From positions 48,611 through 112,610 of the forward strand of contig JALQCY010000009.1 in NCBI GenBank assembly GCA_023241745.1: a DNA stretch of 64,000 nt, given 5' to 3'. The notes under the pieces were generated by a model that was given only the letters and a program-made list of their open reading frames with translations, was not told the DNA's origin and did no database searches. Shown piece by piece: positions 1 to 64,000 of this stretch. Every line of letters begins with the position of its first letter. Position 1 is the stretch's first letter. Both the position numbers and the translations under genes were made by a program. The stretch is from Isoptericola peretonis. GTDB taxonomy: Bacteria; Actinomycetota; Actinomycetes; Actinomycetales; Cellulomonadaceae.

Positions 1-144
1 CCCCCCGTCACCACCGACGGGCACCCCAACCGCGTCGGCGGCTTCGGGATGCAGATCGTGGAGCGGCTGGCGGACTGGGGATGGCGGCCCGCCGGGTCGG
101 GCAAGCTGGTCTGGGCCAAGCTGCACGCGACGACCGTCGGCTGA
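1..144 (+). CDS. Anti-sigma factor-type serine kinase (HATPase), C-terminal end only
   Basis: The first 47 codons are open from the window edge to TGA at 142-144. The peptide contains GGFGMQIVERLADWGW followed by KLVWAKL. This matches the last glycine-rich (G2-like) box and final strand of the GHKL ATPase fold in RsbW/SpoIIAB-type anti-sigma kinases (for example GxGLxIVxxLAD...VWxxL). Such proteins bind a sigma factor or phosphorylate a STAS antagonist. A STAS protein lies 600 bases downstream, which fits a partner-switching pair, although a leftward gene separates them. The start and the N box are outside the window, so the target cannot be judged. Confidence 0.7.
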   Translation, partial: PPVTTDGHPNRVGGFGMQIVERLADWGWRPAGSGKLVWAKLHATTVG

Positions 145-145
145 G

Positions 146-215
146 CTGCCTTCGAGAACGGGATCGATCGCGTGATGCGGGCCGATGCCGCGACCCAGCC
201 CGTTCTCGAAGGCAG
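146..215. terminator. Long perfect hairpin between convergent genes
   Basis: Bases 146-162 (ctgccttcgagaacggg) are the exact reverse complement of 199-215, a 17-bp perfect stem with a 36-base loop. It begins 2 bases after the kinase stop and ends 7 bases before the stop of the leftward DUF3151 gene, so it can serve both as a bidirectional terminator. No U-tract follows, as is usual in high-GC actinobacteria. Confidence 0.8.
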
Positions 216-221
216 GCCGGG

Positions 222-671
222 TCAGTCGCGGAGGGCCCGGACCGCGTCGAGGGACGTGCCGGAGTCGCGGAGGAACGCCTCGCACCGCTCGGCCTCGTCG
301 GTCTCGCCGATCTGCCCGGCCGCCGTGGCGAGGGCCCCGAGCGCCCGCAGGAAGCCCTGGTTCGGCACGTGGTCGGCGGGGATCGGTCCCTTGCCGCGCC
401 AGCCGGCGCGGCGCAGCGCGTCCAGCCCGCGGTGGTAGCCCGTGCGTGCGTACGCGTACGCCGTCACGGACCGCGCGGCGCTCGGCTCGGCGCCGCCGCC
501 GTCGAGGGTGAGCTCCGCCAGCACGGCCCAGGCCAGGGAGGACGCGGGGTGGTCCGCGGCGAGGCGAGCCGGATCCTCGCCGGTGTCCAGGCCGTCGCGC
601 ACCTGGGGGTGGTCGTCGGGCAGGAGGGTCGGGGGCGGGCCGGCGAGGAGGTCGTCCACGGAGGAGGTCAT
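222..671 (-). CDS. DUF3151 family protein
   Basis: This 149-residue leftward protein begins MTSSVDDLLAGPPPTLLP and contains LAWAVLAEL, a YAYARTGYHRGLDALRRAGWRG stretch (split here by the length rule as YAYARTGYHRGLD and ALRRAGWRG) and a VPNQGFLRALGAL segment. These are characteristic of the actinobacterial DUF3151 family, whose function is unknown. It is soluble with no signal peptide or membrane segment. An upstream in-frame ATG at 680 would add MGC; neither start has a strong Shine-Dalgarno sequence, and AGGACAGGG lies 5 bases upstream of the 680 ATG. The gene converges on the partial kinase and diverges from the STAS gene. Confidence 0.8.
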   Translation of the reverse strand: MTSSVDDLLAGPPPTLLPDDHPQVRDGLDTGEDPARLAADHPASSLAWAVLAELTLDGGGAEPSAARSVTAYAYARTGYHRGLDALRRAGWRGKGPIPADHVPNQGFLRALGALATAAGQIGETDEAERCEAFLRDSGTSLDAVRALRD

Positions 672-735
672 GCACCCCATTCTGGCCCTGTCCTCGCGGG
701 CGGTGCCTCGACCGTCGCCGCGGGCCTGTCGCGGG

Positions 736-747
736 TACGCTCGGCAC
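736..747 (+). promoter_or_regulatory. Predicted leaderless promoter of the STAS gene
   Basis: TACGCT at 736-741 fits TANNNT. Only six bases separate it from the ATG at 748, so transcription would start at or next to the start codon. There is no Shine-Dalgarno sequence, which supports leaderless translation. Confidence 0.55.
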
Positions 748-1110
748 ATGATCGAGATCGCGACGTCATCGACGACGACGACGCTCGTGATCGCCGGTGA
801 CCTCGACCTCGCGGAGCGCGACCAGTTCCCGGAGATCGCCACCCGGGTGGTCGGGCTGCGGCGGCAGCTGCTGGTGATCGACATGTGTCGCGTCACGTTC
901 ATGGACTCGACCGGCGCCGCCTTCCTCATCTCGCTCGCCGACTCCGGTCGCAAGCGTGGCGGCGCCACCGTGCTGCGCGGGGCGGACGAGCGCGACCTCT
1001 TCGTCCTCGAGGTCTGCGGTGCGCTCGACCTGTTCCGCATCGACCGGGACCACCGGTGCGAGTCCGCGCCGGCGCCGTCCGCCCCCACCGCGCACCACCC
1101 GGGCGGCTGA
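748..1110 (+). CDS. STAS-domain anti-sigma factor antagonist
   Basis: The 120-residue protein is a single STAS domain of the SpoIIAA/RsbV type. The hallmark [10 protein letters not shown] includes Ser54, the residue phosphorylated by an RsbW-type kinase in this family. When unphosphorylated it would bind the anti-sigma kinase and release a sigma factor. The last 20 residues ([19 protein letters not shown]) are low-complexity tail. A cognate kinase may be the partial gene at the left edge. ATG 748 is chosen because a -10 box ends 6 bases upstream; the longer open frame upstream runs antisense to DUF3151. purA follows 145 bases downstream under its own -10 box. Confidence 0.85.
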
Positions 1111-1169
1111 GCCCGCGGAAGGTGGTCCGGGTCTCGCCCGGCTCGACCGGCGGCCAGGTCACGGGCGGG

Positions 1170-1255
1170 TAAACTCGGGCCCGGCCCGGCCGAGGAGGCC
1201 CGCCCGCTCGGGTGCGTGGGTGACATGCCGGGCCTCGTCGACGCGAGGAGATTTC
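1170..1255 (+). promoter_or_regulatory. purA promoter -10 and leader
   Basis: TAAACT at 1170-1175 is a good -10 box, in the context GGTAAACT that resembles GGTAGACT before purS and purL. A leader of about 75 bases follows. A Shine-Dalgarno sequence, cgaggag, lies at 1244-1250, five bases before ATG 1256. I see no convincing -35. Confidence 0.5.
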
Positions 1256-2548
1256 ATGCCAGCCGTGGTGCTCGTCGGTGCCCAGTGGGGCGATGAGGGC
1301 AAGGGGAAGGCCACGGACCTGCTCGGGTCCCGGGTCGACTACGTCGTGAAGTTCAACGGCGGCAACAACGCGGGTCACACCGTCGTCATCGGCGACGAGA
1401 AGTACGCGTTGCACCTGCTGCCGTCCGGCATCCTGTCGCCCGGCGTCGTCCCGGTGATCGGCAACGGCGTGGTCGTGGACATCGACGTGCTGTTCGAGGA
1501 GCTCGACGCCCTCATCGAGCGAGGCGTGGACGTCTCCCGCCTGCTGGTCTCGAGCCAGGCGCACGTCATCGCCGGGTACCACCGCACGCTCGACAAGGTC
1601 ACCGAGCGCTTCCTCGGCAAGCGCCGCATCGGCACCACGGGGCGCGGCATCGGGCCGGCGTACGCCGACAAGATCAACCGCGTCGGCATCCGCATCGCCG
1701 ACCTGTTCGACCCCAAGATCCTGCGGGAGAAGGTCGAGGGCTCCCTCGACCAGAAGAACCACCTGCTGGTGAAGGTCTACAACCGCCGCGCGGTCGAGAT
1801 CGACGAGACGGTGGACGAGCTCCTCGCCCATGCCGAGCGGCTGCGCCCGATGGTCGCGAACACCCCGCTGGTGCTGAACCAGGCGCTCGACGCCGGCAAG
1901 AACGTGCTGTTCGAGGCCGGCCAGGCCACCATGCTCGACATCGACCACGGCACCTACCCGTTCGTCACGTCGTCGAGCGCGACCGCTGGCGGCGCGGTGA
2001 CCGGCTCGGGCATCGGGCCCACCCGCGTGGACTCCGTCATCGGCGTCATCAAGGCGTACACGACGCGCGTGGGAGAGGGCCCGTTCCCCACCGAGCTCTT
2101 CGACGACATGGGCGAGTACCTGCTGAAGACGGGCGGCGAGTACGGCGTCACCACGGGCCGCGCGCGCCGCTGCGGCTGGTACGACTCCGTCATCGCGCGC
2201 TACGCGGCGCGCATCAACGGCCTCACCGACCTCGTGGTCACCAAGCTGGACGTGCTCACCGGCCTGGAGAAGGTGCCGGTCTGCGTGGCGTACGACGTGG
2301 ACGGCACCCGCTACGACGAGATGCCGGACGACCAGTCGGCGTTCCACCACGCCAAGCCGATCTACGAGGAGATGCCCGGCTGGTGGGAGGACATCTCCAC
2401 CGCCCGCAGCATCGAGGACCTGCCGGCCAACGCCCAGGCGTACCTCGCGCGGCTCGAGGAGCTGTCGGGCTGCCGCATCTCCGCGGTGGGCGTGGGCCCG
2501 CGCCGCGACGAGATCATCCCGGTGCACGACCTGATCCACGCGCGCTGA
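1256..2548 (+). CDS. purA: Adenylosuccinate synthetase
   Basis: This 430-residue enzyme condenses IMP with aspartate using GTP to form adenylosuccinate, the first committed step from IMP to AMP. The N-terminal WGDEGKGK P-loop (residues 11-18) carries the catalytic Asp, and [10 protein letters not shown] follows with the catalytic His. [10 protein letters not shown], the SSSATAGGA region and [12 protein letters not shown] are further family signatures. Length is normal for the bacterial enzyme. The GTG of the next gene lies one base after the purA stop, so the two are probably translationally coupled. Confidence 0.98.
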
Positions 2549-2549
2549 C

Positions 2550-3287
2550 GTGACGGCCCCCGCCCCCGTGGAGGCGACCTCCGACGTCGTGGCGGCGCTC
2601 GCCCCGACGGGGGTGCTGCGCGCGGTGATCAACCTGGGCAACCCGGTGCTGGCGCAGGGGACGCCCGACGCGCCGTCCGGCGTCACGGTCGACCTCGCCC
2701 GCGAGGTGGCGCGCCGGCTCGGGGTGCCCGCCCGGCTGGAGTGCGTGGACGCCGCGCGGCTGTCGTTCGCGGCCGTCACCGAGGGGCGGGTCGACGTCGG
2801 GTTCCTCGCCGTCGAGCCGGAACGTGCCGCGCAGGTCGCGTTCACCGAGCCGTACGTGCTCATCGAGGGCGTGTTCGCCGTCCCCGACGGCTCGGCGGTG
2901 CGCACGGCCGACGACGTCGACCGGCCGGGCGTGCGGGTCGGGGTGAAGCAGGGCTCGGCGTACGACCTGTACCTCAGCCGCACCCTGACCCAGGCCGAGG
3001 TGGTGCGCGGGGCCGACGGCACGGTCGCGTTCGAGGAGCACGGCCTGGAGGTGGCGGCCGGCATCCGGCAGCCGCTGACCCGGTACGTGGCGGAGCACCC
3101 GGGGCTCCGCGTCGTCGAGCCGCGGTTCACCGAGATCCGGCAGGCCGTCGCCACGGGCCGGGACCGCGACCCGGACGCCGTCGCGTGGCTGCGCGACCTC
3201 GTCGCCGGGCTGACCGCGGACGGCTTCGTCGCGGCGTCCCTCGCCCGCTCCGGGCAGGACGCGACCGTCCCCTCGCCGGAGGCCTAG
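2550..3287 (+). CDS. Family 3 solute-binding-like protein without signal peptide
   Basis: The 245-residue protein has the bacterial extracellular solute-binding family 3 fold signature: GVTVDLAREVARRLGV near residue 50, a VDVGFLAVEPERA stretch, FTEPYVLIEG, then GVRVGVKQGSAYDLYL. Such proteins bind amino acids or similar small molecules. However, it begins VTAPAPVEATSDVV, with no hydrophobic leader or lipobox, so it should stay in the cytoplasm. No ABC permease or ATPase is adjacent. The GTG start overlaps the purA end region (TGACGTGA). It might act as a cytosolic ligand sensor or carrier, or be a degenerate transporter component. The stop overlaps the stop of the convergent SnoaL gene by 4 bases. 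Confidence 0.8.
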   Translation: MTAPAPVEATSDVVAALAPTGVLRAVINLGNPVLAQGTPDAPSGVTVDLAREVARRLGVPARLECVDAARLSFAAVTEGRVDVGFLAVEPERAAQVAFTEPYVLIEGVFAVPDGSAVRTADDVDRPGVRVGVKQGSAYDLYLSRTLTQAEVVRGADGTVAFEEHGLEVAAGIRQPLTRYVAEHPGLRVVEPRFTEIRQAVATGRDRDPDAVAWLRDLVAGLTADGFVAASLARSGQDATVPSPEA

Positions 3288-3655
3288 CCCCGGCCCTGCG
3301 CCGGCGGCTCGGCGACCTCGTCCGCCCACACCTCCACGACCTCGTGGAGCAGGCCGTCGGGGCCGGCGGTCGCGAACGTCGCGACGTGGTAGACGTCGCC
3401 GCTCGCGCCGGTCGCGTCGCTCACTCGGGCGCGCAGCACGCCGCGGTCGCCCGCGTCCACGACGTCCTCGTGCTCGAACCTCCACGAGCCCGGGTAGTCG
3501 CGGTTGAGCGCCACGAAGGAGTCGCGGTCGAACGTCTCTCCGGTGTGCACGTAGCGGGCCCGGAAGTCCGGCGCGAGCAGGGCGGACAGCCCGTCCCAGT
3601 CCTGCGCGTCGATGCGGTCGGAGAACCTGAGCAGCAGCCGCGCGGCGGTGGTCAT
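3284..3655 (-). CDS. SnoaL/NTF2-like protein
   Basis: This 123-residue leftward protein has the pattern of small NTF2-fold proteins: an N-terminal helix with FSDRIDAQDWDGLSALLAPDF, then RDSFVALNRDYPGSWRFEHED and alternating strands ending VVEVWADE. NTF2-like cavities serve as enzymes (isomerase, cyclase, dehydratase) or binding domains, and the family alone does not fix a function. ATG 3655 gives MTTAARLLLRF; an in-frame ATG at 3667 would add MLDR. It is divergent from purD, whose promoter starts 50 bases away. Confidence 0.7.
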   Translation of the reverse strand: MTTAARLLLRFSDRIDAQDWDGLSALLAPDFRARYVHTGETFDRDSFVALNRDYPGSWRFEHEDVVDAGDRGVLRARVSDATGASGDVYHVATFATAGPDGLLHEVVEVWADEVAEPPAQGRG

Positions 3656-3702
3656 GCGGTCCAGCATGGCGGTCGCCACCGACGCCGGGCGGCGCGGCCT
3701 CC

Positions 3703-3716
3703 TACACTGGTCGCCC
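3703..3716 (+). promoter_or_regulatory. Predicted leaderless purD promoter
   Basis: TACACT at 3703-3708 is followed after eight bases by GTG 3717. A transcript would start at or within two bases of the start codon, and no Shine-Dalgarno sequence is present. Confidence 0.6.
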
Positions 3717-5000
3717 GTGAAGATCCTCGTCGTCGGGACCGGTGCCCGCGAGCACGCCATCGTCCACGCCCTCGCCTCCGAGGAGCCGGCTCACGAGCTG
3801 CACGCCGCTCCCGGCAACCCGGGCATGGCCGCGCAGGCAGCGCTGCACCCGGTGGACGCGAACGACGGCCGCGCCGTCGCCGCCCTCGCCCGGACCCTCG
3901 ACGTCGACCTGGTCGTCGTGGGGCCCGAGGCCCCGCTGGTGGCCGGCGTGGCCGACGCCGTGCGCGAGGCCGGGATCGCCTGCTTCGGCCCGTCCGGCGA
4001 GGCGGCCCGACTGGAGGGCTCCAAGGCGTTCGCCAAGGACGTCATGGCCGCCGCCAACGTCCCGACCGCGATGGCGCACGTGTGCACCACCGTCGAGCAG
4101 GTCGCCGACGCGCTCGACGCGTTCGGCGCCCCGTACGTCGTCAAGGACGACGGCCTCGCCGCCGGCAAGGGCGTCGTCGTGACGTCCGACCGGGACGCCG
4201 CACTCGCCCACGCCCGCGAGGCGCTCGAGGCGCGCGGCGACGACGGACGCGTGGTGGTCGAGGAGTACCTCGACGGCCCCGAGGTGTCGCTGTTCTGCCT
4301 GTGCGACGGCGCCACGGTGGTGCCGATGGTGCCCGCTCAGGACTTCAAGCGCGTGGGCGACGACGACGCCGGCCCCAACACGGGCGGCATGGGCGCCTAC
4401 ACGCCGCTCGACTGGGCGCCGTCGGACCTGGTGACCGAGGTGGTCGACCGGATCGCCCAGCCCACCGTGGACGAGATGGCCCGCCGCGGCACCCCGTTCT
4501 CCGGCGTGCTGTACGTGGGGCTGGCGCTGACCAGCCGCGGCACCCGCGTGGTCGAGTTCAACGCCCGCTTCGGCGACCCCGAGATCCAGGCCGTGCTCGC
4601 GCGGCTGCGCACCCCGCTGTCGGGCGTGCTGCTCGCGTCGGCCACCGGCCGCCTGGACGGCATCGAGCCGCTGCGCTGGTCGGACGACGCCGTGGTCAAC
4701 GTGGTCGTCGCCTCCCAGGGCTACCCGGAGTCGCCGCGCAAGGGTGACCCGATCACCGGCATCGAGGACGCCGGGGCGCTGGACGACGTGCACGTGCTGC
4801 ACGCCGGCACCGCGCTGGCCGACGACGGCGCCCTGGTCTCCGCGGGTGGGCGCGTGCTGTCCGTCGTGGGCCGCGGCGCGGACCTCGCCGCCGCCCGCGC
4901 CGCGTCGTACGCCGGCGTCGCCCGCATCGCGCTGGACGGTTCGCACCACCGCAGCGACATCGCGCTGAAGGCCGAGCGCGGCGAGGTCGCCGTCCCCTGA
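3717..5000 (+). CDS. purD: Phosphoribosylamine-glycine ligase (GAR synthetase)
   Basis: The 427-residue ATP-grasp enzyme joins phosphoribosylamine to glycine, the second step of IMP synthesis. It begins VKILVVGTGAREHAIVHAL, the GARS N domain. It continues with VVVGPEAPLVAG, the ATP-grasp elements YVVKDDGLAAGKGVVV and VVEEYLDGPEVSLF, the loop GPNTGGMGAY, and FNARFGDPEIQAVL, which carries metal ligands. Length is typical. The GTG start is set by the family N terminus and by the adjacent -10 box; upstream in-frame codons belong to the promoter and to the antisense SnoaL gene. A hairpin follows the stop. Confidence 0.98.
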   Translation: MKILVVGTGAREHAIVHALASEEPAHELHAAPGNPGMAAQAALHPVDANDGRAVAALARTLDVDLVVVGPEAPLVAGVADAVREAGIACFGPSGEAARLEGSKAFAKDVMAAANVPTAMAHVCTTVEQVADALDAFGAPYVVKDDGLAAGKGVVVTSDRDAALAHAREALEARGDDGRVVVEEYLDGPEVSLFCLCDGATVVPMVPAQDFKRVGDDDAGPNTGGMGAYTPLDWAPSDLVTEVVDRIAQPTVDEMARRGTPFSGVLYVGLALTSRGTRVVEFNARFGDPEIQAVLARLRTPLSGVLLASATGRLDGIEPLRWSDDAVVNVVVASQGYPESPRKGDPITGIEDAGALDDVHVLHAGTALADDGALVSAGGRVLSVVGRGADLAAARAASYAGVARIALDGSHHRSDIALKAERGEVAVP

Positions 5001-5028
5001 GGCTCGGGTTCGGCACGAGCGTCCCTGT

Positions 5029-5059
5029 CGGTCAGGGCTCAGGGACTGAATCCTGACCG
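5029..5059 (+). terminator. Hairpin after purD
   Basis: cggtcagg (5029-5036) pairs perfectly with cctgaccg (5052-5059) across a 15-base loop, 29 bases after the purD stop. An overlapping ccctg/caggg stem gives an alternative fold. It lies between purD and the purC promoter, so purC is probably a separate transcript. Confidence 0.55.
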
Positions 5060-5094
5060 GTGGAGACGCTCGACGGCGCCCGTCGAGGCGATGA

Positions 5095-5107
5095 GAGACT
5101 GGGCGCC
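5095..5107 (+). promoter_or_regulatory. Possible leaderless purC promoter
   Basis: GAGACT at 5095-5100 is a weak match to TANNNT but sits seven bases before GTG 5108, the same geometry as purD. There is no Shine-Dalgarno sequence before that GTG. Confidence 0.4.
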
Positions 5108-6079
5108 GTGACCGACACGCGCGACGCCGACCAGCCCGACGCCTTCGCCGGGGGACCGCTCGACCTGCCGGGATGGCGGCACGTCTACTCGGGCAAGGTC
5201 CGTGACCTGTACGAGCCGGATCTCCCGACCCTGGGCGGCGTGCACCCGCTGGGCGACGTCGTCCTCGTCGTCGCGTCGGACCGCATCTCCGCGTACGACC
5301 ACGTGCTGAGCACCCCCATCCCCGACAAGGGCGTGGTGCTCACCCAGCTCAGCCTGTGGTGGTTCGACCAGCTCGCGGACGTCGTCGACAACCACGTGGT
5401 GTCCACCGAGGCGAGCGCCGAGCCCGGCGACGGCCTCGTGCCCGACGTCGTCGCCGGTCGCGCGATGATCTGCCGCCGGCTCGAGATGTTCCCCGTCGAG
5501 TGCGTGGCCCGCGGCTACCTCACCGGCTCCGGCCTGGCCGAGTACCGCGCGTCCGGCGAGGTCACGGGGATCCCGCTGCCGGCCGGGCTGGTCGACGGGT
5601 CCAGGCTCCCCGAGGCGATCTTCACGCCCGCCACCAAGGCCGAGGTGGGGGAGCACGACGAGAACGTGCCGTTCGAGGAGGTGGCGCGCCGGATCGGCGA
5701 CGACGCCGCGGTGCGGCTGCGGGACCTCACGCTCGCCGTCTACTCCCGCGCGGAGCAGATCGCGCGCGAGCGCGGCGTGATCCTCGCGGACACCAAGCTG
5801 GAGTTCGGGGTCGACCCGGCGACGGGGGCCACGGTGCTCGGCGACGAGGTGCTCACGCCGGACTCCTCGCGGTTCTGGCCGGCGGACGAGTGGGAGCCGG
5901 GCCGCTCCCAGCCGAGCTTCGACAAGCAGGTCGTGCGCGACTGGCTCACGTCCCCTGCCTCCGGCTGGGACCGTGCGTCCGACGTGCCGCCGCCCGCGCT
6001 GCCGGCCGAGGTCGTCGAGCGCACCCGCGACCGCTACCTCGAGGCGTACGAGCGGCTGACGGGGGAGCTCCTGAGCTGA
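5108..6079 (+). CDS. purC: SAICAR synthetase
   Basis: This 323-residue enzyme ligates aspartate to CAIR with ATP (step 8 of IMP synthesis). Family motifs are HVYSGKVRDLYE near residue 30, ASDRISAYDHVL, IPDKGVVLTQLSLWWF, VECVARGYLTGSG, LPEAIFTPATKAE, LADTKLEFG and FWPADEW...PSFDKQVVRDWL. It is of the long (about 300 residue) type found in actinobacteria and fungi rather than the 240-residue E. coli type. GTG 5108 gives VTDTRDADQPDAF before the conserved core and is preferred over an in-frame upstream start because of the promoter position. Confidence 0.97.
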   Translation: MTDTRDADQPDAFAGGPLDLPGWRHVYSGKVRDLYEPDLPTLGGVHPLGDVVLVVASDRISAYDHVLSTPIPDKGVVLTQLSLWWFDQLADVVDNHVVSTEASAEPGDGLVPDVVAGRAMICRRLEMFPVECVARGYLTGSGLAEYRASGEVTGIPLPAGLVDGSRLPEAIFTPATKAEVGEHDENVPFEEVARRIGDDAAVRLRDLTLAVYSRAEQIARERGVILADTKLEFGVDPATGATVLGDEVLTPDSSRFWPADEWEPGRSQPSFDKQVVRDWLTSPASGWDRASDVPPPALPAEVVERTRDRYLEAYERLTGELLS

Positions 6080-6107
6080 GGCGCCCCCGCCGCCGTGGGA
6101 CGTCCGG

Positions 6108-6923
6108 TCAGAGCCCGCTGTCCGCGACGCTGCCCGTGAGGGGCGAGAGGTCGGCGTGCTCCGCCCAGCACGAGATCTGGCGGTCGCCGATCAGCCACGA
6201 GCGGGCGGTCGGGTAGAAGTAGCCCATGCTCAGGGTGGACGAGTCGTACTCGGTGCCGACGTACTCGGCGAACGCGTCGTAGCAGAACTCCTCCGCCCTC
6301 GTCTCGACCTCCGCGAGGCCGGGGTACGAGGCCTCGGTCAGCTCACGCACCCCCACGACCTCGGCGTCGTGCGGGTCGGCGCAGTCGAGGTGCTCGACGT
6401 TCCGCACGTCGGTGAGGTCCTCGGGGACGGCGATGCAGTCGCTGATCTCCAGCGTCATGCCGGCCCCGGCGCGGGCTTCCTCGGCGCCCTCGGCGAAGCC
6501 CTCCCGGAACTCGTCGCTGCTGGCGGCGAACGCGACGAGAAGGATCACGAGGGTCCAGGCGATCGTGCTCAGCGCGCCGAGCACGATGCCCGCGATCGCC
6601 ATGCCGCGGCCCGACCGGGCCGGGTCGTTGGTCCGCACGACGCCGGCGATCCCGAGGCCCAGGGGGATCAGCGCGAGCCCGAGCACCCCCGTGACGAGAG
6701 CCGCGACCGACATGCCGTCGGTCCTGCGGGGCGGCGCGTACCCGTAGCCGGGCTGGCCGGCGTAGGGCGGCTGCGGGGAATACGGGGCGTCCTGCGTGTA
6801 CGGCGTCGGCGGCGCGGGCGGGACCTGCGGGCCGCCGGGCACCGCGCCGCTCGAGCCGGCGTCGGGCGCCGCGTAGGGGTCGGGGGTGCTGTCGCCCGTG
6901 GGCGGAGGGGTGGGTGCGGACAT
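6108..6923 (-). CDS. DUF4190 membrane protein with septum-formation-like domain
   Basis: The 271-residue protein has a Pro/Tyr/Gly-rich cytoplasmic N terminus (to about residue 70) with several PPYAG/GYGYAPP-type repeats. Two membrane segments of the DUF4190 type follow (MSVAALVTGVLGLALIPLGLG, here residues 72-92 described without the full run, and the MAIAGIVLGALSTIAW segment). The extracytoplasmic C-terminal domain has DCIAVPEDL, HLDCADPHDAEVVGV and FCYDAFAEYVG, and paired cysteines as in the Septum_form (PF13845) family. Its role is unknown. ATG 6923 has a good Shine-Dalgarno (gaggaag), and TAGCCT about 80 bases upstream is a candidate -10, divergent from the purS promoter. Confidence 0.75.
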   Translation of the reverse strand: MSAPTPPPTGDSTPDPYAAPDAGSSGAVPGGPQVPPAPPTPYTQDAPYSPQPPYAGQPGYGYAPPRRTDGMSVAALVTGVLGLALIPLGLGIAGVVRTNDPARSGRGMAIAGIVLGALSTIAWTLVILLVAFAASSDEFREGFAEGAEEARAGAGMTLEISDCIAVPEDLTDVRNVEHLDCADPHDAEVVGVRELTEASYPGLAEVETRAEEFCYDAFAEYVGTEYDSSTLSMGYFYPTARSWLIGDRQISCWAEHADLSPLTGSVADSGL

Positions 6924-7019
6924 GCTTCCTCTGCGGGAGTGCGGTCGTGAGGTGGGGCGGGTCGTCGGCGTCGTCGTGCGACGGTGTCCCGCGGCGTCCG
7001 AAGGCTAGCGCGCCGAGGG

Positions 7020-7144
7020 TAGACTCGTCGCGGAATCCCGCCGTCGTGCTCCCGCCCCCACGCGCGCGCCCCCGCGGCGCCGCCCGTGCCGGGATCCCGG
7101 AGCGGCGGCCGTCTGACTACCCGGTCACGATCCAAGGAGCACCC
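7020..7144 (+). promoter_or_regulatory. purS-purQ promoter and long leader
   Basis: TAGACT at 7020-7025 is preceded by GG, the same GGTAGACT as before purL. The leader runs about 110 bases to GTG 7145, with Shine-Dalgarno aaggag at 7134-7139. It contains the palindrome ccgggatcccgg (7089-7100) and acccggtcacgat (7119-7131), which resembles acccggtccgat in the purL leader. Confidence 0.55.
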
Positions 7145-7432
7145 GTGGGACGCGTCGTCGTCGAGGTCATGCCGAAGCCCGAGATCCTGGACCCCCAGGG
7201 GAAGGCCGTCGTCGGGGCGCTGCCCCGCCTCGGCTTCACCCAGTTCAGCGGGGTGCGCCAGGGCAAGCGGTTCGAGCTCGAGGTGGAAGGCGAGGTGACC
7301 GCCGAGGTGCTCGCCGCCGCCCAGGAGGCTGCCGTGACGCTGCTGTCGAACCCGGTCATCGAGGACGTCGTGCGCGTCGCGGACGCCGCGACCGACGCCG
7401 CGGGGACGATCACCGCCGAGGGCGTGGCCTGA
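7145..7432 (+). CDS. purS: Phosphoribosylformylglycinamidine synthase, PurS subunit
   Basis: This 95-residue protein is the small structural subunit that bridges PurL and PurQ and helps channel ammonia in the three-part FGAM synthase. It starts [20 protein letters not shown], and [19 protein letters not shown] is a family signature. The last 15 residues form an Ala/Asp-rich extension. GTG 7145 is set by aaggag six bases upstream. The stop overlaps the purQ ATG (TGATG), indicating translational coupling. The large subunit purL is not adjacent but 54 kb to the right. Confidence 0.95.
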
Positions 7433-8151
7433 TGACCGCCGGCACCCTCGACACCGCGCGGATCGGCGTCGTCACGTTCCCCGGCACCCTCGACGACCGT
7501 GACGCCGCGCGCGCCGTCCGGCTCGCGGGCGGCGAGCCCGTGTCGCTCTGGCACGCCGACGGCGACCTGCACGGCGTGGACGCCGTGGTCCTGCCCGGCG
7601 GGTTCTCGTACGGCGACTACCTGCGCGCCGGCGCCATCTCGCGGTTCGCCCCCGCGATGGACGCCGTCGTGGACGCCGCGAAGGGCGGGATGCCGGTGCT
7701 CGGCATCTGCAACGGCTTCCAGGTGCTGACCGAGGCCCACCTGCTGCCCGGCTCGATGGTGAAGAACGACCACCTGCACTTCGTGTGCCGCGAGCAGGTG
7801 CTCGCGGTGGAGAACACGTCGACGGCGTGGACCAACCGGTACGCGCCCGGCCAGCGGATCACCATCCCGCTGAAGAACCAGGACGGCCAGTTCGTGGCCG
7901 ACGACCGCACCCTCGACGAGCTCGAGGGCGAGGGGCGGGTCGTGTTCCGCTACCAGGGCTGGAACCCGAACGGCTCGCGTCGCGACATCGCGGGCATCTC
8001 CAACGCGCGCGGCAACGTGGTCGGCCTCATGCCGCACCCCGAGCACGCCGTCGAGGCCGGCTTCGGCCCGGACGGCGAGGACGGCCCTCGCTCCGGCACG
8101 GACGGGCTCGGCTTCTTCACGTCGGTCCTGGCCTCGCTCGTCCGGGCATGA
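7432..8151 (+). CDS. purQ: Phosphoribosylformylglycinamidine synthase, PurQ glutaminase subunit
   Basis: The 239-residue class I glutamine amidotransferase supplies ammonia from glutamine to PurL for FGAM formation. [19 protein letters not shown] opens the fold. The oxyanion strand [18 protein letters not shown] precedes VLGICNGFQ with the nucleophile Cys93, and the catalytic His is in [10 protein letters not shown]. Length is as expected. It overlaps purS by one base and the downstream acetyltransferase by four (ATGA), so the three form one transcript. Confidence 0.97.
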
Positions 8152-8672
8152 CCGCCACGACCACCTCGCACGCGACGGCTGGTCCCGAAGACCTGGTGGT
8201 CGACGTCGTCGCCTGGGACGACGCGGACGCCGCCGGGCTGCGCGCCGAGCAGGAGGCCGAGACGGCGGTCCGCTACGGCGGCCCCGACGACGCCCCCGCG
8301 ATCGATCCGCGCTCGATCGTGGTCACCCTCGTCGCGCGCGTGGGCGGACGCCCGGTCGGCACGGCCGCGGTGCGCGACGTGTCCGGCACCGACGACCGGC
8401 GTGGCCGCGGCACCACCCACCCGGCCGCGACGGGCGAGGTCAAGCGTGTGTACGTGCACCCCGACGCCCGCGGGCGGGGCGTCGCCAAGAGGCTGATGGC
8501 CGAGCTGGAGCGGTCCGCGCGCAGCGTCGGGTTCCGCCGCTTCGTGCTCGAGACGGGCACCGCGCAGCCCGAGGCGATGGGCCTGTACGAGTCGATCGGC
8601 TACGAGCCGGTCGAGAAGTTCGGCGACCACGCGGCCTTCGAGGAGCAGCGCTGCTACGGCAAGCGCCTCTGA
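8148..8672 (+). CDS. GNAT family N-acetyltransferase
   Basis: The 174-residue protein has GNAT motif [22 protein letters not shown], shown here in pieces as [12 protein letters not shown] and [14 protein letters not shown], the R/QxxGxG/A acetyl-CoA pyrophosphate loop. Motif B is [15 protein letters not shown]. The acceptor is unknown. Its ATG overlaps the purQ stop (ATGA), so it is expressed with purSQ. It could acetylate a small molecule or protein N terminus; the context gives no firm link to purines. A perfect hairpin follows at once. Confidence 0.85.
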
Positions 8673-8673
8673 C

Positions 8674-8721
8674 CCTGCCTGGTCGACGGGCTCAGCTCGA
8701 GGCGCCCGCCGACCAGGCAGG
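8674..8721. terminator. Bidirectional hairpin purQ-GNAT / VOC
   Basis: cctgcctggtcg (8674-8685) is the perfect complement of 8710-8721, with a 24-base loop. The right arm lies inside the last codons of the convergent VOC gene, so both transcripts would end here. Confidence 0.75.
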
Positions 8722-9078
8722 CAGCTGCTGCAGGGTCCAGGAGTTGCCGTCCGGGTCGGCGAACGTGACGAAGCGGCCCCACGGCTGCTCGTCCACCCCC
8801 TGAGCCTCGACGCCGGCGTCGCTGAGCTGCGCCAGCGCCGCGTCGGCGTCGGCCACCACCACCTGGATCGTGTCCTGCTGGCCGGGCTGCAGGTTGCCGC
8901 CGATGCCGGTGCCGAACGCGATGGAGCACGCGGAACCGGGCGGCGTCATCTGCACGAACCGCAGCTCGTCGTTCACCTGCTGGTCGTGGTCGGGGTGGAA
9001 GCCGACCCGCTCGTAGAACTCCTTCGCCCGGTCCACGTCGCTGACGGGCACGTGGATCAGCTCGATCTTCCAGTCCAT
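8692..9078 (-). CDS. VOC superfamily (glyoxalase/bleomycin-resistance-like) protein
   Basis: This 128-residue leftward protein begins MDWKIELIHVPVSDVDRAKEFY with GFHPDHDQ, and ends FVTFADPDGNSWTLQQLP, the paired beta-alpha-beta-beta-beta modules of the vicinal oxygen chelate fold. His9 and the acidic positions in the second half could be metal ligands. Without a substrate it cannot be called a dioxygenase, glyoxalase or resistance protein. ATG 9078 has gaggagcag upstream (Shine-Dalgarno). The next upstream gene, an LLM oxidoreductase, ends 39 bases away on the same strand. Confidence 0.85.
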   Translation of the reverse strand: MDWKIELIHVPVSDVDRAKEFYERVGFHPDHDQQVNDELRFVQMTPPGSACSIAFGTGIGGNLQPGQQDTIQVVVADADAALAQLSDAGVEAQGVDEQPWGRFVTFADPDGNSWTLQQLPAWSAGASS

Positions 9079-9116
9079 GGTCTGCTCCTCGGTGTCTTGC
9101 GTGGTTCATGCCGGTG

Positions 9117-10028
9117 TCATGCCTGGTCGAGCAGCGGCCGCACCTCCCTGCCGAGGAGCTCGACGAAGCCGGCCAGGTCGGGCTCGTCGACGGTGGGCTG
9201 CACCGCGACGGCGGAGGCTCCGGCGGCGGCCAGCCGCAGGACGCCGTCCGCGAGGGTGCGCGCGTCGCCGGCCGCGCCGATGCCGCGGCCCGGCTGGGCG
9301 CCCCACAGGGGGAGCTCGGCGTCGAGGCGGTCCTGCGCGCCGGGGCCGGTCGCCGCGATGAGCGTGGCGTACACGTCCGGGACAGGGCGGCCGGCGGCGA
9401 GGGCCGCGTCCGTGGCCGCGTCGGCGGCGGCGCGCACCTCGTCGGTGGTGCGCCCGTTCGCGAGGACCAGTCCGTCGCCCAGCTCGCCCGCGAGCGCGAC
9501 CGAGCGCGGCCCGACGCCGCCGAGCACGAGCGGGACGTCGGGCGCCGGCCAGTCCAGGCGCACCCGGTCGAGCGTCACGTAGCGGCCGGACGTCGTCACC
9601 TCGTCGCCGGCGAGCAGGCGCCGAAGGGCCTCGGTGTGCTCGCGCAGCAGCGCCAGCGGGGAGTCCACACGCACGCCGGCCTGCCCCATCCACTCCTGCA
9701 CGCCGTGCCCGACGGCAGGCACGAACCGGCCCGGGAACATCCGCCCGAGGGTGGCGACCTCCATGGCCGTCAGCGCGGTGCTGCGCAGGGGCGCCGGCAT
9801 GAGCCCGATCCCCACGTGGATCCGCTCGGTCCACGCGAGCGCCGCCGCGGCCGACGCCACGCCGCTCTGCTTGAAGCAGTCCTCCCACACCCACAGGTCG
9901 TCCAGGCCCGCGGCCTCGACCGCGATGGCGAGGGAGCGCAGGGACTCGGGGGGCGTCGTGGGCACGAACGCGACACCGAGGCGGACCGCGGGGCGGGCAT
10001 CCGGGAGCGGGGCGGGGGTGACCGTCAT
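9117..10028 (-). CDS. LLM class (F420-dependent-type) oxidoreductase
   Basis: The 303-residue protein is a luciferase-like TIM-barrel oxidoreductase: LGVAFVPTTPPESLRSLA, AAGLDDLWVWEDCFKQSG, HVGIGLMPAPLRSTALTA, MFPGRFVPAVGHGVQEWM and LLAGDEVTTSGRYV. The last three segments are typical of actinobacterial F420-dependent members; FMN use cannot be excluded. It is a clear paralogue of the 45368-46288 gene, sharing the GVGHGVQ(E/D)WMGQ core and LLxGExVTTSGRYVTLD. The start is ATG 10028, not the GTG one codon upstream. The substrate is unknown. Confidence 0.85.
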   Translation of the reverse strand: MTVTPAPLPDARPAVRLGVAFVPTTPPESLRSLAIAVEAAGLDDLWVWEDCFKQSGVASAAAALAWTERIHVGIGLMPAPLRSTALTAMEVATLGRMFPGRFVPAVGHGVQEWMGQAGVRVDSPLALLREHTEALRRLLAGDEVTTSGRYVTLDRVRLDWPAPDVPLVLGGVGPRSVALAGELGDGLVLANGRTTDEVRAAADAATDAALAAGRPVPDVYATLIAATGPGAQDRLDAELPLWGAQPGRGIGAAGDARTLADGVLRLAAAGASAVAVQPTVDEPDLAGFVELLGREVRPLLDQA

Positions 10029-10067
10029 CACGCCATCGTGCCGCGACCCACCGACATCCGCCGCCGG

Positions 10068-10826
10068 TCAGGCGGACGTCTCGCGAAGGTACGCGAGCTG
10101 CGCCACCACCGACTGTCGCGCGGCGCCGCGCACGGACGGGTCGACGTCGGCATACACGTGCGCGACGACGGAGTCCGCGTCCGCGCCCGGGCCCAGCGCG
10201 ACGAGCGCGTCCCGCACCTGGGCCAGGCGTTCCAGCCGGTGGGCACGGTAGGCGCGCACGGCGTCACCGAGGTCGTCGAGGCCCGGGCCGTGGGCGGGCA
10301 GTCCTGGCCGGCCGTCGCCCACGCGTTCCAGGGCGTCGAGGCTGGCGAGGTAGTCGCGCAGGGACCCGTCCGGCTCGGCGATCACCGTGGTGCCGCGGCC
10401 CAGCACCGTGTCGCCCGTGAGGACGACGGGCTCCTCGCCGGGCGCCGCGACGAGGAAGGACACCGAGTCGGCCGTGTGACCCGGGGTGGCGAGCACGTCG
10501 ATCCGCACACCCGCGGCGTCGATGCGCTCGCCGTCGCGCAGGGGTTCGCCGCCGTGGCAGTGCGCGGGGTCGGCGGCGCGGACCGGGGCGCCGGTGAGCT
10601 TGCGCAGCCGCGGAGAACCCGCCGTGTGGTCGGCGTGCCGGTGGGTGATCAGCACGAGCTCCACCCGTCCTGCCTCGGCGAGCGTCGCCAGGTGTGTCTC
10701 GTGGTCGGGGCCCGGGTCCACGACGACGGTCGACGGCGAGCCCGGCGCCCTCAGCACGTACGAGCGTGTGCCGTCCAGCGTCATCGGGCCGGGGTTGTCC
10801 GCGCGGACGACGGTGACGTGGGGCAT
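10068..10826 (-). CDS. Metallo-beta-lactamase fold hydrolase (LACTB2-like)
   Basis: The 252-residue protein carries the MBL signature THRHADHT at residues 61-68. Further metal-site elements are VLATPGHTADSVSFLV and VLTGDTVLGRG, with a late His in GLPAHGPGLDD. The C-terminal 80 residues (RLAQVRDALVALG...VVAQLAYL) look like the winged-helix extension (BLACT_WH) of LACTB2-type hydrolases or ribonucleases rather than an antibiotic lactamase. It has no signal peptide, so acts in the cytoplasm. It lies between two LLM oxidoreductases on the same strand with gaps of about 40 bases. Confidence 0.85.
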   Translation of the reverse strand: MPHVTVVRADNPGPMTLDGTRSYVLRAPGSPSTVVVDPGPDHETHLATLAEAGRVELVLITHRHADHTAGSPRLRKLTGAPVRAADPAHCHGGEPLRDGERIDAAGVRIDVLATPGHTADSVSFLVAAPGEEPVVLTGDTVLGRGTTVIAEPDGSLRDYLASLDALERVGDGRPGLPAHGPGLDDLGDAVRAYRAHRLERLAQVRDALVALGPGADADSVVAHVYADVDPSVRGAARQSVVAQLAYLRETSA

Positions 10827-10862
10827 GCGGGGCTCGCTCTCGATCCGAGGTGACAGGGGGCG

Positions 10863-11936
10863 TCAGGCGGCGAGCGCCTCGGCCAGCAGCTCCAGCGTGC
10901 GGACACGACCGGGGGTGGCGTCCAGCGGCTCGGACTCGTAGGAGCCGGCGACGGGCACGACCATGACCTCGTCCACGCCGTGCCGGGCGGCGAGGTCGCG
11001 CAGCTGCGCGGCGGCCTGGTGCGGCTCCCCGACCACCCAGCGCGAGCGCATGTCCGCGACGATCTGCTCGGCCATCGGGTCCAGCGGCTCGGCAGCGGCC
11101 TGCTCGACCGTCTCCGCGCGACCCATCGGCTTGCCCGTGCGCAGCCGCGCCATCGAACACAGCTGCGGCAGCGCGCGCTCGTGCGCCTCGACGGCGGTGG
11201 GCGCGACGACGACGTTCGCGGTGAGGAACGTCTGCGGCTCGGGGTGGGCGGGGCTGGGCCGGTACCCGTCGCGGTACAGGGCGAGCACCTGGTCGATGCC
11301 CGCGCCGGAGAAGTGGTTCGCGAAGACGTACGGCAGCCCCAGCTCGGCGGCGAGGCGCGCGGAGTAGTCGCTGGAGCCCAGCAGCCACACCGTGGGGGTG
11401 CCGTCGGCGGCGGGGGTGGCGTGCACGTCGTAGAGGTTCCCGTCGCCGAGGCGCAGCGACGCCCCGTCGGGGCTCATGAGGGCCAGGATGTCGCGCACGT
11501 GCTGGGGGAACCGCTCGACGTCCGACGTCGGTCCGGACTGGCGCAGCAGCGCCGTGACGACCGGGTCGGAGCCGGGCGCGCGGCCGATGCCCAGGTCGAC
11601 GCGGCCGGGGGCGAGGGCCTCGAGCGCGGCGAACTGCTCCGCCACCACGAGCGGTGCGTGGTTGGGGAGCATGACGCCGCCCGAGCCCACGCGGATCCGC
11701 TCCGTGACCGCGGCGGCCGCCGCGATCATCACGGGCGGCGTCGACGCCGCCACCGCGGGCATGTTGTGGTGCTCCGCGAACCAGTACCGCTCGAAGCCCA
11801 GCTCGTCCGCCCGGCGCGCCAGCGCCAGCGAGGCGGCCAGCGCCTGGGGGCTGGACTGTCCCGTGCGGACCGGGACGAGGTCCAGCACGGACAGGCGGGG
11901 GGCGGTGGGCGCGGGGGTGGAGCCGTCGGAGTTCAT
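10863..11936 (-). CDS. LLM class flavin-dependent oxidoreductase (MsnO8-type)
   Basis: The 357-residue protein starts with LSVLDLVPVRTGQSSPQALA, then GFERYWFAEHHNMPAVA, IRVGSGGVMLPNHAPLVVAEQ and GRVDLGIGRAPGSDP. This set marks the luciferase-like monooxygenase group often annotated as MsnO8 or alkanal-monooxygenase-like and expected to use FMN with O2. Length is typical. It is different in sequence from the two paralogous LLM genes in the window. ATG 11936 is used; a TTG four codons upstream is possible. No Shine-Dalgarno is clear. A long hairpin separates it from recD upstream. Confidence 0.85.
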   Translation of the reverse strand: MNSDGSTPAPTAPRLSVLDLVPVRTGQSSPQALAASLALARRADELGFERYWFAEHHNMPAVAASTPPVMIAAAAAVTERIRVGSGGVMLPNHAPLVVAEQFAALEALAPGRVDLGIGRAPGSDPVVTALLRQSGPTSDVERFPQHVRDILALMSPDGASLRLGDGNLYDVHATPAADGTPTVWLLGSSDYSARLAAELGLPYVFANHFSGAGIDQVLALYRDGYRPSPAHPEPQTFLTANVVVAPTAVEAHERALPQLCSMARLRTGKPMGRAETVEQAAAEPLDPMAEQIVADMRSRWVVGEPHQAAAQLRDLAARHGVDEVMVVPVAGSYESEPLDATPGRVRTLELLAEALAA

Positions 11937-11978
11937 CGCCCAGGTCAACCCGCGCGGCCCCGGTACCTATTCCGTGAC

Positions 11979-12040
11979 GCTGTGGGCGCGATTTCGGGGA
12001 CTATCGGCACCCGAATAGTCCCCGAAATCGTGCTCACAGC
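11979..12040 (-). terminator. Terminator hairpin of the recCBD operon
   Basis: cgatttcggggactat (11989-12004) pairs perfectly with 12015-12030 around a 10-base loop. The stem extends imperfectly to gctgtg (11979-11984) with cacagc (12035-12040). On the minus strand it comes 11 bases after the recD stop. The stem sequence resembles part of the hairpin at 46306-46359 (gcgattt-cgg-acta-tcgg order). Confidence 0.75.
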
Positions 12041-12050
12041 ATCGAAGGGG

Positions 12051-14015
12051 TCAGGGGAGGGGGTCGCGGAGCCCGCTCGCGCGGCGGACGGGGTGGGCGA
12101 CGGCGGCACGCACGGCCTCGGCGGTGCCGACCACGCGCACGAACTCCTGCGCGCGGGTGACCGCCGTGTACAGCAGCTCGCGGGTGAGCAGGGGCGACGT
12201 CGGAGGCGGCAGCACCAGGGAGACGCGGCGGAACTGGCTGCCCTGCGCGCGGTGCACGGTCATCGCGTGCACCGTCTCGACCGGGGGCAGCCGGTGCGTG
12301 CGCACACGCAGCGGGGCCCGCGGGTCGCCGAACACCGCCACGACGGCGCCGTCGGACGGGTCGCCCTCGGTGACCAGCACGCCGGTGTCGCCGTTGTACA
12401 GGCCGACGTCGGGGTCGTTGCTCGTGACCAGCAGCGGCCGGCCCACCACCCAGGGCGTGCCCACGGCGGCGGCGACCGAGGTGTCGGCCGTCGCGTCCTC
12501 GACCCATGCCTCGACCTGCGCGGCCCACCGGGCCACGCCGACCGGCCCCCGCCGGTGCGCCACCATGACGCGGTGCGCGGTCAGGGCCTCCAGCGCGCCG
12601 GCCGGGTCGCCGGCCCGTGCCGCGGCCACCAGCCGCCGGCCGGCATCGGTCGCGTCGTCCCGCAGGCCGGCGACGGCCTGCTCCTCCAGCCGCTCGGTGT
12701 CCGCCTCGACCAGCTCGACGCCGCCGGTGCCCTCGCGCAGGACGGCGAGCACGGCGTCGGCGTCGCCGTCGCGGATCGCGGCCGCCAGCGGCAGGATCGC
12801 GGAGCTCTCGTCCTGGCGGTGCACCGTCACGAGCCGGACGACGCCGTTGGCCACCCCGTCCCCCTCGGTGGGGGAGAGGTCTGCCTCGGAGACGACCGCG
12901 CCTCCGACGGGACCGGCGGGCGCGCCGGCCACGGGCGGGCGCGCGACGAGGTCGCCCAGCACGGCGCCGGCCTCGACCGACGCGAGCTGGTCCGGGTCGC
13001 CGACGAGCACGAGGCGCGCGTCCGGGCGGAGCGCCTCGAGCAGGCGCGCCATGAGCGACAGCGGCACCATCGACGTCTCGTCCACCACGATCACGTCGTG
13101 CGGCAGGTGGTGGCCCGCGTGGTGCCGGAACCGGGTGGCGCTGCGGTAGCCGAGCAGCCGGTGCACGGTCGTGGCGTCGGGGCGGCCGGTGCGGGCCCGG
13201 TCGTCGGGCGGGAGATCGGCGACGACGTCGCGCACCGCCTCCTGGAGCCGCGCGGCGGCCTTGCCCGTCGGCGCCGCGAGCGCGACGCGCAGCCCGGCGC
13301 TGCCCGGGGCCGTGCCCGGAGCGGCGCCCGCGACGTCCTGCAGCACGGCAAGCAGCCGCGCGACCGTCGTCGTCTTGCCCGTGCCCGGACCGCCCGTGAG
13401 CACGGTGAGCCGGCGGCCGGCGGCGTGCGCGGCGGCCAGCCGTTGCCGCACGTCGCCGGCCGCGGGGAACAGCCGCGACAGGGCGGCGTCGAGCCGGTCG
13501 GCGCCCGGTGGCGCGAGCGCGGGCGCCTGCAGACGGGCGTCGACGAGTCGCCGCACCGTGAGCTCGTCGCGCCAGTACCGGTCCAGGTAGAGGCGTCCGC
13601 CCACCCAGCGCGCCGGGCGGTCCTGCGGGTCGCCGGTACCGACGGCCACGAGCGGGCTCGCCTCGATCGCGCGCACCCACGCGGCGTGCTCCGGCCACGG
13701 CGGGGGTGCGGCCGGGCCGATCCCGTCACCGAGCGGCTCGCCGCGGTCCGCGTCCTCGGGGAGCGCGAGGGTGGCCAGCTCGTCCGGGTCGTCGAGCCGC
13801 ACGCACACCGACCCGCCACGCAGCGCCCGGACGGCGAGCGCGACGGCGAGCAGCACCGTCGGGTCCTCCTCCCGCGTGAGCCGGCCGAGCCGGGTCGCGA
13901 CGTGCACGTCCGTCGCGGCGACCAGGCCCGCGGCGTTGAACTCCAACAGCAGCGCGGGGGCGTCGACGGCGAGCCGCACGTCGCCGTCGGCGGCCGCCGT
14001 GGCGGTGTCGGTCAT
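12051..14015 (-). CDS. recD: Exodeoxyribonuclease V alpha subunit (RecD)
   Basis: This 654-residue protein is the 5'-3' SF1B helicase of RecBCD, which processes double-strand ends for recombination. Walker A is LTGGPGTGKTTTVARLL near residue 208. VVDETSMVPLSLMARLL holds the DE box, LVGDPDQLASVEAGAVLGDL is motif III-like, and TVHRAQGSQFRRV near the end is motif V-like for SF1B enzymes. The length fits RecD of RecBCD rather than the longer RecD2. ATG 14015 overlaps the recB stop (ATGA), giving tight coupling. A long open frame continues upstream but is only the antisense shadow of recB. Confidence 0.96.
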   Translation of the reverse strand: MTDTATAAADGDVRLAVDAPALLLEFNAAGLVAATDVHVATRLGRLTREEDPTVLLAVALAVRALRGGSVCVRLDDPDELATLALPEDADRGEPLGDGIGPAAPPPWPEHAAWVRAIEASPLVAVGTGDPQDRPARWVGGRLYLDRYWRDELTVRRLVDARLQAPALAPPGADRLDAALSRLFPAAGDVRQRLAAAHAAGRRLTVLTGGPGTGKTTTVARLLAVLQDVAGAAPGTAPGSAGLRVALAAPTGKAAARLQEAVRDVVADLPPDDRARTGRPDATTVHRLLGYRSATRFRHHAGHHLPHDVIVVDETSMVPLSLMARLLEALRPDARLVLVGDPDQLASVEAGAVLGDLVARPPVAGAPAGPVGGAVVSEADLSPTEGDGVANGVVRLVTVHRQDESSAILPLAAAIRDGDADAVLAVLREGTGGVELVEADTERLEEQAVAGLRDDATDAGRRLVAAARAGDPAGALEALTAHRVMVAHRRGPVGVARWAAQVEAWVEDATADTSVAAAVGTPWVVGRPLLVTSNDPDVGLYNGDTGVLVTEGDPSDGAVVAVFGDPRAPLRVRTHRLPPVETVHAMTVHRAQGSQFRRVSLVLPPPTSPLLTRELLYTAVTRAQEFVRVVGTAEAVRAAVAHPVRRASGLRDPLP

Positions 14016-17000
14016 ACGTCGCCTCCGTCGAGCAGCGCGGACAGGGCGGGCACCAGGCCGCGGGGCGGGACCCACGACACGACGCCGTACGGCGCCCCGT
14101 CGGGCCCGGTGGGTGTGGCCGGGCCGCACATGCCGCGCACGAACAGGTACAGCCCGCCGCCGAGGTGCACGTCGGGGTCGTAGCCGGGCAGACGCCAGGC
14201 CAGGTAGCGGTGCAGGGCCACGAGGTAGAGCACGAGCTGCAGCGGGTAGTGCGCGTGCAGCATCGCCTCGACCGTGGCCTCGGGCCGGTAGTCGTGCGCG
14301 GTCAGCGGCGTGTCGAACGCCCCGAGGCGGTTCGTCTTGTAGTCGACGACGAGGAAGCGTGGCGTCCCGTCGTCCCCCCGGACCCTCAGCACCGCGTCGA
14401 TCGACCCGGTGAGGTAGCCGCGCAGCGGCCGGGCCGTGGGGTCGCCCACCGCGAGCTCGGCGAGGACGGCGGGGTAGCCGGCGAACGGGTCGTCCTCGCC
14501 CAGGTAGCGGGACAAGAGCTCGGCGATCCCGGCGAGCGTGGTGCCCTCGCGCGTCGCGCCGGGGCCGGCACCCGCGTCGCCGTCGCCGCCGGCGAGCGGG
14601 AGCTCGAACTCCAGCTCCGCGAGCCGGTCTCGCGGGGTGACGTCGGCGAGCGTCAGCCCGGCGGCCAGGGGCCCGAGGGGCGTGCGCGCGACGACGCCGA
14701 GCGCGGCGGCCAGCTCGGCCGGGTCGGTGCCGGGCACCCGCGTGGTCGCGGCGGCGGCGCAGCGGGCGAGCAGCTCGGCGTCGAGGTCGGGCGCTGCGGT
14801 GTCCGCGTACTCCAGCACCTCGTGCACGAGCGTGCCGAAGCCCGTGCCGGCGGGCAGGCCGGACATCGGGGACGGCAGGTCGGCCCCGGGCGCCTCCGCG
14901 GGTGCGACGTCGGTTGCCCCCGGCCGGACGGCCGTGGGAGCCGCCTCTGCCGGCTCGTCCTGGACGCCGCCGCCCTCGGGCTCCGACTCGACGCCGCCCG
15001 GCCCGGTCGGCGTGCCGGTCGACGCCGTGAGGCCCCCGGGCCGCCCGGTGTGCGCCGCGGCCGTGAGCGCCGAGTACGACGCGCGCCGCCACGTCGGGTC
15101 AGGGGTGCGGTCGAGGTGCGCGACGCCCAGCTCGGGCTCCTCCCGGGCGGGCGGGCGCCAGCGTTCGCGGGACGGTTCGGCCGGCACCTCCTCCACGGCG
15201 ATCGTGCCGTCGGAGCCGTGGGCGAGGGTCTCGAGCGCGGCCCGCACGGCCTCGTCGCGCATCGCCTGCTGCGAGGCGTGCGGTGCGGGCTCGCCGCCGA
15301 GCGTGCGCTCGCCGAGCAGGACGCGCGTGAGCCCGCTCTTCGCCGTGTTCGCCTTCGACGGCGCCCAGTGCGCCACCACCTGGTGGCGGGCGCGGGTCAG
15401 CGCCACGTAGAGCAGGCGCAGGTCCTCACCGCCCTCCTCGCGTCGGTGCCGGTCCAGGGCGGCGTCGTACCCGAACGAGCCCGGTCCGCCGACGTGCAGG
15501 ATGCGGCGACCGTCGCCCGCGTGGAAGCGCAGCACCTCGGGCTGGCGGGGCTCGAACCGGTCCCACGCGAACGGCACGTACACGACGCCGAACTCGAGCC
15601 CCTTGCTGGCGTGCACCGTGACGACCTGCACCGCCGCGGCGTCGGTCTCCAGGCGGCGGCTGCGCTCCTCGTCGTAGTCCTGCGCGGCCTCGCGGATGCG
15701 GCGGCGCAGCCAGGCCGTGAGCGCGGACGCGCCCAGGCCCTCCGTCACGGCCGCGGCGTGCAGCACCTCGCCCACGTGCCGCAGGTCGGTGAGGCGCCGC
15801 TCGCCCCGGCTGCCGGTCAGCAGCCGCTCGGCCAGCCCGTCGCGCGTCACGGCCTCCTGCAGGGCCGCCACCCCGCGGGACCACAGCAGCCTCGACCAGC
15901 GGCGGACCGTGTCGGCGAGCGCGTCGTGCGCGGCGTCGTCGGCGGTGGCGAGCCGCTCTGCGTCCCAGCCGACGAACGGCGTGAGCGCCAGCGCCGCCGC
16001 CCGACCGTGGGCACCCGGCTGCTCCAGGGCGGCGAGCAGCGTCAGCCAGTCGCGGGCCGACGGGGTCGCGAACACGCTCGACAGGCCGGAGACGACGGCG
16101 GGGACGCCACGTGTGGTGAGCTCGGACCGCACGGCCTCGGCCTGCGCGTTCGTGCGGGTCAGCACCGCGACGTCGCGCGGCTCGAGCGGACGCCAGGCGC
16201 CGCCGTCGTCGTCCAGCAACCGGTCGCGTCCCAGTCGCGTGGCGATGTCGGCCGCGACGTCGGCGGCGACGAGCTGACGCGGTGGGCCGACGGGCGGCGT
16301 CTCGCCCGGCGACATGCCGAGCGCGGCGCGCGTCACCTGTCGCAGGCGCAGGGGGGCGCCGCCGTCGAACCGCGACCCGGGGTGCGCGGCGTCCACCGGC
16401 CGCACGACGATCCGCTCGTCGCCCAGCGCCGACCCGCCCAGCACGGTGTCCAGGGCGCGCAGCAGCGGCTCGTCGCTGCGCCAGCTCGTGCCGAGGGTCG
16501 CGACCGACGTGGCGTCCTGCTGCGCGTCGAGGTACGCGACGACGTCGGCGCCGCGGAAGGCGTAGATCGCCTGCTTGGGGTCGCCGATGAGCACCAGCGT
16601 GCGGTGTCCGTGGAACGCGGTGCGCAGGATCTCCCACTGCACCGGGTCGGTGTCCTGGAACTCGTCGACCATGACCACGCGGTAGCGCGAACGGACACGC
16701 TCGGCCGCCGTGGGTCCGTGGACCGGGTCGGCGAGCGCGTCGCGCAGCATGACCAGCAGGTCGTCGTAGTCCATGAGGTGCTGCCCGCGCTTGCGCCGCA
16801 GCGTCTCGGTGCGGGTCTCGAGGGCGACCGCCTGGCGCAGCGCGCCGGGAGTGGACGGCCCGCCGCCGCCCGGCTCGGCCGGCTCGACCACGGCCTGGTG
16901 GTCGCTGACGGCGGCCCTGCCCAGGTCGGCCGCCATCGTCGGCGTGAGCGCCGGGTGCGCCTCGTCGGCGAAGCGGCGCACGTACAGGTCGTCGGACACC

Positions 17001-17515
17001 TCGCGCACCAGGTCCGCGACATCGGCCACGAACGACGCGGCAGGGTCGACGTCGGCCGCGATGCCGAGCGACGTGAGCATCTGCTGGCAGAAGCCGTGCG
17101 TCGTGGTGATCGTCGCGGCGTCGAGCTGCGACAGGGCCGCCGCGAGCCGGGCGCGTCGGCGGTCCAGCTCGTCGGGATCGACGTCGGCGAGGAGCGCGAC
17201 CACGGGGTCGTCGGACCCCGCCGGGTCCGGCCCGCGGAGCGCCCGTTCGGCGCTCACCAGGCGCTCGCGCACGCGGTCGCGCAGCTCGGACGTCGCGGCC
17301 CGGCCGAACGTGACGAGCATGAGCTCGCGCAGCTCGGCGCGGCCCTCGGCGACGAACCGTGTGGCGAGCGCGGCGATGGTGAACGTCTTGCCGGTGCCGG
17401 CGCTGGCCTCGAGCACCGTGGTGCCCTCCGGCAGCGGGCCGCACACGTCGAAGACCGGCCGCTCCGGGACGGCGGCCAGGCCCCCGGCCGCCTCGGTGCC
17501 GATCCCCGCCGTCAT
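14012..17515 (-). CDS. recB: Exodeoxyribonuclease V beta subunit (RecB)
   Basis: The 1167-residue subunit combines a 3'-5' UvrD-type helicase and the single nuclease domain of RecBCD. Walker A is TVLEASAGTGKTFTIAALA near residue 40. Motif II is VVMVDEFQDTDPVQWEIL, then LVLIGDPKQAIYAFRGAD, VVTVHASKGLEFGVV and LRLLYVALTRARHQ. The C-terminal RecB nuclease shows FGTLVHEVLE, then GYLTGSIDAVL and FLVVDYKTNRLG with the catalytic Asp and Lys. An acidic, low-complexity linker precedes the nuclease. ATG 17515 overlaps the recC stop by 4 bases. All key motifs appear intact, so an active enzyme is expected. Confidence 0.97.
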   Translation of the reverse strand: MTAGIGTEAAGGLAAVPERPVFDVCGPLPEGTTVLEASAGTGKTFTIAALATRFVAEGRAELRELMLVTFGRAATSELRDRVRERLVSAERALRGPDPAGSDDPVVALLADVDPDELDRRRARLAAALSQLDAATITTTHGFCQQMLTSLGIAADVDPAASFVADVADLVREVSDDLYVRRFADEAHPALTPTMAADLGRAAVSDHQAVVEPAEPGGGGPSTPGALRQAVALETRTETLRRKRGQHLMDYDDLLVMLRDALADPVHGPTAAERVRSRYRVVMVDEFQDTDPVQWEILRTAFHGHRTLVLIGDPKQAIYAFRGADVVAYLDAQQDATSVATLGTSWRSDEPLLRALDTVLGGSALGDERIVVRPVDAAHPGSRFDGGAPLRLRQVTRAALGMSPGETPPVGPPRQLVAADVAADIATRLGRDRLLDDDGGAWRPLEPRDVAVLTRTNAQAEAVRSELTTRGVPAVVSGLSSVFATPSARDWLTLLAALEQPGAHGRAAALALTPFVGWDAERLATADDAAHDALADTVRRWSRLLWSRGVAALQEAVTRDGLAERLLTGSRGERRLTDLRHVGEVLHAAAVTEGLGASALTAWLRRRIREAAQDYDEERSRRLETDAAAVQVVTVHASKGLEFGVVYVPFAWDRFEPRQPEVLRFHAGDGRRILHVGGPGSFGYDAALDRHRREEGGEDLRLLYVALTRARHQVVAHWAPSKANTAKSGLTRVLLGERTLGGEPAPHASQQAMRDEAVRAALETLAHGSDGTIAVEEVPAEPSRERWRPPAREEPELGVAHLDRTPDPTWRRASYSALTAAAHTGRPGGLTASTGTPTGPGGVESEPEGGGVQDEPAEAAPTAVRPGATDVAPAEAPGADLPSPMSGLPAGTGFGTLVHEVLEYADTAAPDLDAELLARCAAAATTRVPGTDPAELAAALGVVARTPLGPLAAGLTLADVTPRDRLAELEFELPLAGGDGDAGAGPGATREGTTLAGIAELLSRYLGEDDPFAGYPAVLAELAVGDPTARPLRGYLTGSIDAVLRVRGDDGTPRFLVVDYKTNRLGAFDTPLTAHDYRPEATVEAMLHAHYPLQLVLYLVALHRYLAWRLPGYDPDVHLGGGLYLFVRGMCGPATPTGPDGAPYGVVSWVPPRGLVPALSALLDGGDV

Positions 17516-20500
17516 GAGGTGCCCTTCTGCTCGTGCGCCAGCAACGGGTCCCACACGCGGCGGGCGAGCGCCCCCAGCCGGCAGGGCTCGTCGGGGAAGC
17601 GTCGTCGGTCGTCGTCGTCCGGGGCTCCGGCGATCGTCTCGAACGTGGCGTCGTCCCCCCACACCATGAGGTGGTACGGGTCGGCCTTCTCGAAGCCCCC
17701 GGTCCACGTGTACCGGGCCTCGCTCATCGCCTGTCCGGGGTCGCCGGCGCCGCCGCTGCGGGAGACGGCGTACGCGTGCGAGGCGTCCGGCGGCAGGGGG
17801 AGAGGGGCCCGGGCGGCCGCGGCGCGCAGTGCGACCAGGTCGTCGAGCAGCCGGGCGGCGTCGTCCCGGTCGGGGGACTGGATCAGGCTCCATGCCGCCT
17901 TGGCGCCGCGGCCCGGCGCCCGGCCGACCGTGCCGGCGTGCCACCGCTGCCCGTCCGGGAGGTCGACGCCCGAGGCCGCGAGCGCGAGAGTCTGCACCCA
18001 GGCCCGCAGGCGGTGCTTGGGCCCGAGCTTCGAGTACTCGGCGCGGACCACGCGGTCGCCGTGCACGCCCGGCACCGTCCCGGTGACGATCACGCCGGAC
18101 GGCAGGGCCGCGGCGACGTCGACGGCCTGCGCGGCGCGCTCGGCGATCACCTGGCGGGCCATCGTCTCGACGGGCTGGACCCGCTCGACGACGTCGCGCA
18201 GCGCGGTGCGGCCCAGCTCGCGCGGTGGCGCCTGGCCGCGTCGCCACTCGGCCTGGAACGCGCGACCGGGGTCGGTGCCGCCGAGCACCGCGGTGAGCAT
18301 GCGGTCGCCGGCGCCCCAGGCGGCCAGCGGCGGCATCGTCAGGGGCAGCCGGTCGTCCACCTCGTCCTCGTCCTGCGCGATCCGGACGTCGAGCGTGGTG
18401 CGCAGGAACCAGCGCACCGGGTGCTCCAGCATCGCGACCAGGTCGTCGAGGTCCACCTCGGCCGGGGCGGCCGTGTCGAGTGCGAGCGGCGCGGGCACCA
18501 GGGGCCCGGGTCCGACACGCTCGCCGCGCCCCGTCCGGGCGCCGCGGAACGCGGCGGTGTCGAAGCTGAACGGTCCGGCGACGCCCAGCGCGCCGGCCTC
18601 GAAGTTGCGCTCGCCCACCACCTGCAGCGGGTGGTGCACCACGACCTGACGCCGCACCCGGCCGCCGTCGGGAGTGGCGCCGACCCGGTCGATCGCGTCC
18701 AGCAGCTCGGCGACCGGCACGGCGGGCGGGCGCCCGGCCCCGGTGCGCTCGTCGGCGCCCGAGTGCAGCACCACGAGGTGCTCGCCGGCCGCCGTGAGCG
18801 CGTCGAGGAAGATCTGCCTGTCCTCGCTGCGGCGGTCGCGCTCGCCGAGGCAGGCGCCGCGCGCGAGGAGGTCGTCGCCGTCGGGCGTGGCCGAGCGGGG
18901 GAACGCGCCGTCCTCCATGCCGAGCAGGCAGACCACGCGGTGCGGGACGGCGCGCATGGGCTCCAGCGAGCACACGGTGAGCGCGCCGGTGCGGAAGCCC
19001 GCGCGCGTGGGCCGGCCCGCCAGGCGGTCGGCGAGCAGCGTGCGCACGTCCTCCAGGCGCAGCCCGTCGCCCGCGGTGGCCCGGCCCGAGCCGGCGGCCC
19101 GCACGTCGCCGAGCACGCGGCGCGCCTGCACCGACTGCCACGCGTCGTCGGGCGCGGGGTCGGTCAGCAGCGTGACGGCGCGGTCGAGCGCGTCGAGCCA
19201 GTGCTCCAGCGGGTGGGTGCCGTCGAGGTCGGCGAGCAGCCCCGTGAGCCGGGACACCAGCTCGGCGAACCGGCCGGCGACGTCCACGTCCGTGGAGCCG
19301 ACGTCGTCGAGGGGAAGCGCCGGTCCGACGAACCGCGAGTCCTCCTCGGCCATCGCGACGCCCAGCAGCACCCGGTCCAGCGCGGCGTCCCAGGTGCCCT
19401 GCCGCACGCGCGGGTCGATGCCGAAGCGGGCGCGCCGGGAGCCGTCCTCGCCCCAGCGGACGCCCACCTCGACGGCCCAGTCGCGCCAGCGGTCGAGGTC
19501 GTCGTCCGAGAGCCGGAAGCGTCGGCGCACCGGCTCCGTCGTGGCGAGGTCGAGCACCTCGGACGCGGTGACGCGGCCGTCCGCCAGCCGCAGCAGGGTG
19601 GCGAGCACGCCGAGCACGGGGTTGACGACACCCGGCCCCCGGTCGGCCAGGCTGACGCGCAGCCGCTGCCCGGGGTGCACCTGCGTGACGCCGTCGGGCG
19701 CGGCGCCGAACGTCGCCGTCACCAGCGGGGCGAACGACTCGACGTCGGGGCACATGACGATGACGTCGCGCGGCTCCAGCGTCGGGTCTGCCGCGAACAG
19801 CCCGGTGAGCACCTCGCGCAGCACCTCGACCTGGCGGGCGCGCCCGTGGCAGGCGTGCACCTGCACGCTGCGGTCGGCCGGGTCGACGGGGTGGGGCGTG
19901 GCGTCCGGGTCGTCGGCGCGCAGCGCCGTCTGGAGCGCGCCGAGCAGGGTGCCCGGGGGAGGCGGGGACGGATGGGAGGTGACGCGCAGCGTCGGTGACC
20001 CGTCGCCGTCGGCCGGGGCGGCGGCGGCCAGCCGCAGCTGCAGCTCCACCGAGTCGCGCGCGGTGGAGGCCAGCAGCGCGTGCCGGGCGACCGGCGGGAG
20101 GTCGTCGCGACGCGGGCCGGCGACCGAGCCGCCGGACACCAGAGCCTCGACGGACGCCCACAGCGCGGGGGAGGGGTGCGGCAGCCAGAGGTGGACGTCG
20201 CGGTGCAGCGCGAGCGCCCGCAGCACGCGGAGCTGGTCCTCCGGCAGCCGGGTGGGCCCGAAGACGGACAGGCGCGCGGGGAGGTCGACGGCGTCGGGGT
20301 CGGTCCGCAGCGCGTCGACGGCCTGGGCCAGCACCTCCGCGGGGCCGGGCGCGTCCACGCGTTCGCGCACCCGCCGCCACAGGCGGGGCTGCCAGCCGAG
20401 GTCGCCGGGGACGGGCACGCCCGCACCGTCGTCGTCGCGACCCTCGAGCCATGCGCCGAGCAGGGCCGGGCGCTGCTGCGCGTACGCGGCGAACAGCTCG

Positions 20501-20925
20501 GCCACCCGCTGCGCGAGGGCGAGCCGGCGCGAGCGGCGGACGCCGTCGCCGTCCTCCCCGACGTACCGGGCGAGCGGCGCCGCCCACGGCTCGCCGAGCG
20601 ACGCGTCGATCGTCTCCAGCACCGGCCACACGAGCCGGGCGCGGCGCCACGGGTCGTCGTCGGGCTCGAGGCCGGTCACCGCCGTCACCGCGGACGCGAC
20701 CAGCCGCGACGGCGACGAGAAGTCCACGTTGGCGCAGATCCCGGCCCCGGACGACCCGGCCACGCCCAGCCGGTGCGACAGCCGCTGCGCCAGCCACCGC
20801 TCGATGCCGCGCGTGGGCACCGCGACGACGTCGGGTGTGAACGGGTCGTCCGGAGGCGCGGCGAGCACGTCGGCGAGGGGAGCGACCAGCGCGTCGGAGC
20901 GCTCGGACCGGTGGACGTGCAGCAC
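17512..20925 (-). CDS. recC: Exodeoxyribonuclease V gamma subunit (RecC)
   Basis: The 1137-residue subunit is the non-enzymatic Chi-scanning and scaffold partner in RecBCD. From the chosen start it reads VLHVHRSERSDALVAPLADVL, cited in two parts as VLHVHRSERSD and ALVAPLADVL, the usual RecC N terminus. VPTRGIERWLAQRLSHRLG, HDNVDF-like ANVDFSSPSRLV, VLCSLEPMRAVPHRV-type and VCLLGMEDGAFPRS follow. I place the start at GTG 20925 because TAACCT ends 7 bases upstream and family homology begins there. GTGs at 20973, 20961 and 20955 are alternatives. recC-recB-recD form a single operon; the DUF1992 gene upstream may read through into it. Confidence 0.95.
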   Translation of the reverse strand: MLHVHRSERSDALVAPLADVLAAPPDDPFTPDVVAVPTRGIERWLAQRLSHRLGVAGSSGAGICANVDFSSPSRLVASAVTAVTGLEPDDDPWRRARLVWPVLETIDASLGEPWAAPLARYVGEDGDGVRRSRRLALAQRVAELFAAYAQQRPALLGAWLEGRDDDGAGVPVPGDLGWQPRLWRRVRERVDAPGPAEVLAQAVDALRTDPDAVDLPARLSVFGPTRLPEDQLRVLRALALHRDVHLWLPHPSPALWASVEALVSGGSVAGPRRDDLPPVARHALLASTARDSVELQLRLAAAAPADGDGSPTLRVTSHPSPPPPGTLLGALQTALRADDPDATPHPVDPADRSVQVHACHGRARQVEVLREVLTGLFAADPTLEPRDVIVMCPDVESFAPLVTATFGAAPDGVTQVHPGQRLRVSLADRGPGVVNPVLGVLATLLRLADGRVTASEVLDLATTEPVRRRFRLSDDDLDRWRDWAVEVGVRWGEDGSRRARFGIDPRVRQGTWDAALDRVLLGVAMAEEDSRFVGPALPLDDVGSTDVDVAGRFAELVSRLTGLLADLDGTHPLEHWLDALDRAVTLLTDPAPDDAWQSVQARRVLGDVRAAGSGRATAGDGLRLEDVRTLLADRLAGRPTRAGFRTGALTVCSLEPMRAVPHRVVCLLGMEDGAFPRSATPDGDDLLARGACLGERDRRSEDRQIFLDALTAAGEHLVVLHSGADERTGAGRPPAVPVAELLDAIDRVGATPDGGRVRRQVVVHHPLQVVGERNFEAGALGVAGPFSFDTAAFRGARTGRGERVGPGPLVPAPLALDTAAPAEVDLDDLVAMLEHPVRWFLRTTLDVRIAQDEDEVDDRLPLTMPPLAAWGAGDRMLTAVLGGTDPGRAFQAEWRRGQAPPRELGRTALRDVVERVQPVETMARQVIAERAAQAVDVAAALPSGVIVTGTVPGVHGDRVVRAEYSKLGPKHRLRAWVQTLALAASGVDLPDGQRWHAGTVGRAPGRGAKAAWSLIQSPDRDDAARLLDDLVALRAAAARAPLPLPPDASHAYAVSRSGGAGDPGQAMSEARYTWTGGFEKADPYHLMVWGDDATFETIAGAPDDDDRRRFPDEPCRLGALARRVWDPLLAHEQKGTS

Positions 20926-20938
20926 GTCGGCCAGGTTA
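20926..20938 (-). promoter_or_regulatory. Predicted leaderless recCBD promoter
   Basis: On the minus strand TAACCT (20938 to 20933) is followed by seven bases and GTG 20925. There is no Shine-Dalgarno sequence. The -10 spacing equals that of other predicted leaderless genes in this window. Confidence 0.5.
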
Positions 20939-20994
20939 CGGGCCCGCGCCGACACGGCCACCCGGTCATCCACAGCGCCGGTCGACAGACTCCG

Positions 20995-21507
20995 TCAGCG
21001 GCGTCGTCGGCGACGGCGCCGACGTTCGTCAGACGCCTCGGCCCGCGCCCGCTCGCGTGCCTGCGCGGCCCGCGTCGCGCGGCGGTCCGCCCAGGCGGCG
21101 ACCGTCGCCTCGACGTCGCGCGGCATGGTGACCAGCGGCGGACCGGCCGCCGGCTGGTAGCGGGCGCGCAGCACCCGCCGGTTGAACTCCTCGACCTCCT
21201 CGCGCACGTCCTCCTCGCTCCACATCTCGTCGAGGCGTCCGTCCAGTGCGGCGTCGTCCTTGCGCAGCTGGATCGACGGGGGCAGCACCACGAGCCGCTC
21301 GCGCCGCAGGAAGGCCTTCAGCCACCAGTCCGGGTCGTGGAGGTCCCGCAGGTCGAGCGGCTTGCCGCTGCCGGGAAGGTCGTCGAACTCCCCGCGCTCG
21401 ATCGCCTTCCGGATGTGCATCTCGGCGAGCAGCGCGATCGCCACCTCGTCGTCGATGGCGACGGCGTACGGGTTGAAGAACGCGGCAGGCGGGTGCTCGT
21501 CGGGCAT
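20995..21507 (-). CDS. DUF1992 (DnaJ homologue C28-like) protein
   Basis: The 170-residue protein has the DUF1992 core: VAIALLAEMHIRKAIERGEF, then DDLPGSGKPLDL, followed by WWLKAFLRRERLVVLPPSIQLR (cited as WWLKAFLRRE and RLVVLPPSIQLR) and VREEVEEFNRRVLRARYQ. The domain occurs in DNAJC28-type proteins and bacterial relatives of unknown role. The C terminus is unusual: after a Glu/Arg/Ala-rich helix it ends in nine consecutive arginines, likely binding nucleic acid or simply low-complexity. ATG 21507 has gggagg upstream. It diverges from the TetR gene and lies 70 bases before recC on the same strand. Confidence 0.8.
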   Translation of the reverse strand: MPDEHPPAAFFNPYAVAIDDEVAIALLAEMHIRKAIERGEFDDLPGSGKPLDLRDLHDPDWWLKAFLRRERLVVLPPSIQLRKDDAALDGRLDEMWSEEDVREEVEEFNRRVLRARYQPAAGPPLVTMPRDVEATVAAWADRRATRAAQARERARAEASDERRRRRRRRR

Positions 21508-21580
21508 CGTCCCTCCCGTCCGTATCGGTTTTCGGTCAGGCGTATTGTGACAAGCCTAGGACACGCGGAAGGGAGCCGGG

Positions 21581-22183
21581 GTGCCGAAGCAGGTGGACCA
21601 CCAGGAACGCCGCGAGGCGATCGCGCACGCGCTGTGGCGCGTCGTGGACCAGCACGGCTGGACGCGGGCCACCCTGCGTGAGGTCGCCCGCGAGGCAGGC
21701 GTCTCGCTGGGGCAGCTCCAGCACTACTTCGCGTCCCGCTCGGCGATGCTGACCTTCGCGATGGAGTTCGTCGCCGACCGCACCGCCGACCGGGTCACGC
21801 GCGGGCTCGCCACGCTCGACCAGCCTCCGCACCCCAAGGACGTGCTGCGGGTGGTGCTCGCCGAGATGCTGCCCCTGCATCCCGACGCCCGGGCGTCCAG
21901 CCGCATGAGCGCCGCATACGTCCTGGAGGCGCTGCACGACCCGGCGCTGCGCCGGCAGGCGGGCCTCGGCCTCCATGAGGGCCGCGCGACGGTCGAGCGC
22001 CTCGTCCGGGAGGCGATCGCCAACGGCCAGATCGCCCCGGACCGCGACCCGGAGATCGAGACGGACCTCCTGCTCGCGCTGACCGGGTTCACGCCGCTGC
22101 TCGAGCTCGGCGTCGTCGAGCCGCGGGCCGCGCTGGCGGCCGTCGACCAGTACCTGGACCGCCTCTTCGCCGCGTCGCCGTGA
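21581..22183 (+). CDS. TetR family transcriptional regulator
   Basis: The 200-residue protein begins with a TetR DNA-binding domain: IAHALWRVVDQHGWTRATLR, then EVAREAGVSLGQLQHYFASR as the helix-turn-helix. The C-terminal ligand domain is of the BetI-like/TetR_C_6 kind (AYVLEALHDPALRRQAGLGL, LALTGFTPLLELGV). GTG 21581 has aaggga 9 bases upstream. The interval shared with the divergent DUF1992 gene has TTGTGACAA (21545-21553), a possible half operator. A hairpin and a new promoter follow, then a UvrA-like gene, the most likely regulatory target besides itself. Confidence 0.88.
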   Translation: MPKQVDHQERREAIAHALWRVVDQHGWTRATLREVAREAGVSLGQLQHYFASRSAMLTFAMEFVADRTADRVTRGLATLDQPPHPKDVLRVVLAEMLPLHPDARASSRMSAAYVLEALHDPALRRQAGLGLHEGRATVERLVREAIANGQIAPDRDPEIETDLLLALTGFTPLLELGVVEPRAALAAVDQYLDRLFAASP

Positions 22184-22195
22184 TCACGCCCTGTC

Positions 22196-22236
22196 GCCGT
22201 GCCGCCCTCGACCCGGCACGGCTCAGGCGGCACGGC
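22196..22236 (+). terminator. Hairpin after the TetR gene
   Basis: gccgtgccgcc (22196-22206) pairs perfectly with ggcggcacggc (22226-22236). An inner alternative ggcacggc makes two competing stems. It ends directly against the -10 box of the uvrA-like gene, so it could terminate tetR or influence that promoter. Confidence 0.6.
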
Positions 22237-22286
22237 TAGCGTCGGGACCGTTGCCCGACCACGAAGCGCCGCGAGAGGACCACCCG
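22237..22286 (+). promoter_or_regulatory. Promoter of the UvrA-like gene
   Basis: TAGCGT at 22237-22242 is a common actinobacterial -10. The transcript would begin near 22250 and carry the Shine-Dalgarno gagagga (22272-22278) before GTG 22287. This decides against the upstream in-frame TTG at 22251. Confidence 0.5.
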
Positions 22287-24860
22287 GTGACGAGCCGACC
22301 GATCGGAACGCGCGACACCCCTCCCCGGGCTCCCGACGCCATCACGGTGCGCGGAGCGCGGGTGCACAACCTCAAGGACGTCGACGTCACGGTGCCGCTG
22401 AACCGGCTGGTGGCGATCGCGGGCGTCTCCGGCTCGGGCAAGTCCTCGCTCGCCCTCGGTGTGCTGTACGCCGAGGGCTCGCGACGCTATCTGGAGGCGT
22501 TGTCCACGTACACGCGGCGGCGTCTGACCCAGGCCGCCCACGCCGCGGTGGACAGCGTCGAGCACGTGCCGGCCGCCCTCGCGCTGCGCCAGCGCCCCCG
22601 CGTCCCTGGGGTGCGCAGCACGTTCGGCACCTCGACCGAGCTGCTCAACAGCCTGCGGCTGCTCTTCTCCCGGCTCGGCCACCACCGGTGCCCGAACGGC
22701 CACCGCCTCGAGCCGACCATGGACGTCGCCCTCGACCTGCCGCTGACCTGCCCCGTGTGCCAGGTGGTGTTCGGCCCGCCGGGTGCCGAGTCGTTCGCGT
22801 TCAACAGCGAGGGCGCCTGTCCGCGCTGCGCGGGCACCGGGACCGTGCGGGAGGTGGACGAGCACGCCCTCGTCCCCGATCCCTCGCGCTCCATCGACGA
22901 GGGCGCGGTGGTGCCCTGGCAGATGTTCGGGCTCGCGGCCGTGCCGAAGGTGGCCGCCGAGCTCGGGGTGCGCACCGACGTGCCGTTCGCGGAGCTGACG
23001 CCTGAGGAGCGCGCGATCGTCTTCGACGGGGAGCCGGTCAAGCGCGTCATCCTGTACCCGGCCAAGAACGGCAAGCTCTTCGAGCTGAACGCGAGCTACC
23101 GGAACGCCCGCCAGGAGGCGTTGAAGAAGGCCACCACCTCCAAGGGCCTCGACCGGGTGGACCGGTTCCTGTCGGTGCAGACCTGCCCGGACTGCCACGG
23201 CACCCGGCTGAGCGAGCAGGCCCGCTCCAGCCTTCTCGACGGCATCGATCTCGCCGAGGCCACCGCGAAGACCCTCGACGACGTCACCGCGTGGGTCCGG
23301 ACGATCCCTGCCACCGTCCCGCCGGCCATGGCACCCATGGCCGAGAGCATCGTGAACCAGATGGTCGCCACCGCCGGGCGGCTCGTCGAGCTCGGCCTCG
23401 GCTACCTCACCCTCGACCGCGCGTCGTCCACCCTGTCCACCGGGGAGCGGCAGCGCGTCGCCCTGTCCCGCGCGGTGCGCAACCGCACCACCGGCGTGCT
23501 CTACGTCCTGGACGAGCCCTCGATCGGGCTGCACCCCGCCAACGTCGACGGCCTGCTCGGCGTCGTCCGCAGCCTGCTCGCGGACGGCAACTCGGTGGTC
23601 GTCGTCGACCACGACGTCCAGGTCCTGCGGCAGGCCGACCACCTCATCGAGATCGGCCCGGGCTCGGGGCGTGCGGGCGGCACGGTCGTCGTCGACGGCG
23701 ACCTCGAGAGCGTGGAGCGCAGCGAGGACTCGCTCATCGCGGGGTTCATCTCCGGCCGCGAGGAGATCGTCGTGCGCGACCGGCCCGACGCCGACGACGT
23801 GTTCGCGGTCGGCCGGCTCGGGCTGCGGACCGCCCCCCTGCACACCGTCCACGCCCTCGACCTCGACGTCCCGCGCGGCCGGCTCACCGCGGTCACGGGC
23901 GCCTCCGGCTCCGGCAAGACCACCCTGGTCCTGGAGAGCCTGGTGCCCGCGCTGAGGGCGGACGCCGCCGGGCAGCCGCTCCCCGAGCACGTCCGGAGCG
24001 TCACCCCGGACGGCATCGCCCGCGTCAACGTCGTGGACGCCTCACCCATCGGTATCAACGTGCGGTCCACGGTGGCCACCTACAGCGGCGTCCTCGCCGA
24101 CCTGCGTCGTGCGTACGCCGCGACCCCGGCGGCGAAGGAACGCGGGCTCAAGGCGGGCGACTTCTCGTACAACACCGGCAGCCTGCGGTGCCCCACCTGC
24201 GACGGCACCGGGCAGATCGAGCTCGACGTCCAGTTCCTGCCCGACGTGGACATCCTCTGCCCCGACTGCGAAGGATCGCGGTACGCGCCGGAGGCGGACG
24301 CGGTCCGCCGCATCCCGCGCGGCGGCGAGGGCGACGGCCTGACGCTGCCGCGTCTGCTCGCCTGCACCGTCACGGAGGCGATCGAGCACGCCGGCGACCT
24401 GGCGAAGGTCCGGTCCCGGCTGAGCACCCTGGTCGACCTGGGCCTGGGATACCTCACCCTCGGCGAGGCGACACCCGCCCTGTCCGGGGGCGAGGCCCAG
24501 CGGCTCAAGCTCGCCACCGAGCTCGACCGTGACCAGCGCGACGCCCTGTTCGTCCTCGACGAGCCCAGCGTCGGCCTGCACCCGCTCGACGTCCGGGTCC
24601 TGCTCGGGGTGCTCCAGCGGCTGATCGACCGTGGTGCCACGGTCGTCTTCATCGAGCACGACGTCGACATGATCGCCAACGCCGACCACGTGATCGACCT
24701 CGGCCCCGGGGGCGGCGTGCACGGCGGGCGCGTCACCGCGACGGGCACGCCCGAGCAGGTCGCCGAGAGCCCCGACAGCGTGACCGGCCGGTACCTGCGG
24801 CAGGCGCTCGGCGCCGACGGGGCGCCGGTCGGTCAGGGCCGGGGCGCCACGTCGCCGTGA
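22287..24860 (+). CDS. UvrA2-type excinuclease A paralogue lacking the UvrB-binding domain
   Basis: The 857-residue protein has two ABC ATPase cores. The first has GVSGSGKSSLALGVLYAEG and LSTGERQRVALSRAV with YVLDEPSIGLHP. The second has GASGSGKTTLVLESLVPAL and LSGGEAQRLKLATEL with FVLDEPSVGLHP. Zinc-module cysteines are seen in GACPRCAGTG, CPDCHGTRL, CPTCDGTGQ and CPDCEGSRY. Directly after RLGHHRCPNGH the sequence goes to CPVC and FAFNSEGACP: the roughly 120-residue UvrB-interaction region of canonical UvrA is absent. That is the feature of class II UvrA (UvrA2/DrrC-like), implicated in tolerance to DNA-binding drugs. A TetR gene lies upstream. Confidence 0.92.
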   Translation: MTSRPIGTRDTPPRAPDAITVRGARVHNLKDVDVTVPLNRLVAIAGVSGSGKSSLALGVLYAEGSRRYLEALSTYTRRRLTQAAHAAVDSVEHVPAALALRQRPRVPGVRSTFGTSTELLNSLRLLFSRLGHHRCPNGHRLEPTMDVALDLPLTCPVCQVVFGPPGAESFAFNSEGACPRCAGTGTVREVDEHALVPDPSRSIDEGAVVPWQMFGLAAVPKVAAELGVRTDVPFAELTPEERAIVFDGEPVKRVILYPAKNGKLFELNASYRNARQEALKKATTSKGLDRVDRFLSVQTCPDCHGTRLSEQARSSLLDGIDLAEATAKTLDDVTAWVRTIPATVPPAMAPMAESIVNQMVATAGRLVELGLGYLTLDRASSTLSTGERQRVALSRAVRNRTTGVLYVLDEPSIGLHPANVDGLLGVVRSLLADGNSVVVVDHDVQVLRQADHLIEIGPGSGRAGGTVVVDGDLESVERSEDSLIAGFISGREEIVVRDRPDADDVFAVGRLGLRTAPLHTVHALDLDVPRGRLTAVTGASGSGKTTLVLESLVPALRADAAGQPLPEHVRSVTPDGIARVNVVDASPIGINVRSTVATYSGVLADLRRAYAATPAAKERGLKAGDFSYNTGSLRCPTCDGTGQIELDVQFLPDVDILCPDCEGSRYAPEADAVRRIPRGGEGDGLTLPRLLACTVTEAIEHAGDLAKVRSRLSTLVDLGLGYLTLGEATPALSGGEAQRLKLATELDRDQRDALFVLDEPSVGLHPLDVRVLLGVLQRLIDRGATVVFIEHDVDMIANADHVIDLGPGGGVHGGRVTATGTPEQVAESPDSVTGRYLRQALGADGAPVGQGRGATSP

Positions 24861-25051
24861 CGCTCGGGCAGGCCTCACGGTGATCCAGCGGCCCTCGTCC
24901 GGGTAGGGCACCCCCTCGGGACGGCCCGAGCGCGCCCCGCCTCCCCCGCGAGATGCAACCCAGGTTCCGCCCTCCGCCTCAAGACCCGCCCACCCCGTCC
25001 CGGGAAGGCTCGGACCACCGGCGCAAGGCCGGCACGACGAGGGAGGGACGG

Positions 25052-25765
25052 ATGACCACCATCCGGATCGAGGGGCTGCACAAGTCCTACGGCGGCTTCG
25101 AGGCCGTGCAGGACGTCGGCTTCACCGCTGAGCCCGGACGGGTCGTCGGGCTGCTGGGCCCGAACGGCGCGGGCAAGAGCACGACGCTGCACGTGCTGCT
25201 CGGGCTGGCCCGCGCGGACGCGGGGACGGCGACGTTCGACGACCGCCGCTACGCGGACCTGGAGCGCCCGGCGCAGGTCGTCGGGGCGCTGCTGGACGCC
25301 GGCGGCCTGCACCCCGGGCGCACCGGCCGCGACCACCTGCGGGTGCTCGCCGCGGCGTCGCGCCTGCCCGTCCGCCGGGTGGACGAGGTGCTGGCCGCCG
25401 TCGGCATGATCCCCGCCGCGGACCGCCGCGTGCGCACCTACTCCCTCGGGATGAAGCAGCGTCTCGGCATCGCGACCGCCCTGCTCGGCCGGCCGGAGGT
25501 GCTCGTGCTCGACGAGCCCGCCAACGGGCTGGACCCGGCGGGCATGCGCTGGCTGCGGGAGCTGCTGCGGTCCTTCGCCGACGACGGCGGCACCGTGCTC
25601 CTGGCCAGCCACGTGCTGGGCGAGGTGGCGCAGGTGGCCGACGACCTGGTCGTCATCGGCCAGGGCCGCGTCGTGGCCGCGGGACCGCTGGACGAGCTCG
25701 TCACCGACCGGAGCCTCGAGGACGTGTACCTCGACCTCACCGCCGCCACCGAAGGAGTGCGCTGA
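25052..25765 (+). CDS. ABC transporter ATP-binding protein
   Basis: The 237-residue ATPase has Walker A LLGPNGAGKSTTLHVLLG near residue 40, signature YSLGMKQRLGIATALLG, and Walker B VLVLDEPANGLDPAGMRWL. This is the pattern of DrrA/CcmA-like or bacitracin-type exporters. ATG 25052 is set by agggaggga just upstream. Its stop overlaps the permease ATG (TGATG). Together with the sensor kinase and regulator downstream it forms an ABC-plus-two-component module, likely responding to a cell-envelope-active compound, though the substrate is not evident. The 190 bases upstream contain no clear -10. Confidence 0.93.
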   Translation: MTTIRIEGLHKSYGGFEAVQDVGFTAEPGRVVGLLGPNGAGKSTTLHVLLGLARADAGTATFDDRRYADLERPAQVVGALLDAGGLHPGRTGRDHLRVLAAASRLPVRRVDEVLAAVGMIPAADRRVRTYSLGMKQRLGIATALLGRPEVLVLDEPANGLDPAGMRWLRELLRSFADDGGTVLLASHVLGEVAQVADDLVVIGQGRVVAAGPLDELVTDRSLEDVYLDLTAATEGVR

Positions 25766-26679
25766 TGTACCGCGCCGAGCTGCTCAAGCTGCGCACCACC
25801 CGGACCCCGTGGGTCGTCGCCGCCGTCGCCGCGGCCGGCATGGTGCTCGCCCAGGTCCTCACCATCGTCCTGCCCCGCACGCTGCGCACCCTGGAGGCGC
25901 TGAGCGGGTCGGGGGCCGGCGTCCAGGTCGGGGTGCAGATGTCCCCGGGGGACACGAGCGAGCTCCTGTCGGACCTCGCCGCCGCCACCGATCTCGGGTC
26001 GGGCACGGCGCAGCGCGCGCTGCTCGACCTGCTGGGCAACGGCCCGGCCGGGTCGGGCTCGAGCGGCGTGACGGCGCTCTGCATGCTCCTGCTCGGGGCG
26101 CTCGCCGCCACGACGGACTTCCGCACGGGCGGCATCGTGCCCACCGCGCTCGCGGTGCCCGACCGTCTGCGGGTCCTCGCGGGCAAGGTGGGCGCCACGG
26201 CGACGGCGGCCCTCGCCGTCGGCGTGGTCCTCGCACTGGTCACGGCGGTCGGCCTGGTGGTCGCCGTCGCCACGACACCCGGCGCGAGCCTGGCGCTCGG
26301 GCCGGGCGAGGCGCTCGGGGTGTGGGCCCGAGGCCTCGCCGTCATGGTGCTGCTCTCGTGGCTGGGCCTGGCCATCGGTACCCTCGTGCGGGGGCAGGTC
26401 GCCGCGATCGTCGTGGTCGTGGCGCTCGCCCTCGTGGAACCGATGGTGCAGGCCGCCGCGCTCGTCCTCACGGGCGGCGCGACGACGGTGACGTCGTGGC
26501 TGCCGATGACCCTCGGCTCGCTGGCGTCGGCGGGCCAGGGCGCGGCCCAGCTGTTCGGCGCGACCACGGGTGCCGGGGCGGGTCTCGGCACCGCGGCGGC
26601 GCTCGGAGGGCTGGTGGCGTGGGCGGCCGCCCTGCTGGTCGCCGCAGGGGCGGTGTTCCGGCGGCGCGACCTCGCCTGA
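25765..26679 (+). CDS. ABC transporter permease (ABC-2 type)
   Basis: The 304-residue protein starts MYRAELLKLRTTRTPWVVAA, the typical cytosolic lead-in of ABC-2 permeases. A first membrane helix is followed by an external stretch of about 70 residues (ALSGSGAGVQVGVQM onward). About five further helices follow, including LCMLLLGALAAT, LAVGVVLALVTAVGLVVAV and IVVVVALALVEPMV. The mid segment TDFRTGGIVPTALAVPDR is conserved in such permeases. It is translationally coupled to the ATPase. A perfect hairpin follows before the sensor kinase. Confidence 0.88.
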   Translation: MYRAELLKLRTTRTPWVVAAVAAAGMVLAQVLTIVLPRTLRTLEALSGSGAGVQVGVQMSPGDTSELLSDLAAATDLGSGTAQRALLDLLGNGPAGSGSSGVTALCMLLLGALAATTDFRTGGIVPTALAVPDRLRVLAGKVGATATAALAVGVVLALVTAVGLVVAVATTPGASLALGPGEALGVWARGLAVMVLLSWLGLAIGTLVRGQVAAIVVVVALALVEPMVQAAALVLTGGATTVTSWLPMTLGSLASAGQGAAQLFGATTGAGAGLGTAAALGGLVAWAAALLVAAGAVFRRRDLA

Positions 26680-26711
26680 GACCGCGCTCGTGCCCTTCTG
26701 ACCTGCAAGAA

Positions 26712-26746
26712 CACGGTACGCCCGACCTGTCGACGGGCGTACCGTG
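26712..26746 (+). terminator. Perfect hairpin between ABC permease and sensor kinase
   Basis: cacggtacgcccg (26712-26724) pairs perfectly with 26734-26746 around a 9-base loop. It lies 33 bases after the permease stop. It could be a terminator or attenuator separating transporter and two-component transcripts; a protein-binding palindrome is also possible. Confidence 0.6.
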
Positions 26747-26821
26747 GGGTGGGCGGGGCGGCCCGCACGCCCTCGCCCCGACCGTGTGAACAGACATCCG
26801 AGACCGACACCCGGAGGACCC

Positions 26822-28150
26822 GTGCTCGACGCGCTGCAACGGCGGCTCGACGCCCTGGGGGTGCGCACGCCCACGGGCCGGGACGCGCTGCTCGGTGCCG
26901 TGGTCGCGGCCCTGAGCGTCGTCCTGTTCCTCGTCGTCCTGCGGGTCGTGTCGTCGGGTCTCGGCGAGCCGTTCGACGCCGACCCGGCGCTCAGCGACAT
27001 GAGCACGGGTGCCCTCGTGGCGGCGTGCGTCGTCCTCGTCGGCCAGGCGATGGCGCTGACGCTGCGCCGCCGGTGGCCGATGCTGTGCCTCGCGCTCACG
27101 CTGCTGGGCCAGCTCGCCCTGGCGCCCCTGCTGCCGCCGCTGGTGAACTTCCAGGCGCCCGCGGGCCTCGTCGCCGCCTACTCCGTCGGCGCATACGCCC
27201 CGCGGCGCCCGGCGATCGCGGCCGCGGGCGTGGCCGCCGTCGTGCAGGTGCTGCTCGGGTACGTGCTCGGTGGGCCGGCGACGACGGCGGAGCTGGGCGT
27301 GCCCGTGGGCACCCAGCTGTGGGGAGGGCTGGTGTCCGCGCTGGTCACCTACCTCGGCGCGGTCCTCGTCGGCGCGTACGTCGGCACCCGGCGCGAGCTG
27401 CTGGCCCAGCTGCGGGCGCGCGTCGCGCAGGCCGAGCGCGAGCGGGAGGCGCTCGCCGCGCAGGCCGTCCTGGCCGAGCGGGGCCGGATGGCCCGCGAGC
27501 TGCACGACGTCGCGGCGCACCACCTGTCGGGGATCGTCGTGCAGGCGGCCGCGGCCGAGCGGCTCGTCGGCGCCGACCCGGAGCGGGCCCGGGAGTCGCT
27601 GCGGTGGATCCGCGGCCAGGGTCGCGAGACGCTCGAGAACCTGAGGCTGGTGGTCGGCATCCTGCGCGACTCGTCGGCCACGGACGACGCCGCGCCGTCC
27701 GCCCCGCAGCCCACCCTCGCGGACGTCCCCGCGCTGATCGACGACGCCCGCCGCACCGGGACGCGGGTGCAGGAGACCCGGCGCGGGGAGCCCTACGAGC
27801 TGCCGCCCACCGTCCAGCTCACCGTGTACCGGGTGCTCCAGGAGTCGCTGGCCAACGCACGCCGGCACGCGCCCGGCAGCCCGGTCGACGTCGAGACGGC
27901 GTACGACGACGACGGGCTGGAGCTCACGGTGCGCAACGGCCGCGGCGACCCGCGCCCGACGACCGGCCCGCCGGCGGGCGACGCCGGGCCCGGGCACGGC
28001 GTCATCGGCATGACGGAGCGGGCCGAGCTGGTGGGCGGCCGGCTCACGGCGCGCCGCACCTCCGCGGGCGGCTGGCTCGTGCGGCTCACCGTGCCCCGGT
28101 CGGAGGGCGCGCCGTCCGCCGTCGAGCGCGCGGGGCAGGCGTCCCGGTGA
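26822..28150 (+). CDS. Two-component sensor histidine kinase (HisKA_3 / NarL-partner type)
   Basis: The 442-residue kinase has about five membrane helices in its first 190 residues with only short loops, so it probably senses within or near the membrane. A coiled segment ([18 protein letters not shown]) leads to the dimerisation box [19 protein letters not shown] with the phospho-acceptor His228. The HATPase part has [19 protein letters not shown] (N box) and [18 protein letters not shown] (G box). GTG 26822 follows ggaggaccc. Its stop overlaps the response regulator GTG (GTGA). The pair likely controls the upstream ABC exporter. Confidence 0.93.
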
Positions 28151-28806
28151 CCCGGGTCGTGCTGGTGGACGACCAGGCCGTGGTGCGCGCGGGTTTCACC
28201 GTGATCCTCGAGAGCGAGGGGCTCGACGTCGTGGGCGAGGCCTCGAACGGGGCGGACGCCGTGCGGGTGGCGCGGCGCGAGCGGCCCGACGTCGTGTGCA
28301 TGGACGTGCGCATGCCCGGAGGAGACGGCATCACCGCGACGCGCGAGCTCGCGGGGCCCGGCGTCGCCGACCCGGTGCCGGTGCTGGTGGTGAGCACGTT
28401 CGACCTCGACGACTACGTGTTCGGGGCCCTCGAGGCGGGTGCGTCCGGCTTCCTGCTCAAGGACGCCGAGCCCGACGTGCTGGTCGACGCGGTGCGCCGG
28501 GTCGCCGCCGGCGACGGGCTCGTGGACCAGACGCTCACCCGGAGGGTCATCGACGAGTTCGCGCGCCGTCGGGGACCGGTCGCCCCGGACGACGACGCCG
28601 TCGCGCTCCTCACCGCCCGCGAGCGCGAGATCGTCGCCCTGCTCTGCCGTGGCTCGTCGAACGCGGAGATCGCCGCGGCCCTGTTCCTCGAGCCGAGCAC
28701 GGTGAAGTCGCACCTCAGCCGGATCATGACCAAGACCGGCGCGCGCGACCGCGTGCAGCTCGTCGTCTGGGCGTACGACTCGGGGTTGGCGGTCCCCGGC
28801 GTCTGA
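28147..28806 (+). CDS. Response regulator, NarL/LuxR type
   Basis: The 219-residue protein has a receiver domain ([13 protein letters not shown]; phosphorylatable Asp53 in CMDVRMPG; Thr/Ser switch in [10 protein letters not shown]; Lys in [12 protein letters not shown]). A LuxR helix-turn-helix follows: [20 protein letters not shown], then [23 protein letters not shown] 28147 overlaps the kinase stop by four bases. The likely targets are the ABC genes upstream or the membrane gene downstream. Confidence 0.95.
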
Positions 28807-28895
28807 CGCATCGGTCTCATCTGTCTCTCATGAGCCGTGGCTAGCGTGCGGTCGGCAGCCGACGCGCGGCGGCCTCTCAAGGGGAGAAGCGGTCG

Positions 28896-29699
28896 ATGTC
28901 GATGCTGCGCGGGGCGGTCACGCTCCTGGGGCTGCGCCGTGGTCCCGCCGCGACGCTCGCGGTGATGCTCCTGACGGTGGTCGTCGGTCTCGTGGCCGCC
29001 CACCTGGGCCGCCGGACGATCGGGCGGCCGTCGCAGCTGGCGTTCGGGCTGGCGCAGGAGACGGGCTACGGCGAGATGTTCTTCTCCGTCCTGACGGTCT
29101 GGGCGACGGGGCTCCTGGCCTGGGCCGCGGTGCGGTGGCGACAGGCGGTCCTCGGCGCCTGGGCCGGGGCGTTCGTCCTGCTCCTGCTCGACGACCGCCT
29201 CATGCTCCACGAGCGTGCCGGGGGCTGGATCCGCGAGCACGTCGCGATCGTCCCGGACCACCCGACCGGCGAGCTGGTGTGACTGCTCTGCCTGGCGGTC
29301 GTCGCCGGCGGGGCGGTGCTGTCGCTCCACCTGTGGGCCGCACCGGACGCACGCGCCGTCTCCGGGGTCCTCGTCCTGCTCGGGGGCGGCCTCTTCGCCA
29401 CGGGCGTCGTCCTCGACCTCCTCCATCGGTTCACGGACGGCGGCTTCCCCGACGCCCTCCTGACGGCCCTCGAGGACGGCGGCGAGATCGCGGTGATGAG
29501 CCTCGTCGTGGCGTTCCTGTTCGCCGTCGTGGCCGACGGCCACCGGCCCCGCCCCGGGCGGCGCCTGGGGCTCCTGATGGGAGTGCGGCCGGCGCCGAGC
29601 CATGGTGCGGGCGAGCCCGGTCCGCGTCCGGAGACGCGGGCCGGGCTCGTCGCGGTCGTGCCGGGGAGCGGTCGTCAGTCGGCGTCCTCCCAGCCGTAG
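28896..29699 (+). pseudogene. Six-helix membrane protein interrupted by an in-frame TGA at 29280
   Basis: ATG 28896 (Shine-Dalgarno aagggga) opens a frame that reads three membrane helices and LLLLDDRLMLHERAGGW, then meets TGA at 29280-29282 (codon 129). The same frame then continues open for 138 codons with three more helices: LLCLAVVAGGAVLSLHLWA, VSGVLVLLGGGLFATG leading into VVLDLLHRF, and EIAVMSLVVAFLFAVVA. Continuity of helices and intramembrane D/H/E residues across the stop argues for one original gene, with TGG-to-TGA as the simplest change. I do not recognise the family. The first 128 codons could still give a short protein. The last 30 or so codons pass through a terminator hairpin and overlap the M14 gene, so the original end is unclear. 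TAGCGT at 28842-28847 is a possible -10. Confidence 0.7.
29612..29649. terminator. Bidirectional GC-rich hairpin
   Basis: cgagcccggtccgcgtc (29612-29628) pairs with 29633-29649 with a single G-U position and the tetraloop CGGA. It lies between the interrupted membrane gene and the convergent M14 peptidase stop at 29675. Confidence 0.8.
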
Positions 29700-30922
29700 T
29701 CCGGGAGCTCGAAGAACGCGTCGCCGTCGAGCGTGTCGACCTCGCCGGTGGCCATCGCGTCGATGAGCGACTCGACGCCGGTGCGGACGGACTGCACGAG
29801 CATGCCGTGCAGCTTCTGGCCGAGGTCGTCCTGCTGGCCGCGGACCTCGAACAGCACCGTCGCGGAGCCGTTGAGGGCGAACGCGGAGCGCCCCTGGCCG
29901 GCGTACTCGCGCTCGTCGGGGTGGAAGTAGCGCCCGACGGCGGCGAGCGGGGACTGCGTGCCGTACTGCGCCTGGATGCCGTGGGCGACGGCGAGGGCGT
30001 AGCGCCGGGACTTGTCCTGGTCGAGCAGCGGCCAGTCGTCCTGGTAGGCGGCGCCGTCGTCCACCCCGAGCGGCGGGTAGTCGAGGGAGACGGAGATGTG
30101 CTTGCCGTCCTGCGGGCCCCCGGTCAGCTCGTCGCACGGGCCCATGTGGTGCAGGTCGACGACGGCGTCGACGCCGCCGAACTCCTCCTGCAGGCCCACG
30201 TAGACGTCGCGGATCGTCTGCGACTCCGGGGACAGGAAGAACCCGGCGTCCTGCTGCTCGCCGGGCAGGTCCTCGGGCCGCGGCACGTAGTCCAGGTCGG
30301 GGTTGAAGTCGCGGTTGAGGTCGAAGCCCGGCTGGGCGATGCCGTCGCCGGTGAGCGAGTGGTACCAGGCGCGGGGTGCGCCGGCGAGCTGCGGGTAGTC
30401 GGCCACGACGTCGTCCCACGCGACGACGTTCGCGCGGCGGTTCAGCTCCCCGCCGTCGGGGTTGACCATCGGCATCGCGACCAGCGTGACGTTCTCGAGC
30501 GCGCGGCGCGTGGCCGGGTCGTTGCCGCTGCCGAGCTTCTTGAGGATGCCGAGCAGGGCCTCGGTGCCGGTCCGCTCGTTGCCGTGGATGGCGCTCTGCA
30601 CCAGCAGCACGCGGTCGCCCGTGCCGACGCGCGCGGTGTACAGCTCGCGGCCCTGGTGGGTGTGCCCGGCGACGTCGACCTGCACGCGCCCCCCGCTGGT
30701 GCGTTCGAGCTGCGCGAGCTCGCGCTTCAGCTCCGCGTGGGTGGTCCAGCCGTTGAACTGCGGGTCGTCGAACGTCTTGCAGGTGCCCTGGCCCGGTCCG
30801 GCCGCGAGCGGTGCGGCGGATGCGGGTGCCGCGGCGGCCGAGGTGGCGGCCAGGCCGGCGACGGTGGCCCCGGCCGCGAGCGCGGCGACGAGCCGTCGGG
30901 AACGGGGAGAATGATGACGCAC
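29675..30922 (-). CDS. Secreted M14 family zinc carboxypeptidase
   Basis: The 415-residue protein opens with a Sec/Tat-like signal: HHSPRSRRLVAALAAGATVA, with Ala-rich cleavage region near residues 35-42. The M14 metal site is HGNE (His113, Glu116), preceded by VLLVQSAI, with the third ligand in VVDLHHMG. NPDGGELNRR and LNRDFNPD carry substrate-binding residues (Asn-Arg pair). The catalytic Glu is in TVLFEVRGQ. It would release C-terminal amino acids from peptides outside the cell, or act on peptidoglycan stems. GTG 30922 has cggagg six bases upstream. A disulfide-type Cys48 follows the signal. Confidence 0.92.
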   Translation of the reverse strand: MRHHSPRSRRLVAALAAGATVAGLAATSAAAAPASAAPLAAGPGQGTCKTFDDPQFNGWTTHAELKRELAQLERTSGGRVQVDVAGHTHQGRELYTARVGTGDRVLLVQSAIHGNERTGTEALLGILKKLGSGNDPATRRALENVTLVAMPMVNPDGGELNRRANVVAWDDVVADYPQLAGAPRAWYHSLTGDGIAQPGFDLNRDFNPDLDYVPRPEDLPGEQQDAGFFLSPESQTIRDVYVGLQEEFGGVDAVVDLHHMGPCDELTGGPQDGKHISVSLDYPPLGVDDGAAYQDDWPLLDQDKSRRYALAVAHGIQAQYGTQSPLAAVGRYFHPDEREYAGQGRSAFALNGSATVLFEVRGQQDDLGQKLHGMLVQSVRTGVESLIDAMATGEVDTLDGDAFFELPDYGWEDAD

Positions 30923-31047
30923 GTGAACCTCCGGGATGTGTGGTGGTCGTCCGTGGTGCTGCCCGCCACGTCGTCGTGCCGGGTGCGACCCACTCTGGCC
31001 CGGAATGGGCGGTTCGGCATTCCGGAAGCCCCGGAGGTGGCGCCCGT

Positions 31048-31638
31048 TCAGCGGTCGCGTGCGTCGTCGAGCAGGGCGGCGGCCGTGTCCAGGCAGTGCA
31101 AGGCGCTCGGCGGGTCCACGCGAACCAGGGTGAAGGCGCTGATGACGAGCGCCGTGCAGACGTCGGCGAGCCGGTCCGCCTCGGCCCCGTCGGCGTCGGG
31201 CAGTGCGGCGACGACGCCGCGGCGCAGGGCGTCGCGCAGCTCGGCGCGGTAGTCGGAGACGGTCCGCCGGACGGCGTCGTCGCGCGCGATGGGGGCGCCG
31301 GAGGTGTTGACGAGCAGACAGCCGGAGGTGCCCTGGATCTCGTGGGCGCGGCCGAGCGCGGCACGCAGGCCGCCGAGGTAGCCGACGAGAGCGTCGGGGG
31401 CGACGTCGTCCGTGACCAGCGGGCGCAGCCGCGGCCGCACGACCTCGTCGAGGTAGCTCTGCACCGCGGCGTCGAACAGGCCGCGCTTGGAGCCGAAGGC
31501 GTGGTAGATGCTCGACCGGTTCAGCCCGGTCGCCGCCTCGAGCGCCGGGATCGACGCGGACTCGTAGCCCGAGCTCCAGAACACCTCGCGCGCGGCCCGG
31601 ACGACGTGGTCCGTCTCGAAGGCCTGTGACCGACCCAT
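31048..31638 (-). CDS. TetR family repressor (AcrR/NemR-like)
   Basis: The 196-residue protein has an N-terminal HTH: VVRAAREVFWSSGYESASIP, then ALEAATGLNRSSIYHAFGSK. The C-terminal domain has EIQGTSGCLLVNTSGAPIA, the pattern of TetR_C_16/NemR-like regulators, where a Cys (as in GCLLVN) can sense electrophiles. ATG 31638 is chosen for the ggagggg Shine-Dalgarno; longer frames upstream run into the divergent promoter. It is divergent from DUF1304 and a quinone/alkenal reductase-like gene, consistent with control of an electrophile response. A TATTCT -10 lies at 31674 to 31669. Confidence 0.9.
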   Translation of the reverse strand: MGRSQAFETDHVVRAAREVFWSSGYESASIPALEAATGLNRSSIYHAFGSKRGLFDAAVQSYLDEVVRPRLRPLVTDDVAPDALVGYLGGLRAALGRAHEIQGTSGCLLVNTSGAPIARDDAVRRTVSDYRAELRDALRRGVVAALPDADGAEADRLADVCTALVISAFTLVRVDPPSALHCLDTAAALLDDARDR

Positions 31639-31650
31639 CAGCCCCTCCAC

Positions 31651-31695
31651 TTGTGCAACGACCGGTTCAGAATAGATGATGGAACGGTCGTTCCA
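31651..31695. promoter_or_regulatory. Divergent promoter with 16-bp TetR operator
   Basis: TGGAACGGTCGTTCCA at 31680-31695 is a perfect palindrome apart from the central GT. It lies just downstream of a possible plus-strand promoter (TTGTGC 31651-31656, 16 bp, TAGATG 31673-31678) and 6 bases upstream of the minus-strand -10 TATTCT. A repressor bound here would block both directions. Confidence 0.65.
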
Positions 31696-31733
31696 CAACG
31701 AGGGCCGCCCAGGCCGGACCAAGGAGCAGCGTC

Positions 31734-32120
31734 ATGATCGTCGCCGGACTCGTTCTCGCGGGGGTCGCCGCCGCGCTCCACGTCTACATCTTCTGGCTCG
31801 AGTCGCTCGCCTGGACCACGCCCCGGGCGCGCGCCACCTTCGGCACCACGGAGCAGGAGGCCGCCGCCACGCGCGAGCTGGCGTTCAACCAGGGCTTCTA
31901 CAACCTGTTCCTCGCCGTCATGACCGCAGTCGGCATCGTGCTCGTCGCGGTCGGCGCCACCGGTGCCGGGGGCGCGCTCGTCCTGGCCGGCACGGCCAGC
32001 ATGCTCGCCGCCGCGCTCGTCCTCTTCCTGTCCTCGCCCGACAAGCGCGGCGCCGCCCTCAAGCAGGGCGGCCTGCCGTTGCTGGCTGTCGTCGCGCTCG
32101 TCGCCGGCCTCGTGCTCTGA
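31734..32120 (+). CDS. DUF1304 integral membrane protein
   Basis: This 128-residue protein has four membrane helices. The family signature HVYIFWLESLAWTTPRAR is in helix one, and ELAFNQGFYNLFLAVM in helix two. DUF1304 proteins are of unknown function and often lie beside TetR/MarR regulators and oxidoreductases, as here. ATG 31734 has aaggag 7 bases upstream. The reductase gene follows after 31 bases, probably in the same transcript and under the 31680 operator. Confidence 0.88.
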   Translation: MIVAGLVLAGVAAALHVYIFWLESLAWTTPRARATFGTTEQEAAATRELAFNQGFYNLFLAVMTAVGIVLVAVGATGAGGALVLAGTASMLAAALVLFLSSPDKRGAALKQGGLPLLAVVALVAGLVL

Positions 32121-32151
32121 CCACCACCCGCACCGAAAGGCTCCATCGCAG

Positions 32152-33168
32152 ATGTCGTCCGTCGTCTCCACCCAGATCCAGCTCGCCGCCCGCCCCACCG
32201 GGTGGCCCACCGCGGACGACTTCCGCACCGTCCAGGTCACCTACGGCGACCTCGAGCCGGGGCAGGTCCGCGTGGTCAACGAGTTCGTCTCCGTCGACCC
32301 GTACATGCGGGGGCGCATGAACGACGTGAAGAGCTACACGCCGCCGTTCGCGCTCGGGGAGACGATGACGGGCGGCGCGATCGGCCGCGTGGTCGAGTCG
32401 GCGTCCGACGACGTCCCCGCCGGCGCGGTGGTGCTGCACCAGTACGGCTGGCGCGACGTGGTGCAGGAGGACGCGCGCGGCTTCCGCGTCGTACCGGAGC
32501 TGCCCGGCGTGCCGCTGTCGCTGCACCTGGGGATCCTGGGCATGACCGGGCTCACCGCGTACGTCGGCCTCACCGCGATCGCCGGCATGAAGCCCGGGGA
32601 CACGGTCTTCGTCTCGGGCGCCGCTGGTGCGGTCGGCACCGCCGCGGGCCAGATCGCCCGCCTGCTCGGCGCCGAGCGGGTCGTCGGGTCGGCAGGGTCG
32701 GCCGAGAAGGTCGAGCTGCTCACCTCGAAGTACGGCTACGACGCCGCCCTGAACTACAAGGACGCACCCGTCCGCGAGCAGCTCCCGGGCCTGGTGCCCG
32801 GCGGCGTGGACGTCTTCTTCGACAACGTCGGCGGCGACCACCTCACCGCCGCGCTCGACGTGATGAACGACGGCGGACGGATCGCGCTGTGCGGCGCCAT
32901 CGCGGGGTACAACACCACCGACCGCGTGCCCGGGCCGGACAACATGGCGAACCTCATCACCCGCGGGCTGCGGATGCAGGGCTTCACCCTCGCCGGCTAC
33001 CTCCACCACGGGGCGGAGTTCCGCGAGCTCATGACCGGCTGGTTCGCCGAGGGGAAGATCGCCTACGACGAGACCGTCGTCGACGGGATCGAGAACGCCC
33101 CGCGGGCGTTCCTCGACATGATGCGCGGCGCCAACACCGGGAAGATGGTCGTCCGCACCGCGGGCTGA
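32152..33168 (+). CDS. NADP-dependent MDR oxidoreductase (CurA/PTGR-like)
   Basis: The 338-residue zinc-free medium-chain reductase begins with QIQLAARPTGWPTADDF and EFVSVDPYMRGRMND, which define the leukotriene B4 dehydrogenase/CurA group. The Rossmann loop is VFVSGAAGAVGTAAGQIARL, with VVGSAGSAEKVELL for the NADP phosphate. VDVFFDNVGGDHLTAAL and GFTLAGYLHH complete the signature. It should reduce alpha,beta-unsaturated carbonyls, which suits a locus with an electrophile-type TetR. No strong Shine-Dalgarno precedes ATG 32152 (gaaagg at 32135-32140). Confidence 0.92.
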   Translation: MSSVVSTQIQLAARPTGWPTADDFRTVQVTYGDLEPGQVRVVNEFVSVDPYMRGRMNDVKSYTPPFALGETMTGGAIGRVVESASDDVPAGAVVLHQYGWRDVVQEDARGFRVVPELPGVPLSLHLGILGMTGLTAYVGLTAIAGMKPGDTVFVSGAAGAVGTAAGQIARLLGAERVVGSAGSAEKVELLTSKYGYDAALNYKDAPVREQLPGLVPGGVDVFFDNVGGDHLTAALDVMNDGGRIALCGAIAGYNTTDRVPGPDNMANLITRGLRMQGFTLAGYLHHGAEFRELMTGWFAEGKIAYDETVVDGIENAPRAFLDMMRGANTGKMVVRTAG

Positions 33169-33175
33169 CCGCCGC

Positions 33176-33904
33176 TCACCCCCGGCCGGCCCTCGCGACG
33201 AACACGCGTTCCAGCCCGGGCCGGTCGGGCGCGTCACGGACCTGCTCGACGGTGTATCCGGCCGCCGCGAGCGACGCCTCGACCTCGTCGTGGCCGCGGA
33301 ACCGGAGGGTCGAGTCGGAGTGCAGCTCGCGACCGTCGGGGAGCACGAAGGTGTCGTGGAAGGTCACGAACGGCTCCGACACCTCCGTCACGTCGGTCCA
33401 CGACTCGACGACGCCGAGGCCGGGCACGTCGGTCCGCGCGAAGGTGCGCTCGCGGGTCCATCCCTCCCACGCCCGCCGGGCGGGGTCGCGGGTCTCGAGG
33501 ACGAGGTGACCTCCCGGGGCGAGCGCGGCGCGGACGCCGCCGAGCGTGGCGGCCCACGCGTCGTCCGTGAGGAACACCTGCGCCACGTTCCCCGTCATGG
33601 TCGCGAGGTCGACCTGCAGGGGCGGGAGGGTGGTGGCGTCGCCGAGCAGCCAGCGCACCCGTCCGGCGTCCGGCTTGCCACGGGCGACGTCCAACGACGC
33701 CGCGGCCGGGTCGACGCCCACGACGTCGAGGCCGGCCGACGCGAGCAGCACGGCGAACGTGCCCGTGCCGCACCCGACGTCGAGCACGCTGCGGGCGCCG
33801 AGCTCGTGGGCGAGCGCGAGATAGGCGTCGAGGTCCCCGCGGTCCGGGTCGCGCGGGTCGTACAGCCGGGCGAGCGTGGGGTCGGCGAAGAGCAAGTCGG
33901 GCAT
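33176..33904 (-). CDS. Class I SAM-dependent methyltransferase
   Basis: The 242-residue protein has motif I SVLDVGCGTGTFAVLLASAG near residue 40 and motif II VVGVDPAAASLDVARG. A TMTGNVAQVF stretch, LAPGGHLVLETRDP and the substrate-domain segment SEPFVTFHDTFVLPDGRELH follow. It resembles small-molecule methyltransferases; the acceptor is unknown. ATG 33904 is chosen because TACGGT ends exactly six bases before it, although an open frame extends 26 codons further into the hairpin. It converges on the MDR oxidoreductase with an 8-base gap. Confidence 0.9.
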   Translation of the reverse strand: MPDLLFADPTLARLYDPRDPDRGDLDAYLALAHELGARSVLDVGCGTGTFAVLLASAGLDVVGVDPAAASLDVARGKPDAGRVRWLLGDATTLPPLQVDLATMTGNVAQVFLTDDAWAATLGGVRAALAPGGHLVLETRDPARRAWEGWTRERTFARTDVPGLGVVESWTDVTEVSEPFVTFHDTFVLPDGRELHSDSTLRFRGHDEVEASLAAAGYTVEQVRDAPDRPGLERVFVARAGRG

Positions 33905-33916
33905 GCAGCGACCGTA
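33905..33916 (-). promoter_or_regulatory. Predicted leaderless methyltransferase promoter
   Basis: On the minus strand TACGGT (33916 to 33911) is followed by six bases and ATG 33904, with no Shine-Dalgarno. Confidence 0.55.
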
Positions 33917-33931
33917 GTCCTCGTTCCGGCG

Positions 33932-33991
33932 GCCGAACATGTGGTTGTGGCCCGTCAGCGTCGACTGACGGGCCACAAGCACATGCTCGGC
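33932..33991 (-). terminator. Terminator hairpin of rhodanese-metZ
   Basis: A 27-base arm (33932-33958) pairs with 33965-33991 with only two mismatches and a six-base loop cgtcga. On the minus strand it begins 17 bases after the metZ stop. Confidence 0.85.
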
Positions 33992-34007
33992 GAAGGCGTG
34001 GCGCTGG

Positions 34008-35291
34008 TCAGGCGCGCAGGGCCTGCTCGACGTCCTCGAGGATGTCGCGCGGGTCCTCGAGCCCGATCGACAGGCGCACCGTCGTCTCGGCGATGCCGAC
34101 CTTGGCGCGGCCCTCGGGGCCGAGCTTGCGGTGCGTCGTCGTGGCGGGGTGCGTGATGATCGACTTCGCGTCGCCGAGGTTGTTGGAGATGTCGATGATC
34201 TGCAGGGCGTCGAGGAAGGCGAACGCGCGCTTCTTCGCCGCCTCGGGCTCGGTGCCTTCGGGCACGGCGAGGTCGAACGTCACGACCGTGCCGCCCCCGG
34301 ACTGCTGCGACCTCGCCAGCTCGTGCTGCGGGTGCGACGGCAGATAGGGGTAGCGCACGGCCGCGACGTCGGCGAGGCCCTCCAGCGCCGTCGCGATCTC
34401 GAGCGCGGCGGCGTTCTGCGCGCGCACCCGCAGGTCGAGCGTCTCGAGCCCCTTGGACAGCACCCAGGCGTTGAAAGGGCTGAGCGACGGTCCGGTGTTG
34501 CGGATGAAGGTCTGCACCGGGCCCGTGAGGAACTCCCGCGACCCGAGGATGGCGCCACCGAGCACGCGCCCCTGGCCGTCGATGTGCTTCGTCGCGGAGT
34601 AGACGACGATGTCGGCGCCGAGCGTGAGCGGCTGCTGGAGGATCGGCGTGGCGAACACGTTGTCCACCACCACCTGCGCGCCCGCGGCGTGGGCCAGCCC
34701 GGCCACGCGCCGCACGTCCACCAGGTCCTGCATGGGGTTGGACGGCGACTCGAAGAAGACGACGTCGGCGGGCGTCGCGAGCGCCTCCTCCCACTGGGAC
34801 AGCACGTGGCCGTCCACGTAGTCGACCCGCACGCCCCACTTGGCGAGGATCTCCTCGTAGATGACGTTCGTGGAGCCGAACAGCGCCCGCGCCGACACGA
34901 TCCGGGAGCCGCTCGAGACCAGCGCGGCGAGCGTCGTGAAGACGGCCGACATGCCGGACGCCGTCGCGTAGCAGGCCTCCGCGCCCTCGAGGAGCCGCAG
35001 CCGTTCCTCGAACGTGTGCACCGTGGGGTTGCCGTACCGGGAGTAGACGAACCGGGTGAGGTCGCCCGAGAAGGACGCCTCGGCATCGGCGGCAGAGTCG
35101 TAGGTGTAGCCCTGCGTGAGGAACAGCGCCTCGGAGGTCTCCTGGTACTCCGACCGGCGGTGCCCGCCGCGGACGGCGAGCGTCGCGGGACGCGCGGTGG
35201 CGGGCAGCGGCCCGCGGCCGGAGCCGCCGTGGACGACGTCGTCGGCGGCGGGGCCGGTGGGGATGCCCCGGTCCGCGTACGAGCCGCTCAC
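34008..35291 (-). CDS. metZ: O-succinylhomoserine sulfhydrylase (cystathionine gamma-synthase family)
   Basis: The 427-residue PLP enzyme of the Cys/Met metabolism family would make homocysteine from an O-acylhomoserine and sulfide. Signatures are FVYSRYGNPTVHTFEERL, ACYATASGMSAVFTTL, VFFESPSNPMQDLVDV, VVDNVFATPILQQPL, and the PLP lysine in VVYSATKHIDGQGRVLGGA. LRLSIGLED closes the fold. The pairing with an upstream rhodanese favours MetZ over MetB, but substrate choice is inferred. GTG 35291 overlaps the rhodanese stop (GTGA), so it depends on rhodanese translation and thus on the S-box riboswitch in the leader. Confidence 0.93.
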   Translation of the reverse strand: MSGSYADRGIPTGPAADDVVHGGSGRGPLPATARPATLAVRGGHRRSEYQETSEALFLTQGYTYDSAADAEASFSGDLTRFVYSRYGNPTVHTFEERLRLLEGAEACYATASGMSAVFTTLAALVSSGSRIVSARALFGSTNVIYEEILAKWGVRVDYVDGHVLSQWEEALATPADVVFFESPSNPMQDLVDVRRVAGLAHAAGAQVVVDNVFATPILQQPLTLGADIVVYSATKHIDGQGRVLGGAILGSREFLTGPVQTFIRNTGPSLSPFNAWVLSKGLETLDLRVRAQNAAALEIATALEGLADVAAVRYPYLPSHPQHELARSQQSGGGTVVTFDLAVPEGTEPEAAKKRAFAFLDALQIIDISNNLGDAKSIITHPATTTHRKLGPEGRAKVGIAETTVRLSIGLEDPRDILEDVEQALRA

Positions 35292-35773
35292 GCCCGGGAC
35301 TCCGCGGTGGTGCCCTCGGCGGCGGACGCGGGCGCGTACTCGCCCCAGGGCAGGCCGCGCACCTTCCAGCCCTCGCGGTCGCGCACGCCGTCGAAGCCAG
35401 GGCCACCCTCGAAGCCCTCGAGGACGTTGTACGACGGCCCCAGGCCGGAAGCGGTCGCGAGGCGCGCCGCGCCGATGGAACGCTGGCCGGAGCGGCACAG
35501 GAACACGATCGGCCGGTCCGCGGTCACGCCCGCGGCGGCGAGGTCGGCGAGGAAGCCTGCGTTCGGGCGCCCGCCCGCCTGCACCCACTCGACGAGGACG
35601 GGGGCCTTGCCGGCCGCCGCGGTGTCGGGGACGCCGACGGCACGCCACTCGCCCTCGGTGCGCACGTCCACGAGGACGGCGTCGGGGTCGGCGGCGAGCA
35701 GGTCCCACGCCTGCTGCGGGGTGAGGTCGCCGGCGTACCCGTCGGCGGGGCGGGGGTCGATCTGGGTGCTCAT
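35288..35773 (-). CDS. Rhodanese-like sulfurtransferase
   Basis: This 161-residue single-domain rhodanese has DAVLVDVRTEGEWRAVGVPD and the active loop IVFLCRSGQRSIGAARLA with the persulfide Cys93. NVLEGFEGGPGFDG near the C terminus is typical of actinobacterial forms coupled to metZ. It may deliver or receive sulfane sulfur near the sulfhydrylase; this is inference from context. ATG 35773 follows GGGAGGA. That Shine-Dalgarno overlaps the 3' strand of the S-box P1 stem, so binding of SAM should block initiation. Confidence 0.93.
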   Translation of the reverse strand: MSTQIDPRPADGYAGDLTPQQAWDLLAADPDAVLVDVRTEGEWRAVGVPDTAAAGKAPVLVEWVQAGGRPNAGFLADLAAAGVTADRPIVFLCRSGQRSIGAARLATASGLGPSYNVLEGFEGGPGFDGVRDREGWKVRGLPWGEYAPASAAEGTTAESRA

Positions 35774-35783
35774 CGCAGTCCTC

Positions 35784-35892
35784 CCATCGGTCGTGGCGGT
35801 AGCACCCTCGTCCGGTGGGCCGCCGTCAACCGGCGACCGCCCGCGGGTTGCTGCGGCGTCGACGTGCCACGTCACTCGGCCGCTCGGGATGG
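35784..35892 (-). promoter_or_regulatory. SAM-I (S-box) riboswitch before rhodanese-metZ
   Basis: Read on the minus strand, CCATC (35892-35888) pairs with GATGG (35788-35784) as P1. Within it lie CGAGCGGCCGAGTGACGTGG (P2 5' half with the kink-turn GA), GACGCCGCAGCAACC (3' half of P2 and conserved GCAACC, 35851-35846), a cgccg/cggcg P3 hairpin (35834-35820), and GGTGCTA (35806-35800). These are the S-box core elements in order. The last P1 bases are part of the Shine-Dalgarno GGGAGGA, implying translational control without a separate terminator. I am less sure of exact P3/P4 pairing. Confidence 0.85.
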
Positions 35893-35900
35893 TCACGGCG

Positions 35901-35931
35901 ATCGTACGACAGCCGTCCGCCTGGTGGTCAC
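35901..35931 (-). promoter_or_regulatory. Promoter of the rhodanese-metZ transcript
   Basis: On the minus strand TACGAT (35906-35901) is a strong -10, with GTGACC (35931-35926) 19 bases upstream as a weak -35. Transcription would start near 35894, just at the 5' edge of the S-box. Confidence 0.65.
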
Positions 35932-36030
35932 CCCGTCTCGCGGGCCGGTCCGCCGCCGTCCGCTCGCCTTCTTCCGGTGAGCGTCGGGGCAGGCCCGCGT
36001 CCCACATGTCAAGAGGACACCGCCCACGGC

Positions 36031-36059
36031 TTGACACCCTCGGGCGTGCTCCCGACGAT
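36031..36059 (+). promoter_or_regulatory. Promoter of the SAM-IV transcript
   Basis: Consensus TTGACA (36031-36036), a 17-bp spacer and GACGAT (36054-36059). The start site near 36066 falls at the first bases of the SAM-IV aptamer. Between this and the divergent promoter (35932-36030) I see nothing recognisable. Confidence 0.7.
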
Positions 36060-36063
36060 GGAT

Positions 36064-36185
36064 CCAGGTCATGAGTGCCAGCGCGAAGCCCCGGCTCGCT
36101 GGCCGGCAACCCTCCTCTCGCGGCGGGGTGCCCCGGGTGACGACCTGGCCCCGCGCCGTCCGGCGCGCGGGCAAGCGCGGGGAGC
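36064..36185 (+). promoter_or_regulatory. SAM-IV riboswitch before the class V aminotransferase
   Basis: P1 is ccaggtc (36064-36070) with gacctgg (36142-36148). Inside are the SAM-IV core strings CATGAGTGCCAGCG, AAGCCCCGGCTCGCTGGCC, GGCAACCCTCC and GGGGTGCCCCGGGTGACGAC, nearly identical to the actinobacterial SAM-IV pattern as I recall it. P2 is gccagcg/cgctggc. The SAM-IV-specific 3' hairpin and pseudoknot partner follow P1: gcgccgtccggcgc and then GGGCAAGCGCGGGG. The Shine-Dalgarno gaggagg (36204-36210) lies 20 bases beyond, within reach of sequestration. Confidence 0.93.
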
Positions 36186-36217
36186 CACCTCCCCGGCACC
36201 ACCGAGGAGGATCACGC

Positions 36218-37663
36218 ATGACCACGCTCATCACCGAGCCCGCGGCGCAGGCCGCCCCGGCGCCCGCCACCGTCCACGACGTCCCGCCCGTGCTGCCCGT
36301 CGTCGGCGCGGACACGCTCGTGCCGCTCGTCGACGGCCGCCAGGTGCCCTACGCCAACCTCGACGTCGCGGCGTCCGCTCCCGCCCTGCAGGCGGTCGCC
36401 GACCGCGTCTCGCGAGTCCTGCCCCTGTACGCCAGCGTGCACCGCGGCGCCGGCTACCTGTCCCAGGTCTCGACCGCGCTCTACGAGACGGCGCGCCGCA
36501 CCGTCGGCACGTTCGTCGGCGCCCGGGACGACGACCTGACGATCGTCACCCGCAACACGACCGACTCCCTGAACCTGCTCGCGGGCTGCGTGCCCGCCGA
36601 CCCGGTGACCGGGGAGCGCGGGCGGGTGCTCGTGCTCGACATCGAGCACCATGCCAACCTGCTGCCCTGGCAGCGCGTCACCGACGCGACCGTCGTGACC
36701 GGCGGCCCGACCGTCTCCGCGACCCTCGCCGAGATCGAGGAGGAGCTGCGGTCCGCCGCGGTCGCCGGCCGTCCGTACGCCCTGCTGGCCCTCACGGGCG
36801 CCTCCAACGTGACCGGTGAGGCGCTCCCCGTGGCGGACGTCGTCGCCGCGGCGCACGGCGCGGGAGCCCGCGTCGTGCTGGACGGCGCACAGCTGGTGCC
36901 GCACCGCCGCTTCTCGCTCGCGGAGACGGGCGTCGACTACGTCGCCTTCTCGGGCCACAAGACGTACGCCCCGTTCGGCGCCGGCGCCCTCGTGGGACGC
37001 CGTGACTGGCTCGACGCCGGCACCCCGTACCTCGCGGGCGGGGGTGCGGTGCGCCGCGTGCGCACCGCGAGCACCGACTGGCACGAGGGACCCGCGCGGC
37101 ACGAGGCGGGTTCCCCCAACGTCATCGGCGCGGTCGCGCTCGCGGCCGCGTGCGACGAGCTCGCCGCGCTGGACCCCCGGGCCGCCGCCCGGCACGAGGA
37201 CGCGCTGCGACGCCGGCTCGTGGACGGTCTCGGGGAGATCGACCGGGTCGAGGTCGTGCACGTCTGGGACGACGCCGTGGACCCCGTCGGCGTCGTGACC
37301 TTCACGGTCTCCGGCTACGACCCGGGCCTCGTCGCCGCCTACCTGTCCGCCGAGCACGGCATCGGCGTGCGCGACGGGCGGTTCTGCGCGCACCCCCTGC
37401 TGGGCCGCCTCGGGTTCGACGCCGGGGCGGTGCGCGCCTCCGTGGGCCTCGGCACCGCGGGCGAGGAGGTCGAGCGGCTCGTCTCCGCCGTCCGGTCGCT
37501 CGTCGACGAGGGGCCGCAGGCGCGCTACGACGTCGTCGACTCCCTGTGGGTCGTGGTGGACGACCCGCGACCGGTGCCCGAGGGCTCCGGCCTCGAGGGG
37601 CTGCTCGCGACGGCCGCGCTGGGCGCGGACGAGGCCTTCGGCTGCCTGCCCGACGACCTCTGA
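36218..37663 (+). CDS. Class V aminotransferase / SufS-like cysteine desulfurase family protein
   Basis: The 481-residue PLP protein has SVHRGAGYLSQVSTALYE, TIVTRNTTDSLNLLA, DIEHHANLLPW, RVVLDGAQLVPHRRF and the PLP lysine K248 in AFSGHKTYAPFGAGALV. A cysteine sits in the SufS-like loop position, C390 in VRDGRFCAHPLLGRLG. This fits a cysteine desulfurase or selenocysteine-lyase-like enzyme able to mobilise sulfur as a persulfide. A tail of about 50 residues (DSLWVVVDDPRPVPEG onward) extends beyond SufS. Control by a SAM-IV riboswitch and divergence from rhodanese-metZ place it in methionine/sulfur metabolism. No suf or isc genes adjoin. Confidence 0.88.
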   Translation: MTTLITEPAAQAAPAPATVHDVPPVLPVVGADTLVPLVDGRQVPYANLDVAASAPALQAVADRVSRVLPLYASVHRGAGYLSQVSTALYETARRTVGTFVGARDDDLTIVTRNTTDSLNLLAGCVPADPVTGERGRVLVLDIEHHANLLPWQRVTDATVVTGGPTVSATLAEIEEELRSAAVAGRPYALLALTGASNVTGEALPVADVVAAAHGAGARVVLDGAQLVPHRRFSLAETGVDYVAFSGHKTYAPFGAGALVGRRDWLDAGTPYLAGGGAVRRVRTASTDWHEGPARHEAGSPNVIGAVALAAACDELAALDPRAAARHEDALRRRLVDGLGEIDRVEVVHVWDDAVDPVGVVTFTVSGYDPGLVAAYLSAEHGIGVRDGRFCAHPLLGRLGFDAGAVRASVGLGTAGEEVERLVSAVRSLVDEGPQARYDVVDSLWVVVDDPRPVPEGSGLEGLLATAALGADEAFGCLPDDL

Positions 37664-37681
37664 GGATCGCCTCGGACGGAC

Positions 37682-37722
37682 ACGACGACGGGGCCCACCG
37701 AGCGGTGGCGCCCCGTCGTCGT
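37682..37722. terminator. Bidirectional hairpin
   Basis: acgacgacggggc (37682-37694) pairs perfectly with 37710-37722, and ccacc/cggtgg-type pairing continues the stem inward. It lies between the aminotransferase stop and the convergent CsbD-like stop. Confidence 0.85.
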
Positions 37723-37729
37723 CAGCAGG

Positions 37730-37903
37730 TCACTTCTTGAACGCGTCCTTGGCGTCGTCACCCGCCTGCTTGAGGTTCGCGCTGGACTGCTGGGCCTTGC
37801 CCTCGGCCTCTTTCGCCTCGTCGTCGGTGAGCTTGCCCTTCGTCTCCTTGGCCTTGCCCTCGGCCTCTTCCGCGAGGTGCTTGGCCTTGTCTCCGAGTCC
37901 CAT
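37730..37903 (-). CDS. CsbD-like small stress protein
   Basis: This 57-residue leftward protein begins MGLGDKAKHLAEEAEGKAKE and contains two EAEGKA repeats, ending KQAGDDAKDAFKK. It is hydrophilic, Lys/Glu/Ala-rich and without Cys or Trp, matching CsbD-family (general-stress, sigma-B regulon) proteins. Biochemical function is unknown. ATG 37903 has a strong aaggag Shine-Dalgarno. It is monocistronic, with terminators on its 3' side. Confidence 0.85.
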   Translation of the reverse strand: MGLGDKAKHLAEEAEGKAKETKGKLTDDEAKEAEGKAQQSSANLKQAGDDAKDAFKK

Positions 37904-38012
37904 GGGGCTCCTTCCGTCGTCGAACGGCCTCGTACCTCGAAAATAGGACCGTGCCCGGGTGCTCGCACCCGGATGTCCCCGGCCGTGGTGGGAAGCCGGG
38001 CGTCCGGGCAGG

Positions 38013-38906
38013 TCAGGGTGTCGGCCTGCCGAACTCCTCGATCAGCACCGGGTACTGCTCGGACCCGTGCCCCGCGGCGACCGCCCGGTCCGCGAGCGCC
38101 TTGAACAGCCTCGGGAGCTCGGTGCTCACGCCGAGCGCCTCGCTCTCGTCCAGCAGGTGCGACATCGCCCGCGCGTCGGTCTCCAGGGCCGAGACCTCCG
38201 CGGGGAACGAGCCGCCGTCGACCTGCTCCGCGTACCCCGGCAGCCAGCCGGCCACGCCCACCGCGATCTGCTGCGCGAACGGCGCGAACGACGCGGCGTC
38301 GACACCTGCCGTGCGGAGCATGGCCGTGCCGTGCAGCCAGGCGTTGAGCACGCTCCACATCATCGTCAGGCCGGCCGCGTCGTAGAGCGACGCGAGCCCG
38401 GGGTCCTCGCCGAGGTACGTGGCGGTGCCGAGCGCGGCGAGCGTCGGCGAGTGCTCCTCGAAGGCGGTCCTGGGGCCGCTGTGCAGGATGACGGCGTCGG
38501 CGGTCCCGATCGCCGGCGGCACGGCCATGATCGCGCCGTCGAGGTAGCGAGCGCCGCGCCGCTCGGCCCAGCGGGCGGTCTCCCGGGCCTGTGCCGAGCT
38601 GCCGGACGTGAGGTTGACCAGCGTGGTGCCCCTCAGGTCGACGCCGTCCTGCCCGAGCAGCGAGCGCACGGCCTCGTCGTCGGTGAGGCAGAGGATCGTC
38701 AGGTCGGCGGAGCGCAGCGCGTCGCCCGCCGAGGGGGCCAGGAGCGCACCGTCCGCCACGAGCGCGTCGGCCTTGGACGGGGTGCGGTTCCAGACGGTGA
38801 CGCGGTGGCCCGCCCGCAGGAGGGCGTGGGCGAGGGCGCGGCCCATGAGACCGAGGCCGAGGACCGAGACGGTCGCGGGGGACGAGTGGTGGTTTCCGGT
38901 GGTCAT
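38013..38906 (-). CDS. NAD(P)-dependent beta-hydroxyacid dehydrogenase / imine reductase-like protein
   Basis: The 297-residue protein has the Rossmann motif VSVLGLGLMGRALAHALLRA followed by VTVWNRTPSKADALV, which indicates NADP. DLTILCLTDDEAVRSLL and NLTSGSSAQARETARWAE follow, where the usual catalytic-domain signature of 6-phosphogluconate-type dehydrogenases is altered. YLDGAIMAVPPAIGTADAVIL and a helical C-terminal half resemble imine reductases. The substrate is open. ATG 38906 is preferred because a MerR-type promoter ends 6 bases upstream; the ATG at 38927 lies inside that promoter's operator. Confidence 0.85.
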   Translation of the reverse strand: MTTGNHHSSPATVSVLGLGLMGRALAHALLRAGHRVTVWNRTPSKADALVADGALLAPSAGDALRSADLTILCLTDDEAVRSLLGQDGVDLRGTTLVNLTSGSSAQARETARWAERRGARYLDGAIMAVPPAIGTADAVILHSGPRTAFEEHSPTLAALGTATYLGEDPGLASLYDAAGLTMMWSVLNAWLHGTAMLRTAGVDAASFAPFAQQIAVGVAGWLPGYAEQVDGGSFPAEVSALETDARAMSHLLDESEALGVSTELPRLFKALADRAVAAGHGSEQYPVLIEEFGRPTP

Positions 38907-38944
38907 GGCAGCATCGTCGACGTTCATACCGGTGTGAAGGTCAA
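38907..38944 (-). promoter_or_regulatory. MerR-type promoter with 20-bp spacer and operator
   Basis: On the minus strand TTGACC (38944-38939) and GACGAT (38918-38913) are 20 bp apart, the stretched spacing activated by MerR proteins. The spacer holds the near-palindrome TTCATACCGGTGTGAA (38923-38938). Six bases separate the -10 from ATG 38906. Confidence 0.7.
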
Positions 38945-38954
38945 GGGGGACACG

Positions 38955-39362
38955 ATGCGGATCGGGGAGCTGAGCCGTCGCACGGGCGTCCGGGCCCACC
39001 AGCTGCGCTACTACGAGGCCCAGGGCCTGCTGGAGGCGGCGCGGAGCGCGAACGGCTACCGCGTGTTCGACGAGGAGGCCGTCCTGCGGGTGCGGCAGAT
39101 CCGGCACCTCCTCGGCGCGGGGCTGTCCTCCGAGGACATCGCCTTCGTGCTGCCCTGTGCGGTCGGGGAGGCGCCGGAGCTGCCCGGCTGCCCCGAGCTC
39201 GTGACGGCGATGCGCACCCGGCTGCAGCGGGTGGAGGACCAGATGTCCAGGCTCGCGCGGTCGCGCTCCGCGCTGGCCGGGTACATCGCCGCGGCGGAAC
39301 GGACCGGCGGTGAGGGGTACGCGCCGCTCGGCAGCGCCGATCCGGAGCCGATCTCCGCGTGA
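38955..39362 (+). CDS. MerR family transcriptional regulator
   Basis: The 135-residue protein begins MRIGELSRRTGVRAHQLRYY with EAQGLLEAARSANGYRVFDE, the MerR winged-helix domain. A coiled-coil dimerisation helix follows, including TAMRTRLQRVEDQMSRLARS. Two cysteines (LPCAVGEAPELPGC) lie where some MerR proteins bind effectors, so a redox or metal role is possible but not shown. ATG 38955 has aaggggga. It diverges from the imine-reductase-like gene and should activate it through the stretched promoter at 38907-38944. Confidence 0.93.
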   Translation: MRIGELSRRTGVRAHQLRYYEAQGLLEAARSANGYRVFDEEAVLRVRQIRHLLGAGLSSEDIAFVLPCAVGEAPELPGCPELVTAMRTRLQRVEDQMSRLARSRSALAGYIAAAERTGGEGYAPLGSADPEPISA

Positions 39363-39419
39363 GGCGTCCCGGCCGTCCCCCGGGTCAGGGGGCGGCCGGT
39401 CGTCGCTCCCGCCTCCCGG

Positions 39420-40895
39420 TCACCAGGCGGGCGGGTGCCGCTCCGTCCAGCGCCACCGGTCCTCCAGCTGGGCCGCGAGGGCGAGCAGCGTCGCCTCGCC
39501 GCCGGGCCGGCCGATCAGCTGGATCCCCATCGGGAGGCCGTCGTCGGTCCACCGTGCCGGCACCGTGATCGCGGGCAGCCCGGCCACGTTGAGCATCGAC
39601 GTCCACGGCGTGTACTGGCACTGCTGCTCGAAGTTGCGCTCCGGGTCCTCCGGGTCGAACCAGCCGATCGGGCGCGGGGTCCTCGCCAGGGCGGGGGTCA
39701 CCACGGCGTCGAACCGGGAGAGCTGGGCGACGAGCCGGCGCTCGAACGCGGTGAGCGCCCGCAGCGCCTCGGCGAGCTCGCGCGCGGGCACCTGACGGCC
39801 CCGCTCGATCAGCCAGCGGGTGAGCGGCTCCAGGCGGGCCAGGCGGTCAGGGTCGTCGACGGGGACGGCGGAGGCCCCCGCCATCCACAGGGTGCGGAAT
39901 GCCGGCCCGTAGGAGGGGGCCGGCTCGAGTGCGAGGTCCTCGACGTCGTGCCCGAGCCCGGTGAGCGTCGTGACGCCGGCGTCGAGCGCCGCCCGCGCCT
40001 CGACCGACGTCGAGATCTCGTAGAAGTCGTCCCACGCGGAGTCCGTCGTGACGGCCAGGCGGAACCGGCCCTGCACGTCCTCTCCGCCGCCTCCCGCGAC
40101 CTCGCCGCGGCGGGCGGCGGCGAGGTACTCCCCGGCGCGGGCGGACGGCGCGCGCAGGGTCAGCGGGTGCGCCACCCGCCCGTCGGGCGACCACGTCAGC
40201 ATGCCCTCCAGCAGCAGGGCGGTGTCCTCGGTCGTCCGGGCCAGGGGGCCGTTCACCACCAGGCCGCCCAACGACTCCTGGCCCGAGCCGGCGGGCACGA
40301 GCCCGCGGCTCGGCTTGAGCCCGACGACGCCGCACGCGGCGGCGGGGATGCGGACGGACCCTCCGCCGTCGGACCCGGGGGCGAAGGGCAGCAGCCCGGC
40401 CGCGACCGCCACGGCCGCGCCGCCGCTGGACCCGCCCGCCCCGAGCGCCGGGTCCCACGGGTTGCGCGCGACCGGCCCGGCGAGCGGCTCGGTGTACGCG
40501 GGGAAGCCCAGCTCGGGAGCCGTGGTGCGGCCGAGGCTCACCACCCCGGCGGCGTCCAGCACGTCGACGATCTCGTCGCTCACCGGCGACACGACGGCGT
40601 CGTCGCCCGCGAAGGCGCGCGAGCCGAGCCCGGTGGGCACGCCGGCCCGCAACCACAGGTCCTTGTCGCCGACGGGCAGCCCCCACAACGTCGCCCGGCC
40701 GTGCGGGCCCTCGCGCTCCAGGTCGGCCGCCCGCTCGCGCGCCGCCTCCGGGTCGACGGAGACGAAAGCCCCCAGCCCCCGGTCGGCGCGCTCGATCCGC
40801 GCCAGGAAGTGGCCGGCCACCTCGGTGGGCGTGACCTCGCCCGCCCGCAGCAGGTCGCGCAGCCGGGCGGCGGTGAGCTCGTGGAGGTCGTCCAT
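39420..40895 (-). CDS. Amidase signature family amidase
   Basis: The 491-residue enzyme has the Ser-cisSer-Lys triad of the amidase signature family: Lys78 in LPVGDKDLW, cis-Ser in GAGGSSGGAAVAVAAGL, and the nucleophile Ser180 in FAPGSDGGGSVRIPAAACG. LKPSRGLVPAG and SMLNVAGLPAITVPARW are also typical. It hydrolyses an amide, but could equally be an aryl-acylamidase or allophanate-type enzyme. It lacks gatB/gatC neighbours, so is not GatA. ATG 40895 has no Shine-Dalgarno but follows TAGCGT by seven bases. Confidence 0.93.
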   Translation of the reverse strand: MDDLHELTAARLRDLLRAGEVTPTEVAGHFLARIERADRGLGAFVSVDPEAARERAADLEREGPHGRATLWGLPVGDKDLWLRAGVPTGLGSRAFAGDDAVVSPVSDEIVDVLDAAGVVSLGRTTAPELGFPAYTEPLAGPVARNPWDPALGAGGSSGGAAVAVAAGLLPFAPGSDGGGSVRIPAAACGVVGLKPSRGLVPAGSGQESLGGLVVNGPLARTTEDTALLLEGMLTWSPDGRVAHPLTLRAPSARAGEYLAAARRGEVAGGGGEDVQGRFRLAVTTDSAWDDFYEISTSVEARAALDAGVTTLTGLGHDVEDLALEPAPSYGPAFRTLWMAGASAVPVDDPDRLARLEPLTRWLIERGRQVPARELAEALRALTAFERRLVAQLSRFDAVVTPALARTPRPIGWFDPEDPERNFEQQCQYTPWTSMLNVAGLPAITVPARWTDDGLPMGIQLIGRPGGEATLLALAAQLEDRWRWTERHPPAW

Positions 40896-40908
40896 GCCCC
40901 GCACGCTA
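40896..40908 (-). promoter_or_regulatory. Predicted leaderless amidase promoter
   Basis: On the minus strand TAGCGT (40908 to 40903) is followed by seven bases and ATG 40895. Confidence 0.5.
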
Positions 40909-40995
40909 CCGACCCGCCGGGCCGCCGAGCACGCAGCGTGCCCGGGATGCGGCCGCGGTACGTCGTGCCGCTGCCGGTTCGGCGAGGATGGGCCG

Positions 40996-41568
40996 GTGAC
41001 CCACGACCTCGTCCTCGCCGGCCACGGCGTCCGCCTGGAACCGCTCGGCCCGCAGCATGCCGCTGCTCTCTTCCCGCTCGTCGACGCCGACCTGTGGTTC
41101 GGCATGGCGTCGCCCGTCCCCGCGTCCGTGGCGGACCTGCAGGCCTGGGTCGAGGCGGGCGTCGCCACCCCGGGCACGACGGCGTTCGCCGTCGTCGGCG
41201 AGGGCGGCGAGGTGCGCGGCACCACGCGCTTCTACGACCTGGTACCGGGCCCCGGCCGGGTGGAGATCGGCGCCACCTTCTACGGCCGGGAGTGGTGGGG
41301 CGGGCCGACCAACCCGGCCTGCAAGCTCCTGCTGCTGCTTCACGCGTTCGAGGAGTGGGGTCTGCGCCGGGTCGCGCTGCGCGCCGACTCCCGCAACGCC
41401 CGGTCGTGCGCGGCCATCCAGCGGCTCGGCGCGAGACCGGAGGGCGTGCTGCGCAAGCACCGCGTCGCCGCCGACGGCACGGTCGGCGACACCGCGTACT
41501 TCTCGATCGTCGACGACGAGTGGCCCGGCGTGCGCGCCGGCCTGGAGCGCCGCCTCTCCGAGGTCTGA
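40996..41568 (+). CDS. GNAT acetyltransferase, RimJ/RimL-like
   Basis: The 190-residue protein begins LVLAGHGVRLEPLGPQHAAA, the opening of RimJ/RimL-type N-acetyltransferases. VEIGATFYGREWWGGPTNPA, then RRVALRADSRNARSCAAIQRLGAR (given as RRVALRADSRNA and RSCAAIQRLGA) and RPEGVLRKH complete the fold. These acetylate protein N termini or amino acids and antibiotics. GTG 40996 is preceded by GAGGAT with a six-base gap, suggesting leaderless expression. It is divergent from the amidase. Confidence 0.85.
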   Translation: MTHDLVLAGHGVRLEPLGPQHAAALFPLVDADLWFGMASPVPASVADLQAWVEAGVATPGTTAFAVVGEGGEVRGTTRFYDLVPGPGRVEIGATFYGREWWGGPTNPACKLLLLLHAFEEWGLRRVALRADSRNARSCAAIQRLGARPEGVLRKHRVAADGTVGDTAYFSIVDDEWPGVRAGLERRLSEV

Positions 41569-41701
41569 CGGTTCGACGGGTCCCGGCAGCCGGGCGGTGA
41601 GACCCTGGCGGGAGGACGGCAGGTAGGGTCGACGGCCGGCCCGGGCCAGGCGTGACGTCGTCGGCTCGCCGCCAGACCTGTCCCCGAGCCCTGGAGATCC
41701 T

Positions 41702-43204
41702 GTGACCACCGAGGACGCCCCCGCCGTCGAACCGGTACCCGAGCGCGAGCAGCACGACGACCGGTCGTTCTTCGGACACCCGCGCGGCCTCGCCACGCTG
41801 TTCAGCCTCGAGGTGTGGGAGCGGTTCTCCTTCCTCGGGATGCAGGCGATCCTCGTCCTGTACTTCACCGCGTCGGTCGCCGACGACGGCCTGGCGATGG
41901 AACCCGGCAACGCCGCCTCCATCGCCGCGGGCTACGGCACGATGGTCTACCTCGTCTCGGTCGGCGGGGGCTGGATCGCCGACCGCATCCTCGGCTCGTA
42001 CCGCAGCGTGCTGTGGGGCGGCATCCTCATCGCCGCCGGCCACTACACGATGGCGATCCCGGCCGAGTTCTCCACGTGGGTCGGCCTGGTGCTCATCAGC
42101 CTGGGCACCGGTCTGCTGAAACCCAACGTCTCCACGCTGGTGGGCAAGCTCTACTCCACCGCGGACGAGCGGCGCGACGCGGGGTTCGCCCTCTACTACA
42201 TGGGCATCAACGTGGGTGCCTTCTTCGGTCCGCTGGTCACCGGCTGGCTGGGTGCCGAGGTCGGCTGGCACTGGGGCTTCTCCGCCGCCGCGATCGGCAT
42301 GACGGCGGGACTGGTCCAGTACGTCGTGGGACGGCGTGGCATCCCCGGCTACGGCCACGGGGCCGAGGCGCCGCTGCCGCCGGACGCCGCCCGCCGCACG
42401 CGCTGGATGCTCGCCGGCGCGGTGGCCGTCGTCGTCGTCGTCCTGGTCGTGCTCGCCCTCGTGGGACGGCTCAGCGTCGACGGCGTCGTGGACGCCCTGA
42501 CGGTGGTCGCGATGGTCGCGCCGATCGCCTACTTCACAGTCATGTTCCGCAGCCCGCGCGTGACGGCCGACGAGCGCGGCCGGCTGCGCCCGTTCCTCGT
42601 GCTGTGGATCGCGTCGGTCGCGTTCAACTTCGTGCTGTTCCAGGCGTACTCGGTGCTCATCCTGCTGGCGGAGGACCACGTGGACCGCACCATCTTCGGC
42701 TGGGACGTGCCGTCGTCCTGGTTCAGCTCCTACCTCGGCGCGGCCGAGGTGCTGGTCGCCCCGCTCGTCGCCGCCCTGTGGACCTGGCTCGGGCCGCGGC
42801 AGCCGCACGCCTCGAAGAAGGTCGCGTTCGGCGCGCTGCTCGGCGGCCTGTCCTACCTGATCCTCGTCCCGGCCGTGAGCGGGCAGTCCGGCGACTGGCG
42901 GATCGCCGTCTGGTGGATGCTCGTCTCGTTGCTCCTGCTCGGCCTGGGCGACGTGCTGCTGCAGACCACGGGCCTGTCGGCCACGACGAAGCTCGCCCCG
43001 GCGGCGTTCTCCAGCCAGTCCATGGCGGTGTGGTTCCTGTCCATCGCGCTGGCCAACGGCATCCAGGCGCAGACGGTCCGTTTCTACGGAGAGATCCCCG
43101 ACGGGGTCTACTTCGCCGTCAACGGCGCCGTGCCCGTGGTCGTCGCCGTCGTCGTGCTCGCCCTGTCACCGTGGATGAAGCGCACCATGCACCCCGTGCA
43201 CTGA
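41702..43204 (+). CDS. POT/PTR family proton-dependent oligopeptide transporter
   Basis: The 500-residue protein has about 14 membrane helices. The POT motif is FSLEVWERFSFLGMQAILVL, with ExxER on helix 1 for proton coupling. GGGWIADRILGSYRSV, LISLGTGLLKPNVSTLVG and FALYYMGINVGAFFGPLVTG are the family PTR2 signatures. It imports di- and tripeptides. GTG 41702 follows ctggagatc. The gene ends one base before a GTG and 39 bases before the ATG of a CocE/NonD hydrolase, probably in the same transcript, so the hydrolase may act on the imported compounds. A possible -10, TAGGGT, is at 41624-41629. Confidence 0.95.
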   Translation: MTTEDAPAVEPVPEREQHDDRSFFGHPRGLATLFSLEVWERFSFLGMQAILVLYFTASVADDGLAMEPGNAASIAAGYGTMVYLVSVGGGWIADRILGSYRSVLWGGILIAAGHYTMAIPAEFSTWVGLVLISLGTGLLKPNVSTLVGKLYSTADERRDAGFALYYMGINVGAFFGPLVTGWLGAEVGWHWGFSAAAIGMTAGLVQYVVGRRGIPGYGHGAEAPLPPDAARRTRWMLAGAVAVVVVVLVVLALVGRLSVDGVVDALTVVAMVAPIAYFTVMFRSPRVTADERGRLRPFLVLWIASVAFNFVLFQAYSVLILLAEDHVDRTIFGWDVPSSWFSSYLGAAEVLVAPLVAALWTWLGPRQPHASKKVAFGALLGGLSYLILVPAVSGQSGDWRIAVWWMLVSLLLLGLGDVLLQTTGLSATTKLAPAAFSSQSMAVWFLSIALANGIQAQTVRFYGEIPDGVYFAVNGAVPVVVAVVVLALSPWMKRTMHPVH

Positions 43205-43243
43205 GTGGATCACCCACCCGTCGTCGAGCGCCCGGAGGACACC

Positions 43244-45358
43244 ATGCGCCACGTGACCGACCTGCCCTACGAGACCACCGTCGAGGACCACTGGATCCCG
43301 CTGGCGGACGGGACCCGCCTCGCCGCCCGGGTCTGGCGGCCCGTCGACCCGACCCCCGTCCCGGCGATCCTCGAGTACCTGCCGTACCGCCTGTCCGACT
43401 GGACGGCGCCTCGCGACGCCCAGCGCCACCCGTACTACGCGGGGCACGGGTACGCGTCGGTCCGGGTCGACATCCGGGGCAGCGGCAACTCCGACGGGTA
43501 CCAGGACGACGAGTACTCGCCGACGGAGCTCGCGGACGGCGTGGCCGTCGTCGAGTGGCTGGCGGCCCAGGGCTGGTGCGACGGCGCGGTCGGGATGTTC
43601 GGCATCTCGTGGGGCGGGTTCAACTCGCTGCAGATCGCGGCGCTGGCGCCCGAGCCGCTCAAGGCGATCGTCACCGTGTGCTCCACCGACGACCGGTACG
43701 ACAACGACGTGCACTTCACCGGCGGCTCGGTGCTCGCCGTCGACATGCACGCGTGGGCCGCGACGATGCTCGCCTTCTGCTCCCGCCCGCCGGACCCGGC
43801 GTACGTCGGCGAGGGCTGGCGGGAGCAGTGGGTGGACCGGCTGGAGCACACGGAACCCTTCGTGCACACCTGGCTCGACCACCAGACGCGCGACGACTAC
43901 TGGCGCCACGGCAGCGTCATCGAGGACTACTCGACGATCTCCGCGGCCGTGCTCGCCGTGGGCGGCTGGAACGACCCGTACCGCGACACGGTGCTGCGTC
44001 TGGCCGCGGCGGGCGACGACGGCGCCCTGCGCGCCCCGGTGCGCGGCCTCCTCGGGCCCTGGTCGCACCAGTACCCCGACCGCGGCCTGCCGCCCGGCCC
44101 CGCCATCGGCTTCCTGCAGGAGACGCTGCGCTGGTGGGACCACTGGCTCAAGGGCACCGACCGCGGCGTCCTGGACGACCCGCCGCTGCGCGCGTGGATC
44201 AGCGAGTCCGTGCCGCCGGCGACCGTCTACGACGAGCTGCCCGGCCGGTGGGTCGGCGAGCCGTCCTGGCCGTCGCCGCACGTGTTCACCCGCGACCTGC
44301 CGCTCGTCGCGGACCGGTCCGACGACCCGCCCGAGGACGCGCTGCGGACGACGGCGCCCACGATCGAGGCGCTCGCGGGCGGCCACCCCGTGCCGACGTC
44401 GTGGCTCGTGGACTCGCCGTCGCACACCGGGGTCGACGCCGGCCGGTTCTTCCCGTTCGGCAACGACGCCGACCTCCCGCCCGACCAGCGGGAGGAGGAC
44501 GGCCGGTCGCTCTGCTTCGACTCCGCCCCGCTGACCGCGCCCCTGGAGATCCTCGGCCGCGCCCGCGTGCGGCTGCGGCTCACCTGCTCGGGCCCGAAGG
44601 GGCAGGTCGTGGCGCGGCTGTGCGACGTCGGCCCCGACGGGTCGTCGACGCTTGTCACGCGCGGCGTGCTCAACCTGTCGGCGCGGCACGGCCGGGACCG
44701 GGCCGTCGCGTGGACGCCGGGCGCCACCGAGGAGGTGTCGTTCGAGCTCACGGGCACGGGGTACGCATTGGCGCCCGGCCACCGGCTGCGGCTCGCGGTG
44801 TCGTCCGCGTACTGGCCGTGGGTCTGGCCGCAGCCGGGAGACGCCGTGCTGGCAGTCGCGGTCGGGGACGGGGCCGTCGAGCTGCCGGTGCACGACCGCG
44901 CGTCGTCGCACCCCCCGGTCGTGTTCGAGGAGCCGGAGCAGGCGCCGCCGCTGGGCGTCGTGTTCGGGGAGGGCGCCGAGGCGCGCCCGGAGCGCCGCGT
45001 GGTGCGGGACGTCGCCGAGGGACGCTGGCTGCTCGAGGTCGACCCGCGCTACGGCGGCACCCGCACCTACCCCGACGGGCTGGAGTTCACCGAGGACGCG
45101 CTCGAGCGGTACTGGATCGGGCCGGACGCGACGAGCGCGCGCACGCGCTCGGACTGGACGGTCCGGCTGCGCCGCGCGCCGGGCGCGCCGCTGCCGGAGG
45201 GGATGACCGGCGGGTGGGACGCGAGCGTCCGCACCCGCTCGGAGATCACCTGCGACGCCGAGAGCTTCTTCACCGAGAACGAGGTCGTGGCGCGCGACGG
45301 CGACGAGATCGTCTTCGAGCGCCGGTGGACCTGCACGATCCCCCGCACGGCGGGCTGA
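43244..45358 (+). CDS. CocE/NonD (X-Pro dipeptidyl-peptidase S15-like) hydrolase
   Basis: The 704-residue protein has an alpha/beta hydrolase domain with Ser122 in GMFGISWGGFNSLQ, Asp in VGGWNDPYRDT and His in GPWSHQYPD. A C-terminal jelly-roll X-Pro domain follows (LTCSGPKGQVVARLCDVGPD; PGHRLRLAVSSAYWPWVWPQ). Relatives cleave X-Pro dipeptides, cocaine-like esters or acylated antibiotics. It has no signal peptide. ATG 43244 has cggagga; GTG 43205 is in frame but has no Shine-Dalgarno. The last 150 residues (RRVVRDVAEGRWLLEVD onward) form an extra beta-rich domain. Confidence 0.9.
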   Translation: MRHVTDLPYETTVEDHWIPLADGTRLAARVWRPVDPTPVPAILEYLPYRLSDWTAPRDAQRHPYYAGHGYASVRVDIRGSGNSDGYQDDEYSPTELADGVAVVEWLAAQGWCDGAVGMFGISWGGFNSLQIAALAPEPLKAIVTVCSTDDRYDNDVHFTGGSVLAVDMHAWAATMLAFCSRPPDPAYVGEGWREQWVDRLEHTEPFVHTWLDHQTRDDYWRHGSVIEDYSTISAAVLAVGGWNDPYRDTVLRLAAAGDDGALRAPVRGLLGPWSHQYPDRGLPPGPAIGFLQETLRWWDHWLKGTDRGVLDDPPLRAWISESVPPATVYDELPGRWVGEPSWPSPHVFTRDLPLVADRSDDPPEDALRTTAPTIEALAGGHPVPTSWLVDSPSHTGVDAGRFFPFGNDADLPPDQREEDGRSLCFDSAPLTAPLEILGRARVRLRLTCSGPKGQVVARLCDVGPDGSSTLVTRGVLNLSARHGRDRAVAWTPGATEEVSFELTGTGYALAPGHRLRLAVSSAYWPWVWPQPGDAVLAVAVGDGAVELPVHDRASSHPPVVFEEPEQAPPLGVVFGEGAEARPERRVVRDVAEGRWLLEVDPRYGGTRTYPDGLEFTEDALERYWIGPDATSARTRSDWTVRLRRAPGAPLPEGMTGGWDASVRTRSEITCDAESFFTENEVVARDGDEIVFERRWTCTIPRTAG

Positions 45359-45367
45359 CCGCGGGGC

Positions 45368-46288
45368 CTACCGCAGCAGCGGCGCGACCTCCTGGCCGAG
45401 GAACGCCGCGAACCCGTCGAGGTCGGGATCGTCGAGGGTCGGCTGCGCCACGACGGTCGAGACGCCGAGCGCGGCGAAGCGGCGGAGCCCGTCGGCGACC
45501 TGTTCCGCGGAGCCCCAGGTGGCGTGGTCGGCGAGGGCCTCGTCGGACGTCGCGTCGACGTCCCACCGCGCCAGGGAGCGGCGCAGCCGGTCGGCCGCCC
45601 CGCCGCCCGTGGCCGTCTGCGCGAAGGCGACCACCCGGAACGGGTGCTCGCTGTCCGGGCCGGAGTCGGCCACCGGGGGCAGCCCCGCGCCCGCGCGGCC
45701 CTCGTCGATCAGGGCGATCGCCTGCCGGGCGCCGGAGACGCCGGAGTCGCCGTCGATGACGACGCCGTCCGCGACCTCGCCGACGAGGCGCAGCGTCTTC
45801 GGCCCCTTCGCCGCCGCCAGCACCGGGGGAGCGGCGGCGGGCGGCCAGTCGAGGGCCACGTCGTCCAGGGTGACGTAGCGGCCGGACGTCGTGACCCGCT
45901 CGCCGGCGAGCAGGGCCCGCAGCGCCGTCACCTGCTCGCGCATGAGCGTCAGGGGCGAGGCGACGCGGGCGCCGACCTGGCCCATCCAGTCCTGCACGCC
46001 GTGGCCGACGCCCGGCAGGAAACGGCCGGGGAACATGCCGTCGAGCGTCGCCGTCTCCATCGCGGTGAGGGCCACGTTGCGCAGCGGCAGCGGCATGACG
46101 CCGATCCCGACCCGCAGGCGCTCGGTGGCGCTCAGCATCGCCGCGGCCGCGGAGGGCCCCGACTCGAGGAAGCAGTCCTCCCACAGCCACACCTCGTCGA
46201 GGCCGGCGGCCTCCGCGGTGCGGGCGAAGGGCACGAACCGCGAGGGCGGGTTGCCGTAGGGCGCGAGGATGCAGCCGAGCGTCGTCAT
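45368..46288 (-). CDS. LLM class (F420-dependent-type) oxidoreductase, paralogue
   Basis: The 306-residue protein parallels the 9117-10028 gene along its whole length: AAGLDEVWLWEDCFLESG, RVGIGVMPLPLRNVALTA, MFPGRFLPGVGHGVQDWM and LLAGERVTTSGRYVTLDDV. The central part differs (VADGVVIDGDSGVSGAR). It probably uses F420, with an unknown substrate. ATG 46288 is set by the family N terminus MTTLGCILAPYG; CAGGAT lies six bases upstream, so it may be leaderless. It converges on the CocE/NonD hydrolase with a 9-base gap. Confidence 0.87.
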   Translation of the reverse strand: MTTLGCILAPYGNPPSRFVPFARTAEAAGLDEVWLWEDCFLESGPSAAAAMLSATERLRVGIGVMPLPLRNVALTAMETATLDGMFPGRFLPGVGHGVQDWMGQVGARVASPLTLMREQVTALRALLAGERVTTSGRYVTLDDVALDWPPAAAPPVLAAAKGPKTLRLVGEVADGVVIDGDSGVSGARQAIALIDEGRAGAGLPPVADSGPDSEHPFRVVAFAQTATGGGAADRLRRSLARWDVDATSDEALADHATWGSAEQVADGLRRFAALGVSTVVAQPTLDDPDLDGFAAFLGQEVAPLLR

Positions 46289-46305
46289 GCGCTGATCCTG
46301 CCGCA

Positions 46306-46359
46306 CCCCACGCCGAGGTCGGACTACCTCGGCGATTTTCGGACTACCTCGGCGTGGGG
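46306..46359 (-). terminator. Nested hairpin ending the beta-oxidation operon
   Basis: ccccacgccgaggt (46306-46319) pairs perfectly with 46346-46359. A shorter alternative partner acctcggcg lies at 46326-46334 because cggactacctcggcg occurs twice (46320-46334 and 46340-46354). On the minus strand it follows the MaoC stop by 25 bases. Confidence 0.75.
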
Positions 46360-46384
46360 GCAGCGACGGCGGAGAGCGGGTGCG

Positions 46385-47413
46385 TCAGAGCGGGGTGACC
46401 GCGCCGCGGAAGTGCTGCCGGTGCCGTCGGCCGTTCCAGCCGACGTACGCGAACCCCGTGCCGTCGCCGTCGGGCGTGACGGCCACGTCGATGGTGCCGG
46501 GCAGCAGCACGGGCGACGCGAACTCGACCGTCCAGCGATACGCGTCCCCGCGAGCATGTCCGACGTCCGCGAGGGCTCGGGCCGCGGTGTACATGCCGTG
46601 CGCGATGGCGCGGGGGAAGCCGAACGCCTTGGCGGACAGCGCCGACAGGTGGATCGGGTTCCGGTCGCCCGAGACCGCGCCGTAGGCGCGGCCGGTCCCC
46701 GGACCCAGCGCCCAGCGGCCGGTGGGCAGCGGAGGGGTCCACGTGCCCGCGGGGGCGCGCTCGTCGCCGTCGCCGCCCGTCGCGGCCGCCGGGAGGTCCG
46801 GCTCGCCCGTCCACGGCAGGTGGAAGCCCTTGGCGAGGTAGGTCGACACGCCCCGCCAGACGGGTGCGCCGCCCGGCTCGGCCTGCCGGCGCACCTCGGC
46901 CACGAGGTCCACCTGCACGCCGCGCTTGTGGGGACGCAGGTTCTCCGCCCACGCGCGCACCTCGAGGACGTCGCCGACGACGACCGGCCCGCGCAGCTCG
47001 ACGGCGTTCGCCAGGTGCACCATGCCCAGCAGGGGCAGGGGGAAGTCGCCGCGCACCATGACCGCCGTGGCGAGCGGGAAGGCGAGCACGTGCAGGTACC
47101 CCGCCGGCAGCACGTCGGTGACCGGCTCGTGCAGCAGGCGCTGGTAGTCGTGCAGGTGATGGGCGAGGTCCACCGTCGGCACGCCCGTGACGCGGTGGGC
47201 GACGTCGGGCAGCGTGAGCGGCCGGGCCTCGCCGTCGCCCTCGGCGGCCCGGCCCTGCCCGATGACGGGCAGCCCCGGCATGGCGCGCCCGGCGGCGATG
47301 CGACCGGACGCGGCGGCACCTCGTGCGTAGAGCGCGCCGAGCCCGGGCAGCGTCGGGAGCGTCTCGACGCGCAGCGGCTCGCCGGCGCTGGTGGCCGGCG
47401 CGGCGGCGGTCAC
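46385..47413 (-). CDS. MaoC-like (R)-specific enoyl-CoA hydratase (HtdX-like)
   Basis: The 342-residue protein is a double hot-dog. The N-terminal half has the degenerate hot-dog (PLPLLGMVHLANAVELRG), and the C-terminal half the catalytic MaoC motif: GAVSGDRNPIHLSALSAKAF followed by GFPRAIAHGMYTAARAL, with Asp and His as in R-hydratases. It should hydrate 2-enoyl-CoA to (R)-3-hydroxyacyl-CoA. It matches the size of the mycobacterial HtdX next to fabG4-fadA2. GTG 47413 overlaps the fabG4-like stop by 4 bases, so the genes are coupled. Confidence 0.92.
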   Translation of the reverse strand: MTAAAPATSAGEPLRVETLPTLPGLGALYARGAAASGRIAAGRAMPGLPVIGQGRAAEGDGEARPLTLPDVAHRVTGVPTVDLAHHLHDYQRLLHEPVTDVLPAGYLHVLAFPLATAVMVRGDFPLPLLGMVHLANAVELRGPVVVGDVLEVRAWAENLRPHKRGVQVDLVAEVRRQAEPGGAPVWRGVSTYLAKGFHLPWTGEPDLPAAATGGDGDERAPAGTWTPPLPTGRWALGPGTGRAYGAVSGDRNPIHLSALSAKAFGFPRAIAHGMYTAARALADVGHARGDAYRWTVEFASPVLLPGTIDVAVTPDGDGTGFAYVGWNGRRHRQHFRGAVTPL

Positions 47414-48768
47414 CGACCCACCAAGTTCTGCCCGCACACGCGCAGCACCTGCCCGTTGACGCCCGCCGCGGCAGGCGAGGCGAGGAACGCGATCGCCTCG
47501 GCGACGTCCACCGGCTGACCACCCTGCTGCAACGAGTTCAGGCGGCGCGCGACCTCGCGGGTGGCGAACGGGATCGACGAGGTCATCTCGGTCTCGATGA
47601 AGCCCGGCGCGACGGCGTTCGCCGTGCCGCCGCGGGAGGCGGCCAGCGGGGCGGTGGCCCGGGTGTGGCCGATGACGCCCGCCTTCGAGAAGCCGTAGTT
47701 CGTCTGGCCCTTGTTGCCCGCGATGCCCGAGGTCGACGCGAGCGACACGATGCGCAGCCCGTCCACCCCGTCGTCCCCGCTGCCGTCCCCGAGGAGCTGG
47801 TCGTTGATCCGCAGCTGCGCCTCGAGGTTGACGGCGATCACGGCGTCCCACTGCGCGGGCTTCATGTTGGCCAGCAGCTTGTCACGCAGGATGCCGGCGT
47901 TGTGCACGACGACGTCCAGACCGCCGTGGCGCGTGCGGGCGTGCTCGAGGATGCGGCGGCCCGCGTCGTCGGACGTCACGTCGAGCTGGAGGGCGGTGCC
48001 GCCCACGGCGTTGGCCGTGCGGGCCAGGCCCTCGCCGGCGGCGGGCACGTCCACGCACACCACGGTGGCTCCGTCGCGGGCGAGCGTCTTCGCGATCGCG
48101 GCGCCGATGCCCCGGGCCGCGCCGGTGACGACGGCGACCTGGCCCGCCAAGGGGCGGTCCCAGTCGGCGGGCAGGTCGGCGTCCGCCGGCCCGACGGGCA
48201 GGAGCTGACCGTCCACGTACGCGGAGCGGGCGGACAGGAAGAAGCGCAGCGTCGACAGCACGGAAGGGGCGTCGACGGCGGCGTCGTCGGTGAGGACGAT
48301 CCCGTTGCCGGTGGCACCGGCGCGCAGCTCCTTGGCGAGCGAGCGCAGGAACCCGTCGACACCGTTGCGGACCGCCGCGAGGGCCGGGGCGTCGCCCTCG
48401 GCCGCCGCGCGCGAGACGGTGACCACGCGCCCGTTCGTCGCCAGGCGGCGCAGCACCGAGCCGACCGCGAGGACCGCGGCCGAGACGTCGGTGGGGCGCT
48501 CCGCCTCGGTGAGCACGAGCAGGACGGCGCCCCAGCGGGTGTCGTCGGTGGGCTGGCGGCGCACGTCGAGCCCCCAGCCGAGCAGCACCCGCGCGAGGGC
48601 GTCGGCGTCGCCGGTCGAGGCCTCGTCGGAGACGACCAGCACGGGCCCGACCGTGAGCGGGTCGCCCGCGCGGAACCGCCGCAGCACCGCGGGGCGGGGG
48701 AGCCCGAGCTTCGTGGCGAGGGTCTTGGTGAAGCCGGAGTTGACGGCCTTGGTGTAGGAGTCGGTCAC
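47410..48768 (-). CDS. fabG4: High-molecular-weight 3-oxoacyl reductase (FabG4-like)
   Basis: The 452-residue SDR is twice the usual FabG size. A degenerate N-terminal Rossmann-like domain (VLVVSDEASTGDADALARVL, no intact glycine motif) precedes a complete SDR domain: VAVVTGAARGIGAAIAKTLA near residue 220, HNAGILRD, and the catalytic Ser-Tyr-Lys in LASTSGIAG and TNYGFSKAGVI. The same architecture and length occur in mycobacterial FabG4 (HMwFabG), which uses NADH on CoA substrates. Position between MaoC and thiolase genes supports (R)-3-hydroxyacyl-CoA dehydrogenase activity. GTG 48768 has gggagcccc upstream. Confidence 0.92.
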   Translation of the reverse strand: MTDSYTKAVNSGFTKTLATKLGLPRPAVLRRFRAGDPLTVGPVLVVSDEASTGDADALARVLLGWGLDVRRQPTDDTRWGAVLLVLTEAERPTDVSAAVLAVGSVLRRLATNGRVVTVSRAAAEGDAPALAAVRNGVDGFLRSLAKELRAGATGNGIVLTDDAAVDAPSVLSTLRFFLSARSAYVDGQLLPVGPADADLPADWDRPLAGQVAVVTGAARGIGAAIAKTLARDGATVVCVDVPAAGEGLARTANAVGGTALQLDVTSDDAGRRILEHARTRHGGLDVVVHNAGILRDKLLANMKPAQWDAVIAVNLEAQLRINDQLLGDGSGDDGVDGLRIVSLASTSGIAGNKGQTNYGFSKAGVIGHTRATAPLAASRGGTANAVAPGFIETEMTSSIPFATREVARRLNSLQQGGQPVDVAEAIAFLASPAAAGVNGQVLRVCGQNLVGR

Positions 48769-48779
48769 GGGGCTCCCTC

Positions 48780-50165
48780 TCAGACGGACTCGACGACGGC
48801 GGTGGCACCCAGGCCGCCCGCGGCGCAGACGGAGATGAGGGCGCGGGCCGGCTTGCCGGTCTCGGCGGCCTTCGCGGCGACGAGCTTGGCCGCGGTGGCG
48901 AGGATGCGCCCACCGGTGGCTGCGAACGGGTGGCCGGCGGCGAGCGAGGAGCCGTTCACGTTGAGGCGGTCGCGGTCGATGCTGCCCAGCGGCGTGTCGA
49001 GGCCGAGCTCGGCCTTGCAGTAGTCGGCGTCCTCCCAGGCGGCGAGCGTCGTGAGGACGGTCGACGCGAACGCCTCGTGGATCTCGTAGAAGTCGAAGTC
49101 GCCGAGGTCCAGGCCGGTGCGGGCCAGCAGGCGAGGCACCGCGTGGACGGGCGCCATGAGCAGGCCGTCGTGGCCGTGCACGAAGTCGACGGCGGCCGTC
49201 TCGGCGTCCACGAGCCGCGCGAGCACCGGCAGGTCCCGCTCGGCGGCCCAGTCGGCCGAGGCGAGCAGCACGGTCGAGGCGCCGTCGGTCAGCGGGGTGG
49301 AGTTGCCGGCCGTCATCGTGGGCTCGGCAGGCTCGGCGAGACCGCGGCCGAACACCGGCTTGAGGCTCGCGAGCTTCTCCAACGAGGTGTCGGCGCGCAG
49401 GTTGTCGTCCCGGGTCAGGCCCCGGAACGGGGTGACGAGGTCGTCGAAGAACCCGGCGTCCCACGCGGCCGCGAGGTGCTGGTGGCTGGCGAGCGCGACC
49501 TCGTCCTGCGCGGAGCGGGAGATGCCCCAGCGGGCCGTGGTGATCGCCTGGTGCTCGCCCATCGACAGACCGGTGCGCGGCTCGTCGGTGGCGGGGCTGA
49601 GCGGCTTGAGGTCGGCGGGCCGCACCTTGGCGAAGGCCTTGAGGCGCGCCTGGAGGGTCTTGGCGTGCGAGGCGTCGAGCAGGGCGCGGCGCAGACCCTC
49701 GCTCACGGCGACGGGGGCGTCGGAGATGGTGTCGGTGCCGCCCGCGATGCCGGACTCGATCTGGCCGAGGCGGATCTTGTTCGCCACCGTGATGGCGGCC
49801 TCGAGCCCGGTGGCGCACGCCTGCTGGAGGTCGAACGCGGGGGTCTGGGGCGAGAGCGAGGAGCCGAGCACCGACTCACGGATCAGGTTGAAGTCGCGCG
49901 AGTGCTTGAGGACCGCGCCGCCCACGACCTCGCCGATCCGCTCGCCCTGCAGGCCGAAGCGGGCCACGAGGCCCTCGAGGGCCGCGGTGAACATCTCCTG
50001 GTTGGAGGCGTCGGCGTACTTCTTGCCGGCCCGGGAGAACGGGATGCGGTTGCCGCCCACGATCACGGCGTCACGCACGCCCGCGGGGGCGGACGGCGAC
50101 GCGGCGCGCGAGCTGGTACGGGAAGAGCCCCGGGGGGAGCCGTCGGACGGCTTGCGTGTAGCCAC
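48780..50165 (-). CDS. fadA2: Acetyl-CoA acetyltransferase / 3-ketoacyl-CoA thiolase (FadA2-like)
   Basis: The 461-residue thiolase has the acylated nucleophile Cys117 in FDLQQACATGLEAAI, the histidine in FYEIHEAFASTVLT, GSSLAAGHPFAATGGRIL and a last cysteine in SVCAAGGLGATAV. The longer size and the sequence around KPVFGRG match the FadI/FadA2 group. It cleaves 3-ketoacyl-CoA to acetyl-CoA. An N-terminal Ser/Arg/Pro-rich stretch of about 30 residues is unusual. GTG 50165 has aagga nine bases upstream. It is the first gene of the leftward fadA2-fabG4-maoC operon and diverges from a TetR gene. Confidence 0.94.
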   Translation of the reverse strand: MATRKPSDGSPRGSSRTSSRAASPSAPAGVRDAVIVGGNRIPFSRAGKKYADASNQEMFTAALEGLVARFGLQGERIGEVVGGAVLKHSRDFNLIRESVLGSSLSPQTPAFDLQQACATGLEAAITVANKIRLGQIESGIAGGTDTISDAPVAVSEGLRRALLDASHAKTLQARLKAFAKVRPADLKPLSPATDEPRTGLSMGEHQAITTARWGISRSAQDEVALASHQHLAAAWDAGFFDDLVTPFRGLTRDDNLRADTSLEKLASLKPVFGRGLAEPAEPTMTAGNSTPLTDGASTVLLASADWAAERDLPVLARLVDAETAAVDFVHGHDGLLMAPVHAVPRLLARTGLDLGDFDFYEIHEAFASTVLTTLAAWEDADYCKAELGLDTPLGSIDRDRLNVNGSSLAAGHPFAATGGRILATAAKLVAAKAAETGKPARALISVCAAGGLGATAVVESV

Positions 50166-50207
50166 AGCGGTAGATCCTTCACTCCGTCGGTCAGGTAGGA
50201 CTCACAG

Positions 50208-50227
50208 TACCTGATACTCTCAGTCCC
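50208..50227. promoter_or_regulatory. Divergent fadA2/tetR promoter with possible operator
   Basis: TACTCT (50215-50220) is a plus-strand -10. The near-palindrome AGTACCTGATACT (50207-50219, one mismatched pair) overlaps it and also the minus-strand promoter area. It is a candidate operator for the TetR gene product. The transcript could begin at a GTG (50228) heading a nine-codon frame that ends over the tetR ATG. Confidence 0.45.
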
Positions 50228-50253
50228 GTGAGACGAGTCACAAGGTGCGGCCG

Positions 50254-51024
50254 ATGACGGCCGCGGAGCAGCTCGACGGCCGTTCGACCCTGGATGGTCG
50301 TTCCACGAGGTGGGACGACCATCGTGCCGCGCGGAGGGCCCAGCTCGTCAACGCCGCGCGCAAGGCCGTCCACCGCGGCGGACCCGGGGTCTCGATGGAC
50401 GAGATCGCCGGCGAGGCGGGCACCTCCAAGTCGATCGTCTACCGGTACTTCGAGGACAAGGCCGGTCTGCGCCTGGCCGTGGCCGCGCACGTCGTCGCGA
50501 CGATGCACGACGCCCTCCGGGAGGCTGCCGAGGCGGCACCGACCCCGCACGCCGCGCTCCGCGCGATGGTGCGCGTCTACCTCGAGATGATCGAGCACTC
50601 GCCCAACGTCTACTGGTTCGTGACGCGCACGGCCATCGGCGGCAACGAGCCCGCGCCGGGCGCCGCCGGGACCGGGCAGGTCGAGGCGTTGGGTGCGTAC
50701 CTTGACTCCGTCATCGAGCTGGTGGCGGAGCCGTTCGCCCGTGCCGTCCAGGTGCCGCAGGCGCTCGCGGCCGCCTGGGCCGCCGGCGCCGTCGGCTTCG
50801 TGCGCGGGGCCGGCGAGTGGTGGCTCGGTCACGGCTCCGACCCCGACGGCCCCGACCGGCTCACCCGCGAGGAGCTCACCGAGCAGGTCACGCTCTGGCT
50901 GTGGACCGGGCCGGTCGGCGTCCTGCACCACGACGACGCCCCGCACCTCGACTCCACCCGTCCCGGCGGCCGCGCGCCGTCCGTCACGCCCCCCGTCCCC
51001 GCTCGACCGCAGGAGAACCGATGA
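50254..51024 (+). CDS. TetR family regulator of the beta-oxidation island
   Basis: The 256-residue protein has its HTH at ARKAVHRGGPGVSMDEIAGE followed by AGTSKSIVYRYFEDKAGL. The ligand domain is TetR_C-like (LEMIEHSPNVYWFVTRTA, AVGFVRGAGEWWLGH). N-terminally about 30 extra residues contain a direct repeat LDGRST-LDGRST; they are encoded by a 31-base palindrome. ATG 50254 has aagg upstream, and GTG 50245 is an alternative. It overlaps the acyl-CoA oxidase ATG (ATGA), so is autoregulated with it. Acyl-CoA or fatty acid is the probable ligand, by context only. Confidence 0.88.
   Translation: MTAAEQLDGRSTLDGRSTRWDDHRAARRAQLVNAARKAVHRGGPGVSMDEIAGEAGTSKSIVYRYFEDKAGLRLAVAAHVVATMHDALREAAEAAPTPHAALRAMVRVYLEMIEHSPNVYWFVTRTAIGGNEPAPGAAGTGQVEALGAYLDSVIELVAEPFARAVQVPQALAAAWAAGAVGFVRGAGEWWLGHGSDPDGPDRLTREELTEQVTLWLWTGPVGVLHHDDAPHLDSTRPGGRAPSVTPPVPARPQENR
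50293..50323. repeat. 31-base near-perfect palindrome inside the tetR 5' coding region
   Basis: gatggtcgttccac (50293-50306) and gtgggacgaccatc (50310-50323) pair with a single mismatch around GAG. It contains GGTCGTTCCAC, an 11-mer also present in the operator at 31685-31696. It could be an intragenic operator or an mRNA hairpin affecting tetR-acox translation. Confidence 0.6.
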
Positions 51025-53129
51025 CCATGACGTCCGACCGTCCCGCGACGACCACCGCCGCCGGCGCGGCGACCGCGCACCGGACGCCCGCAGGCAAGCC
51101 GACGCCGCGCGTCGACGTCGCCGGCCTGTCCGAGCAGCTGCTCGGCCGGTGGCCCGAGTGGCGCCGCCACGCCCGTGCGCGCGCCACCGACCCGACCTTC
51201 TGGAAGGACGAGTCGCTGTCGATGGCCGAGCACCGCGAGCGCGTGCTCGAGCAGATGAAGCTGCTCGCGACCGACCCGAAGCACCAGGTGTGGCTCGGAT
51301 ACCCGACGCGCCTCGGGGGCGCCGACGCCCCGGGCGCGAACCTGGCCGGCTTCGAGGAGCTGGCCGTCGCCGACCCGTCGCTGCAGATCAAGGCGGGCGT
51401 CCAGTGGGGCCTGTTCGGCTCCGCCATCCTGCACCTGGGCACCCCGGAGCAGCAGGACCGGCTGCTGCCGGGCGCCATGGACCTGTCGGTGCCGGGCGCC
51501 TTCGCGATGACGGAGATCGGGCACGGCTCGGACGTCGCGTCGGTGGCGACGACCGCCATCTACGACCCGGAGACCGAGGAGTTCGTCATCCACACGCCGT
51601 TCCGCGCGGCGTGGAAGGAGTTCCTGGGCAACGCGGCCGTGCACGCGACGGCCGCCACCGTCTTCGCGCAGCTGATCACGAACGGCGTCAACCACGGCGT
51701 GCACTGCTTCTACGTGCCGGTGCGCGACCCGGAGACGATGGAGTTCCTGCCGGGGATCAGCGGCTACGACGACGGCCTCAAGGGCGGCCTGCGCGGCGTC
51801 GACAACGGGCGCCTGGCGTTCGACCAGGTGCGCATCCCGCGCACGGACCTGCTGGCGCGCTACGGCGCGGTGGCACCCGACGGCACGTACTCGTCGTCGA
51901 TCGACAGCCCCGGGCGGCGCTTCTTCACGATGCTCGGCTCGCTGGTGCAGGGGCGCGTCTCGCTCGACGGCGCCGCGTCGACCGCGTCCAAGCTGGGCCT
52001 CGCCATCGCCGTGAGGTACGGCGCCGAGCGCCGTCAGTTCACGTCGTCCTCGCCCGTCGAGGAGACCGTGCTGCTCGACTACGCGACGCACCGCCGCCGG
52101 CTCTTCCCGCGCATCGCCGAGACGTACGCGACGCACTTCGCGCACGACCGCCTGCTCGACCTCTTCGACGACGTGTTCTCCGGCGAGAAGGACACCCCGG
52201 AGAACCGCGAGGACCTCGAGACGATGGCGGCGGCCCTCAAGGCGACGTCGACCACCTTCGTGCTCGAGACGCTGCAGGAGGCCCGCGTGGCGTGCGGCGG
52301 CGCCGGCTTCATCACGGAGAACCGCATCACGAGCCTGCACCACGACATGGACGTGTACGCCACGTTCGAGGGCGACAACACGGTGCTGCTGCAGCTCGTC
52401 GCCAAGCGACTCGTCGGCGACTACGCCAAGCAGCTCAAGGGCGCGACGTCGTCCCCCGCGGGCATCGCGCGCTTCGTCGTCGACCGCGCCGCGGACGCCG
52501 CCCTGCACCGCACCGGGCTGCGCCGGGCCGGGCAGGCGCTCGCGGACGTCGGCGACCCGCGCCGCGCGGCCGGGCACCTGCGCGACGCCGAGACCCAGCG
52601 CGAGCTGCTGGCCGACCGTGTCGCGACGATGGTCGAGGACGTCGCCATGGCGCTGCGTCCCGCGCAGAAGGCCGACCCCGTGACGGCCGCGCGGATCTTC
52701 GACGAGAACCAGGTGCAGCTCGTCGAGGCGGCGAAGGCCCACGCCGACCTGCTGCGCTGGTCGGCGTTCACCGACGCGCTCGAGCAGGTCGAGGACCCGG
52801 GCACCCGCCGCGTCCTGACCTGGGTGCGCGACGTCTTCGGGCTCACGCTCATCGAGCGGAACCTCGCCTGGTACCTCATCAACGGCCGGCTGTCGGTGCA
52901 GCGCGCGCGCACCGTCACGTCGTACGTGGACCGCCTGCTCGACCGTCTGCGCCCGCACGCCGTCGACCTGGTGGACGCGTGGGGCTACGGCCCCGACCAC
53001 CTGCGGGCCGTCATCGCCTCGGGCATCGAGGCGGAGCGGCAGGACGAGGCGCGGGCGTACTACGCGCAGCAGCGCGCCGACGGCTCGGCGCCGGTCAGCG
53101 AGAAGGCCCTGAAGAAGCAGCGTTCCTGA
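51021..53129 (+). CDS. Acyl-CoA oxidase
   Basis: This 702-residue protein has the acyl-CoA oxidase layout rather than the 380-600 residue dehydrogenase one: N-terminal ACOX-type helical region (HRERVLEQMKLLATDPKHQV), FAMTEIGHGSDVASVATTAI with flavin contacts, FFTMLGSLVQGRVSLDGAA, and the catalytic Glu450 in YATFEGDNTVLLQLVAKRL. A second helical domain fills residues 480-700. It should oxidise acyl-CoA to 2-enoyl-CoA, passing electrons from FAD to O2 and giving H2O2. ATG 51021 overlaps the tetR stop. A huge hairpin follows the stop. Confidence 0.93.
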   Translation: MTMTSDRPATTTAAGAATAHRTPAGKPTPRVDVAGLSEQLLGRWPEWRRHARARATDPTFWKDESLSMAEHRERVLEQMKLLATDPKHQVWLGYPTRLGGADAPGANLAGFEELAVADPSLQIKAGVQWGLFGSAILHLGTPEQQDRLLPGAMDLSVPGAFAMTEIGHGSDVASVATTAIYDPETEEFVIHTPFRAAWKEFLGNAAVHATAATVFAQLITNGVNHGVHCFYVPVRDPETMEFLPGISGYDDGLKGGLRGVDNGRLAFDQVRIPRTDLLARYGAVAPDGTYSSSIDSPGRRFFTMLGSLVQGRVSLDGAASTASKLGLAIAVRYGAERRQFTSSSPVEETVLLDYATHRRRLFPRIAETYATHFAHDRLLDLFDDVFSGEKDTPENREDLETMAAALKATSTTFVLETLQEARVACGGAGFITENRITSLHHDMDVYATFEGDNTVLLQLVAKRLVGDYAKQLKGATSSPAGIARFVVDRAADAALHRTGLRRAGQALADVGDPRRAAGHLRDAETQRELLADRVATMVEDVAMALRPAQKADPVTAARIFDENQVQLVEAAKAHADLLRWSAFTDALEQVEDPGTRRVLTWVRDVFGLTLIERNLAWYLINGRLSVQRARTVTSYVDRLLDRLRPHAVDLVDAWGYGPDHLRAVIASGIEAERQDEARAYYAQQRADGSAPVSEKALKKQRS

Positions 53130-53130
53130 C

Positions 53131-53192
53131 GCCGAGACAGAGAGGGGGCGGACCGTAGCCGGCTACGGTCCGCCCCCTCTGTCTGTCTCGGC
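53131..53192. terminator. 30-bp hairpin between acyl-CoA oxidase and a convergent gene
   Basis: agagggggcggaccgtagcc (53141-53160) is followed with no spacer by its exact complement (53161-53180), a 40-base palindrome. The outer gccgagacag (53131-53140) pairs with ctgtctcggc (53183-53192) past a two-base bulge. The outer tag matches the repeats at the right window edge. Confidence 0.9.
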
Positions 53193-53199
53193 GCGGGCG

Positions 53200-53526
53200 T
53201 CAGGCCGCGGCGGGGGTGGGCTCTCCCGCACGGGCGGGACGCACCGGGTACTCCTCGACGACGGCGGGTGCGCTCTCGCTGTCGGCGGCGGTGGCCGGTG
53301 CGGGATCCTCGGCGGCCTGCGCGTCACGCAGCGGCAGCCCGAGGGTGACGGTCGCGGGTCGTGCGACCCGTGGCGGTGGGACGGCCCGCGCCACGAGGGC
53401 GGCGCCCACGAGACCCACCACGAGGGCGGCCCATGCCACCCACGTCCAGCCGAGCGCCGCGGACGCGCCGAGCAGCGCTCCGTCCACGATCCCGACGACG
53501 AGCCCGAAGACGAGCACCCGTCTCAT
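53200..53526 (-). CDS. Small membrane protein, unknown
   Basis: The 108-residue protein has two N-terminal membrane helices (VLVFGLVVGIVDGALLGASA and WVAWAALVVGLVGAALVARA) with a short external loop. A 55-residue cytosolic tail rich in Ala, Pro and Glu follows (PATVTLGLPLRDAQAAEDPA). I do not recognise a family. ATG 53526 has a clear gggagg Shine-Dalgarno. It converges on the acyl-CoA oxidase and is probably monocistronic. Confidence 0.65.
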   Translation of the reverse strand: MRRVLVFGLVVGIVDGALLGASAALGWTWVAWAALVVGLVGAALVARAVPPPRVARPATVTLGLPLRDAQAAEDPAPATAADSESAPAVVEEYPVRPARAGEPTPAAA

Positions 53527-53624
53527 GCCTACCTCCCACGGTCCGCCTCATCCGTGCCTCTCCAGGAGACGACAGGTCCGGCGGTCGTGCATCCGCAGGG
53601 CGGACGGTGCAGGTCACAGGTGCG

Positions 53625-54137
53625 TCACAGTCCCCGTGCGGTGCCCGGCTCCCACGCGGGGACGGGACGCGGGGCCTCGACGTGGCCGAGCAGCAGCGGC
53701 GACGGGGACGCGTCGAGCGTGGAGCGCAGCTGGTGGTGCATCTCGCCGGTGAGCCGCAGGGCGAGCTCGAACCGGACCGGCGCCACGAAGTCGGTGTGGA
53801 GCCGCCCGCCCAGGGCGGGGTGGGGGGAGAAGGTGAGCACCTCGTCGGGGCGCGGCGCCGTGCCGGTGTCCAGCACCTCGCGGCACAGGCCCTCGAGGAG
53901 GAGGTCCGCGCGACCGTCGGGCGAGTCCAGCTCGGTGTACATCTCCACGGCCGAGGACCAGCGGAGCTCGAGCGATCCCTCGATCGTGTCGAGGAACCAC
54001 CATCCCTCCAGGGACTCGAGGAAGACGTCACCGAAGACGGTCGTGAAGCGGGGCGTCTTGCCGTGGACCCCCAACCACGACCAGGACGCCAGCCCGTACG
54101 CGAACGCGCCGGGGGAGAAGGTTCGAAGCAGTTCCAC
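53625..54137 (-). CDS. DUF1851-type protein
   Basis: The 170-residue protein begins VELLRTFSPGAFAYGLASWSW and has FGDVFLESLEGWWFLDTIEG, the core of the DUF1851/Tdi1-C fold found in some interbacterial-toxin immunity proteins and in housekeeping orphans. The C-terminal part (DEVLTFSPHPALGGRLH) is less familiar. No toxin gene is adjacent, so an immunity role is not supported by context. GTG 54137 has no Shine-Dalgarno, and TTTGAT lies six bases upstream. Confidence 0.6.
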   Translation of the reverse strand: MELLRTFSPGAFAYGLASWSWLGVHGKTPRFTTVFGDVFLESLEGWWFLDTIEGSLELRWSSAVEMYTELDSPDGRADLLLEGLCREVLDTGTAPRPDEVLTFSPHPALGGRLHTDFVAPVRFELALRLTGEMHHQLRSTLDASPSPLLLGHVEAPRPVPAWEPGTARGL

Positions 54138-54170
54138 GTGCGCATCAAACCACCTTGTGGTAACTCACAA
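54138..54170 (-). promoter_or_regulatory. Promoter region of the DUF1851 gene with overlapping palindromes
   Basis: On the minus strand TTTGAT (54149-54144) precedes GTG 54137 by six bases, and TTGTGA (54170-54165) is a possible -35 at a short 15-bp spacing. ACCACcttGTGGT (54149-54161) and TTGTG/CACAA (54155-54170) overlap these, suggesting a bound regulator. The remaining 234 bases to the next gene show nothing clear. Confidence 0.4.
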
Positions 54171-54404
54171 AACCCCCGCACGCATGTGGCCTGGTCGTGG
54201 CGTTGCTCACGGAGAATCGTCACCCGATCGTGATCGGGGTCAAGAAGCACGCCCGCAGGTCAAGCGACGGTCATCTCCGCTGGTCGTGGTCGCACGCTGC
54301 GACGGTCGCGGAACTCGGAGGAGGTGCCGGCCGTTCACCCTCGGGCGGACCGGTGACCCTCGGCCGCCCGCCGCAGCCCCCTGCCCCCCGACCCGGAGGT
54401 GACC

Positions 54405-55004
54405 ATGAAGGTGCCGACCCCGAGCCGTCCCGTCGACGTGCGCAGCGTCGCGATCACCGGCCTCACGACCATGGCCTGGTATGCCGTGCCGGACGTCGTC
54501 GGCCCGCGCTGGGCGCGGGCGCTCGCCAAGGTGGGCGTGCTGGCCGGGGGCGTCGCTCTCGGCGTCGCCGCGACCTCGGAGGGTCGTTCCGCGCTCGACG
54601 GGGTGCGCCAGGTGCGCGACGAGCTCCGCGACCTGCGGGCCGCAGACGACGCGGGGGACGCGGGCGAACCCGGCAGCCCGGCCGGGACCGCCGCCGACGG
54701 CGGCGACCGGGACGACAACGTGCTCGCGGACGGCGCGCTCGCCGGTGCGGATCCCGTGCCGGACCCGGTGGTCGCCGGCGCGGCCGCCGCGGGGGTGGTC
54801 GCCCTGGCCACGACGGTCGCCGTCGTGGGGGAGAAGTGGGCCTACCGGCGGGGCGAGCGCTGGCGGGAGCGCGGGGTGCGCCTCCCGCACACGCGGGTCG
54901 GCCTGGTGCTCGGGGTGCTGGCTGCCGCCGCGACGGCCGTCGACCCCACGATCGGCATCCGAGCCGCGGACCGCGACGAGGGGACACGGACGGCCTCGTC
55001 GTGA
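54405..55004 (+). CDS. Hypothetical membrane protein
   Basis: This 199-residue protein has a probable membrane pair near its start (SVAITGLTTMAWYAVPDVV and VGVLAGGVALGVAAT). An acidic, Gly/Asp/Ala-rich loop of about 50 residues follows (DAGDAGEPGSPAGTAADGG). Two further helices are VVAGAAAAGVVALATTVAVV and VGLVLGVLAAAATAV, and the tail is charged. I do not recognise a family. ATG 54405 has cggaggt five bases upstream. It converges on LacI with a 41-base gap. Confidence 0.7.
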   Translation: MKVPTPSRPVDVRSVAITGLTTMAWYAVPDVVGPRWARALAKVGVLAGGVALGVAATSEGRSALDGVRQVRDELRDLRAADDAGDAGEPGSPAGTAADGGDRDDNVLADGALAGADPVPDPVVAGAAAAGVVALATTVAVVGEKWAYRRGERWRERGVRLPHTRVGLVLGVLAAAATAVDPTIGIRAADRDEGTRTASS

Positions 55005-55045
55005 CCTGACCGGGCGGCGCAGGGCGGCGCCCGTGGGTCAGGTCG

Positions 55046-56068
55046 TCAGGCGTCGCCCGCCGTCGAGGCCCGCACGACGAGGCGTGGCGGCGACAGCTCG
55101 GTGCCGTGCGCCGGGGTGCCGTCGATGGCGGCGAGCAGCAGCTCGGCCGCGCGCTGCCCGAGGCGGTCGAGCTGCGGGTCGACGGTGGTCAGCGGCGGGC
55201 GGCTGGCCAGGGCCATGACGTCCCAGTCGTCGTAGCCGGTCACCGCCACGTCCTCGGGCACGCGCACGCCCCGGTCGCGCAGCCGGTCGCAGCCTCCACG
55301 GGCGAGCTGGTCGGACGCGAGGGCGATGGCGTCGACGGGGAGCGGGTCGCCGGGCCGGTGGTCGCCCAGCACGAGGTCGACGGCGAGCCGGCCCCAGCGC
55401 TCGGACCACTCGCCGAACAGGGGCTCGCCCACGAGCGTGCCGCCGTGGTCCTCCAGGGCGGCCGCGAGGGCGGCGAGCCGCAGGGTCGACGCGGCCTGGT
55501 CCCCCCGACCCCCGACGTACGCGATGCGGCGCCGCCCGAGCGCGAGCAGGTGCGCGGCGACCTCGCTCATCCCCGTCGCGTCGTCGGGCACGACCGACGC
55601 GTCCTGCGGGTCCTGTGACGGCGAGTACGCGTACACGACCGGCATCGGCACGCGGATGGGCGGCCGGGCGTCGGTGGTCCGGCCGGTGACGATGATGCCG
55701 TCGACGCGCCGGGCCACGAGGCTGCGCACGTGGTGCTGCTCGCGCACGGCGTCGTGACGGGCGGTGGCGAGCAGGGCGGAGATCTGCCCGCCGACCAGCG
55801 CGTTCTCGGCGCCGAGCACCACGGGCAGCGAGAACCGCCCCGCGGAGTCCGTGCTCAGCAGGCCGACGGTGAAGCTGCGCCGCGCCGACAGCGACCGCGC
55901 GCTGGCGTCCGGCACGAACCCGAGCCGCTCGGCCGCCTCCCGCACCCGCGCCCGGGTGGCGGGCCGCAGGGAGCCGGTGTCGTTGAGGGCCTTCGAGACG
56001 GTGCTGGGGGACACCCCCGCCAGCGCGGCCACGTCGGTGATCCGCACGACGCCCGGAGCCTCCGTCAT
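55046..56068 (-). CDS. LacI family transcriptional repressor
   Basis: The 340-residue protein begins with the LacI HTH and hinge: RITDVAALAGVSPSTVSKAL, then RARVREAAERLGFVPDASAR. A periplasmic-binding-protein-like effector domain follows (TVGLLSTDSAGRFSLPVV; IAYVGGRGDQAAS; VTGYDDWDVMALASRPPLTT). It is divergent from the GH127/sugar ABC genes, whose promoter carries a candidate operator at the start site. An arabinose or arabino-oligosaccharide effector is plausible, not shown. ATG 56068 has gaggagg. Confidence 0.94.
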   Translation of the reverse strand: MTEAPGVVRITDVAALAGVSPSTVSKALNDTGSLRPATRARVREAAERLGFVPDASARSLSARRSFTVGLLSTDSAGRFSLPVVLGAENALVGGQISALLATARHDAVREQHHVRSLVARRVDGIIVTGRTTDARPPIRVPMPVVYAYSPSQDPQDASVVPDDATGMSEVAAHLLALGRRRIAYVGGRGDQAASTLRLAALAAALEDHGGTLVGEPLFGEWSERWGRLAVDLVLGDHRPGDPLPVDAIALASDQLARGGCDRLRDRGVRVPEDVAVTGYDDWDVMALASRPPLTTVDPQLDRLGQRAAELLLAAIDGTPAHGTELSPPRLVVRASTAGDA

Positions 56069-56151
56069 GAGCCCTCCTCAGTTTTCCGGCCGTTCCGGTC
56101 GGTGCCCGGCGGCTGCGTCGATCGTACGCGATTTCGGTGCACCACTGGTGG

Positions 56152-56196
56152 TTGACGGCGGCTGCGACCCTCCGTACGGTGAGGAAAACGGATTCC
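56152..56196 (+). promoter_or_regulatory. Promoter and LacI-type operator for the GH127 operon
   Basis: TTGACG (56152-56157), exactly 17 bp, TACGGT (56175-56180). The start near 56187 lies within GGAAAACGGATTCC (56183-56196), a LacI-style inverted repeat with central CG (four outer pairs match). A bound repressor would cover the start site. Confidence 0.75.
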
Positions 56197-56223
56197 TAGT
56201 TTCCTACCTCGAGGGAGAGGTGC

Positions 56224-58146
56224 ATGACGACGACGACCTTCCGGACCGCCCGCGGGCCGGCCGAGCCCACCGGCTCGGCGATCACGACCCTGCGGCCGCT
56301 TCCGCCCGGCAGCGCGGCCGTCGACGGCGGGCTGTGGGGCCACCGGCTCCGGGTCAACCGCGAGGCGTCCGTGCCCGAGGGGCTAGGGCACCTGCGGGAC
56401 TACGGCAACCTGCGCAACCTCGAGATCGCCGCGGGGCTCGCCGACGGCGAGGCGACGGGCCCGATCTTCGCCGACTCCGACGTCCACAAGTGGCTCGAGG
56501 CCGCCGCCTGGGAGTACGGGCGCGAGCCCGACGAGGCGCTGCTGGCCGACATCCTCGAGGTCACCCGCGCCGTCGCCGGCGCGCAGGCTCCGGACGGCTA
56601 CCTCGACTCCGTGCCGCAGCTGCGCGGCGTCCCGCGCTACTCGGACCTGCCCTGGAGCCACGAGCACTACTGCGCGGGGCACCTGTTCCAGGCGGCCGTC
56701 GCGCAGTCCCGGGCGACCGGCCGGCGCGAGCTGCTCGACGTCGCGGTCCGGCTCGCGGACCACCTCGTCGAGACCTTCGGTGACGGCGGGGGGCGGCTGC
56801 GCGAGGTCGACGGGCACCCGGTGGTGGAGTCCGCCCTCGTCGAGCTCTACCGCGAGACCGGGACCGAGGCCTATCTCGACCTCGCCCGCTGGTTCGTCGA
56901 GGCGCGCGGCACCGGGATCATCGAGTCCCACGGCAAGCAGCCCACCTACTTCTCCGACCGCGTGCGGGTCCGCGAGGCCACGACCGTGGAGGGGCACGCC
57001 GTCCGCGCCGTCTACCTCGGTGCGGGCGCCACCGACGTCGCCGTCGAGACGGGCGACCGCGAGCTCCTCGCGGCGCTCGAGCGGCAGTACGCGGCGATGG
57101 TCGACGGCAAGCAGTACCTCACCGGGGGCCTCGGTTCGCGCTGGGACGGCGAGTCGTTCGGCGACGCGCACGAGCTGCCGAGCGACCGTGCGTACGCCGA
57201 GACCTGCGCCGCCATCGGCGCCGTGCAGTGGGCCTGGCGCCTGCTGCTCGCCACCGGCGACGCGCGCTACGCCGACCAGATCGAGCGGATGCTGCTCAAC
57301 GGGTTCCTCTCGGGCCTCTCCCTCGCCGGCACCGAGTACTTCTACGTCAACCCCCTGCAGGTGCGCACGGGGGCCCACGCGGAGGAGGAGCGCAACCCCG
57401 CGGCCGGGCGGCGGCCGTGGTTCGGCTGTGCCTGCTGCCCGCCCAACATCATGCGGACGCTGTCGAGCCTCGAGGGCTACCTCGCGACGGTCACCGAGGA
57501 CGCGCTCCAGGTGCACCAGTACGCGCCCGGCACGATCGCCGCGGACCTGCCGGGCGGAGCGCTGCGCGTGCGCGTCGAGACGGCGTACCCGTACGACGGT
57601 CGCGTCACGCTCCACGTCGAGGAGGCGCCCGCGGGTGCAGGGCTCGCGCTGCGCGTGCCCGCCTGGGCGGAGGGCGCCACGCTCGACGGCGCCCCGGTCG
57701 CCGCGGGCGGGTACGCCCCGGTGGGCCGGGCGCTCGCGGCGGGCGACGCCGTCGTCCTCGAGCTCCCGACGGAGCCCCGCCTCACCGCCGCCGACCCGCG
57801 GGTCGACGACGCGCGCGGCTGCGTCGCGATCGAGCGCGGCCCGCTGGTGTACGCGCTGGAGCAGGCCGACCAGGAGCCGGGCGCCGTCGTCGACGACGTG
57901 CGGATCGACGTGTCCGCCGCACTGGGCGACGAGGACCGGCCCGACCTGCTGGGCGGGACGGTCGTCGTGACCGCGACGGGCACGGTGCAGCCGCGGCCGG
58001 ACGCCGCGGCGGGCGACGGTCCGTACCGCCCGGCGACGACGCCGGTGCCGGCCGCCGCCGGCACGGTGACCCTGCGGGCGGTCCCGTACCACCTGTGGGC
58101 CAACCGCGGCCCGCAGGCCATGCGGGTGTGGATCCCCGTGGCCTGA
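56224..58146 (+). CDS. GH127 beta-L-arabinofuranosidase
   Basis: The 640-residue protein is a glycoside hydrolase 127 (DUF1680) enzyme: WGHRLRVNREASVPEGL, GPIFADSDVHKWLEAAAWEY, PWSHEHYCAGHLFQAAVA, and the zinc/nucleophile cysteines in FGCACCPPNIMRTLSSLEGY (Cys402, 404, 405) with a Glu cluster at 387-389. In the family a Cys in a Zn-Cys3-Glu site is the nucleophile. It would release beta-linked L-arabinofuranose, as from hydroxyproline-rich plant glycans. It has no signal peptide, so acts on imported oligosaccharides. First gene of an operon with a sugar ABC importer. Confidence 0.93.
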   Translation: MTTTTFRTARGPAEPTGSAITTLRPLPPGSAAVDGGLWGHRLRVNREASVPEGLGHLRDYGNLRNLEIAAGLADGEATGPIFADSDVHKWLEAAAWEYGREPDEALLADILEVTRAVAGAQAPDGYLDSVPQLRGVPRYSDLPWSHEHYCAGHLFQAAVAQSRATGRRELLDVAVRLADHLVETFGDGGGRLREVDGHPVVESALVELYRETGTEAYLDLARWFVEARGTGIIESHGKQPTYFSDRVRVREATTVEGHAVRAVYLGAGATDVAVETGDRELLAALERQYAAMVDGKQYLTGGLGSRWDGESFGDAHELPSDRAYAETCAAIGAVQWAWRLLLATGDARYADQIERMLLNGFLSGLSLAGTEYFYVNPLQVRTGAHAEEERNPAAGRRPWFGCACCPPNIMRTLSSLEGYLATVTEDALQVHQYAPGTIAADLPGGALRVRVETAYPYDGRVTLHVEEAPAGAGLALRVPAWAEGATLDGAPVAAGGYAPVGRALAAGDAVVLELPTEPRLTAADPRVDDARGCVAIERGPLVYALEQADQEPGAVVDDVRIDVSAALGDEDRPDLLGGTVVVTATGTVQPRPDAAAGDGPYRPATTPVPAAAGTVTLRAVPYHLWANRGPQAMRVWIPVA

Positions 58147-58254
58147 CGGACACACCTTTCGCGGGGCGCCCGGCGACGGGCGCCCCGCACCCCGCGGGCA
58201 CCGGCGCCCGCGGGTCGCGGCGAGCGCCCGCTCCGGGCGCGGAGGAGGAGAGCG

Positions 58255-59580
58255 ATGGAGCTCACCAGACGGCAGCTGCTCGCCCTGCTGGGCGCAGGCG
58301 GCGCGGCCGCCGCCACCGGCGTGGGACTGGCCGGCTGCGCGCGCGACGTCGCCGCCGTCGACGTCGGGGCCCCCGGCTTCGGGGACGGCGCCCGCGGCAC
58401 GGTCGAGATGTGGTGCCGCTCGGACACGGTCAACGGGGTCCGCGCCGTCGTGGACGCCTTCCACGCGGCGCAGGACCGCGTCCGGGTCGAGCTGACGCCG
58501 ATCCAGAACGGCCAGTACGTCACCAAGGTCGCCACCGCGATCCGCGGCGGGCGGGTTCCCGACGTGATCGACATCGACGACATCTACTCGACGATGTTCG
58601 CGTTCCGCGACGTCTTCACCGACCTCACGCCCCTCGTCGAGGACCTCGCCCTCGGCGACGCGCTCAGCCCGGGCCACCTGGCCCTGGCCACCAAGGACGG
58701 GCGCCACTACGGCGTCCCGTTCCTGGGCGACTTCTCCGTCCTGTTCTGCAACACCGAGCTGTTCGACACCGCGGGGCTCGACGTCGACGAGCACACCGCG
58801 AGCTTCGACGGCATCCTCGAGGCCGCCCGCGCGATCGCCGCGCTCGACGACGACACGTACGGCTGGTCGTTCCCGGGCAACGCCTCCGGGGCGCTCGGGT
58901 TCACCGTGCAGCCGCACGTGTGGGCCACGGGCACCGACCTCATCTCCGGGGAGATCGGCGACCAGCGCGGCAACGTGGCCGGCAACGAGGCCCTGCGCCG
59001 CACGCTGGACCTCGAGCGCACGCTGTGGGACGAGGCGCTGGTGCCACCCGGCTGCTTCGCGGACGACGCGTCCCGCTGGTCGGCCGACTACGTCGCGGGG
59101 CGGCTGGGCATGTTCCCCGGCGGGTACGGCGTGGTGGCGCCCAACGCGTCCCCCGAGCTGCTGGAGCGCAGCCGCGTGGTGCTGCTGCCCGGCCCCGACG
59201 GCGGCGGGGCGTTCTTCGACGGCGGCGACAACCTCTGCATGCCGGCCGGCGGGAAGAACCCGGAGGCCGCGACGGAGTTCGTGCGCTTCGCGGTCGCGCT
59301 CGAGCAGCAGGCGCGGATGCCCGAGGGCTTCTACTCGCCGATCCGGTCCGACGTCGTGACGCCGGGCTTCGCGGCCGACCACCCGCTCGTGACGCCGCCG
59401 CTCGAGTCCCTCGGCTCCGGCTACGCCCCCACCACGCTCGCCTACAACCTCATCTACAACCAGCAGGACGGGCCCTGGCTTCGCATGTTCCGCCGGGCCG
59501 TCTTCGACGGGGAGGTCGATGCCGCCATGGACGAGGCCCAGACCACGTACGACCGCATCCTGCGGCAGGCGCAGGCATGA
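58255..59580 (+). CDS. Sugar ABC transporter substrate-binding lipoprotein
   Basis: The 441-residue protein begins LTRRQLLALLGAGGAAAATG with lipobox LAGC (Cys28), so is lipidated; the twin Arg suggests Tat export. The body is of solute-binding family 1: VEMWCRSDTVNGVRAVVDAF, VATAIRGGRVPDVIDID, GKNPEAATEFVRFAVALEQQ. It delivers oligosaccharides to the permeases that follow. ATG 58255 has gaggaggag. The stop overlaps the next ATG (ATGA). Confidence 0.95.
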   Translation: MELTRRQLLALLGAGGAAAATGVGLAGCARDVAAVDVGAPGFGDGARGTVEMWCRSDTVNGVRAVVDAFHAAQDRVRVELTPIQNGQYVTKVATAIRGGRVPDVIDIDDIYSTMFAFRDVFTDLTPLVEDLALGDALSPGHLALATKDGRHYGVPFLGDFSVLFCNTELFDTAGLDVDEHTASFDGILEAARAIAALDDDTYGWSFPGNASGALGFTVQPHVWATGTDLISGEIGDQRGNVAGNEALRRTLDLERTLWDEALVPPGCFADDASRWSADYVAGRLGMFPGGYGVVAPNASPELLERSRVVLLPGPDGGGAFFDGGDNLCMPAGGKNPEAATEFVRFAVALEQQARMPEGFYSPIRSDVVTPGFAADHPLVTPPLESLGSGYAPTTLAYNLIYNQQDGPWLRMFRRAVFDGEVDAAMDEAQTTYDRILRQAQA

Positions 59581-60530
59581 GCGCGCCGGCCGTCACGAGG
59601 ACCGTCGACGCCTCGGCAGGACCCGCCCGCACGGCGCCGCGGCGAACCGCCCGGCGTCACGGCACCCTCACGCACCCCGCCCGCACCGGCCTGTTGCTCG
59701 TCGCGCCGGCCGTCGCGTTCGTCGTCGTGTTCGTGCTGGTGCCGCTCGTCTCCGCCGTCGGGATCTCGTTCACCAACCTCCCGCTCATCGGGTCGTGGCG
59801 GTTCATCGGCCTGGAGAACTACGCGTCGGTGCTCACCGACCCCGCGTTCTGGCGGGCCGTCGGGTACACGCTGCTGTACACGGCGATCGTCACGCTGCCG
59901 ATCCTCGCGCTGGGCTACGCGCTGGCGGTGGTCGTGCGGTCCAACCGCCGCGGAGCGACCGTGCTGCGCACGATCTTCTTCGTCCCGTACGTCATCGGCC
60001 TGACCACGCTGAGCTTCCTCATGCTGCTCGAGGCGCAGCCCGACAGCGGCATGGTGAACGTCGTCCTGCGCGGCCTCGGCCTCACCGACGGCACGACGGC
60101 GTGGCTCGTGGACGGGCCGCTCGCCACGGCGCTGCTGTGCGTCATGGTGATCTGGGCGGTCTCCGGCCTCACGATGGTGCTGCTCATGTCCGGGATGCAG
60201 GGCATCCCGCGCGAGGTCTACGAGTCGGCCGAGCTGGACGGGGCCACGTGGTGGGTCCGGGAGCGCTCGATCACGATGCCGATGCTGCGGCGCACCATCG
60301 CCATGACCGTCGTGCTGTCGGTCATCGGGTCGCTGCTCGCGTTCACGCAGTTCTACATCCTGACCCAGGGCGGCCCCGGCTCGGACACCACCACCGTGGT
60401 GATGGCGATCTACCGGCGGGCGTTCGTGCAGCTGCAGCTGGGGGCGGCGACGGCGATGTCGCTGGTCCTGGTCGTCATCACCGGACTGGTCACCGCGGCG
60501 CAGTTCTGGCTGCTGCGGGAGAGGAGCTGA
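59577..60530 (+). CDS. Sugar ABC permease (MalF-like)
   Basis: The 317-residue permease has an N-terminal basic stretch, six membrane helices and the cytosolic EAA loop YESAELDGATWWVRERSITM, cited as YESAELDGATWW and RERSITMPML. VGISFTNLPLIGSWRFIGLE and FTQFYILTQGGPGSDTTTVV are typical of carbohydrate-uptake-1 permeases. It pairs with the next gene; one base separates the stop from its ATG. Confidence 0.95.
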   Translation: MSAPAVTRTVDASAGPARTAPRRTARRHGTLTHPARTGLLLVAPAVAFVVVFVLVPLVSAVGISFTNLPLIGSWRFIGLENYASVLTDPAFWRAVGYTLLYTAIVTLPILALGYALAVVVRSNRRGATVLRTIFFVPYVIGLTTLSFLMLLEAQPDSGMVNVVLRGLGLTDGTTAWLVDGPLATALLCVMVIWAVSGLTMVLLMSGMQGIPREVYESAELDGATWWVRERSITMPMLRRTIAMTVVLSVIGSLLAFTQFYILTQGGPGSDTTTVVMAIYRRAFVQLQLGAATAMSLVLVVITGLVTAAQFWLLRERS

Positions 60531-60531
60531 C

Positions 60532-61398
60532 ATGGCCGCCACCCTCACCGCGCCCGCGGGGCCGGAGCGGGACACCCGCGTCCGCCGCACGCTGTACGTC
60601 GTCGGCGGGGTCCTGGCCGCCCTGGTCTTCCTGGTGCCGCTCCTGCTGGCGCTGGTCCGCTCGGGCCAGCCGGGCGACGTCGTCGTCGCCGCGCCGGACG
60701 GGCGTTTCCTCGACCTGTCGTGGGTCAACTTCCGGGCGATCCTCGACCAGCCGGAGATCTGGCGCGGCATCGTGAACTCGGTGGTCGTGTCGGTGTCGAC
60801 GGCGGTGCTCACGGCGTTCCTGGCGACGCTCGCGGGCTACGGCTTCGCCAAGTTCGGCTTCCGCGGCCGCGGTGTGCTGTTCGGTCTGGTCCTCGTGACG
60901 CTGATGGTCCCGTTCCAGGCGATCCTCACCCCGCTGTACCTGCAGATGAACGCGATGCGGCTCACCGACAGCCTGCTGGGCCTGGTGCTCTTCTACACCA
61001 CCGTGAACCTGCCGTTCTGCGTGTTCGTCATGCGCAACGCCTTCGAGGCGGTACCCGGCGAGATCGAGGACTCGGCGCACGTCGACGGCGCGGGCACTGC
61101 CCGCCTGATCGGTTCGGTGCTGCGGCCGCTCGTGCTGCCCGGCGCGGCGACCGCGGCGCTGTACGCGTTCCTCGCGTCCTGGACCGAGTTCCTCGGCGCG
61201 CTGACCTTCCTCACCGACTCGTCGCTCTACACGCTGCCCGTGTCGCTGGTGAACCTGCAGCAGGGCGCCTACGGCCAGGTCGACTTCGGTCTCCTGGCCG
61301 CCGGGTCCGTGGTCGCGATGATCCCGTGCGTCGTGCTGTACGTGGCGCTGCAGCGGTTCTACGTGGCGGGGCTGGCGTCGGGGTCGGTCAAGGGCTGA
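60532..61398 (+). CDS. Sugar ABC permease (MalG-like)
   Basis: The 288-residue permease has six membrane helices and the EAA loop [20 protein letters not shown] with [43 protein letters not shown] and [17 protein letters not shown] are standard. No ATPase gene follows, so the importer probably uses a shared MsiK-type ATPase encoded elsewhere, as in many actinobacterial sugar importers. The purL promoter starts 42 bases after the stop. Confidence 0.95.
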
Positions 61399-61440
61399 GG
61401 GGGCGGTCGGGCTGCCGTCGGGAGCGCGGCCCGGCGCCGG

Positions 61441-61559
61441 TAGACTGGCCGAGCGCCGAGTGGCGCCCCCGCCCGGACCGACGCCGGATACCGGCACCCT
61501 CGCGGTGCGGTGATCACCCGGTCCGATGCCCGAGTACTCGCGCGACCCGAGGGAAGTTG
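61441..61559 (+). promoter_or_regulatory. purL promoter and structured leader
   Basis: GGTAGACT (-10 TAGACT, 61441-61446) equals the purS -10. The leader of about 110 bases can fold with cggaccg (61476-61482) against cggtccg (61519-61525), enclosing gccggataccggc (61485-61497). The palindrome cgagtactcg (61531-61540) follows, and the Shine-Dalgarno gaggga is near 61549. I cannot assign it to a known RNA family. Confidence 0.45.
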
Positions 61560-63908
61560 ATGACCGCCGCTGCCGAGAGCGCCGAAGCCGTGTCCGCCCG
61601 CCCGCAGCTCGACACGGTCGAGCTCGCCGCGTCCACGCCCGACGAGGCCCAGCCGTTCGCGGAGCTCGGCCTCAAGCCGGACGAGTACCAGCGCATCCGC
61701 GACCTGCTCGGGCGCCGCCCGACCGCCGCCGAGCTGGCCATGTACTCCGTGATGTGGTCCGAGCACTGCTCGTACAAGTCCTCCAAGGTGCACCTCAAGA
61801 AGTTCGGTGACCGCGTCACCGACGAGATGAAGAAGCACCTGCTCGTCGGCATCGGCGAGAACGCCGGCGTCGTGGACGTCGGCGACGGCTGGGCGGTGAC
61901 CTTCAAGGTCGAGTCGCACAACCACCCGTCCTTCGTGGAGCCGTACCAGGGCGCCGCGACCGGCGTCGGCGGCATCGTCCGCGACATCATCTCGATGGGC
62001 GCGCGCCCCGTGGCGGTCATGGACCAGCTGCGCTTCGGCGCCGTCGACCACCCCGACACCGCCCGCGTGGTGCACGGCGTGGTGAGCGGCGTCGGCGGCT
62101 ACGGCAACTCGCTGGGCCTGCCGAACATCGGCGGCGAGCTCGTCTTCGACGCGTCGTACCAGGGCAACCCGCTGGTCAACGCGCTCTGCCTCGGCGTGCT
62201 GCGGCACGAGGACATCCACCTCGCCAACGCGTCCGGCGTCGGCAACAAGGTGGTGCTCTTCGGCGCCCGCACCGGCGGCGACGGCATCGGCGGCGCCTCC
62301 ATCCTCGCGTCCGAGACGTTCGAGGACGGCGTGCCGGCCAAGCGACCGAGCGTGCAGGTGGGCGACCCCTTCATGGAGAAGGTGCTCATCGAGTGCTGCC
62401 TCGAGCTCTACGCCGCCCAGGTGGTGGAGGGCATCCAGGACCTCGGCGCCGCGGGCATCTCCTGCGCCACGAGCGAGCTCGCCTCGAACGGCGACGGCGG
62501 CATGCACGTCTGGCTCGACGACGTGCTGCTGCGCGACCCCAGCCTCAACGCCGGCGAGATCCTCATGTCGGAGTCGCAGGAGCGCATGATGGCGGTGGTC
62601 ACGCCCGAGAAGCTCGACGAGTTCCTCGCGATCACCGGCAAGTGGGACGTCGAGACCGCCGTCATCGGCGAGGTCAACGACTCCGGCCGTCTCACGATCG
62701 ACCACCACGGCCAGCGGATCGTGGACGTCGACCCGCGGACGGTCGCGCACGAGGGCCCGGTCTACGAGCGCCCCTACGAGCGCCCGGCGTGGCAGGACGG
62801 CCTGCAGGCCGACACCACCGTGGCCGCGGGCCTGGCGCGACCGGAGTCGGCCGACGGGCTGCGCGCGACCGCGCTGCGGCTGCTCGCGTCGCCGAACCTG
62901 GCCTCCAAGGCGTGGGTCACGAACCAGTACGACCGCTTCGTGCAGGGCAACACGGCGCTCGCCCAGCCCGACGACGGAGGCGTGGTCCGCGTCGACGAGG
63001 CCACGGGCCGTGGCGTCGCCCTCGCCACGGACGCGAACGGCCGCTACGGCAAACTCGACCCCCGCACGGGCGCGCAGCTCGCGCTCGCGGAGGCGTACCG
63101 CAACGTGGCCACGGCCGGCGCGACGCCGCTCGCCGTCACGGACTGCCTCAACTTCGGCTCGCCCGAGCACCCGGACTCGATGTGGCAGCTCGTCGAGGCG
63201 ATCGAGGGCCTCGCGGACGCCTGCCAGGAGCTGGGCGTGCCGGTGACCGGCGGCAACGTGTCGCTCTACAACGGCACGGGCGAGCCCGGCCAGATCGACT
63301 CGTCGATCCACCCGACCCCGGTGGTCGGCGTCCTCGGCGTGATCGACGACGTGCGCACCGCGGTGCCGTCCGGCTGGCGCGCCGAGGGCCTGTCGATCCT
63401 GCTGCTGGGCCGCACGGCCGACGAGCTCGACGGGTCCGCGTGGGCCGACGTCGAGCACGGCCACCTCGGCGGGCTTCCGCCGCGCGTGGACCTGGCCGCC
63501 GAGAAGGCGCTCGCGTCCGCGCTGGTCGAGGCCCGTGAGCAGGGCCTCGTCGCGGCCGCGCATGACCTGTCCGAGGGCGGCCTCGTGCAGGCGCTGCTCG
63601 AGGCGTCGCTGCGCTACGGCGTCGGCGCGGACGTGGCGCTCGACGGCGTGAGCGGCCGCGACGGCGTCACGCCGTTCGCCGCGCTGTTCAGCGAGACGAC
63701 CGCCCGCGCCCTGGTGGCCGTGGACCCCGAGCACGAGTCGGAGCTGGTCTCGGTGGCCGAGGCCGCCGGCGTCCCGGTGCTCCGGCTGGGCCACACCGGC
63801 GGCGACGCGCTCGTCGTCGCGGGCGGCTTCGACGGCGAGACGTTCACGGTCCCGCTCGCCGAGGCCCGCGAGGCCCACGAGGGCACGCTGCCGCGCATCT
63901 TCGGCTGA
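61560..63908 (+). CDS. purL: Phosphoribosylformylglycinamidine synthase, PurL subunit
   Basis: The 782-residue synthase subunit converts FGAR to FGAM with ATP and the ammonia made by PurQ. Motifs: [82 protein letters not shown] and [20 protein letters not shown]. It is the small PurL type that needs separate PurS and PurQ, both present at 7.1-8.2 kb. Separation from purSQ by 53 kb is unusual for actinobacteria, where they are often close. ATG 61560 is preceded by gaggga. Confidence 0.98.
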
Positions 63909-63915
63909 CCGTGAC

Positions 63916-63972
63916 GCCGAGATAGAGAAGCGAGAATGCCGAGATAGAGAAGCGAGACCGCGAGATAGAGAG
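63916..63972. repeat. Tandem 22-base intergenic repeat
   Basis: gccgagatagagaagcgaga occurs at 63916-63935 and 63938-63957, and a truncated third copy cgagatagagag is at 63961-63972, where it merges with a hairpin. It starts 7 bases after purL. Confidence 0.8.
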
Positions 63973-64000
63973 GGACGGACCGCCCGCGCGGTCCGTCCCT
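63971..64000. terminator. purL terminator hairpin, cut by the window end
   Basis: agggacggaccgc (63971-63983) pairs perfectly with 63988-64000 around CCGC. By analogy with 53131-53192 the stem should continue beyond the window with ctctatctcggc. Confidence 0.8.

Follow-up and report, generated by a model that had tools for sequence, protein, structure and literature searches.

The 444-base region between the start codons of a rhodanese-metZ unit and a gene for a SufS-like cysteine desulfurase in Isoptericola peretonis holds two predicted aptamers of the SAM clan that face outward, a SAM-I-type aptamer leading into rhodanese-metZ and a SAM-IV aptamer leading into the SufS-like gene. As the preliminary description of this DNA had it, the region spans positions 35774-36217 of the window (the whole stretch of 64,000 nucleotides that was analysed), between ATG codons at 35773 on the minus strand and 36218 on the plus strand. 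The central claim of that description, two SAM-clan classes pointing away from each other at one locus, was borne out by an RF00634 match of 98.8 bits on the plus strand and a significant RF00162 match on the minus strand, the lack of which would have counted as its refutation. We think it likely that the region is a divergon in which two separate SAM-sensing leaders control the rhodanese-metZ and SufS-like arms.

The genes on both sides belong to sulfur metabolism. On the minus strand lie the rhodanese gene (35288-35773; PF00581), with a CRSGQRS loop, and metZ (34008-35300, start position approximate), assigned to O-succinylhomoserine sulfhydrylase by NF005870 at 718.6 bits against a cut-off of 618. 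A gene with a methyltransferase domain (33176-33982, minus strand) lies 25 nt past metZ and may share its operon. On the plus strand, the SufS-like protein (36218-37663; PF00266) has the class V aminotransferase fold and SGHK and RFCAHP motifs, and scored 279 bits with TIGR01979, under the cut-off of 475.1; its nearest named relatives are from Krasilnikoviella and Isoptericola (93% identity). The rhodanese loop and the two motifs of the SufS-like protein are presumably active-site motifs.

Each aptamer has a candidate promoter directly before it. For the plus unit this is TTGACA-17-GACGAT (36031-36059, plus strand), which ends 7 nt upstream of the SAM-IV aptamer, and for the minus unit a -10-like TACGAT (35901-35906, minus strand), which ends 8 nt upstream of P1. 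Neither was reported by a strict sigma-70 scan. Among 27 divergon loci, however, a -35-like TTGA or TTGC stands 35-37 nt upstream of SAM-IV in all 27 (a count made without a shuffle control), and a -10-like TANNN(T/C) begins 14-15 nt upstream of P1 in 25, compared with 13% in shuffles. Given this conserved spacing, transcription of each RNA probably begins at its own aptamer. The earlier statement that each aptamer lies within a few bases of its own predicted start site agrees with these positions. A strict scan for intrinsic terminators found none in either leader.

Some other sequences between the promoters drew our attention. A TGAGACNNNCGTCCC box that looked conserved among Isoptericola relatives gave no lead: allowing at most one mismatch, it occurs in 24 places in the genome of I. 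peretonis itself (the reversed pattern in 6), none of them within the intergenic region. At one locus (L036) an operator-like inverted repeat, GGGACGGGCATCTC...GAGATGCCCGTCCC, lies between the promoters, and a second (L037) has matching changes; by eye, only GTCTC at 35935-35939 remains of it in the window. Another inverted repeat, TGTCAAG (36007) and CTTGACA (36030), spans the -35 element of the plus promoter.

The plus-strand RNA is clearly a member of SAM-IV as judged from its sequence. It had been placed at 36064-36185, and the RF00634 match runs from 36067 to 36183, far above the gathering score of 38 bits (E 2.3e-18 in 2 kb, cmscan). The match is full-length (model positions 1-116), includes the P5 hairpin after P1 and has no P4; the fold is supported by the Rfam score. 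Complementarity suggests a PK-2 between UCGCG in the P3 loop (36118-36122) and CGCGG (36176-36180). Downstream, a putative expression platform (36179-36210) would consist of a GGGGAG/CUCCCC hairpin competing with a CCUCC:GGAGG pairing that takes up the Shine-Dalgarno sequence (36204-36210). By minimum free energy the two stems swap in 7 of 18 genus sequences, in a test that by construction strips bases from one stem; the window's own sequence gave no swap, and its Shine-Dalgarno sequence had a predicted openness of 0.25 when the two shared Gs were present and of 0.20 when they were left out. A switch between alternative stems may exist here, with weak support and none from folding of the window's own sequence.

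The minus-strand RNA scores lower. A scan of the window at Rfam gathering level returned SAM-IV only, and the RF00162 match on the minus strand (35767-35895) has 38.3 bits against a gathering score of 44.4, with E values of 1.3e-6 in 2 kb (cmscan) and 7.1e-7 in a search of the whole genome; it is thus significant and yet under the curated cut-off. The only other RF00162 match in the genome, at 51.4 bits, lies upstream of a gene that we recognised as metF-like by reading its protein. The 3' end of the metZ-side match looks wrong, with P1 paired to sequence past the start codon. A closure by CCAUC (35892-35888) and GAUGG (35788-35784), as first suggested in the preliminary description, fits better and delimits an aptamer at 35784-35892, which scored 86.3 bits with R1, our own model, whose training set includes the window's copy.

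Within these limits most parts of a SAM-I aptamer can be recognised on the minus strand. P2 is split into P2a, GCGGC/GCCGC (35883-35879/35857-35853), and P2b, GUG/CAC (35875-35873/35866-35864), and between them lies a SAM-I-like internal loop of 3+6 nt with GA on both sides, resembling a K-turn; the loop residues G16, A17, G33 and A34 are invariant in 29/29 family sequences. P3 (35801-35852) comes with GCAACC and GGUGC and has a tip that is long and variable in Isoptericola. The loop of P2b contributes the 5' strand of PK-1, CGUGG (35867-35871), and its 3' strand, CCACG (35792-35796), lies in the usual place of P4. Between GGUGC and GAUGG there are only 13 nt, five of which are used by PK-1, and P4 is missing. 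The same segment is 12-15 nt long in 87/87 aligned copies, again without room for P4, although this alignment consists of R1 matches only and R1 is itself P4-less. The 3' strand of P1 extends into the Shine-Dalgarno sequence GGGAGGA (35779-35785). No P5 hairpin follows P1, and PK-2 is not evident. In four loci with a P4-less SAM-I and an extended P3 (L001, L020, L023 and L034) the P3 tip conserves GGAAGCCTCC despite varying flanks, and its CUCC could pair with the GGAG of the Shine-Dalgarno sequence just after P1, in the manner of PK-2.

These features can be compared with the classes as described in PMC6890682. There, a P4 and a kink of six nucleotides are given for SAM-I; SAM-IV is without P4 and carries P5 and PK-2; and SAM-I/IV combines a P4 with a P2 that is not split, and lacks PK-1. 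With SAM-I (S box, RF00162) the minus RNA shares P1, P2a/P2b with the 3+6 nt loop, P3, PK-1, GCAACC and GGUGC, and a ribosome-binding site at P1; it differs in the absence of P4, in a score that lies under the gathering score in the genus, and in the 3' strand of PK-1, which is several nucleotides farther from GGUGC than in the SAM-I consensus. With SAM-IV it shares the core, PK-1 and the lack of P4, but not P5 or a recognisable PK-2, and no RF00634 match at E<=10 was found at 35784-35892 (150 of 2396 first-look candidates scored), so membership in RF00634 was rejected. SAM-I/IV shares the common ligand core according to the literature; we rejected membership in RF01725 as well, since the genome has no match to that model at E<=10. 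By the strict definition of RF00162, the minus RNA falls short in score and in P4, and has the K-turn-like P2a/P2b loop and PK-1. The S-box-type aptamer of the earlier reading is thus not a textbook SAM-I. On sequence grounds SAM-I is the class nearest to this RNA, for which P4-less SAM-I is the most fitting name.

Covariation across Actinobacteria supports P1, P2a, P2b, P3 and PK-1 of the minus RNA. In the 29 family sequences on which R1 was trained, 95.8% of the cells pair in register, compared with 30-58% when the strands are slid, and 22 cells have changed on both sides, compared with a shuffle mean of 7.8. For double-change pairs (4 seen, 3.9 on average in shuffles) and further pair types (8 seen, 9.6 on average in shuffles) there was no excess over shuffles, because most columns are invariant; GCAACC, GGUGC, the AUC/GAU of P1 and many core columns do not vary at all. 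We therefore turn to a wider alignment of 87 R1 matches, 86 of them distinct, for which we chose 84 loci in the family, order, phylum and named sets. For the nested structure, to which this alignment was fitted and which is thereby favoured, 95.7% of the cells are paired (26-58% when slid), double-sided changes occur in 12/21 pairs (shuffle mean 7.0), and there are 130 doubly changed cells (30.3) and 30 further pair types (20.9); none of 500 shuffles reached counts as high. Changes on both sides were seen in 5/5 P2a pairs, 1/3 P2b pairs and the outer pair of P1 (CG 69, UA 12, AU 1, GC 1, UG 1), with the inner P1 pairs almost invariant.

PK-1 was left out of the alignment fit, and the loop letters were right-justified before its pairs were counted. 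Among the 86 sequences, its third pair is UA in 70, CG in 5, UG in 3, AU in 2 and GC in 2, and its fourth CG in 71, GC in 7, UG in 2, UA in 1 and GU in 1, each with 4 unpaired; the fifth is paired in 74/86. Pairs 1-4 together have 336 paired cells, whereas 2000 shuffles gave 305.5 on average and never more than 315; in register 97.7% are paired, compared with 24-66% when slid.

Both aptamers are found throughout the genus, with matches to RF00634 and to RF00162 in 18/18 genomes each. At E<=0.01, RF00162 detected the metZ-side copy in 17 of these genomes; in the eighteenth (L045) we located it with a regular expression. All 17 copies found with RF00162 score under the gathering score (24.6-42.4 bits), and annotation at that cut-off would therefore miss them. 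Rhodanese-metZ leaders of other genera that are within the 30 highest-scoring RF00162 loci of the family have 56-64 bits (for example L006 64, L018 59.0, L024 57.5, L025 57, L029 56.5 and L033 56.1), and all of these 30 loci, three of which are identical copies, fit a regular expression without room for P4.

The survey of related genomes for co-occurrence that had been proposed showed that the pairing is not unique to I. peretonis. Among 44 family genomes from 25 genera, R1, with which the census leans to P4-less forms, has matches in 41, RF00634 in 41, and both have matches in 40. In 28 of the 44 genomes and 18 of the 25 genera a SAM-I and a SAM-IV lie divergently at a distance of 89-321 nt, and in 4 further genomes the two lie 1.0-2.8 kb apart. 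The pair regions that we fetched, from 15 genera and including one 2.8 kb case, have metZ-rhodanese and SufS-like partners in 16/16. R1 matches were found in 74 of 149 genomes in a sample of the order and, at E<=1e-5, in 62 of 198 in a sample of the phylum.

The two modules also exist apart. Our named loci are the 80 best among 445 relatives of the SufS-like protein. Of these, 76 have SAM-IV upstream of the SufS-like gene, and at least 18 have a divergent SAM-I within the 2.5 kb upstream that was covered. These 18 are from Isoptericola, Promicromonospora, Antribacter, Cellulomonas, Timonella and Jonesia; 14 of the SAM-I aptamers are 113-337 nt from SAM-IV and 4 are 0.9-2.3 kb off. One of the 18 is cut by the end of its locus, and we left out of the count one more match, which is weak (L268, E 0.006). 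The claim that the two RNAs were acquired independently agrees with these figures. From other families we took 36 regions that lie upstream of SufS-like genes (L153-L188, two shortened by contig ends). SAM-IV was present in 32 of them, all but L157, L158, L166 and L167. Four of the 36 (L153, L185, L186 and L187) have a SAM-I nearby in divergent orientation, all from one genus of family f14, and in L186 the SAM-I arm leads genes whose proteins read as metF and metE. Genomes of f14 have up to 13 R1 matches each, for example G272. We also came across divergent SAM-IV/SAM-IV pairs, in L155 at 1435-1547 (minus) and 1659-1769 (plus), between a SufS-like gene and a gene whose protein reads as an LLM-class flavin oxidoreductase, and in G041 at 77978-78365 of contig 2. 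The SAM-IV-SufS unit is found widely and is probably old. With a second SAM-I/SAM-IV divergon in another family, with metF-metE-like partners, the SAM-I unit has probably become the divergent neighbour of SAM-IV at least twice.

Both RNAs would most likely act as SAM OFF switches; we infer SAM binding, the OFF logic and action at the level of translation. Transcripts from each promoter would start right at the 5' end of the aptamer that it serves. At high SAM levels the minus RNA would fold into a minimal SAM-I type, with P1, a kinked P2a/P2b, P3 and PK-1 but no P4, and the P1 stabilised by the ligand, which ends inside the Shine-Dalgarno sequence of rhodanese-metZ, would block initiation. The plus RNA would fold as SAM-IV, and its 3' pseudoknot region adjoins alternative stems that may be able to hide the Shine-Dalgarno sequence of the SufS-like gene. 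Together, the two RNAs would close a sulfur module of cysteine desulfurase, rhodanese and O-succinylhomoserine sulfhydrylase, which would feed homocysteine, methionine and SAM. A relay of sulfur from cysteine via a persulfide and rhodanese to MetZ, if real, would explain why one signal is common to both arms. As judged by eye, 26 of the 27 divergon loci (all but L029) have the Shine-Dalgarno sequence directly next to P1; in the window the two overlap by only 1-2 nt. For Streptomyces clavuligerus, PMC8269248 describes a premature transcription unit that contains the SAM-IV leader of a class V aminotransferase gene; this points to transcriptional control in that organism and counts against translational action.

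A different explanation for the arrangement would be that the pair has been selected as a unit, with differing affinities or kinetics through which each arm would close at a SAM level of its own, in a graded shut-off. Its presence in most of the sampled genera and the second divergon in f14, with other partner genes, speak for such selection. We nevertheless consider it unlikely, because SAM-IV/SAM-IV pairs, one in a genome of another family and one at a second locus of a family member, indicate that two classes are not required, because many named SAM-IV-SufS loci have no SAM-I in the 2.5 kb upstream, and because the pair is not always close: besides the 4 family genomes with wider spacing, in G243 (L169) SAM-I-rhodanese-metZ and SAM-IV-SufS are separated by roughly 1.6 kb and by a further gene. 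It is still less probable that the minus RNA no longer prefers SAM and that the loss of P4 has shifted its ligand, for example to S-adenosylhomocysteine. Its low RF00162 score, the missing P4 and a segment between P3 and P1 that is unlike the RF00162 consensus are compatible with such a shift, but the ligand-core motifs and the AUC/GAU of P1 are invariant in 29 sequences, and copies lead rhodanese-metZ as well as genes reading as metF or metF-metE. That the minus element is a chance or decayed match, as its score below the Rfam cut-off in the I. peretonis genome might suggest, is hardly credible and was rejected in view of the covariation of its nested pairs and PK-1, the orthologues over the RF00162 cut-off in other genera and the R1 matches in nearly all family genomes.

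Two SAM-sensing leaders on divergent mRNAs, our preferred reading, can be set beside several known systems. Tandem SAM-II/SAM-V and SAM-II/SAM-I-IV riboswitches likewise combine one locus, one ligand and two classes, but they lie in series on one mRNA (PMC9481103), whereas the window's pair lies on two divergent mRNAs; the words "divergent" and "opposite strand" do not occur in the text of that source. Streptomyces lividans has both classes in one genome and a SAM-IV before a cysteine desulfurase gene, but its SAM-IV and SAM leaders are listed at separate loci and not as a divergent pair (PMC8079986). In Mycobacterium avium a SAM-clan leader also precedes a gene for a homocysteine-forming enzyme, O-acetylhomoserine sulfhydrylase (PMC3774663); there it is a SAM-IV, whereas metZ in the window has a SAM-I type. 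A SAM-IV before cysteine desulfurase and the presence of both classes in one genome are thus already in print. In the portion of the open-access literature that we covered, we found neither a divergent pairing of SAM-I with SAM-IV nor a SAM-I without P4, which is no proof of absence.

More tentatively, and with somewhat less than even confidence, we propose that the P4-less SAM-I, with P1, P2a/P2b, P3 and PK-1 only, may represent a fourth SAM-clan architecture and the common SAM-I form of the family, perhaps of Actinobacteria, acting on translation via P1 and paired at least twice with SAM-IV in a divergon of one ligand and two folds. For annotation, the data mean that the Rfam cut-off for SAM-I misses well-supported leaders in the genus Isoptericola. 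For the riboswitch itself, they suggest that the P4 helix, although part of the standard model of SAM-I, is dispensable if PK-1 is kept. At this locus nature would set two RNA solutions for one ligand side by side in the same cell, an arrangement that has been kept in most of the sampled genera of the family.
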